From positions 1 to 32,296 of the forward strand of contig DYJV01000026.1 of the NCBI GenBank assembly GCA_020722945.1: a stretch of DNA of 32,296 nucleotides, read 5' to 3'. The notes under the pieces are model-generated. The model did no database searches and had not been told where the DNA came from. It was given only the letters and a program-made list of their open reading frames with translations. The position numbers were made by a program, and so were the translations under genes. This document shows positions 1-32,296 of this stretch, piece by piece (the stretch's first letter is position 1; each line of letters starts with the position of its first letter). Origin of the DNA: Candidatus Methylomirabilis sp. (lineage in GTDB: Bacteria; DYJV01).

Positions 1-38
1 CAAACTACTGTTAAAACTATAGAAACTAATTTTTTCAA
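1..38 (-). CDS. Start of an exported protein, cut by the window edge
   Basis: Only the first 12 codons are present. They start at a TTG and read (M)KKLVSIVLTVV, which looks like the n-region and hydrophobic core of a signal peptide or membrane anchor. The start is chosen because a nearly perfect Shine-Dalgarno, AGGAGGTGA, lies 6 nt upstream (about 45-53), and a consensus promoter lies at 109-137. Export is inferred from the hydrophobic start; the product cannot be named. Confidence 0.55.
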   Translation of the reverse strand, partial: MKKLVSIVLTVV

Positions 39-108
39 GGATTATCACCTCCTCTCCCTTTTCTATTTCTCTTTATTTTTCTCTATATCAATTATTTAAT
101 AATCGGGG

Positions 109-137
109 ATTATATACCTTAACTTTTTCTCTGTCAA
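109..137 (-). promoter_or_regulatory. Consensus sigma-70 promoter
   Basis: On the minus strand TTGACA (132-137), a 17-bp spacer and TATAAT (109-114) match the housekeeping consensus exactly. The predicted transcript starts near 102 and has a purine-rich leader of about 64 nt ending at the strong ribosome binding site of the truncated gene at 1-38. Confidence 0.8.
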
Positions 138-171
138 TAATTTCTTTTAGAAATTTATCATAAATTTTAAA

Positions 172-702
172 TTATGAATCTATAACTAAATGTGTATCTA
201 AGATATTGATATATCTTAATTCTTCTGTAGGTAATTGGGATAATAGTTCTCTTACTGTTTTTTTATAGTAGGGGTGTAGGAATTCTGAATTTATATCATT
301 TAGAGGGAGCATGACAAATGCTCTATCTTGAAGATGTGGGTGAGGGATTTGTATATCAGGTTCGTTAATTATTAATTGATCAAAAAAAATTATGTCAATG
401 TCGATACTCCTCGGACCCCATTTGATAGTTCTCTCTCTTCCAAGTGTTTTTTCGATAGATTGGATTTGGTGAAGTAATTGTATAGGTGTAAGAGTTGTCA
501 TAATTTCTACCGCACAATTTAAGAAAAAATCTTGCTCTGTATAACCTATAGGTGGAGTGTTGTAGATAGAAGATATTGCAGTAATATTTGTCCCATCTAT
601 TTTGTTTATCATTGATATTGCTTGATTTATATAATATATTTTCTCTCCAATATTGGAGCCAAGGCTTAGATATACTAAACTATTTTTTGGTGGAATTTCC
701 AT
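172..702 (-). CDS. folK: 2-amino-4-hydroxy-6-hydroxymethyldihydropteridine pyrophosphokinase
   Basis: This is HPPK, which transfers pyrophosphate from ATP to 6-hydroxymethyl-7,8-dihydropterin in cytosolic folate synthesis. The N-terminus YLSLGSNIG (11-19), the pterin-side [16 protein letters not shown] (48-63) and the signature [11 protein letters not shown] (95-105), with metal-binding D101 and D103, are all present. The 176-aa length is normal for single-domain HPPK. Its ATG overlaps the end of tatA by 23 nt and has only a weak ribosome binding site, so it is probably translated from the tatA message. No folP, folB or folE is nearby. Confidence 0.93.
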
Positions 703-868
703 CTTTATCGGGAGTTACGTCTATTTCATCCTCAGATTTAGTAGCTTTTTTAAAATTTTTGATACCTTTGCCGAGACCTGCACCTATTTCAGGAAGCTTT
801 CCTGCACCGAATATTATTAGTATGATGACTAAAATAACTAAAAGTTCAGGTAATCCGATTCCAAACAT
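680..868 (-). CDS. tatA: Sec-independent (twin-arginine) translocase subunit TatA
   Basis: A 62-aa TatA/E-type protein: one N-terminal membrane helix (about residues 5-21), the [10 protein letters not shown] hinge (20-29) and an amphipathic helix (about 30-42), then a short charged tail. TatA forms the pore that exports folded, cofactor-loaded proteins with RR signal peptides. The ATG at 868 is preferred over the longer in-frame extension to 988, because that extension would translate the tRNA gene upstream, and because AGAGGTG lies just before the ATG. It sits 23 nt after selC and overlaps folK. No tatC or tatB is visible here. Confidence 0.92.
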
Positions 869-891
869 TTTAACACCTCTATAAAAGTTTT

Positions 892-986
892 TGGCGGAAG
901 CGTATGGGAATCGAACCCATCTTCCACTTTTAGGTGGATCACTGGATTTGAAGTCCAGGCTGGTCACCAGTACCAGATACACTTCC
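892..986 (-). tRNA. selC: tRNA-Sec (anticodon TCA)
   Basis: A 95-nt gene with encoded CCA. The acceptor stem is the long 8-bp form (GGAAGTGT pairing with ACGCTTCC). The T arm is ATGGG-TTCGATT-CCCAT, giving the 8+5 fold of bacterial selenocysteine tRNA. The anticodon arm CTGGA-CTTCAAA-TCCAG holds UCA, and the extra arm has a 5-bp stem (TCCAC/GTGGA). It is the substrate of SerRS and SelA and decodes UGA with SelB. Its presence means the organism makes selenoproteins, although none is apparent in this window. It is transcribed towards tatA. Confidence 0.95.
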
Positions 987-994
987 AAAAAAGT

Positions 995-1024
995 AATATA
1001 TCAAAATTTATTAAATTACAACAA
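995..1024 (-). promoter_or_regulatory. Probable promoter of selC (and perhaps tatA-folK)
   Basis: On the minus strand TTGTTG (1019-1024), an 18-bp spacer and TATATT (995-1000) lie 8 nt before the mature 5' end of tRNA-Sec. No separate promoter fits into the 23 nt between selC and tatA, so tatA and folK may share this transcript. The match is good but not consensus. Confidence 0.5.
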
Positions 1025-1055
1025 AATTTACTTAAAGTAAGATTTAAGAGAACAT

Positions 1056-1946
1056 TTACTGAATTTCTTTTGATTTAAATTTTGTGAGAATGATTTTGTT
1101 ACCTTTTTCATTCCAGCTTATGTTATTAAACAATTTTTTTGTTAAAAATAAACCTCTGCCGTGGACACTCATCAAAGATAAATTAAAATCTATTTTTCTC
1201 CAATCAAATCCTTTCCCTTCATCTTCTACTGTAATTTGTAAAGTATCTTGGTCAAAGAAAACAGACAAATAGACCTTTCTCTCTTTGTATGGAGAAAGAG
1301 ACATTCTTTCAAGAGCCATATTATTAAACTTGGTAAAAGACTCATCTTTAAGAGAAGAATCAAGTTCTAAATTACCATGATAAATGGCATTGTGAATGAT
1401 TTCGGTTAATGCTAAGGTAATGTTAAATTCATCATCGAAAAAACCTGCCCTTATAACATTTTCTGTAATAATTTTACAGACCGATTTTACAATGCTGGGG
1501 TTATTGTCAATTGCCATATTTATTTGAAATTCGGTTATAAGATTTGCTGCGTCTTTGATGTTATATTTGGAGGAAGTATATTCGAGTGCTTTAAAAAGAG
1601 TGGCTTCTATCTCTTCAAATTTGAAAGGTTTGGATATAAAGGCATTTACACCTGATTTGATGGTTTTGACGATTATATCACCATTAAGATAACCTGTTAT
1701 TAAGACAATATAGCTATTTTTACTCCTGAATGCTCCCTTTTTTATTGCATCAAGACCTGAGCCGTCAGGAAGGTGGTTGTCTATAAAAACAATATCAAAA
1801 TCTTTCTCTTTGAAAGTTTTTATTCCGTCTGTTATGTTTAGCTCATAAGTTGTTGATATTTTTTTGTTTTCAAGGTATAATTTGAGTATTTCACAGATAC
1901 TTTCTTCGTCGTCAATTATCAATGCCTTCATTGAAGAGTAATCCAA
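1056..1946 (-). CDS. Receiver domain fused to an RsbW-type HATPase (anti-sigma-like regulator)
   Basis: Residues about 6-120 form a CheY-like receiver domain: acidic pair D12/D13, phospho-acceptor D56 (in FIDNHLPDGSG), T84 and K106. Residues about 140-290 form a GHKL ATPase of the small serine-kinase/anti-sigma type, with N-box EIIHNAIYHGN (182-192), G1 DEGKGFDW (242-249) and G2 GRGLFLTKK (263-271). No DNA-binding output domain or dimerisation helix is seen. Such proteins usually act through partner switching on anti-anti-sigma factors or as output kinases; that role is inferred. The start is TTG, placed 6 nt after AAGGAG; the ATG five codons later is too far from it. Last gene of the operon that starts at 8500. 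Confidence 0.85.
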   Translation of the reverse strand: MDYSSMKALIIDDEESICEILKLYLENKKISTTYELNITDGIKTFKEKDFDIVFIDNHLPDGSGLDAIKKGAFRSKNSYIVLITGYLNGDIIVKTIKSGVNAFISKPFKFEEIEATLFKALEYTSSKYNIKDAANLITEFQINMAIDNNPSIVKSVCKIITENVIRAGFFDDEFNITLALTEIIHNAIYHGNLELDSSLKDESFTKFNNMALERMSLSPYKERKVYLSVFFDQDTLQITVEDEGKGFDWRKIDFNLSLMSVHGRGLFLTKKLFNNISWNEKGNKIILTKFKSKEIQ

Positions 1947-1980
1947 CTGAGTCTCCTTAGTAAATATAAATAGTATTAAA

Positions 1981-2925
1981 CTAAATTGGAACAGAGATTT
2001 TATTAAATAAATTATTTAAGAAATCTAATTGGTCATTTTCGTTAAATTCATTAATAAATCTGACTCTGTGTGGAACAACATAATTAAACGCAAACTTGAT
2101 ATCTTCAGGCAATACATAATCTCTTTTAGAAAAAAAAGCAATAGTTTGCGAAGCACTTTTTAATGAGAGAGCTGCTCTTGTAGATAACCCATAATATAGA
2201 AGCTTCTCCTCCCTTGTTAACTGCACTATCTTAACTATATAATCAGCTATTTTATCTGATATATATATTTTTTTAATATCTTCAAAGATAGTTTTTAATG
2301 TTGATATATTGATAATAGGTTTTATATTGTCTATATCTTCTCTTTTAGATCCTGATAAAATAATTTTTATTTCATCCTGATAATTTGGATATCCTATAGA
2401 TATTTTCATTAAAAATCTATCTAATTGAGAATCTGGAAGTGGAAATGTCCCATGATGTTCAAATGAATTTTGAGTTGCAATAACAAAAAATATATCTGGT
2501 AGTTTGTAGGTGTTTGAATCTATTGTAATCTGATTCTCTTCCATTGCTTCAAGTAGTGCAGATTGAGTTTTGGGATTGGTCCTATTGATCTCATCAAATA
2601 GTATTATATTTTTGAAAATTGGACCACTTTTAAATTCAAATTTATTGGAATCTTTATTATAAATTGTCAGTCCTGTAATATCAGAAGGTAAAAGATCACT
2701 ACTGCCTTGGAGTCTTCCAAATTCAAGTCCCAGAGTTTTTGCAAGAACAAGAGAGAGTGTAGTTTTCCCCAGCCCGGGTGCATCCTCTATAAGTAGATGT
2801 CCTCTTGAAAAAAAAGATATCAGTGAAAGGATAATTGATTTCTCTTTTCCTTGTAAATGTTGCTTCATCTGATTAAAGATTGATAATATTCTACTCTCTT
2901 TGATTAGCTCTAAACTGATATTCAT
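1981..2925 (-). CDS. MoxR-family AAA+ ATPase
   Basis: A 314-aa AAA+ protein with Walker A APGLGKTT (49-56), Walker B IILFDE (107-112), sensor-1 ATQN (150-153) and the MoxR-typical EHHGTFPLPDSQLDRF (156-171). The C-terminal helical lid follows. MoxR ATPases act as chaperones that mature or assemble enzyme complexes, normally together with von Willebrand-type DUF58 proteins. No such partner is adjacent here: upstream is an ABC permease (2-nt gap) and downstream a receiver/HATPase protein (34-nt gap). The client is unknown. Confidence 0.9.
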   Translation of the reverse strand: MNISLELIKESRILSIFNQMKQHLQGKEKSIILSLISFFSRGHLLIEDAPGLGKTTLSLVLAKTLGLEFGRLQGSSDLLPSDITGLTIYNKDSNKFEFKSGPIFKNIILFDEINRTNPKTQSALLEAMEENQITIDSNTYKLPDIFFVIATQNSFEHHGTFPLPDSQLDRFLMKISIGYPNYQDEIKIILSGSKREDIDNIKPIINISTLKTIFEDIKKIYISDKIADYIVKIVQLTREEKLLYYGLSTRAALSLKSASQTIAFFSKRDYVLPEDIKFAFNYVVPHRVRFINEFNENDQLDFLNNLFNKISVPI

Positions 2926-2927
2926 TT

Positions 2928-3665
2928 TTAATCTCTTGCTTTTTTTACTGATTTGTAAGCTAAAAACATAAAAAATATTCCTAAAATAGCAAGAAAGTAA
3001 AATGAGTTGATATTGCTCCCAAAATTTAATGCGCTACTCCTTATTTCATTACTTGCAATGCTTATAGGAAGATATTTTAATAAGAGCTCTGCCCAGTAAG
3101 GTAAGTTTTCTAGAGGGAATATTGTCCCTCCAAGAAAAGCCATTGGAAATATTATGAAGTTGGACAACATTGCTTGGTCAGCATGTGTTTTGACTGTCAT
3201 TGCTGCTAATACAGCAATTGAGGAGAATAGATAAGAGTTTAGCAGTATAGCAATCCAGAAAGCTAAATTGTAGTTTAAATTGCTACCTGCTAAAAAACCT
3301 ATAAAAATAATTATAAAAACAGTTATTAACGATTTAGTTATACCTGTCAAGATTTCAGCAAGGACATATATAAAATCGTTAACAGGTGATGCTTGTATCT
3401 CTTCAAATATTTTCCAGTAAAATCTTGTAATATTTATTTCAGATGAAATATTAAAACTTTGTGTCATAGTGCTCATTGCTATAAGCCCCGGTATCAGAAA
3501 ATCAATATAGTTTATATCACCAATTTTTATATTTTTTCCTATTCCGTATCCGAATGCAATAAGGTAGAGGATTGGTGATATAGCTATTGATAGTAGCATT
3601 TTCACACCCCTATTTCTTATTATTAACAATTCTCTAAGATAAATCCCAATAAATCCTTTAAGCAT
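2928..3665 (-). CDS. ABC-2 type exporter permease
   Basis: A 245-aa integral membrane protein with about six hydrophobic segments, an N-terminal amphipathic stretch, and the ABC-2 region around FLGGTIFPLENLPYWAELL (near residues 177-195) typical of DrrB/NodJ-like permeases. It forms the membrane half of an exporter with the ATPase encoded just upstream, whose gene it overlaps by 8 nt. Substrates in this family include lipids, polysaccharides and drugs. The adjacent glycosyltransferase and methyltransferase/ligase suggest a small glycosylated or cell-envelope product, but that is inference. Confidence 0.88.
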   Translation of the reverse strand: MLKGFIGIYLRELLIIRNRGVKMLLSIAISPILYLIAFGYGIGKNIKIGDINYIDFLIPGLIAMSTMTQSFNISSEINITRFYWKIFEEIQASPVNDFIYVLAEILTGITKSLITVFIIIFIGFLAGSNLNYNLAFWIAILLNSYLFSSIAVLAAMTVKTHADQAMLSNFIIFPMAFLGGTIFPLENLPYWAELLLKYLPISIASNEIRSSALNFGSNINSFYFLAILGIFFMFLAYKSVKKARD

Positions 3666-4506
3666 TTTTAACTTTTCTTCCTGTAAGTTTTACAAAAACA
3701 TCTTCGAGATTAACTCTTCTGATATTTATTTTGTTGAAATTATCTGTTATGAATGGTTGTATCTCATTTTTATCTTTAAAGAATAGAGTTTTGAAATCTT
3801 CTCTATCTGTTTCTAAAATATCAAGTGCCCACTCCCCTGTCCTCTTTATAAAATTTTTAGGTGTATTAATTTCAATAATTTCACCATTATCGATAAATCC
3901 AACCCTATCTGATAGAAATTCTGCCTCCTCTATGTAGTGTGTAGTGAGAAAGATAGTAGTCCCCTTGCTCTGTATTTTTTTTACAAGCCACCATATCTTC
4001 CTCCTTATTGAAGGGTCCAATCCAACAGTAGGTTCGTCAAGAAATAGTATTTTTGGTTTGTGTAGTAATGCTCTTGCTATCAAAACCCTTCTTCTCATCC
4101 CGCCAGATAAATTTTTTACTTTTTCACCCCTCTTTTCGTACATCCCGACATATTTTAAAAGTTCTTCTATCTGTGATTTTATCTCTTTGAATTTCATTGA
4201 GAATAAAAGACCATGTATTATTAGATTCTCCTCTACAGATAGGTCTATGTCGAGATTAACACTCTGAGGGATCAACCCTATGAGGCTTTTACCTTTTTGG
4301 GGTGATTTGAATATGTCTATATTGTCAATATAGATATTCCCTGAATCTCTTTTAGTCAAACCGTTTATTATCCGAATAATTGTGGTCTTGCCTGCTCCAT
4401 TTGGACCGAGAAGTGAAAATATCTCTCCGCTTTCAACTTTTAAAGATATATTTTTAAGAATTTTGACATTATTGTAACTTTTATTGAGATTGTTAATTAC
4501 TATCAT
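3658..4506 (-). CDS. ABC exporter ATP-binding subunit (DrrA/NodI-like)
   Basis: A 282-aa ATPase with Walker A GPNGAGKTT (34-42), signature LSGGM (133-137), Walker B ILFLDEPTVGLDP (153-165) and a switch histidine in TTHYIEEAE. A C-terminal extension of about 70 residues after the ATPase core is typical of the DrrA/CcmA/NodI group that pairs with ABC-2 permeases. It overlaps the permease gene (8 nt) and the upstream glycosyltransferase gene (14 nt), so the set is probably translationally coupled. Confidence 0.92.
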   Translation of the reverse strand: MIVINNLNKSYNNVKILKNISLKVESGEIFSLLGPNGAGKTTIIRIINGLTKRDSGNIYIDNIDIFKSPQKGKSLIGLIPQSVNLDIDLSVEENLIIHGLLFSMKFKEIKSQIEELLKYVGMYEKRGEKVKNLSGGMRRRVLIARALLHKPKILFLDEPTVGLDPSIRRKIWWLVKKIQSKGTTIFLTTHYIEEAEFLSDRVGFIDNGEIIEINTPKNFIKRTGEWALDILETDREDFKTLFFKDKNEIQPFITDNFNKINIRRVNLEDVFVKLTGRKVKNA

Positions 4507-5605
4507 TTTTTAATAACTGTTTATAAACAAGAAAATTTCCATTAACCATATTTTCAACAGAGAAATTTCTGCTTATAAATTTGCTGCCACTGCTAAATTT
4601 TTTCTTATAGTGTTTAAAATTTCTTATTGCGTATATTAATCCATCTGCCAATGAATCAACATTCCCCTTTTCGACTAATATCCCTGTTTCTCTGTTTTTT
4701 ATTATTTCAGGTATTCCCCCTGCATTTGTTGCAACCACTACCTTATTAAGTGATACTGCGTCAAGGATAGATGTGCAAAGCCCTTCGTCAAGACTTGATA
4801 TAGTGAATATATCTGCTATGTTGAGGAATTTGATAACATCTTTTCTAAAGCCGGTGAAAATTATTTTATTATCTATTTTAAGATTTTTTGCAATATTTTT
4901 TAGAGAAGATGAGAGTTTCCCGTCACCAACTATTATCAAGAGTGTTTGCGGGTATACAGATAATACTTTTGCAAAAGCTTCTATCAGATAAGATTGCCCT
5001 TTATGCTCTTCAAGTGCAGCAACATTAACTATTTTTAGATAGTTCATATTTATCTTAAATTCATCAATAATATCTGCATAATCTTCACTGCTTAAAGTTG
5101 GTAATATCTCTACTCCTGAATGAACAGTTGTTATCTTGTTAGGGATTACTTTATCTTTTATTAAAATCTCTTTTATTGTTTGTGAGATACTGATAATTTT
5201 GTCACAGAATAGATTGTATTTTGCAAGAGATAAGAATCTTATACCTTTTCTATAAATGGAAAAATCAACTCTTCTTGAAACAAGAACCTTTGTGTTTAGC
5301 CCTATTGAGGCAAAATAACCAAGTGTATGTGCATGTGAAGTATGACAATGAACAATGTTTACTCTGTTTATTTTCAAAAATTCTCTTATTTTAAGGATTG
5401 CAAATATATCGTATTCACCATTCATCTTTACTTCAAAAATATTTTCTGGGTTCAAGAAGTTTGAGACTACCCCCTTTATTTTTGAATCTTTATTACAGAT
5501 AAGGTAGCTTGTAACATTTTTTTCAGTTAGACCCTTTATAAGGAAAACAACTTGTCTCTCACCACCTCTGAATGTTTTTTCTGTGTTTAAGTGTGCTACT
5601 CTCAT
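4493..5605 (-). CDS. GT4-family glycosyltransferase
   Basis: A 370-aa GT-B enzyme. The N-terminal domain has the GGERQVVFLIKGL acceptor-side loop (14-26). The C-terminal nucleotide-sugar domain starts at about residue 190 and includes VNVAALEEHKGQ and the GT4 EX7E-like site SLDEGLCTSILDAVS (271-285). The second acidic residue of that motif is Asp (E274/D282) rather than Glu. No membrane anchor is seen, so it is likely cytosolic or peripheral. It lies 12 nt after cbiB and overlaps the exporter ATPase gene. Sugar and acceptor are unknown. Confidence 0.88.
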   Translation of the reverse strand: MRVAHLNTEKTFRGGERQVVFLIKGLTEKNVTSYLICNKDSKIKGVVSNFLNPENIFEVKMNGEYDIFAILKIREFLKINRVNIVHCHTSHAHTLGYFASIGLNTKVLVSRRVDFSIYRKGIRFLSLAKYNLFCDKIISISQTIKEILIKDKVIPNKITTVHSGVEILPTLSSEDYADIIDEFKINMNYLKIVNVAALEEHKGQSYLIEAFAKVLSVYPQTLLIIVGDGKLSSSLKNIAKNLKIDNKIIFTGFRKDVIKFLNIADIFTISSLDEGLCTSILDAVSLNKVVVATNAGGIPEIIKNRETGILVEKGNVDSLADGLIYAIRNFKHYKKKFSSGSKFISRNFSVENMVNGNFLVYKQLLKNDSN

Positions 5606-5617
5606 AAAGTTTCCCTT

Positions 5618-6568
5618 TTAAAAGTTTTTCAGAGCAAAAAATTTTATTAGAAAGATGATTAATACAAATATTACAGAAGATGTATAAAGGATAAAGTAAC
5701 TTTTCTTTATATGAGTCAGTGTAAGTGCCTCGACTTCATCACCTATAAAAGGTTTATCTTTCCACTCTCCGAAGTATGGAGTTGGTCCACCAAGTTGAAT
5801 CCTAAGTGCACCTGCAACAGCAGACTCACTCCAACCACTATTGGGACTCTCAATATTATTATGATCCCTTACCATAACATTAAAAGCTCTCTTCCAGTCG
5901 TATTGCAGGATAAAAGCTGATAGTAGTATTGTTATCCCACTTAATCTTGCAGGTATAAAATTTAGTATATCATCAAGTTTGGCAGAAAAAAAACCGAAAT
6001 CGAGATATTTGCTATTTTTGTATCCAACCATTGAATCAAGGGTATTAACAGCTTTATAGACAAATGCAGCTTCAACACCACCTATTGCAAAATAAAATAG
6101 TGGAGCAATTATCCCATCATTGAGATTTTCTGAAACAGTTTCAATTACACTTCTTGTGATATCTCTATTTTGAAGCTCTTTAGTATCCCTGCTAACAATA
6201 AAGCTAAGATTAATCCGTGCTGAAACTAAATCATTTTTAGCGAGTGCATCAGCAACTTTTTTGCTCTCAAGATGGAGGCTTCTGATAGATAGAGTAAAAC
6301 TTCCCAAAATTGAAGTTAGCAGAAGATATGTATATTTGTCAAATAACTTGAATATATTTTTTAAACCGTAAACAGATATAAAAGTTATAACTATAACAGT
6401 GAGGAGTAAGATTAGTCCAGCTAATTTTCTGTTTTTTACAGTTGTAAGAATATTTTCTAAAAAAGTTATAACTTTTCCTATCATAACAATAGGGTGAGGG
6501 AATATCATTGGTGGATCGCCAAAGATAATATCTATTAAAAAAGCATAGAGAAACAAAAAATCATTCAT
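5618..6568 (-). CDS. cbiB: Adenosylcobinamide-phosphate synthase CbiB
   Basis: A 316-aa polytopic membrane protein that joins adenosylcobyric acid to an aminopropanol (phosphate) in cobalamin synthesis. Family landmarks are IDIIFGDPPMIFPHPIVMIG (about 12-31), VSRDTKELQNRDITRSVIET, ETVSENLNDGIIAPLFYFA and AVNTLDSMVGY. It is the only cobamide gene seen in the window and is embedded in an operon with a glycosyltransferase and an ABC exporter, away from any other cob/cbi gene. No cobalamin riboswitch was seen before the operon. Start ATG lies 3 nt after the stop of the upstream fusion gene. Confidence 0.92.
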   Translation of the reverse strand: MNDFLFLYAFLIDIIFGDPPMIFPHPIVMIGKVITFLENILTTVKNRKLAGLILLLTVIVITFISVYGLKNIFKLFDKYTYLLLTSILGSFTLSIRSLHLESKKVADALAKNDLVSARINLSFIVSRDTKELQNRDITRSVIETVSENLNDGIIAPLFYFAIGGVEAAFVYKAVNTLDSMVGYKNSKYLDFGFFSAKLDDILNFIPARLSGITILLSAFILQYDWKRAFNVMVRDHNNIESPNSGWSESAVAGALRIQLGGPTPYFGEWKDKPFIGDEVEALTLTHIKKSYFILYTSSVIFVLIIFLIKFFALKNF

Positions 6569-6571
6569 AGA

Positions 6572-8500
6572 TTAAATTCTCTTTATAATCTCCATTCTGT
6601 CCCTGCAAGAATCAAGAATCATTTCCAACATTTTACTATAAGATATATCTGCTATCTTTGCCATTTTTGAGAGGTGCCCATCCCAACACCATCCAGGGTT
6701 TGGATTTACCTCCAGAAGTTTAGGATTCCCCTCTGAATCAAGTCTCCAATCAAATCTTGCATAATCATGGCAGTCGAGCCTTTCAAATAGTTTAAGGCAG
6801 CTTGCAATAATGAATCTTTCAATATCCTCTGTTAGATTTGCTTTTATAGATGTTATTTCCCAATAAGGCGAGGATGGGTCCCATTTTGCTTCATATCCAC
6901 AAATTTTTGGTAAATCTTCAGGAAGAGATGAGTAATCCTCCTCTATAATTGGAAGAGCAGTGTAAGATATAGTTGGATTGCCAATTATACCAACACTTAG
7001 ATCTTTACCTGTAAGGAACTCCTCGATTAATATGGGGTTGTTGTAACCAAATTTATCCCTTACCTGAATTATAGCATTTTCAAATGTTCCAACGTCGTAA
7101 CATACATTTTGGGTTGTAATTCCATAACTTGAATCGCCAAAGTTAGGTTTGACAATTACTGGAAAATTAAGTGAAAAATCTATAAAATTTATATCATCTG
7201 GTTTTATTATAAAAGCTTTTGCAACAGGAATTTCTATCTCATTTGCAATTCCTCTTATCAGTGATTTGTCGTAACAGGATGAGAGGCATTGTGGTGTCCC
7301 TCCTGAATAGTTAAGCCCAAACATCTCCAGTAGAGCTGGAATGTGAAGCTCTTTTTTCGGGTCATTGTTAAAACCTTCATCGCAAAGATTAAAAACAAAA
7401 CTATATTTATCCTTTAGTTTTAGGAGATCTTTAAATAATGTATCGTGATTATTTAGATAGATGAAATCGTATTTGCTGATATTTGAAAGTGCCTTTTTTA
7501 ACTCTTCTATTGTGTAAAAATCGTCATCATCAAATTTGGAATTGGGCTTTATTAGATCTTTTTTATTAGGATCACCCATTAGAACTAAAACAGTCTCCCT
7601 CTTTGTGGTGCTTTTTTTAATAACAGTGGGAGACTTTTTTATATTTGCAGTAATGAGTATCCTTTTGGACATCATGCCAAGATCTTGATTACGTTTTGAA
7701 TTGGAGGATAATTTGAGATTGTCAACTATATTTGAAAAACCTACACTATTTAGTATGTTAAATATCTCTTCAAAGCTGTAAAGTCTTTCAGCGTAAAATT
7801 GGTCAGCGACAACACCCTTTGTTACATGTGTGACCACCTCTCTTGAAATTAATCTCTCACCGTTTTTTGAAAGTGAACGTTCCCTACAAACAAAATAGTT
7901 ATGGTCTATCCACTCCCATGTTCTTGGGGTATAGTGTGTTCTCATATAAGTCCCGTCGGTAATGTCTATTAATAGTTTCCCATCAGGTTTGAGAACTCTT
8001 TTTACCTCTTCAAGAACTCTTTTATCTTCGTTTGCAGATTCAAAATATCCGAAACTATTCCCAGCTATTATGATTATATCAAATCGGTCATTTTTAAATC
8101 TCAGCTTTCTTGCATCACCCTCTCTAAATTCGATATTAAGGTGTGCCTGTTCACTTAGTTTCTTGGCTCTGTTTATCAGATAGTGAGACCTGTCTGTGCC
8201 TGCAATATTTTTATAGCCACGTTTTGCAAGCTCTATTGTATGGCGTCCCTGCCCACAGCAGAGGTCAAGAATAGAGTCATCTTTATTAGGTTTGAGAATA
8301 TCAAGAAATATATCAACTTCATATTTTGTTATCTCAATATCCTCAACAACATCACCGTCAGTTCTTAAATAGTTTGCATTAAAGATATATCTCCACCAGT
8401 CTGCCTTAACATAATTTTCGAGGTCCTCTACAGGGCCTAAAACTTTAACTAACGTTTCCTGATTTTTTAATTTATTTTTAGGTGCTTTATCTTCTTTCAA
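6572..8500 (-). CDS. Class I SAM methyltransferase fused to a D-Ala-D-Ala ligase-like ATP-grasp enzyme
   Basis: Two enzymes in one 642-aa chain. Residues about 35-285 form a SAM-dependent methyltransferase (motif I ILDLCCGQG at 77-85, post-I acidic TD at 102-103, motif IV region DIIIIAGNSFGYFE). After a basic linker (about 287-302), residues 303-642 form an ATP-grasp ligase like Ddl: ALLEMFGLNYSG (389-400), K451 in VKPNFGDSSYG, EEFLTGKDLSVG (493-504), D584 in RFDWR, and LEVNPNPGW (596-604). A carboxylate-amine ligation coupled to a methyl transfer is likely; the substrates are unknown. The start is TTG with AGGGG 7 nt upstream, and no in-frame ATG occurs before the methyltransferase core. First gene of the operon. 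Confidence 0.88.
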   Translation of the reverse strand: MKEDKAPKNKLKNQETLVKVLGPVEDLENYVKADWWRYIFNANYLRTDGDVVEDIEITKYEVDIFLDILKPNKDDSILDLCCGQGRHTIELAKRGYKNIAGTDRSHYLINRAKKLSEQAHLNIEFREGDARKLRFKNDRFDIIIIAGNSFGYFESANEDKRVLEEVKRVLKPDGKLLIDITDGTYMRTHYTPRTWEWIDHNYFVCRERSLSKNGERLISREVVTHVTKGVVADQFYAERLYSFEEIFNILNSVGFSNIVDNLKLSSNSKRNQDLGMMSKRILITANIKKSPTVIKKSTTKRETVLVLMGDPNKKDLIKPNSKFDDDDFYTIEELKKALSNISKYDFIYLNNHDTLFKDLLKLKDKYSFVFNLCDEGFNNDPKKELHIPALLEMFGLNYSGGTPQCLSSCYDKSLIRGIANEIEIPVAKAFIIKPDDINFIDFSLNFPVIVKPNFGDSSYGITTQNVCYDVGTFENAIIQVRDKFGYNNPILIEEFLTGKDLSVGIIGNPTISYTALPIIEEDYSSLPEDLPKICGYEAKWDPSSPYWEITSIKANLTEDIERFIIASCLKLFERLDCHDYARFDWRLDSEGNPKLLEVNPNPGWCWDGHLSKMAKIADISYSKMLEMILDSCRDRMEIIKRI

Positions 8501-8529
8501 TTTTTATCCCCTGAATAAATTTGCGAGGG

Positions 8530-8558
8530 ATAATATTCTTTTGTTTTATAATTGTCAA
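8530..8558 (-). promoter_or_regulatory. Sigma-70 promoter of the 8500-1056 operon
   Basis: On the minus strand a perfect TTGACA (8553-8558), a 17-bp spacer and TATTAT (8530-8535). Transcription should start near 8523, leaving a leader of about 23 nt that contains the AGGGG ribosome binding site before the TTG start at 8500. It is the only strong promoter seen for the seven genes down to 1056. Confidence 0.75.
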
Positions 8559-8704
8559 ATTAAAACTTCCTATTGTTTTATATAGCAAAGATTTGCGGTA
8601 AAAAAAAATTAGATACAAAAGTCAATATCTATTTTATCACTTTTTTCTATTCACCAATTTTTTAATATTTCAATTTTTTTAAAGTTAAAGATGTGGGTAG
8701 TTTC

Positions 8705-8792
8705 AACCTCTCAAATTCAACCTCTGTCATCTCATTCTCAACATCTGTGTTCTCAAACGAACCTCTGTTATCTCTAAATAACTTCTGTAATA
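8705..8792. repeat. Degenerate 20-21-bp tandem repeat
   Basis: Copies of AACCTCTGT-like units begin at 8705, 8719, 8740, 8760 and 8780, so after a short first unit the period is 21, 20 and 20 bp. The consensus is roughly AACCTCTGTNATCTCNN; each copy has a few changes and the last is the most diverged. Confidence 0.6.
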
Positions 8793-8953
8793 TCGAATGG
8801 AGATAGCTATCTTTTACAAATAGGTAGGTATGAGAGATATGTTTTTTAAAAAGCCATCCTTAAATCTGACTATTGTCAGACAAGTAAATTTAGGGTGAGA
8901 AAAAGAGTTCCCTCTGTTTTTCTTTAACTCCATCAGGACTTAATCCTGCCCCT

Positions 8954-9005
8954 GAGATTTTTCAGCACAATGCTCGTTGAAATGACAAAAGGGGAGTTTG
9001 TCATT
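8954..9005. repeat. Relic of a short dispersed palindromic repeat with hairpin
   Basis: GAGATTTTTC, an AGCACAATGCT centre and GAAATGACA form the layout GAGATTTCTC...GAAATGACA, known from short dispersed repeats in many bacteria. It runs into a perfect hairpin, AATGACAAA (8981-8989), loop AGGGGAG, TTTGTCATT (8997-9005). Family assignment is from memory of the pattern. Confidence 0.45.
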
Positions 9006-9133
9006 ATAATTCAAATTTTGAACCTTGAAATTGTATGATAACTATAACTTTTCTTATAATTTGAATTAAAAGTTGTTTTCTCTCTTTTTAAAGATTAATG
9101 ACTAATTTATTTAATCTCTCACCCAACTACAAC

Positions 9134-9160
9134 TTGACTTTTAAACTCTATTGATATAGA
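9134..9160 (+). promoter_or_regulatory. Candidate promoter giving a leaderless or near-leaderless message
   Basis: TTGACT (9134-9139), a short 15-bp spacer and TATAGA (9155-9160) lie directly before the ATG at 9169. No Shine-Dalgarno is visible before that ATG, and transcription would start within about 2 nt of it. The short spacer lowers confidence. Confidence 0.35.
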
Positions 9161-9168
9161 AAAATTTT

Positions 9169-9588
9169 ATGAAGTATAAAATTTGTGTTATTGATGGTCA
9201 GGGTGGAGGAATTGGAAGCTCTATTATAAAGAGGGTAAAAGAGGAGTTTACAGACTCAGTAGAGATAATTGCTATTGGGACCAACTCTATTGCTACTGCT
9301 GCCATGCTCAAATCTAAAGCAAATAAAGGTGCCACAGGTGAAAATTCTATAAAATATGTTGTAAATAAAGTTGATATAATAATTGGTCCTATATCAATTA
9401 TCATAGGGGATTCAATGCTTGGAGAGCTTACTCCTAAAATGGCATATTGGATATCTTCAGCAAAAGTAAAGAAGATTTTTCTCCCATATACTCAGGAAGA
9501 TATAGAGATTGTTGGGTTGAAGTTTGAGCCATTGCCACATATGATAGAGAAGTTGATTATAAGATTAAAGGAGATAATAAATGTGTGA
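9169..9588 (+). CDS. DUF3842 family protein
   Basis: A 139-aa protein with a conserved N-terminus KICVIDGQGGGIGSSII (4-20) that looks like a glycine-rich nucleotide-binding loop, followed by a Rossmann-like alternation and the conserved stretches IGTNSIATAAMLKSKANKGATGEN and VDIIIGPISIIIGDSMLGE. This matches the uncharacterised DUF3842 family; no reaction is known to me. It overlaps the start of cooT by 8 nt, so the two are translated together, which hints at a role in nickel handling or CO/acetyl-CoA metabolism. ATG 9169 is chosen because the glycine-rich loop begins ten residues later. Confidence 0.82.
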   Translation: MKYKICVIDGQGGGIGSSIIKRVKEEFTDSVEIIAIGTNSIATAAMLKSKANKGATGENSIKYVVNKVDIIIGPISIIIGDSMLGELTPKMAYWISSAKVKKIFLPYTQEDIEIVGLKFEPLPHMIEKLIIRLKEIINV

Positions 9589-9769
9589 AGTAAATGTTTA
9601 TTTCCTTAAAGACAATCATGAGCAGCAGGTTATGGAATCAGCGTATGTTATAAAAAGAGAGGATGATAATTACTACTTTTTGAATATTTTTGGAGAGCAA
9701 GAATTTTTAAAAGGGAAGCTCAAAACAATTGACCTTATGTCCCACAAAGTAATATTAGAGCAAGATTAA
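9581..9769 (+). CDS. cooT: CooT family small nickel-binding protein
   Basis: A 62-aa protein with the CooT signature: Met-Cys start (Cys2), a VYFLKDN beta strand, VMESAYVIKREDD, the FGEQEFLKGKLKTIDL core and a C-terminal HKVILEQD. CooT is a dimeric protein that binds one nickel ion through Cys2 and the N-terminal amines, and takes part in nickel delivery to carbon monoxide dehydrogenase. A good ribosome site, AAAGGAG, precedes the ATG inside the DUF3842 gene. Its stop overlaps that of fetB on the other strand. No CODH gene is in the window. Confidence 0.8.
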   Translation: MCEVNVYFLKDNHEQQVMESAYVIKREDDNYYFLNIFGEQEFLKGKLKTIDLMSHKVILEQD

Positions 9770-10515
9770 ACCACAAGCTGCTCAAAACTATTAAATATCT
9801 TCATCTTTGCCATTCGGACAGTCAAGAATGCACTTATAAAAGATGAAACAACTATCATTACTATTATTATAATCTGATACACTGCTGCATCTAAAGGATT
9901 TGCACCGCCCAATATCATCCCTGCCATCAGCCCGGGTATCCATACAAGACCGAGTGATTTCATATTATCTATCTTGGGAATCATTGCTACTTTGATTGAT
10001 GATCTCTGTATATCTTTAAATGCTGTATTTGAGGAAAAGCCAAGACTAAGCATTGTTTCTATAAAATTTCTTCTATTTGAAAGCTCAGAATTTAACCTAT
10101 CAAACGAAAGAGAGATGCTGTTCATTACATTACCTATTATCATTCCTGAAAGTGGAATTATCATTTCAGGTTTATTTTCTATTACATTAAAGATTATAAG
10201 GAGAAAAATAGTAGAAAATGATGAAATATACATTGAAAAAAGAGATATTGTAAAACTATTTTTTAAGAATTTCCCATGTTTGTTTGCTGTAACAGTCCCA
10301 AACATTGCCATTAAGATTAAAGCAAAGAAAGTGTATATATTGGAAAGGTTAAATAGTTTTAGGATGATAAATGAAAGTATAGTTACTTGGAACAATGCTC
10401 TAAAAAATGATATTAGAATATCTTTCTCTATTTTAAGCTTCTCCCCCTTTGCAAATAGATAAACTCCAATAATAAGGGTTAGGCATACCAAAACCTGATA
10501 AATACTATGTTTCAT
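9766..10515 (-). CDS. fetB: FetB/UPF0014-type ABC transporter permease
   Basis: A 249-aa membrane protein with about six or seven helices and the UPF0014 hallmarks: PLSGMIIGNVMNSISLSFDRL (mid-chain), ETMLSLGFSSNTAFK, and WIPGLMAGMILGGANPLDA near residues 192-210. In E. coli the FetA-FetB pair exports iron and protects from peroxide stress; other members may move different metals or small molecules. It overlaps the fetA gene by 11 nt. Its stop codon overlaps that of cooT on the opposite strand, so no terminator separates the two convergent units. Confidence 0.85.
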   Translation of the reverse strand: MKHSIYQVLVCLTLIIGVYLFAKGEKLKIEKDILISFFRALFQVTILSFIILKLFNLSNIYTFFALILMAMFGTVTANKHGKFLKNSFTISLFSMYISSFSTIFLLIIFNVIENKPEMIIPLSGMIIGNVMNSISLSFDRLNSELSNRRNFIETMLSLGFSSNTAFKDIQRSSIKVAMIPKIDNMKSLGLVWIPGLMAGMILGGANPLDAAVYQIIIIVMIVVSSFISAFLTVRMAKMKIFNSFEQLVV

Positions 10516-11146
10516 TTAAAGTCCCATTTTTAATGGTAAAAAATTTTTCACATATATTTTTAGCAAATAAAATATTATGAGTTACTATTATAAAACGAAT
10601 TTTCCTCTCTATGTTTAAGTTGGTAATAATTTGTTCAAGTAATTTGATATTGCTTTCGTCAAGAGCACTTGTCGGTTCATCAAAGAGTATTAGTTCGGGG
10701 TAGTTTAACATACCTCTCAACAGTGCCAGCCTTTGTTGCTGACCTATTGAAAGTTTGGACATTTTCTGCTGTAATATATCGCTATCAAGTTTAAAACTTT
10801 CAAAAATTTCTTTAATCTGCTCGATAGTTATATCTTTTTTTACAAGTTTAAACTCTTCTAATACATTGTCAGCAATAGAAACAGGGATTTGGGGTATGTA
10901 GGATATTGTTTTTCTTAATGATAAAGGATTGTAATTGTGTATATCTATCCCTTTAAATATAATTTGACCATCTGAAAAAGGGATTAGACCATTTATAGAT
11001 TTTAATAAAGTAGATTTCCCCTCACCCGATTCCCCAAGAATGGCAATAATATTTTCATTGGTGATCTGAAAATTTATCTTATTTAAGATTGTAGAGGTGT
11101 TAAAAGATTGTGTGAGGTTTTTTACTTCTAAAAAACTATTATACAA
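10505..11146 (-). CDS. fetA: FetA-type ABC transporter ATP-binding protein
   Basis: A compact 213-aa ATPase with Walker A GESGEGKST (38-46), Q-loop in YIPQIP (83-88), signature LSIGQ (132-136, where LSGGQ is usual) and Walker B LILFDEPTSALDE (152-164). The short length and coupling to a UPF0014 permease identify the FetA/YbbL group. The start is TTG at 11146, with GGAG 10 nt upstream; no ATG precedes the ATPase core. Substrate is inferred as iron from the family only. Confidence 0.82.
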   Translation of the reverse strand: MYNSFLEVKNLTQSFNTSTILNKINFQITNENIIAILGESGEGKSTLLKSINGLIPFSDGQIIFKGIDIHNYNPLSLRKTISYIPQIPVSIADNVLEEFKLVKKDITIEQIKEIFESFKLDSDILQQKMSKLSIGQQQRLALLRGMLNYPELILFDEPTSALDESNIKLLEQIITNLNIERKIRFIIVTHNILFAKNICEKFFTIKNGTLNET

Positions 11147-11538
11147 ATTTTTTGATCTCCAGTTTTTTTAAAAAAAGTGTTACTCAAAATTACTATTTTT
11201 GATAAAAATTGTGTGATTGAAACCTTGAAAAAGATACTGCTGTATTATTTTACCTCTGATTTATTTCTTTATCTGTTTCTTATTTTCCAGCTAAACTTCC
11301 CTCACGGCCATTCACGGTCGTTATAAAATGATGAGATTTTGAAACAAGTTTGAGATGAATGAAAAACTGATTTATCTTTAAATTTTGTATTCTTATCTTA
11401 CTTTCTATGATTAAAATCTAAACTTATTGAAATTTACTCTAAACTTGTTTGTATAAATATTGTGAGTTGTATAAAGTAATATAAATTTAGTTATACAATT
11501 ATCATTTGAATTGCTGCAAACTTCAGATAGTTAAATTA
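11147..11538. other. Gene-free gap with repeat relics
   Basis: This stretch separates fetA from the gene ending at 11539; both run on the minus strand. It holds a relic of a dispersed repeat (11291-11358), an inverted pair AAACAAGTTT (11342-11351) and AAACTTGTTT (11441-11450), and a hairpin TTGTATAA/TTATACAA with a 16-nt loop (11467-11498). None is followed by a T-run convincing enough to call a terminator. No gene or RNA is evident. Confidence 0.5.
11291..11358. repeat. Relic of a dispersed intergenic repeat
   Basis: Two imperfect copies of TCACGGYC (11302-11320) are followed by GTTATAAAATGATGAGATTT and TGAAACAAGTTTGAGATGA. The block is more GC-rich at its left end than the surrounding gap. 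It resembles, from memory, short dispersed repeats built around GAGATTCTGAAACAAGTTC; this copy has point changes. Confidence 0.4.
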
Positions 11539-12180
11539 TTAATCTTTTAGAAATTCGAGTTTATAGTTAAAATATTTTATTTTTGAAAGATCATCTTGAG
11601 GAAATGTTTTTTCAAAATCTGAGTTACTATATGGTGAAATATCTTGAATATCTATAACTTTTACAAATAGAGATTTGTTGTTCTCGTCAAAGAAAGTGGT
11701 GGATAACTTTATCTGCCTTACAAAGTTTGGACAATTATTATCGATTCTACCACTTATTTTGAGGTCAAAATTTTTATTTGTCTTGTTGTGTAAGTGAAGA
11801 GCTTCAAAATTTTTAACAATTGGATTGCAAATTTCATTCTCATCTTGTTTTACGGATTTTTTATCAGTTTTTTTATCTTTTTTAGATGCAGTAGGTGCTG
11901 GTGCTGATTGTGTTGTATTGTCGTCAATAGGAAGAGTAGGATTTGAGTCTATATATTTTGTGTCAGAAGCTATCTTTTGTATATTTTTGATATTTTTTTT
12001 GGGATAAACTATATATCCACCAAATTTGTAAACCTTTATTGTATCGCCATTATCTATATAGCTCTCAGTTTTAACTTTGGTTCCACCATTGAGAGTTATA
12101 ATGTAATTTGGCTTTGAAAGAAGGATTGCAGGGAGTAAAAGGATAAAAATAATTGTGACTATTAATTTTACTTTATGCAT
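11539..12180 (-). CDS. Periplasmic protein of unknown function
   Basis: I do not recognise a named family. Residues 1-22 form a signal peptide. Residues about 25-70 look like a small beta domain (IITLNGGTKVKTESYIDNGD) resembling short SH3-like or DUF4124-like modules. Residues 85-115 are a low-complexity linker rich in Thr, Ala, Pro and Lys. The C-terminal 95 residues are beta-rich (KISGRIDNNCPNFVRQI, TTFFDENNKSLF), somewhat like FxLYD domains. Two cysteines (C118, C150) could form a disulfide. The ATG overlaps the end of hom by 8 nt, so it is last in that operon. Confidence 0.75.
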   Translation of the reverse strand: MHKVKLIVTIIFILLLPAILLSKPNYIITLNGGTKVKTESYIDNGDTIKVYKFGGYIVYPKKNIKNIQKIASDTKYIDSNPTLPIDDNTTQSAPAPTASKKDKKTDKKSVKQDENEICNPIVKNFEALHLHNKTNKNFDLKISGRIDNNCPNFVRQIKLSTTFFDENNKSLFVKVIDIQDISPYSNSDFEKTFPQDDLSKIKYFNYKLEFLKD

Positions 12181-13495
12181 AAAAATCCTCTATCCTGATT
12201 ATAAAAGTTTTTGAATGTGTTATATCAAGATTGTCAATTTGCTGGACAGCTTTTTTGATGTTGTATCCGAGAGATTCATGGGTTATCATAACTATTGAAA
12301 CAGATAAATTTGAATTTTCAGAGGTGCTTTTACCCTTTTGAATGACTGACTCTATGCTGATATTTAGCCTGCTCAGTATTCCTGATATTTTTGAGAGAAC
12401 TCCCGGAGCATCAGCAACAGAAAATCTCATATAGTATCTACTTGACAATCTATCTATTGAGGCAAGTTTTAATTTTTTGAGATTTTTTGATAAAGCTGTA
12501 TAGCCAGATTTCCTTGAAAGGCATCCTTTGTCAATATTTATGGCAGCTTCCACAATGTCTGCTACAACACTTGTTGCAGTTGGTGAGCTTCCGGCTCCTC
12601 TCCCATAGTATAGAGAGGAGCCGAGAAAATCACCTTTTACATATATGGCATTATATACATTGTTTATATTTGAGAGGATTGAATCTTTTTTTACAAGAGC
12701 AGGGTGAACTCTTCCTTCTATATACCCATCAGATCTTTTTGCAACAGCAAGGAGTTTGATTGAATATCCAAATTCATCAGCAAATTTGATATCTTCATCT
12801 GTAATCCCTGTTATCCCCTCGGTATATATCTGATTAAAATCAACTTTGATATCATAGATAAGATTGAGTAAAATTGCTAACTTATGGGCAGTATCAATCC
12901 CTTCTATATCAAAAGTAGGGTCTTTTTCAGCATAACCTTTATCTTGTGCTTCTTTTAGTGCTGTATCAAATTTAAGTTTTTTCTGTGTCATTTCGGTCAG
13001 TATGTAATTAGAAGTTCCGTTTAATATTCCGTAGAGATACTCTATGTTGTTTGATAGGAGGAAATCTTTAACTATTCTAATTATTGGAATACCACCAGCA
13101 ACGCTTGCCTCAAAGAGTATATCAACACTATTTTTTTCGGCTTCTCTTACGATATCGAAACCTTTTAATGCCAATAGAGCTTTATTTGCAGTAACGACTG
13201 ATTTCTTTTTCTTTAGAGAATTGATGATTATAGACTCTGCACTCTGGATTCCTCCCATAACTTCTACTACAATATCTATATCTTTATCCAAATATATATT
13301 TTCAGGTTTATCTGTAAATAAAGACTTTGCTTCAGGAAAATCTCTATCCTTTTCCATATCAGCAACAAGAATTTTCTTGATTTCGATATCGAGACCGGTC
13401 CTGTTAATCAGAAGCTCCCTATTTTTCTTTAAAAGAGCATAAGTGCCACTGCCTACAATGCCAAAACCACAGATAGCGATATTAATTTTTTTCAC
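12173..13495 (-). CDS. hom: Homoserine dehydrogenase
   Basis: Reduces aspartate semialdehyde to homoserine with NAD(P)H, the branch point to threonine and methionine. The 440-aa chain has the Rossmann loop GFGIVGSGT (10-18), the VMGGIQSAESII and VVTANKALLAL catalytic-region segments, the family signature GYAEKDPTFDIEGIDTAHK, and a C-terminal ACT domain (about 353-440) with APGVLSKISGILSRLNISI. The ACT domain suggests allosteric control, usually by threonine. The start is GTG with AAGGG about 7 nt upstream. It lies 20 nt after the thiol oxidoreductase gene, an unrelated function. Confidence 0.95.
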   Translation of the reverse strand: MKKINIAICGFGIVGSGTYALLKKNRELLINRTGLDIEIKKILVADMEKDRDFPEAKSLFTDKPENIYLDKDIDIVVEVMGGIQSAESIIINSLKKKKSVVTANKALLALKGFDIVREAEKNSVDILFEASVAGGIPIIRIVKDFLLSNNIEYLYGILNGTSNYILTEMTQKKLKFDTALKEAQDKGYAEKDPTFDIEGIDTAHKLAILLNLIYDIKVDFNQIYTEGITGITDEDIKFADEFGYSIKLLAVAKRSDGYIEGRVHPALVKKDSILSNINNVYNAIYVKGDFLGSSLYYGRGAGSSPTATSVVADIVEAAINIDKGCLSRKSGYTALSKNLKKLKLASIDRLSSRYYMRFSVADAPGVLSKISGILSRLNISIESVIQKGKSTSENSNLSVSIVMITHESLGYNIKKAVQQIDNLDITHSKTFIIRIEDFYA

Positions 13496-13515
13496 AATAT
13501 AACCCTTTTTAATAT

Positions 13516-14334
13516 TTATTTAGATGAATCTTTTATAAATTTTCCAACTGTTTCTGGGTTGTAGCCAACTACCTTGTGACCATTGATAAACATTGTAGGT
13601 GTCCCTGTAATCTTGTTTTTTTTGCCTGTTGCTTCATCTGTCTTGATTTTATCATCAATCTCTTTAGAGTTCATAATCTTGTAAAAATCTTCCCACTTCT
13701 CAGGAGTTACCTGCTTTTTAAGTTCGGTTACAATGGTGTTGTTGTCACCTTTTGCATTTTCAACAAAAGAGAGAAGATCTATATTCATCTTCTTTCCAGC
13801 TTCATAAATTTTTGAAAGAAGGATTGCATTTTTGTGAAATGGGAGAGGAAAATGTTTGAAATATATCTCTACTTGATCTTTGTAGTTTGATAAAAGATGA
13901 TCCAAACCTTTTTTACAGAAAGGACATTCAAAATCACCGAAATAAACTATTTTAGCTTTGCTGCCCTTTTTACCACCTATAAAATCTGCATCAGTAAAAG
14001 GAATTTCTGTTATATTATAGAGACTTTCATAATAACTGATAAGATTCTCCCTTGCACCCATCTTCTCTACTGTTCTAATTATGTATTGTCCATCAGTAAG
14101 AAAATATAAATCTTGTGTCCTATTGTCTTTACTTAACTCAATAGCAACAAATTTGTAATTCTCAAATCCTTTAAGATCAATATCTTTTTCATATTTTAGT
14201 TTGACATTAATTTTTTGAGATGAGAACATTTTTGCAAATTCTGACTCTGCAATCTTACCTGGTGTTTTATTTTCTGCAAAAGATAGTGTTGCAAACAAAA
14301 AGATAAAGATAACAACTGAAACAAATTTTTTCAT
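13516..14334 (-). CDS. Periplasmic DsbA/DsbC-like thiol:disulfide oxidoreductase (CPFC)
   Basis: A 272-aa exported protein: signal peptide 1-20 (ending SFA), an N-terminal domain of about 100 residues, and a thioredoxin fold from about 127. The active site is FECPFCKKG (135-143, Cys137/Cys140) and the cis-proline loop is GTPTMFINGHKVVGY (244-258, Pro246). KHFPLPFHKNA (160-170) is typical of the thioredoxin_4/DsbA-like group. It should form or reshuffle disulfides in secreted proteins. A separate N-terminal domain would fit a DsbC/DsbG-like or other dimerising role, but I cannot decide. AAGGAG precedes the ATG. Confidence 0.87.
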   Translation of the reverse strand: MKKFVSVVIFIFLFATLSFAENKTPGKIAESEFAKMFSSQKINVKLKYEKDIDLKGFENYKFVAIELSKDNRTQDLYFLTDGQYIIRTVEKMGARENLISYYESLYNITEIPFTDADFIGGKKGSKAKIVYFGDFECPFCKKGLDHLLSNYKDQVEIYFKHFPLPFHKNAILLSKIYEAGKKMNIDLLSFVENAKGDNNTIVTELKKQVTPEKWEDFYKIMNSKEIDDKIKTDEATGKKNKITGTPTMFINGHKVVGYNPETVGKFIKDSSK

Positions 14335-14349
14335 TTTGGAAGCTCCTTT

Positions 14350-15090
14350 TTAATTTTTATTTTTTAGATATTCTCTATTTAAGGCATTAAATATTAATAC
14401 TGCAAGACTTATTAATAATTTTTTTGAATAAAAATTTAAAGTATCTTTTGTTACCATTAATTTTTTGCTGCTTTCAGACTCTATATATCTGAATTTTATG
14501 TTTTTTATAGGGTGAATATCAATTGTAATCTGATCTTTTTTTACTGTGTAATCTTGAATTATGTTAAAGTGCTCAATATTTTTTAATATCTCCCTGATGT
14601 TCATCTGGTTTTTGTAGCATTTGTTGAGTATAAGATTTTTGTATTTTTTGTCTGAGGTAATGTTTTCTATTTCGATAAAATCATCATTTTGAAGAATATT
14701 TGTGTGAAAATCTTTATTGTATCCTATTATTGAGAGACAAGTAAGGTATATCATTGCAAAACCGTAAAGCTCTTCTATTGGGTGAACCCCACTCTCTTTG
14801 CTGAAAAACATAGCAAAATTATCACCTTTTTTGATGTTACGCTCACAGATAAAGTATATTTCAAGTGATGGAATAGGATTGAAATATATGACCCAATTGA
14901 AAAATGAGAAAATTTTTGAATTCATAATTTGACCATTTAGAAAATTGGATATTTGGTCTATTTGGGCGTCATCTAAATTTTTGAGATTGTTGTAATGTTT
15001 GATTTTAATGTGTTGTTTCAGTTTGCCATTCCACTTCCACCCATTAGGGAAAGAATTAAGATTGACAAAAGGCATAATGTTGTTTAACAT
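14350..15090 (-). CDS. Protein of unknown function paired with an ArsM-like methyltransferase
   Basis: A 246-aa soluble protein with no signal peptide. The middle part is the most structured: FNPIPSLEIYFICER (70-84), KGDNFAMFFSKESGVHPIE (88-106) and ELYGFAMIYLTCLSIIGY (107-124). This layout (a proline-rich phrase, then an acidic/aromatic segment, then a helix) faintly recalls DUF3786-type proteins, but I would not assign it. The first codon overlaps the end of the methyltransferase gene by 7 nt, so the two are translationally coupled. It lies 15 nt before the exported thiol oxidoreductase. Confidence 0.75.
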   Translation of the reverse strand: MLNNIMPFVNLNSFPNGWKWNGKLKQHIKIKHYNNLKNLDDAQIDQISNFLNGQIMNSKIFSFFNWVIYFNPIPSLEIYFICERNIKKGDNFAMFFSKESGVHPIEELYGFAMIYLTCLSIIGYNKDFHTNILQNDDFIEIENITSDKKYKNLILNKCYKNQMNIREILKNIEHFNIIQDYTVKKDQITIDIHPIKNIKFRYIESESSKKLMVTKDTLNFYSKKLLISLAVLIFNALNREYLKNKN

Positions 15091-15764
15091 TTTTTAAATA
15101 AAAATCTCACTCTTTTAAATTTTTCTACCTGCTCATACTCTTCTTTTGATAATAACAAAAAACCTTCTTTCTCTGCAATAGCAATCATTTTATCAATTGT
15201 AATGCAACCACCAAGACACCAACACCATGCGTCTATGTCTTTGATGCACTCGTCAAATTTATGCTCGGTAAAAAGATCTGAAATTATCAGTAAACCTCTT
15301 GATTTTAGTGCATAATTTGACTTTGAAATTAAAGACAACTTATCCAAAATAATATTCATACTACCATTCATTAAAATAATGTCAAATGATTTTTTTTTAA
15401 AGTTAATTTCTTCAATATTTCCAATAATTTTCATTATATTGGGGTGTTTAATCCCTTCTAATATAAAAGTTTCTGATATGTCAACTTCAATCACTTTCTC
15501 TGCCCCTTCTCGAACTGCTGCAATAGAATCAAGTCCTATTCCTGAACCAAGATTAAGCAAAGTTGATCCTTTTACTCTGATATTTTTGAAAGGGTATGCT
15601 ATTGGAAATGCAAATTTAGTAAAATTTTTGTATTCTGCGATAACATCTTCAGGATAACCAAATTGAATAAATGAATTTAAATCAGATAAATTTAGCAGAT
15701 TTGGGTTGGATGTAGAGTATGTTTTTCTGATTTCATAAGAGAGCTGGTTTTTGAAATTTTCCAT
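15084..15764 (-). CDS. ArsM-like SAM-dependent methyltransferase with a Cys-rich loop
   Basis: A 226-aa class I methyltransferase. The N-terminal segment FIQFGYPEDVIAEY (32-45) and motif I LLNLGSGIGLDSIAA (69-83), followed by VIEVDIS (91-97), match the arsenite methyltransferase superfamily. After the core, AWCWCLGGCIT (179-189) lies where ArsM enzymes have a conserved Cys, and the chain ends in Cys226. With C173, C181, C183 and C187 it has a cluster able to bind a thiophilic metal or metalloid. No arsR, arsB or arsC is nearby, so the substrate is not settled. Start ATG has only a weak ribosome site. Confidence 0.8.
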   Translation of the reverse strand: MENFKNQLSYEIRKTYSTSNPNLLNLSDLNSFIQFGYPEDVIAEYKNFTKFAFPIAYPFKNIRVKGSTLLNLGSGIGLDSIAAVREGAEKVIEVDISETFILEGIKHPNIMKIIGNIEEINFKKKSFDIILMNGSMNIILDKLSLISKSNYALKSRGLLIISDLFTEHKFDECIKDIDAWCWCLGGCITIDKMIAIAEKEGFLLLSKEEYEQVEKFKRVRFLFKKC

Positions 15765-15861
15765 TTTTCAAACTTTTCCATAATAAGTATCACACTTGAT
15801 TAAAAATATTATTTATTAATAAAGAATATTTTCTAAAAAATTTTAAAATAAACTATTTTAA

Positions 15862-15896
15862 GATAATATAGCAGAGAGTTCCCCTGCTATATTATC
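15862..15896 (-). terminator. Strong hairpin terminator after the acyl-CoA synthetase gene
   Basis: GATAATATAGCAG (15862-15874) and CTGCTATATTATC (15884-15896) form a perfect 13-bp stem around a 9-nt loop. It lies 28 nt past the stop of the minus-strand synthetase gene, and AT-rich sequence with T-runs follows on that strand. It also separates that gene from the methyltransferase operon starting at 15764. Confidence 0.75.
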
Positions 15897-15923
15897 AATA
15901 TTAATTTGAGTAAATTGAGATAT

Positions 15924-17501
15924 TTATAGTTTGAATGCTTCTTCCATTCCTGAATATTTTTTTCTTAATTTTGGTTTCTCTATTTTCCCTGTAGGATTTC
16001 TTGGGACATCGTCAAAAAATATTTTTTTTGGTTGTTTGTATCTTGGTAATTTCTCGCAATATTTTAAAATATCTTCCTCTGTGATATGTCTGTTTGGTTT
16101 TAGTTTGATAATTGCGACAGGAATTTCCCCCAGTCTCTCCTCAGGAACCCCTATTACTGCTGCATCTTGTATATCTTGATGTTCTTGAAGAAAATCTTCT
16201 ATCTCCACAGGGAATAGATTTTCACCACCTACAATAATGATATCTTTCTTCCTATCAACAAGATATATAAAACCATCTTCATCTTCTCTTGCCATGTCTC
16301 CTGTAAAAAGCCAGTTATTCCTGAGAGATGCTTTTGTAGCTTCACTATTTTTGTAATACTCTTTCATCACTCCTGGCCCCCAAACAGCAAGTTCTCCTAC
16401 TTCACCCTTTTTGACCATATTCCCTTCAGTATCGAATATAGCAGTTGCCCAATCGAAACCTGCTTTACCTATTGAACCAACTTTGTGGATATTTTCCATT
16501 CCGAGATGGACACACCCAGGACCCGTTGCCTCACTGAGTCCGTAATTTGTATCGTATTTGTGGTTTGGGAATACTTTGAGCCAGTTTTTTATAAGACTTG
16601 GAGGAACCGGTTGTGCTCCAATGTGCATTAATCTCCATTTTGAAAGGTCGTAATCTTTAAGATTTATCTCACCTGTTTCTATTGCAGTTAAAATATCTTG
16701 AGCCCAAGGGACAAGTAACCAAACTATTGTAGCTCCCTCTTCTGAAACAGCTTCGAGTATCCACTTGCTTGAAACCCCTTTTAGTATCACAGACTTTGCA
16801 CCTACTATAAAATTCCCAAACCAATGCATTTTGGCACCTGTGTGATAAAGTGGAGGTATAAGTATAAAATTGTCTTCATGTGTCTGCAAATGATGTCTAT
16901 TCTCTACTATACAAGCACTTTCAAGATTCTTCTGGGTCAGAAGGATAGGTTTAGGTTTACCTGTGGTGCCTGAAGTGAAGTAAAGAGCAGCTTCTTCGTC
17001 TGATTTTAGCTCAATTTTTGGCTCTTCTGTGGAGTAATTTTTAACAGCAGATTGGTAATCTTCAGCAAAAGATGGACATTGAACCTTACCATCACTTACA
17101 TAGATGTATTTTTTGATGTATTTATCAATAAATGGTTTTGCTTCTAATATTCTATCTATAAATTCAGGTCCAAAAAAAAGTATCTTCCCTTCAGATATCT
17201 CTGTGCAATACTCTATATCTTTTGAATTAAATCTAAAATTTAGTGGGACTACCCATGCCCCTGATTTTAAGATACCAAAATACAAAGGTAACCATTCAAG
17301 CGAGTTAACAAGAAGATGTATGACTTTGTCACCTTTTTTTATATTGTTCCCAATCAGGAAATTAGCTAATCTGTTTGCTTCTTGATTAAAGTAGTTCCAT
17401 GTTATTGCTCTTCTAACTTTGTCAGCAGGAATTCTCTCTATAAGTGCAGTTTCTTCACCATACATAACAGCATTTCTTTTGAGTATTTCGGTTATTAACA
17501 T
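15924..17501 (-). CDS. AMP-dependent acyl-CoA synthetase/ligase
   Basis: A 525-aa adenylate-forming enzyme that activates a carboxylic acid as acyl-AMP and then acyl-CoA. Motifs: P-loop-like YFTSGTTGKPK (174-184), YGLSEATG in the acyl pocket region, GDMAREDEDGFIYLVDRKKD with the hinge, GGENLFPVEIEDFL, and the catalytic lysine in PRNPTGKIEKPKL (500-512, K506). Length and motifs fit medium/long-chain or aromatic acid-CoA ligases; the acid cannot be told. It stands alone: its own promoter (17527-17556), AGGAGGAT ribosome site and a terminator. A fatty or aromatic acid catabolic role is inferred. Confidence 0.9.
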   Translation of the reverse strand: MLITEILKRNAVMYGEETALIERIPADKVRRAITWNYFNQEANRLANFLIGNNIKKGDKVIHLLVNSLEWLPLYFGILKSGAWVVPLNFRFNSKDIEYCTEISEGKILFFGPEFIDRILEAKPFIDKYIKKYIYVSDGKVQCPSFAEDYQSAVKNYSTEEPKIELKSDEEAALYFTSGTTGKPKPILLTQKNLESACIVENRHHLQTHEDNFILIPPLYHTGAKMHWFGNFIVGAKSVILKGVSSKWILEAVSEEGATIVWLLVPWAQDILTAIETGEINLKDYDLSKWRLMHIGAQPVPPSLIKNWLKVFPNHKYDTNYGLSEATGPGCVHLGMENIHKVGSIGKAGFDWATAIFDTEGNMVKKGEVGELAVWGPGVMKEYYKNSEATKASLRNNWLFTGDMAREDEDGFIYLVDRKKDIIIVGGENLFPVEIEDFLQEHQDIQDAAVIGVPEERLGEIPVAIIKLKPNRHITEEDILKYCEKLPRYKQPKKIFFDDVPRNPTGKIEKPKLRKKYSGMEEAFKL

Positions 17502-17886
17502 TAAGTTTATCCTCCTATGAAGGTATTTTATAAAAAATTGTTTTACTAAAAAGCAAATAGTGTGCCTGTATAAAATATATTAATGTTTTATTGCAAAGAG
17601 CTATACTTGAAAAATCTATCCTCCCCCTTGCTATAAATATTGATAGAAAAAGATTTTGTATCAATTAAATTTTTTGCTAAAATATTTTTCTCATAATCGA
17701 GAAGTTTATTAGAATTTATAAAAATATTTGTCAATTGTCAATCTCTGATTTAATTTCAAACCAACTCTCTGAAAAAACAGTTGAGTAGTTCTTGATATGT
17801 GTCATTATTACCCACCAAAAAGAATCTGTAATGATCTGCTTTATCTTGATATTGGATTTACAACTAATTTCAAAATAAAAATTACT
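17502..17886. other. Gene-free gap between two minus-strand genes
   Basis: Apart from the synthetase promoter at the left side, this AT-rich stretch shows no gene, RNA, clear hairpin terminator or repeat that I could support. Confidence 0.5.
17527..17556 (-). promoter_or_regulatory. Candidate promoter of the acyl-CoA synthetase gene
   Basis: On the minus strand TTGCTT (17551-17556), an 18-bp spacer and TATAAA (17527-17532) lie 26 nt upstream of the ATG, with AGGAGG in between. Confidence 0.42.
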
Positions 17887-19014
17887 CTATTTTTCATAAA
17901 TAGGGAGGTAGATATTGAATGTTGATCCTTTTTCAAGTTCTGAAAAAACTTCTATGAAGCCTTTGTGAGTATTGATAATCTTGTATGCAGATGCAAGACC
18001 TATCGACAAACCCTCCTGCTGTTTATTTATGAATGGTTTGAAAATATTTTGGGTTGTATATTTATCCATCCCAATACCATTATCAGAAATTGTAACAGAT
18101 ATGTAAGATGTTTGAGGGTCTGAAGCAGGAAATTTTGAAAGCAGGTTGCTCCCTTTTACCTCCTCTGTGGTTATTGTGATAACACCTTTGTTGGAGGTTG
18201 CTTCTGCGGCATTTATAAGGATAGTCATCAATGCTTGTTCTATCTGTGTCTCGTCGATATGGACAGTTGGGTCAGCTTGTGAAAGATTAACATTTAGGTA
18301 AACTCTCTTTTTTATTGTGGCAAATGCAAGAAGAATATTTTTGATAACAGTATTAAATTTTAGTAGAGATGGGTTGTAAATATTTCTTTTTGAGAATGTT
18401 TGGAGCTTTTTGGTAAGGTCTGCTGATTTGTCTATCAATAGCTCGATTTTTTTTATATGATCTTTTAATCCTATCTCTTCGGGATAGTTGTTGAGTTTGA
18501 GGTTGATAATGTCTATATACCCTTGTAATGATGTAAGGATATTATTGAATTCGTGTGCAATCCCTGCGGCAATCTTTTCCATTAATTCTGCTTTTTCAAG
18601 CTCATTAATTTTTCTCTCTATCTTTTTCCTTTCAGTGATATCTCTTAATATCACTATCATGCCTATGGGATTGTCATCTTTGTTGGTAATGCGTGCTGCA
18701 CTAATATTTATGTTGAGAAGTCGACCATCTTTTGTGTATCTTTCCGTTTCAAAATCTCTGCATGGGTGATTATTTTCGATAACATCTTTTATCTTTGCAA
18801 TAGTGCTATCAAGAAGGTGTGGAGGAACAAAAGGGTTCTCTCTATTGATATATTCTTCAAGTGTATAGCCAAATGTCTCTGTAAAATTGTGATTTACAAA
18901 CTTCGGATTCCCTTGTAAATCATATATTACAAGGGGGTCAGGAACAGATTGAAGAAGGGCTGTGTATAGCTCTGAATCTTTAAATTCTGGGATATTATCA
19001 GAAAAATTTTCCAT
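17887..19014 (-). CDS. Cytoplasmic PAS sensor histidine kinase (orphan)
   Basis: A 375-aa kinase without membrane segments. One PAS domain (about 15-130: SVPDPLVIYDLQGNPKFVN, ending ILRDITERKK) is followed by the phospho-acceptor helix GIAHEFNNILTSLQGY (151-166, His154) and a HATPase domain with N-box ILINAAEAT (265-273), G1 DNGIGMD (311-317), FKPF (325-328) and G2 region EGLSIGLAS (334-342). The HEFNN type is common in kinases that signal to NtrC-like regulators, which fits rpoN nearby, but no response regulator gene is adjacent. Ligand unknown. There is no visible ribosome site before the ATG. Confidence 0.9.
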   Translation of the reverse strand: MENFSDNIPEFKDSELYTALLQSVPDPLVIYDLQGNPKFVNHNFTETFGYTLEEYINRENPFVPPHLLDSTIAKIKDVIENNHPCRDFETERYTKDGRLLNINISAARITNKDDNPIGMIVILRDITERKKIERKINELEKAELMEKIAAGIAHEFNNILTSLQGYIDIINLKLNNYPEEIGLKDHIKKIELLIDKSADLTKKLQTFSKRNIYNPSLLKFNTVIKNILLAFATIKKRVYLNVNLSQADPTVHIDETQIEQALMTILINAAEATSNKGVITITTEEVKGSNLLSKFPASDPQTSYISVTISDNGIGMDKYTTQNIFKPFINKQQEGLSIGLASAYKIINTHKGFIEVFSELEKGSTFNIYLPIYEK

Positions 19015-19019
19015 ACTGT

Positions 19020-19048
19020 TTTTTACACAAAATATATTTATGTGTCAA
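19020..19048 (-). promoter_or_regulatory. Candidate promoter of the PAS kinase, possibly leaderless
   Basis: On the minus strand a perfect TTGACA (19043-19048), a 17-bp spacer and TAAAAA (19020-19025). The predicted start point, about 6-8 nt further on, coincides with the kinase ATG at 19014, and no Shine-Dalgarno is seen. Confidence 0.4.
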
Positions 19049-19271
19049 CTAAAATAAAGTAAAGATGGACATTTGAATTATTAGGTTAATAATTGATATT
19101 TGGTAATGGATAGTTTATATCAACTAAATAGATATATCATCTGAAATTACCAAAACAGTTAATTATGAAGAGTAGCTTCTATTGCTTAAATTGAATGCTT
19201 GCAAAATAAACTTTCTTTATGCTATTGAATATAAAATTTGATATCTTTGCTGATATTTTTATTTAAAATAG

Positions 19272-19327
19272 TTTAAATATAAGATTGTTTTATTTATATT
19301 TTATTTGATAGCTGCTTTCATGCTATC
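19272..19327 (+). promoter_or_regulatory. Candidate promoter with 5' hairpin for the kdsC-lpt run
   Basis: TTTAAA (19272-19277), a 17-bp spacer and TATATT (19295-19300) would start transcription at about 19307. That point begins a hairpin, GATAGC (19307-19312), 9-nt loop, GCTATC (19322-19327), so the message would open with a stem. The -35 match is only moderate. Confidence 0.38.
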
Positions 19328-19346
19328 TTAGTAAATAGGGGTTGTA

Positions 19347-19622
19347 ATGAAAAAGAGGGTTAATCTTTATGTAAAAGGGCGTGTCCAAGGGGTTTGGTAT
19401 AGGGCTTTTACAAAAAAAAGTGCTGATCATCTATCTGTTAAAGGTTGGGTCCAAAATAATCTTGATGGTTCTGTTTCTGTTGTTGCAGAGGGGGAAGAGG
19501 GGGATTTAGAGATGTTTATAAATAAATGTTATGAGGGGCCTCCTGCTTCAAATGTTGAGCATATTGATATTAATTGGAGTGAAGCTGTTGGAGATTTTGA
19601 GGATTTCAAAATAATACGTTAA
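19347..19622 (+). CDS. Acylphosphatase
   Basis: A 91-aa enzyme that hydrolyses carboxyl phosphates such as acetyl phosphate. The family core GRVQGVWYRAFTKKSA (11-26) holds the phosphate-binding Arg19, and VKGWVQNNLDGSV (31-43) holds the catalytic Asn37. VVAEGEE and YEGPPASNVEHIDINW complete the fold. AGGGG lies 7 nt before the ATG. It opens the long plus-strand run, 17 nt before kdsC. Confidence 0.93.
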   Translation: MKKRVNLYVKGRVQGVWYRAFTKKSADHLSVKGWVQNNLDGSVSVVAEGEEGDLEMFINKCYEGPPASNVEHIDINWSEAVGDFEDFKIIR

Positions 19623-19639
19623 AGTTAGAGGGGATATCG

Positions 19640-20170
19640 ATGGATACTGAATTAATAAAAAAACTCCAAAATGTAAAAATTTTCCTCTCTGATGTTGATG
19701 GTGTTTTTACAGATGGGAAAATAGTCATAGACAATAATGGAGTTGAAAGTAAATTTTTTAATGTAAAAGATGGACATGGGATAAAGATGCTTATAAACTA
19801 TGGTTTTGAGGTTGGACTGATAACAGGGAGATATTCGGAAGTTGTTTTAAATAGGGCTAAAGAGCTTGGAATTTCAATTCTTTATCAAAAGGCTATTAAG
19901 AAACTTCCAATAGTTGAAAATATTTCAGAAAGATACAGTATTCCTCTCTCTCAGATAGCTTATTGTGGGGATGACCTTATTGATATCCCTGTGATGAAAA
20001 AAGTAGGAGTTAGTTTTACCGTTAATGATGCTGTTGATGAGTGTAAAGATATTGCTGATTATATTACTAAAAGAGATGGTGGTAATGGTGCAGTCAGAGA
20101 AATTACGGATCTTATCCTTAAAGCTAATGGGAAATGGGGTATGGTAAAAGAAAAATATGAAATTACATAA
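19640..20170 (+). CDS. kdsC: 3-deoxy-D-manno-octulosonate 8-phosphate phosphatase KdsC
   Basis: A 176-aa HAD-family phosphatase that releases KDO from KDO-8-phosphate for lipid A-core assembly. Motif I DVDGVFTDGKI (18-28) with nucleophile Asp18 is the KdsC/YrbI signature. Motif II lies in GLITGRYSEVV, the lysine in QKAIKKLP, and motif III in YCGDDLIDIPVMKKVG. The chain lacks a cap domain, as in other KdsC tetramers. The end overlaps lptC by 14 nt, the same order as kdsC-lptC-lptA-lptB in proteobacteria. Confidence 0.95.
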   Translation: MDTELIKKLQNVKIFLSDVDGVFTDGKIVIDNNGVESKFFNVKDGHGIKMLINYGFEVGLITGRYSEVVLNRAKELGISILYQKAIKKLPIVENISERYSIPLSQIAYCGDDLIDIPVMKKVGVSFTVNDAVDECKDIADYITKRDGGNGAVREITDLILKANGKWGMVKEKYEIT

Positions 20171-20705
20171 AATAGTAGTTTTCTTTATTATATTTTTGAT
20201 TTTTATCTTTGGATGCCAAGAGAAAAGTGATAAAAGAGATATTGTCCAAAATGGTACCGAGGAAAATAGATCAACTTCAGAGAATTCTCCCCAAATACTT
20301 ACACTTAATGGTGTTAACTTTATAAACTCTGAATCTGACAAAGTTATTTGGGAACTAAATTCTGAAATGGCAAAGATTGATAAAAAAGATAAAATTGCAG
20401 ATTTAAAAGGAGTGAATATTATTTTTCATCAACAAGAGCTAAAGATATTATCAAATAAAGCTATTTACGATATTAGTTCTCATAATGGGACAATTTATGA
20501 TAATGTTACTATTTTGGGTAGAGGTTGGAAGATAGAGAGTCAAAAAGCTACATTAATAAACAAAAGTAACCAAATCAAGATAGAGACACCTTTTATTTTC
20601 TATGGTGAGAATTTTTATCTTTCAGGTTCCAAGATGGATGGTTTTATTGATAATCGTAAAATTATTGTTTATGGTAGAGTTAGAAGTGTGTGGGGTGAAA
20701 AATGA
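20157..20705 (+). CDS. lptC: LPS export protein LptC (lipoprotein-like N-terminus)
   Basis: A 182-aa LptC-family protein that hands LPS from the inner membrane LptBFG complex to LptA. The body from about residue 45 has the repeated beta-strand pattern of the family: LTLNGVNFINSESDKVIWEL, KGVNIIFHQQ, KAIYDISSHNGTIYDNV. The N-terminus is hydrophobic (6-18) and ends in IFGC (Cys20), which could act as a lipobox, although Phe at -2 is not typical. E. coli LptC instead keeps an uncleaved membrane helix. The gene overlaps kdsC and lptA. Confidence 0.85.
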   Translation: MKLHKIVVFFIIFLIFIFGCQEKSDKRDIVQNGTEENRSTSENSPQILTLNGVNFINSESDKVIWELNSEMAKIDKKDKIADLKGVNIIFHQQELKILSNKAIYDISSHNGTIYDNVTILGRGWKIESQKATLINKSNQIKIETPFIFYGENFYLSGSKMDGFIDNRKIIVYGRVRSVWGEK

Positions 20706-21214
20706 GAAAAATAATTTTATTTATTTTTGTTTTCTTTTTTGTTATAACAAATTGTAGTGCAGCGAGTAAAGAGGAGTCTCATTTTAATTTAGACATAATT
20801 AAATTTGACCCCAAAGCCCCTATTGATATTAGCTCTGATACTCTTGAAATTGAAGAGCTAACTCGGAAAAATCAATATGTTTTTTTCTATAAAGGGGATG
20901 TTGTTCTTATTCAAGCAGCGACAAAGATATATTGTGATAATCTTAAAATAATTTACGATAGTAAAAAAAAGGAGGTTATTCACTCTGATTTTCAGAAGAA
21001 TGTCAAAATAAATTTTAAAGAAACAGTCTGCACTTGTGATGAGGCTATATATATGGGTGACAAAAATATTCTCAAATTTATAGGAAACCTCAAAATATTA
21101 AAAGGGAAAAATGTTTTTTATGGTGACCAGCTTGATATTGATACTATTAGCAACAAAAGTATATTGAAGGGTGGCAAGGAGAGGATAAAAACATATTTCT
21201 CAGGTGAGAAATGA
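20702..21214 (+). CDS. lptA: Periplasmic LPS bridge protein LptA (OstA-like)
   Basis: A 170-aa exported protein: signal peptide 1-21 (VITNCSA-AS), then an OstA/LptA beta-jellyroll with the typical PIDISSDTLEIEE (38-50), YKGDVVLIQAATKIYCDNLKI and the ladder of strands up to LDIDTISNKSILKGG. LptA molecules chain across the periplasm and carry LPS to LptD. The ATG overlaps the lptC stop by 4 nt and the TGA overlaps the lptB start. Its place between lptC and lptB supports the call. Confidence 0.9.
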   Translation: MRKIILFIFVFFFVITNCSAASKEESHFNLDIIKFDPKAPIDISSDTLEIEELTRKNQYVFFYKGDVVLIQAATKIYCDNLKIIYDSKKKEVIHSDFQKNVKINFKETVCTCDEAIYMGDKNILKFIGNLKILKGKNVFYGDQLDIDTISNKSILKGGKERIKTYFSGEK

Positions 21215-21927
21215 TAAGAGCAGTTGATATCTCCAAAACATACAAAAAAAGAAAAGTAGTAAACAATGTCAGTATTGAGATAGATAAAGGTGAGATAGTA
21301 GGACTTTTAGGTCCCAATGGTGCAGGGAAAACTACTACTTTCTATATTATTTCAGGACTTATCTACCCTGATAGTGGAGATATATTTATTGATGACCATA
21401 AAATCAATAATCTGACTATTTCTGATAGGGCAAAAAAGGGAGTTGCATACCTGCCTCAAGAGTCTTCAATCTTTAGAAAGCTCACTGTTCAAGAGAATCT
21501 AATTGCTGTTTTGGAGATAGTGCATAAAGACAGTAAAGAGATTTATCAGATTTCAGAGCGGATTATGGAGGAGTTTGGTATCAGTCACATAAAAAATAGT
21601 AAAGGTTATGAAATATCAGGAGGTGAGAGGCGAAGGGTGGAGATTGCCAGAGCTCTTGTGCTGAATCCTGCATTTATACTCCTTGACGAACCTTTTGCAG
21701 GGATAGATCCTATTGTTGTTAATGACATACAGAAGATAATTGATAAACTTAAGAGTAAAAATATAGGTGTTCTGATATCTGATCATAATGTGAGAGAGAC
21801 CTTGAAAATATGTGATAGAGCCTATATCCTCAATAATGGGGAGATCCTGCTCAATGGTTCCCCTGATACTATAATCAGCAGCTCCATTGCACAAAAAATA
21901 TATTTAGGAGAGGGTTTTAAGATTTAA
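21211..21927 (+). CDS. lptB: LPS transport ATPase LptB
   Basis: A 238-aa ABC ATPase powering extraction of LPS with LptF and LptG, which are not in the window. Walker A GPNGAGKTT (34-42), Q-loop PQESSIFRKLTV (81-92), signature ISGGERRRVEIARAL (134-148), Walker B with ILLDEPFAGIDP (155-166) and switch His191 in SDHNVRE. PQESSIFRKL and DEPFAGIDP are typical of LptB rather than of other ATPases of this size. It overlaps lptA by 4 nt and is followed by rpoN after 2 nt. Confidence 0.95.
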   Translation: MIRAVDISKTYKKRKVVNNVSIEIDKGEIVGLLGPNGAGKTTTFYIISGLIYPDSGDIFIDDHKINNLTISDRAKKGVAYLPQESSIFRKLTVQENLIAVLEIVHKDSKEIYQISERIMEEFGISHIKNSKGYEISGGERRRVEIARALVLNPAFILLDEPFAGIDPIVVNDIQKIIDKLKSKNIGVLISDHNVRETLKICDRAYILNNGEILLNGSPDTIISSSIAQKIYLGEGFKI

Positions 21928-21929
21928 CA

Positions 21930-23363
21930 ATGATAAAGCAGACTTTATCTACCAACCTAAAAATATCTCAAAATCTTGTAATGACTCCTCAATTGCAGCA
22001 GTCTATCAAAATTCTGCAGCTGTCAAGGTTAGAGCTTATAAAAACAATAAGAGAGGAGATAGAGATAAATCCTGTGATTGAAGATGAGAGATACTCTAAT
22101 GAGGAGTCTGTTGATGATATAATGGACATGGATAATGAAGGGGTTACTCTTAATAATGCTGGTATGGACAAAAAAGCTATTGACGAGATGGATTGGTCAA
22201 ATTATTTTGAAAATATTGCATATGCAAGTTATAATAAAGTTGCTGCTAACTATTCAGAAGAATCACCAGATTTTGAAAAATTTATCTCAAAGAAGCAGTC
22301 TATAGAAGAGTATCTTTTGTGGCAGTTCCAAATGACTGAACACTCTGAAAAGGAGTTTGCGATAGCTGAAAATATTATTTACAATATCGATAATGATGGA
22401 TTTTTTGTAGCTGATGTTCAAAATATTGCTCAAGAGCTTCTATGTTCAGTTGAAGATGTTGAAAGGATTAGGAAGAGGATAAATTTTCTTGATCCTATTG
22501 GAATAGCCGCAAAATCTGTAGAGGAATCGATACTTTTGCAGATGGAGTTTGCAAATTGCAAAGATAGTATAGCTGCAGACATCATAAGGAATAATATAAA
22601 ACTTTTAGAAAACAAAAATATAAAAGCATTAGCTAAATATTACAACATATCAGAGGGGGAAGTTCTTGATTCGATAAAGGTGATTCACTCTTTTGAACCG
22701 AAACCTGCAAGAAACTACAAAACAGATATAGTGCAAACTATTGTTCCTGATGTATATGTTTATAGAAGTGGGGATGATTATACCATAGTTCTCAATGATG
22801 ATGGTATCCCAAAATTTAGATTGAATGATGAGTATATTGCTATGTTGCAGCGAGAGAGGAAGGATGATGTCAGGAAATTTTTACAGGATAAGGTTAATAG
22901 TGCTAAGTGGTTACTTAGAAGCATAGATATGAGAGAGAAAACTATCTACAAGGTTGTTGAAACTTTGATAAAGTTTCAAAGAGGTTTTTTTGACAATGGT
23001 TTACCCTTTCTCAGACCTCTTGTCTTAAAAGATGTCGCAGAGATACTTGATATTCATGAATCTACAGTTAGCAGGACCACAAATAACAAGTATATAAGCA
23101 CTCCACATGGTATTTTCGAGCTGAAATATTTTTTTAGCACAGGTATAAATTCAATTAATGGCAATAATGATTTTTCTACTAAAGTTGTTATGGAAAAAAT
23201 AAAAGCTATTCTTCAAAAAGAGCAGAACGGCAAACCTTACAGCGATGATAAGATATCAGAGATACTTGATAAGGAGCATAATGTAAAATTAGCAAGGAGA
23301 ACAGTAGCTAAATATAGAATGCAATTAAATATTTTGCCTTCGAGCAAAAGAAAAAAACTTTAA
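21930..23363 (+). CDS. rpoN: RNA polymerase sigma-54 factor
   Basis: A 477-aa RpoN. Region I is the glutamine- and leucine-rich activator-contact segment TNLKISQNLVMTPQLQQSIK (8-27), followed by an acidic region II. The core-binding and helix-turn-helix regions include FLDPIGIAAKSVEESILLQ and ILDIHESTVSRTTNNKYI. The RpoN box ARRTVAKYR (455-463) is near the C-terminus and should read the -24 element. It sits directly after lptB and before hpf, ptsN, hprK and rapZ, a gene order widely kept in Gram-negatives. Confidence 0.97.
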   Translation: MIKQTLSTNLKISQNLVMTPQLQQSIKILQLSRLELIKTIREEIEINPVIEDERYSNEESVDDIMDMDNEGVTLNNAGMDKKAIDEMDWSNYFENIAYASYNKVAANYSEESPDFEKFISKKQSIEEYLLWQFQMTEHSEKEFAIAENIIYNIDNDGFFVADVQNIAQELLCSVEDVERIRKRINFLDPIGIAAKSVEESILLQMEFANCKDSIAADIIRNNIKLLENKNIKALAKYYNISEGEVLDSIKVIHSFEPKPARNYKTDIVQTIVPDVYVYRSGDDYTIVLNDDGIPKFRLNDEYIAMLQRERKDDVRKFLQDKVNSAKWLLRSIDMREKTIYKVVETLIKFQRGFFDNGLPFLRPLVLKDVAEILDIHESTVSRTTNNKYISTPHGIFELKYFFSTGINSINGNNDFSTKVVMEKIKAILQKEQNGKPYSDDKISEILDKEHNVKLARRTVAKYRMQLNILPSSKRKKL

Positions 23364-23378
23364 AAAAAGGGGGATTTT

Positions 23379-23903
23379 ATGGGAAATATGGAGTTAAACA
23401 TCACATTTAAAAATATTGAACCAACTGATGCAATCAAATCTTATCTTGAAAAAAAGGTCAAAAAATTATCAAGGATATCACAGAAAAAGATAGATATAAA
23501 AGCAGTATTGAGCACTGAAAAATTTAGACAGAGTGTAGAGTTGGTTATCAATATTGATGGAAACCTCATAAAAGGTGAAGAAACTTCTGAAGATATGTAC
23601 TCTGCAATTGATCTCGTTATAGACAAGATAGATCGTCAGCTTAAAAAATACAGAGAGAAACTTAAAGACAAGAAATTTGATTCATTATCTGTTAAGACTA
23701 CTGAAAAGAGTGTAGCTCCCTTTTCAAAAAAAATTGTAAAGAAAGAGAATTATGTAGTTAAGCCATTGTCTTTGGAGGAAGCTGCTCTTCAGCTTGAAAC
23801 GCTTGAACAAGATTTTATAGTATTCAAAGATGCAGAGAGTAAGCATGCGAGTGTTGTTTATAAACAGAAAGATGGGAATTACGGTTGGATAGAGATAAAG
23901 TAG
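23379..23903 (+). CDS. hpf: Long-form ribosome hibernation promoting factor
   Basis: A 174-aa protein: S30AE domain at about 4-105 (LNITFKNIEPTDAIKSYL, KGEETSEDMYSAIDLVIDKI) and the C-terminal dimerisation domain at about 122-174 (KPLSLEEAALQLETLEQDF, YKQKDGNYGWIEI). The extra domain marks the long form, which dimerises 70S ribosomes into 100S without RMF. The first ATG follows GGGGG at 5 nt; a second ATG three codons later is less well placed. It lies 15 nt after rpoN. Confidence 0.93.
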   Translation: MGNMELNITFKNIEPTDAIKSYLEKKVKKLSRISQKKIDIKAVLSTEKFRQSVELVINIDGNLIKGEETSEDMYSAIDLVIDKIDRQLKKYREKLKDKKFDSLSVKTTEKSVAPFSKKIVKKENYVVKPLSLEEAALQLETLEQDFIVFKDAESKHASVVYKQKDGNYGWIEIK

Positions 23904-23936
23904 TGAAAAAATTGAGGAAACTATAAAGGATTATCA

Positions 23937-24389
23937 ATGCTTTTAATTGATTTATTTAAAGAAGAGAATATAGACCTAAACTTTGAGGCTTCTTCAAAGA
24001 GTGATGCACTTGCCAAACTCTCTATTCTTGTATCAAAAGGTAGAGATTTTTTGAATAGTGAAGAAGTTTTAAATGTTCTTTTAGAGCGTGAAAAGTTGGG
24101 CTCGACAGGTATAGGGAGTGAAGTTGCAATTCCACATGGTAAAATTGATTCCTCAGAGGGGGTTTTTGGTGCTTTTGCTGTTTCGCATAGTGGTGTGGAG
24201 TTTGACTCAATAGATAAAAAAAATGTTAAAATATTTTTTACAATTATTGCCTCAAAAAATTCAACAAACATACATCTCAAAATTCTTGCTAAGATCTCAA
24301 GGCTTTTGATGGATGAAACTTTAAGAGAGGAGATTAAGAATTTAAAAACTTATGAAGATTTCAAAAAGATACTCCTTACTCAGAATTAA
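23937..24389 (+). CDS. ptsN: Nitrogen-type PTS EIIA protein
   Basis: A 150-aa EIIA of the fructose/nitrogen type. The phospho-acceptor is His67 in GSTGIGSEVAIPHGKID (55-71). EIIA-Ntr receives phosphate from the PTS relay and regulates other proteins rather than moving sugar. Here it may be phosphorylated by the PtsI/HPr encoded 2-5 kb downstream. AAAGGA precedes the ATG. It lies between hpf and hprK. Confidence 0.92.
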   Translation: MLLIDLFKEENIDLNFEASSKSDALAKLSILVSKGRDFLNSEEVLNVLLEREKLGSTGIGSEVAIPHGKIDSSEGVFGAFAVSHSGVEFDSIDKKNVKIFFTIIASKNSTNIHLKILAKISRLLMDETLREEIKNLKTYEDFKKILLTQN

Positions 24390-24408
24390 GGTAATTTCAT
24401 AATTTCTG

Positions 24409-25332
24409 ATGCACAACAAAAGCGTAGAGATTAGAGAACTTCTAAAAGATATTTACTCACTTGATCTTGAGTTGATTGCTGGTGAAAAAGGTTTAGCAAA
24501 AGCAATCTATATCCCCAAGATACAGAAGAAGGGGCTTGCTTTTGCAGGACTAATAGAAACATTGGCTGATGATAGGATACTTATAGTAGGTAATACCGAG
24601 ATTCAGTTTTTTAATAGATTTACTGACCATGAAATAGATAATATTGTAGACAACATATTTCAAAAGAGGATTCCTTGTGTAATTTTTACAAACAATAATC
24701 TTCCCAATAAATCTTTTATTAAAATTTGCAATAGATATAATGTAGCCCTTCTTAAGACATCAATAGAAACTTCAAGATTTATCCCTAAGATCACAAAGGT
24801 TTTAGAGGATTTTATAACTCAGGTTATTACATATCATGGGGTTTTGATTGATATCTTTGGATTAGGAGTGCTGATTGAAGGGGACAGTGGAATAGGTAAA
24901 AGTGAACTTGCTCTTGAAATGATACTAAAGGGGCATAGGTTTATTGCTGATGATATTGTGGTTATGAAATTTTTTCCCCCGAATCTTATTGTAGGTTCAA
25001 GCCCCAAACCACTAAAAGGACACCTTGAGATACGTGGTTTGGGTATAATAAATGTTGCAGAGTTGTATGGTATTAGCTCTCTCAGAGCTGAGAAGAAGAT
25101 AGGAATGGTGATTAGACTGACAAAAGAGATGGAAGAGATTGACAGAATAGGTTTAAATAAAGAGAAGAAAGAGATTCTTGGGGTAAAACTACCATACCTT
25201 AAAATACCTATCATAAATGGTCGTAATATCTCTATCCTTGTTGAGACAGCGGTAAGATTGCATCTCCTTAAAGATCAAGATAAAACTGACAAAACATCCA
25301 CAGAAAAATTTTTGGAAAAACTTTATGGATAA
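24409..25332 (+). CDS. hprK: HPr kinase/phosphorylase
   Basis: A 307-aa bifunctional enzyme that phosphorylates and dephosphorylates Ser46 of HPr. The N-terminal domain (1-130) has the family start EIRELLKDIYSLDLELIAGE (7-26). The catalytic domain has YHGVLIDIFGLGVLI (142-156, His143), the P-loop GDSGIGKSE (158-166), HRFIADDIV (176-184) and the HprK signature LEIRGLGIINV (206-216). Its target HPr is encoded 1.3 kb downstream and has Ser46. The ATG has a distant ribosome site (AAGG 17 nt upstream), but an in-frame TAA upstream rules out a longer form. Confidence 0.95.
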   Translation: MHNKSVEIRELLKDIYSLDLELIAGEKGLAKAIYIPKIQKKGLAFAGLIETLADDRILIVGNTEIQFFNRFTDHEIDNIVDNIFQKRIPCVIFTNNNLPNKSFIKICNRYNVALLKTSIETSRFIPKITKVLEDFITQVITYHGVLIDIFGLGVLIEGDSGIGKSELALEMILKGHRFIADDIVVMKFFPPNLIVGSSPKPLKGHLEIRGLGIINVAELYGISSLRAEKKIGMVIRLTKEMEEIDRIGLNKEKKEILGVKLPYLKIPIINGRNISILVETAVRLHLLKDQDKTDKTSTEKFLEKLYG

Positions 25333-26188
25333 CAACATATTCACTGGCAGAGCTGCATATATTATCACAGGGACATCAGGTTCAGGTAAAACAACAGTTT
25401 TAAAAGCATTTGAGGATATTGATTACTATTGTGTTGACAATATTCCTACTGTGTTACTTCCAGAATTATTTAAGGTAATCGAAAGCTCTTATGATAAAAT
25501 TAAGAATATTGCAGTAGGTGTTGATATAAGAGAAAAGATGTTTCTTGATAATTTTGAGACTTTATTTACAGAACTCAATACTTTATACCCTTATATAAAA
25601 GTTATATTTGTTGATGCGGAAGATAATGTCATACTAAAAAGATTCAAAGAAACCAGACGTGTCCATCCACTCAAAGAGAGTGATTTTAAAAAAGCTTTGA
25701 CCAAAGAGAGAGATGCTTTAAAATTTTTAAGAAATAAGGCTCAGATTGTTATAGATTCCTCAAATTTTAATGTCCATCAACTGAAAAAATTTATTTATAA
25801 TAATTTTTCAACTGATAATTTTCATAATTTCAATGTCAATATTGTCTCTTTTGGTTTTAAAAATGGAATACTTGCAGAGGGTGATATTATTTTTGATGTT
25901 AGATTTTTGAAAAATCCCTATTTTGTTGATGAATTAAGGGGAAAGAGTGGCAAAGATAGGGATGTTGTTGAATATATTTTTTCAGATTCAAAGGCAGATA
26001 CTTTTATCTTAAAAACTTTAGATTTGCTTAATTTTCTTATCCCGGAGTATCAAAATGAGGGTAAGAAATATGTAGTTATAGGGATTGGCTGCACTGGTGG
26101 TATACACAGATCCGTAGCTATCTCTGAAGCCCTTTATGGTAAATTGAAAGAGAGTTATAACATAATTTTGAGGCACAGAGATATATAA
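25325..26188 (+). CDS. rapZ: RapZ/YvcJ-family nucleotide-binding protein
   Basis: A 287-aa protein with P-loop GTSGSGKTT (16-24), Walker B-like VIFVDAED (93-100) and the C-terminal signature GCTGGIHRSV (255-264) of the RapZ C-terminal fold. In E. coli RapZ is an RNase E adaptor controlling GlmZ RNA, while in Bacillus YvcJ is linked to competence; which role applies here is unknown. It overlaps hprK by 8 nt and is followed by the EIIA gene. Confidence 0.93.
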   Translation: MDNNIFTGRAAYIITGTSGSGKTTVLKAFEDIDYYCVDNIPTVLLPELFKVIESSYDKIKNIAVGVDIREKMFLDNFETLFTELNTLYPYIKVIFVDAEDNVILKRFKETRRVHPLKESDFKKALTKERDALKFLRNKAQIVIDSSNFNVHQLKKFIYNNFSTDNFHNFNVNIVSFGFKNGILAEGDIIFDVRFLKNPYFVDELRGKSGKDRDVVEYIFSDSKADTFILKTLDLLNFLIPEYQNEGKKYVVIGIGCTGGIHRSVAISEALYGKLKESYNIILRHRDI

Positions 26189-26199
26189 AGGAGTTTAAA

Positions 26200-26601
26200 A
26201 TGGTTGGAATCTTACTTGTAGGACATCGAAATTTACCTGAAACCTTATATGATATTTTGAAAGATATGACTCAGAAAAATCTTGATAATATCGATTTTGT
26301 AAATGTTTTCCCCGATGATGACATTGAAAAGGTTACTGATATTATTTCAAAGAAGATAAAGAAATTAAACAATAACGATGGTGTCCTTATATTAACAGAT
26401 ATGTTTGGTGGGACTCCGTCAAATCTCTCTCTAACATTTTTAAAAGAGGGTGAGGTAGAGGTTGTTACTGGGGTCAACATCCCTATGTTGCTTAAATTGC
26501 AGTTTATAAGAGAAGATTACAATATTTCAGAGCTTCCGAGATTTATAGTTGATTATGGAACAAGGAATATATGTATAGCTTCAAATTTATTACAAGGTTA
26601 A
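26200..26601 (+). CDS. Mannose-type PTS EIIA domain protein
   Basis: A stand-alone 133-aa EIIA of the mannose/sorbose superfamily. The N-terminal strand GILLVGHRNLPE (3-14) holds the expected phospho-histidine (His9), with Arg where Gly usually follows. Family marks also include LILTDMFGGTPSN (64-76) and VVTGVNIPMLLKL. No EIIB, EIIC or EIID gene follows, so it is probably a regulatory acceptor from HPr. AAAGGAG precedes the ATG, and ptsH starts 3 nt after its stop. Confidence 0.88.
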   Translation: MVGILLVGHRNLPETLYDILKDMTQKNLDNIDFVNVFPDDDIEKVTDIISKKIKKLNNNDGVLILTDMFGGTPSNLSLTFLKEGEVEVVTGVNIPMLLKLQFIREDYNISELPRFIVDYGTRNICIASNLLQG

Positions 26602-26604
26602 AAT

Positions 26605-26874
26605 ATGGTTGAAAAAGAGTTTACCATTGTCAATAAATTAGGTTTTCATGCAAGAGCAGCGGTCAAATTTGTCCAAATGGCGAGTCAGTTTAAAGCTGAT
26701 GTTAAAATAAGAAAAGATAATATGACTGTGTGTGGCAAGAGTATTATGGGAGTATTGATGTTGGCTGCTGCAAAAGGCACTACCCTTAATTTGATTATTG
26801 AGGGAGATGATGAAGATAGAGCATTAAAAATTTTGGGAGAATTGATAGAGGATGGCTTTGGAGAAGAGCATTAA
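26605..26874 (+). CDS. ptsH: PTS phosphocarrier protein HPr
   Basis: An 89-aa HPr with both regulatory sites. The catalytic His15 lies in NKLGFHARAAVKFV (10-23), and Ser46 in CGKSIMGVLML (43-53) is the HprK site, which fits hprK in the same run. It passes phosphate from PtsI to the EIIA proteins. Its end overlaps the ptsI start by 23 nt. Confidence 0.95.
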   Translation: MVEKEFTIVNKLGFHARAAVKFVQMASQFKADVKIRKDNMTVCGKSIMGVLMLAAAKGTTLNLIIEGDDEDRALKILGELIEDGFGEEH

Positions 26875-28636
26875 AATTTCTGAAGTAAAAGGTATAGGTG
26901 CTTCATTTGGTATTACGATAGGGAAAGCTTTCCTTGTTGATAAAGGGAAGTTGAAAATTCCAAAAACCAAAATACATTCAGATAAAGTTCCTATTGAGGT
27001 TGCTAAATTTTACAAATGTATTGACAATGTTATAGAGGAGATCCAACAGACAAAGAGTAAAATCGAGAAGAAGGGGAAAGAGCTATATAAAGAGGAGCTT
27101 CTCATTATTGATATGCAGCTTCTCCTTCTCAATGATTCAATGATATCTAAAAAAACAGTTGAATTGATAAGGGACAAAAAGATCAATGCAGAGTGGGCAC
27201 TCAATATCTCTTTAGATGAAATTTATAAAAAATTTGAAAACATGGATGACTACTATATTGCAGAGAGGCAAGAGGATATAAAGCATGTTTTCAGGGAAGT
27301 TATGAATTGCCTTATGGGTAAAAGATTCAATACTCTTGAAGAGATAAAAAAACCTGTTATTCTGATTGGACACGATTTTTCACCTGCTGAAACTATCAAG
27401 ATGAATTTTAAAAAGGTCAAAGGTTTCATAACGGAAGTTGGGAGTAAAACATCTCATACTGCAATTATTGCAAGATCTCAGAAGATACCTTCTATTGTTG
27501 GAGTCCCTAATATCACTGATATTGTAAATGGTGGTGATGATATAATTCTTGATGGTTATACGGGGAGTGTTTACATAAATCCTTCTTACGATACAATCAA
27601 TAAATTTAAAGCTCTTGAAGATCAGTATCATAAATTTTTTGCTGGGCTAATGAGGGATAAAAACAGAAGTGCTGTTACGAGGGATGGTTATAAAGTAAAT
27701 ATCTATGGAAATATAGAAATGCCTCAAGAATTAGACGCTCTTTTTGAATATGGGGGTGAGGGCATTGGTTTGTTTAGAACTGAATATTTATACCTCTCAG
27801 GTAATACTCTACCGACAGAGGAGGAGCATTTTAAAGTTTATAAGAGTGTTGCTGAGAAGATTTATCCAAGGCCACTTGTAATAAGGACAATAGATATTGG
27901 TGGAGATAAATTTTTGCCCGGCTACAATGAGTCTGACCAGTTGAATCCTGCTATGGGACTAAGAGCTGTAAGATTCTGTTTGAAAGAGCTTGATATCTTT
28001 AAGTCTCAGATAAAAGGGTTAATTAGAGCAACATTTTTATTTGACAATATAAAGATACTTATCCCAATGGTATCCGGAATCAATGAGATAATAAAGGTAA
28101 AGGAGATAATTAATCTTTGCCATAAAGAGCTAAATATTGATAATAGGGACAAATTAAAGAGAGTGGATATTGGTGTTATGGTAGAAATTCCATCTTCTGC
28201 TATACTTGCAGATATCTTCTGTCAGTATGTTGATTTTTTTAGTATTGGGACAAATGACCTTATCCAATATACACTTGCTATTGATAGACTAAATAAAGAT
28301 GTCAGCTATCTTTATGAACCTGCCCACCCAGGCGTTTTAAGGCTCATAGAGCTTACCATAAAAACAGCTAAGAAATTTAATATCCCTGTTGCTATGTGTG
28401 GTGAGATGGCAGGAGAGATAATGTATATCCCTATTTTGCTCGCAATGGGGATAGAGAGCCTTAGTATGAATCCTGCATCGATACCTCTTGTAAAAGAGAT
28501 TATCTGCAATTTATCTTTAAAAGAGAGTAAAAAAATTTATAATCGCATCAAGAAACTTCATACTTGTATCGAAATTGAAAAATTTCTTAAAACGGAGTTA
28601 AACTCCAAATTCCCAAATCTATCCTTCCTTTTCTGA
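26852..28636 (+). CDS. ptsI: PTS enzyme I (phosphoenolpyruvate-protein phosphotransferase)
   Basis: A 594-aa enzyme I that takes phosphate from PEP. The N-terminal HPr-binding/phosphohistidine half has GSKTSHTAIIARSQKIP (197-213) with active-site His202. The C-terminal PEP-binding half has GIGLFRTEYLYL, GDKFLPGYNESDQLNPAMGL (start of the PEP site), DFFSIGTNDLIQYTLAIDR and VAMCGEMAGE with the catalytic Cys. The ATG at 26852 lies inside ptsH; a TTG two codons later is 6 nt from AGAGG and could be the real start, changing only the first two residues. Confidence 0.96.
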   Translation: MALEKSIKISEVKGIGASFGITIGKAFLVDKGKLKIPKTKIHSDKVPIEVAKFYKCIDNVIEEIQQTKSKIEKKGKELYKEELLIIDMQLLLLNDSMISKKTVELIRDKKINAEWALNISLDEIYKKFENMDDYYIAERQEDIKHVFREVMNCLMGKRFNTLEEIKKPVILIGHDFSPAETIKMNFKKVKGFITEVGSKTSHTAIIARSQKIPSIVGVPNITDIVNGGDDIILDGYTGSVYINPSYDTINKFKALEDQYHKFFAGLMRDKNRSAVTRDGYKVNIYGNIEMPQELDALFEYGGEGIGLFRTEYLYLSGNTLPTEEEHFKVYKSVAEKIYPRPLVIRTIDIGGDKFLPGYNESDQLNPAMGLRAVRFCLKELDIFKSQIKGLIRATFLFDNIKILIPMVSGINEIIKVKEIINLCHKELNIDNRDKLKRVDIGVMVEIPSSAILADIFCQYVDFFSIGTNDLIQYTLAIDRLNKDVSYLYEPAHPGVLRLIELTIKTAKKFNIPVAMCGEMAGEIMYIPILLAMGIESLSMNPASIPLVKEIICNLSLKESKKIYNRIKKLHTCIEIEKFLKTELNSKFPNLSFLF

Positions 28637-28644
28637 TACTATCG

Positions 28645-29976
28645 ATGTTAAACAATTTATCACCTCAAAAATTTCATATTATTACATTTGGTTGTCAAAT
28701 GAATGAGAATGACTCAATACAGCTATCAAATCTTCTGATTCAAAAGCTTAATATTGAGCCTACCAAAACATTGTCTGATGCAGATATTGTTATCATAAAT
28801 ACTTGCAGTGTCCGAGAGAAACCTGAACATAAAGTTTTTAGTGAGATAGGGAGATTTGCTAAGATAAAGAGTGGTAGAGATATTATACTTGGGGTTATAG
28901 GTTGCGTTGCACAGGAGTATGGTCAAAAAATATTCTCTAAGACGTCTCTTGTTGATTTTGTTGCAGGGACTCATAATATTCATCTTATCCCTGATATGAT
29001 ATCTGATGTTCTAAAAAATAGAAAAGGTATAGCTAATATAGCTTTTTATGATAAGATTGAATCTCTCAATATTGCTACCTCACCTTACGATGATTATGGT
29101 GTGAAGGCTTATGTAAGTATAATGCAGGGTTGTGAGAATTTCTGCTCTTACTGTATTGTTCCTTTTGTGAGGGGGAAAGAGTATAGTAGAAAAAGTCATG
29201 ACATATACAATGAAATATTGCGTTTGGTTCAAATGGGAGTCAAAGAGGTTACTCTTTTAGGCCAAAATGTTAACTCCTACGGGAAGAAGAGTTCAACCGA
29301 GATATCTTTTCCAGAATTGTTATATAAAATATCAGAGATAAAAGGATTGGATCGTATCAGATTCACCACATCTCATCCTAAAGATTTTGGAGATGACCTT
29401 GTTTATGCAATAAAAAATATAGATAAAGTATGCAATCAGGTTCATCTACCCATACAGTCAGGTTCAAATAAAATTTTAAAATTAATGAAGAGAGGATACA
29501 GCAGAGAAGATTATCTTGATAAATTTTACAAACTTAAAGATAACATTGTTGATATCAGAATAACCACTGATTTTATAGTAGGTTTCCCATATGAGACAGA
29601 GGAAGATTTTCAAGATACAATAAAAATTCTGAATGAGGTAAAGTATATATCATCTTTCTCTTTCAAATACTCTCCTCGCCCTTTCTCAGACAACTCTGAG
29701 ATTGATACAGTTGATGATAGTATCAAAAGAAAGCGACTGAAGATATTGCAAGATTTACAGAAGAGCATAACATTGCAATACAATAAAGATTCTGTTGGTA
29801 AAATTTTTGATATTTTGGTTGATAGTTCAAGTAAAAAGAGTCAAGAAGAGCTTTCTGGGAGGAGTTATGACAACAGAATTGTTAACTTCAAGGGTGATAC
29901 TTCCCTACTGGGTAAGTTTGTCAAAGTTAAAATTACTCAAGCTTTTCAAAACTCTCTTAGAGGGGAATTGTTGTGA
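28645..29976 (+). CDS. miaB: tRNA-2-methylthio-N6-isopentenyladenosine37 methylthiotransferase MiaB
   Basis: A 443-aa radical SAM enzyme that adds a methylthio group to i6A37 of tRNAs reading UNN codons. The N-terminal UPF0004 domain has Cys17, Cys54 and Cys87 (FGCQMNENDS, INTCSVREKPEHK, VIGCVAQ) for the auxiliary cluster. The radical SAM site is GCENFCSYCIVPFVRGKEYS (162-181, Cys163/167/170). A TRAM domain closes the chain. EHKVF and RGKEYSR favour MiaB over RimO or MtaB. It lies 8 nt after ptsI; no Shine-Dalgarno stands out. Confidence 0.95.
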   Translation: MLNNLSPQKFHIITFGCQMNENDSIQLSNLLIQKLNIEPTKTLSDADIVIINTCSVREKPEHKVFSEIGRFAKIKSGRDIILGVIGCVAQEYGQKIFSKTSLVDFVAGTHNIHLIPDMISDVLKNRKGIANIAFYDKIESLNIATSPYDDYGVKAYVSIMQGCENFCSYCIVPFVRGKEYSRKSHDIYNEILRLVQMGVKEVTLLGQNVNSYGKKSSTEISFPELLYKISEIKGLDRIRFTTSHPKDFGDDLVYAIKNIDKVCNQVHLPIQSGSNKILKLMKRGYSREDYLDKFYKLKDNIVDIRITTDFIVGFPYETEEDFQDTIKILNEVKYISSFSFKYSPRPFSDNSEIDTVDDSIKRKRLKILQDLQKSITLQYNKDSVGKIFDILVDSSSKKSQEELSGRSYDNRIVNFKGDTSLLGKFVKVKITQAFQNSLRGELL

Positions 29977-30045
29977 TAATTAATAATATTAAATTCAATT
30001 TAGAAATTTTAAATTATCTATTGATTATAAAAGGGGTATAAAATT

Positions 30046-31089
30046 ATGAAAAAAAAACTTGTAAAAGGGACAGAAGCAATTGCAATGGCAGCAATTGAGG
30101 CAAACTGTAAATATTATTTTGGTTATCCTATAACTCCACAAAATGAAATTCCTGAGTATCTTTCTGAGCATTTACCTAAAATAGGGGGGCATTTTTTGCA
30201 GGCTGAAAGTGAAATAGCATCGATAAATATGTTACTTGGAGCAGCAAGCACAGGTCAGAGAGCAATGACATCATCTTCAAGCCCAGGGATATCTCTTATG
30301 CAGGAGGGGCTTTCATACCTTGCTGGGAGTGAGCTACCAGCAGTTATTGTAAATATGACGAGGACAGGTCCGGGACTTGGTGGAATAAATGCAACTCAGG
30401 GTGATTATTTTCAGGCAGTCAAAGGTGGTGGACATGGGGACTATAGAAATATTGTTCTTGCACCTCACTCTGTTCAGGAGCTTTTTGATCTTACATTCAA
30501 AGCATTCAACCTTTCTGATAAATATAGGATGGTTACCATTATCCTTGCAGATGCTATATTAGGCCAGATAAAAGAGCCGATTACTCTTGAAAAACCAGAA
30601 GATATAAATGAGTATGACAAATCTTGGGCATTGACAGGTGCAGTAGGGCGAGATGGAAAGAGGATAAAATCTCTATACCTTGCCGACGGAGAGATGGAGA
30701 AGCACATTCTTCATTTGTGGGAAAAGTATAAAAAATTAGAGTCTGAAGATTGCTACTGTGAGATAAATGAAGATAAGGATAGCCAGCTTATTATTGTAGC
30801 TTTTGGGAGTTGTGCAAGGATTGCTAAAACAGCAATCAAAAAAGCGAGGGAAGCTGGGAAAAAAATTACTCTTATCCGACCAATTACATTATACCCATTC
30901 CCCTCAGATGTGATAAAGAGATACTCTGAAAAGATAAAAAAAATAATGGTATTTGAAACTAATATGGGGCAGATGGTTGAAGATGTAAAGCTTGCAGCTT
31001 CAAAAGATGCTGAAGTTTCACTCTATGCAAGACCGGGTGGGACGGTGGTTAGCCCTGATGAGGTTTTTGAAGAGATAATGAAGTTGTAA
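30046..31089 (+). CDS. vorB: 2-oxoacid:ferredoxin oxidoreductase alpha subunit (VorB-like)
   Basis: A 347-aa alpha subunit of the pyruvate/2-ketoisovalerate:ferredoxin oxidoreductase superfamily. It has GTEAIAMAAIEANC (8-21), FGYPITPQNEIPEYLSEHL (25-43), the ESEIASINMLLGAASTG segment, TSSSSPGISLMQEGLSYLAG and MTRTGPGLGGINATQGDYFQ, closest to the VorB group. The enzyme oxidises branched 2-oxoacids to acyl-CoA with ferredoxin. The TPP-binding beta, the gamma and the ferredoxin-like subunits are not adjacent: miaB lies upstream and an opposite-strand permease downstream. AAGGGG precedes the ATG by 9 nt. KorA of 2-oxoglutarate oxidoreductase is the alternative. Confidence 0.88.
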   Translation: MKKKLVKGTEAIAMAAIEANCKYYFGYPITPQNEIPEYLSEHLPKIGGHFLQAESEIASINMLLGAASTGQRAMTSSSSPGISLMQEGLSYLAGSELPAVIVNMTRTGPGLGGINATQGDYFQAVKGGGHGDYRNIVLAPHSVQELFDLTFKAFNLSDKYRMVTIILADAILGQIKEPITLEKPEDINEYDKSWALTGAVGRDGKRIKSLYLADGEMEKHILHLWEKYKKLESEDCYCEINEDKDSQLIIVAFGSCARIAKTAIKKAREAGKKITLIRPITLYPFPSDVIKRYSEKIKKIMVFETNMGQMVEDVKLAASKDAEVSLYARPGGTVVSPDEVFEEIMKL

Positions 31090-31187
31090 ATAAGATGGAA
31101 TATTAATGACATATTTGATTATATCAGATTAGAGATGGGATACAATAGATAAATTTTAAAATTAGAGTTGATGTAACTATTAGAGAA

Positions 31188-32081
31188 TCAGATAATTGCC
31201 AATAATATTGTCAAAGTTGCTGCACTGAAGATAGTTGAAAAAAAGATAACACTTGCAACTATATCGGGTCTTGAATTGTAATTTACAGCGTAAAGTAGAG
31301 GTATAATTGCTGAAGGTGTGCTTGTCTGGATGACAAGAACCTTATATGGCAGGCCTGTTATCCCCAATAAATTACATAACAGTATTGCAATAATAGGTGA
31401 TACTAATAATCTGATAAAAGTTGCGATGAAAACAGGCTTCATATCTGAACCAAGATTTGTCCTTGCAAGCTGCATCCCAAGCAGCATAAGTAGGGCAGGT
31501 ATTGCAGCATCTCCGATAAGATTAATAGGTTTTAGTATAACATCAGGTAGAGCAATATTGAAATGTCTGAAGATAGTTGCTAAAATTATAGCGTGAAATA
31601 GAGGAACTTTCAGTATCTCAAAAAGGGAATTTTTTATGCTACTTTTCCCCTTTGATGCTATAAAAACAGCTAAAGTGCCAAGTGGGAATGTAAAAAGAAC
31701 CAGATTTATAACAGCATATGCAAAGCCGTCCTGACCATAAGCAAAGAGAATAAGTGGTATTCCAAAATTCCCTGTATTCATCATAATTGTAGAGAGTGAA
31801 AATGCACTTGATTTAAGAGAATCAAATTTTAGTAATTTCTCAACAATAAATGATATAAACCAAAGTGAAGCAGTAAGGCAGACCATAAAAATTATCCCAT
31901 CTGTTATAAAGTGTGAAAGGTTGAGCTTGCTATTTACCAGACCTTTGAAAATAAGGCATGGTGTGAGAAAATATAATGTAAAATCTGAGATTGATTTGAA
32001 ATCGGGGTTTTTAAGTTTCTGAAAGATAAAACCAAAAAATATGATTACAAAAACAGGCATAATTATATTAAAGAATATCAT
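31188..32081 (-). CDS. AEC-family (auxin efflux carrier-like) permease
   Basis: A 297-aa membrane protein with about ten helices. The AEC fold marks are the N-terminal IIMPVFVIIFFGFIFQ (6-21), MMNTGNFGIPLILFAYGQDG in the middle, PALLMLLGMQLAR and the C-terminal VIQTSTPSAIIPLLYA. Bacterial members (MdcF, MleP, YfdV-like) carry organic anions such as malate or malonate; the substrate here is unknown. AGGAG lies 7 nt before the ATG. It converges with vorB, and no clear terminator hairpin lies in the 98-nt gap. Confidence 0.9.
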   Translation of the reverse strand: MIFFNIIMPVFVIIFFGFIFQKLKNPDFKSISDFTLYFLTPCLIFKGLVNSKLNLSHFITDGIIFMVCLTASLWFISFIVEKLLKFDSLKSSAFSLSTIMMNTGNFGIPLILFAYGQDGFAYAVINLVLFTFPLGTLAVFIASKGKSSIKNSLFEILKVPLFHAIILATIFRHFNIALPDVILKPINLIGDAAIPALLMLLGMQLARTNLGSDMKPVFIATFIRLLVSPIIAILLCNLLGITGLPYKVLVIQTSTPSAIIPLLYAVNYNSRPDIVASVIFFSTIFSAATLTILLAII

Positions 32082-32167
32082 TGGTTATCTCCTAAAACAA
32101 TAAAATATAAAGCTAATTTTGGGCTCTTTCTATCAAAAAAAATTTTTATACCTCTTTAACATATCAA

Positions 32168-32188
32168 AAAAAGATAGTATATCTTTTT
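32168..32188. other. AT-rich hairpin upstream of the AEC gene
   Basis: AAAAAGATA (32168-32176) and TATCTTTTT (32180-32188) form a 9-bp stem with a 3-nt loop. T-rich sequence follows, so it could be a weak terminator, but the stem has little GC. Confidence 0.25.
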
Positions 32189-32277
32189 CTTGTTTTTGAG
32201 AGAGTGTTTAAAATTTTGTGTTTGTTAAAGGTAGAATAATTCCCCATAAAAGGTCATTAAAATTTGTAACATGTATT

Positions 32278-32294
32278 CCCCTCTACTCAAGGGG
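32278..32294. other. Short GC hairpin at the window edge
   Basis: CCCCT and AGGGG pair around a 7-nt loop at the very end of the window. What follows is outside the window, so it could be a terminator, an attenuator or the edge of a repeat. Confidence 0.25.
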
Positions 32295-32296
32295 TG

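Follow-up and report, generated by a model that had tools for sequence, protein, structure and literature searches.

The locus encodes a methyltransferase fused to a Ddl-like ligase

The stretch of DNA analysed here (32,296 nucleotides, hereafter the window) carries on its minus strand an open reading frame, running from 8500 to 6572 with no internal stops, in which a methyltransferase (MT) is joined to an ATP-grasp ligase resembling D-Ala-D-Ala ligase (Ddl). Just 5' of its TTG start lies the stretch AGGGGA, which, read by eye, looks like a ribosome-binding site. The features of the locus are:

6572..8500, minus strand: fused methyltransferase / Ddl-like ATP-grasp ligase gene (642 aa, TTG start)
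7625..8449, minus strand: methyltransferase half (residues about 18-292)
8246..8272, minus strand: SAM-binding motif I, ILDLCCGQG (residues 77-85; D79, G83 and G85 invariant in 98 members)
7601..7624, minus strand: linker between the halves (residues 293-300, low confidence; pLDDT <50 at 295-298, AlphaFold)
6575..7600, minus strand: Ddl-like ATP-grasp ligase half (residues about 301-642; Pfam, alignment and fold comparison)
6674..6691, minus strand: family signature WCWDGH (residues 604-609), in place of the GMTxxS substrate loop of Ddl
5618..6568, minus strand: cobD/cbiB, 3 bp downstream of the fusion on the same strand, a local neighbour only

Downstream of the fusion, cobD is followed by glycosyltransferase, ABC transporter and MoxR genes. 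Upstream, on the opposite strand, lies a gene for a DUF3842 protein (9169-9588, plus strand, E 1.8e-52), and elsewhere in the window a second methyltransferase (226 aa, 15084-15764, minus strand) overlaps a 246-aa protein without a Pfam match (14350-15764).

Pfam placed Methyltransf_25 at residues 77-174 (E 1.5e-22) and Dala_Dala_lig_C at residues 442-629 (E 1.1e-22) of the fusion protein, and the MT half additionally contains a conserved cap region (W195..Y241) and an RNQDLGMM motif. In an AlphaFold model of the 642-aa protein, built from 74 natural homologues, both halves were folded (mean pLDDT 86) and the linker at 295-298 had low confidence; how the halves sit relative to each other was set aside because of a pTM of 0.59. 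Pfam, the model and the conserved residues bear out the central claim of the preliminary description, that one chain holds a complete class I MT and a complete D-Ala-D-Ala ligase-like half, and the motif positions it gave (ILDLCCGQG at 77-85, K451, D584, E597, N599) were all correct. Scanning 84,980 species genomes yielded at least 523 confirmed relatives. In all 80 of the best-matching loci among these the fusion was full-length, spanning approximately residues 10-638 in one piece (58-72% identity in the best segment), which excludes two separate genes and refutes the possibility that the fusion occurs only here. The MT-ligase fusion is thus confirmed as real and is neither a frameshift nor an artefact.

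The ligase half is of the Ddl type and is not the housekeeping Ddl

Judging from their predicted catalytic sites, which are intact, both halves look active. The MT half has the Rossmann core, motif I and the acidic ribose-binding residue of class I SAM-dependent methyltransferases, and the SAM-site residues D79, G83, G85 and D103 were invariant in 98 of 98 aligned members. In the ligase half, the equivalents of Ddl Lys97, Lys144, Lys215, Arg255, Asp257, Glu270, Asn272 and Gly276 were likewise invariant in all 98 (we take the numbering and the roles of these residues to be those established for E. coli DdlB), and the Ser150 position was occupied by Ser in 93 members and by Ala in five. The half has the ATP-grasp fold together with the Lys97, Lys144, Asp257, Glu270 and Asn272 equivalents, and in a fold comparison it matched Ddl and D-Ala-D-Lac ligases with Z 25-29.

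This agreement in fold and in ATP- and Mg-binding residues is what would be expected of a Ddl or Van-type cell-wall precursor ligase fused to a methyltransferase, a reading that we nevertheless regard as highly improbable. All three substrate residues of Ddl (Glu15, Tyr216, Ser281) are replaced: in an alignment with true Ddl proteins, the Tyr216 position was Trp and the Ser281 position Gly in 98 of 98 fusion members, the GMTxxS loop read GWCWDG, and the N-terminal ERxIS motif that holds Glu15 was absent, with GDPxxxDxxKPxxxFD(D/E)D in its place. The fusion scored 103 bits with the best curated NCBIfam Ddl model, far below its cut-off of 243. A separate true Ddl is encoded elsewhere in the same genome, on contig C55 (184.9 bits with the Pfam model versus 83.6 for the fusion ORF). 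The fusion also occurs in archaea (see below), and since archaea lack murein this argues against a cell-wall Ddl. No mur or fts context was found among the scanned genes of the window, as the preliminary description had noted when it proposed that the ligase is probably not the housekeeping Ddl. This proposal stands: by its sequence, the ligase half is predicted to work like a Ddl-type ligase, falls outside Ddl membership and is not a housekeeping Ddl.

The methyltransferase half is related to N-methyltransferases

Among solved structures, 9ri2 came nearest in sequence to the MT half (E 4.6e-28); it is NmbA, a bacillithiol N-methyltransferase whose target is the cysteine amine of bacillithiol (PMC12719100). 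Other fold neighbours were mostly N-methyltransferases acting on amino sugars, peptides and glycine (CypM, TylM1, GSMT, GNMT), and some were C-methyltransferases (PsmD, SeMT). With NmbA closest and N-methyltransferases prevailing among the fold neighbours, an amine is the best guess for the methyl target; the acceptor atom is uncertain, an amino group being most likely by analogy.

The relation to NmbA (PMC12719100, PMC6282198) raises the question of whether the product may be a low-molecular-weight thiol carrying an N-methyl group, or else a related peptide with a redox or metal-binding function, and at one locus (L110) a glutathionylspermidine-synthetase/CHAP protein is encoded downstream of an AstE-like gene. 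The identity between the MT half and NmbA is, however, only 25-28%, and bacillithiol cannot be an obligatory substrate: the BshC family was absent from the window's own genome and was present in 6 of 26 fusion carriers compared with 76 of 386 genomes overall, so that carriers are close to background and show no enrichment. We consider the thiol quite unlikely.

The fusion is scattered across bacteria and archaea

Among the best 80 relatives, bacterial carriers belonged to Pseudomonadota, Planctomycetota, Nitrospirota, Spirochaetota, Atribacterota, Thermodesulfobacteriota and others, and archaeal carriers to Methanomicrobiaceae, Methanophagales, Lokiarchaeota and Jordarchaeia; many of these genomes are metagenome-assembled, so single taxon assignments may be wrong. 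Three Methanomicrobiaceae fusions formed one fully supported clade in the tree. Of 386 broadly sampled bacterial genomes, about 24 carried the full-length fusion and two further copies were cut by contig ends. The fusion tree mixed phyla (32 label changes versus a minimum of 17), suggesting frequent transfer. Plasmid or phage carriage was rejected, as neither the plasmid nor the phage collection contained a full-length match. A role in anti-phage defence was also dismissed, the sole PADLOC match (mads_2) covering just MT residues 59-185.

One relative (locus L111, genome G126) has the MT half only. It is nested among fused sequences, although its precise branching point is not marked by a star in the tree, and this position within the fused clade led us to reject it as the ancestral state; it is consistent with a later loss of the ligase after a single fusion event. 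The preliminary description had taken the fusion to imply that ligation and methylation act on the same substrate. From the fusion we infer that the two halves probably, rather than necessarily, act together on one substrate or in one pathway, because the fusion persists and the single close relative that has just the MT half branches within the fused sequences.

The gene is mostly solitary and has an AstE-like partner in some lineages

Clustering of the neighbouring genes at 80 to 98 loci revealed no conserved operon, and the earlier expectation that the fusion would recur in the same operon was not borne out: the gene is mostly solitary, cobD was next to it in none of the other neighbour clusters examined, and the gene order of the window was not seen elsewhere. 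Two gene families were over-represented close to the fusion. CorA-type transporters lay within the two nearest genes in 8 of 98 loci, representing about five lineages, and never further out (Fisher 3.7e-4, inner versus outer positions, an optimistic value because the loci are partly related). An AstE/DoeB-like zinc amidohydrolase accompanied the fusion at 10 of the 98 loci, adjacent in nine and one gene away in the tenth (Fisher 5.1e-5 for the two nearest genes versus outer positions, optimistic for the same reason). Members of this subfamily are 39-62% identical to the first member. The partner has the AstE_AspA catalytic domain with the HxxE and His metal ligands and the catalytic Glu, its metal-site pattern (H53, E56, H141, E205) being intact.

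The association extends beyond physical proximity. Four of the 386 genomes scored near or above 400 bits for the AstE subfamily, the next best scoring 160. The fusion is present in each of these four, and in three of them it and the AstE-like gene are on different contigs. In a second set, comprising 52 genomes from the phylum of genome G081 and including the SAR324 genome of locus L040, the subfamily was present in five genomes, all among the six that bear the fusion; one genome is shared with the first set. Across both sets, about 435 genomes, the subfamily was detected in eight, and 8 of these 8 have the fusion (hypergeometric 1.6e-5 and 2.3e-6 for the two sets, 2.0e-10 combined, uncorrected for kinship). 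Most fusion carriers are without the partner, which is absent from the window and was not found in the window's genome at E 1e-30. Such nesting of the hydrolase within the fusion carriers fits an enzyme acting on the product of the fusion. An M42-like peptidase, which adjoins the fusion in two loci, was rejected as a second partner, its sole owner among the 386 genomes lacking the fusion.

Several loci have additional genes. At L110 (7914-14025) the fusion, the AstE-like gene, the glutathionylspermidine-synthetase/CHAP protein gene and an MFS transporter gene stand in a row, possibly a fuller pathway. A gene of the N-formylglutamate amidohydrolase family, another N-acyl amino acid hydrolase, follows the fusion at L151 (6366-9335, genome G430), and at L044 (14043-16026), some four kb away from the fusion, a RimK-type ligase lies beside a more distant AstE-like gene.

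DoeB acts in ectoine catabolism. It was the best curated match of the AstE-like partner, though below that model's cut-off, and this match bears on whether the product of the fusion is a stress solute (an osmolyte or piezolyte), that is, a methylated dipeptide-like compatible solute degraded by the AstE-like enzyme. The CorA-type transporters, Kef-type antiporters near the fusion in three loci and the presence of GSMT, an osmolyte enzyme, among the fold neighbours of the MT half point in the same direction. The ions that CorA transports, however, are divalent cations, which does not point to salt stress in particular, and MscS channels were not enriched near the fusion in the 98 loci. A stress solute seems to us rather unlikely. 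A piezophile-specific extra 'D-Ala-D-Ala ligase' in Colwellia (PMC7542103) is a lead only, as a candidate member of the fusion family.

The neighbourhood also bears on whether the fusion modifies proteins or peptides (RiPP-like or tagging) and not a metabolite. Several enzymes with a fold close to that of the MT half have peptide substrates (CypM, YunM, CgnL, LahSB), but no precursor-like small gene (ORFs of at least 60 aa) or operon recurs alongside the fusion, the ligase is of the Ddl type and not of the graspetide type, and a partner of the AspA/AstE type points to chemistry on N-acyl amino acids. This makes a peptide-modifying role very unlikely.

A one-gene route to a methylated amide is proposed

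On balance we lean towards a bifunctional small-molecule enzyme that methylates an amine-bearing compound and joins it by an amide bond, the AstE-like partner hydrolysing the product in those genomes that have it. The C-terminal half would use ATP to activate a carboxylate as an acyl phosphate, as in other ATP-grasp enzymes, and would couple it to an amine, giving an amide bond by Ddl-like chemistry on other substrates. Either before or after this coupling, the N-terminal half would methylate its target with SAM as the donor, the acceptor most likely being an amino group. The product would be a small methylated amide or dipeptide-like metabolite made without an operon, on which the dedicated AstE/DoeB-like zinc amidohydrolase of some lineages would act, probably in recycling or trimming. 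An amide bond is suggested by the ATP-grasp chemistry together with the dedicated amidohydrolase, and a pathway that needs no operon fits the scattered, mostly solitary distribution of the gene. We infer the amide product, the N-methylation and the hydrolysis by the partner alike. The product could be a stress solute, a compound that resembles thiols or binds metals, or another metabolite, and the evidence favours none of these candidates.

More tentatively, the fusion could constitute an undescribed, widespread one-gene pathway to a new methylated amide that bacteria and archaea share and that a dedicated amidohydrolase turns over. We found no published account of an MT-ligase fusion in open-access full texts, and an earlier description is possible. 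Public annotation probably hides the fusion under 'methyltransferase' or 'D-Ala-D-Ala ligase'. Active sites that hardly change across distant phyla and archaea point to a common metabolite. With both chemistries in one protein, this product could be sought from a single expressed gene, and the AstE-like partner offers an independent handle on the bond that the fusion forms.

Comparison with known systems

Two kinds of system resemble one half of the fusion. A standalone MT found near FabH-like and DUF885 genes is 36-38% identical over the whole MT half and shares its N-terminal WW motif, but lacks the ligase and forms a separate, well supported clade. Such a relative lies near a DUF885 protein identified by Pfam at L117 (4157-8149), and near similar-looking and FabH-like genes, read by eye, at L112, L113 and L114; this is a separate recurrent cluster. 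Tandem Ddl-like ligases with a GNAT protein (L118, L123) are approximately 27-34% identical to the ligase half and, unlike the fusion, comprise two separate ligases each, beside polyamine enzymes or an HDAC-like protein. At L118 (6086-10780) they accompany pyruvoyl arginine decarboxylase, arginase-family and deoxyhypusine-synthase-like proteins, and at L123 (4079-8337) they adjoin the HDAC-like protein. These tandem ligases look like a polyamine-amide system.

Of the characterized enzymes with solved structures, NmbA is nearest to the MT half in sequence, yet it is distant in identity and standalone, and the fusion carriers do not depend on its bacillithiol pathway, as tested via BshC. The AstE-like partner shares the AstE_AspA catalytic domain with DoeB and aspartoacylase but, unlike DoeB, belongs to a distinct subfamily tied to the fusion and scores far below the DoeB cut-off. 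With Ddl, VanA and LmDdl2 the fusion shares the whole ATP-grasp fold, the ATP and Mg residues and the Arg255 and Lys215 equivalents; unlike these ligases, it carries an MT, Trp for Tyr216, Gly for Ser281 and the WCWDGH signature.
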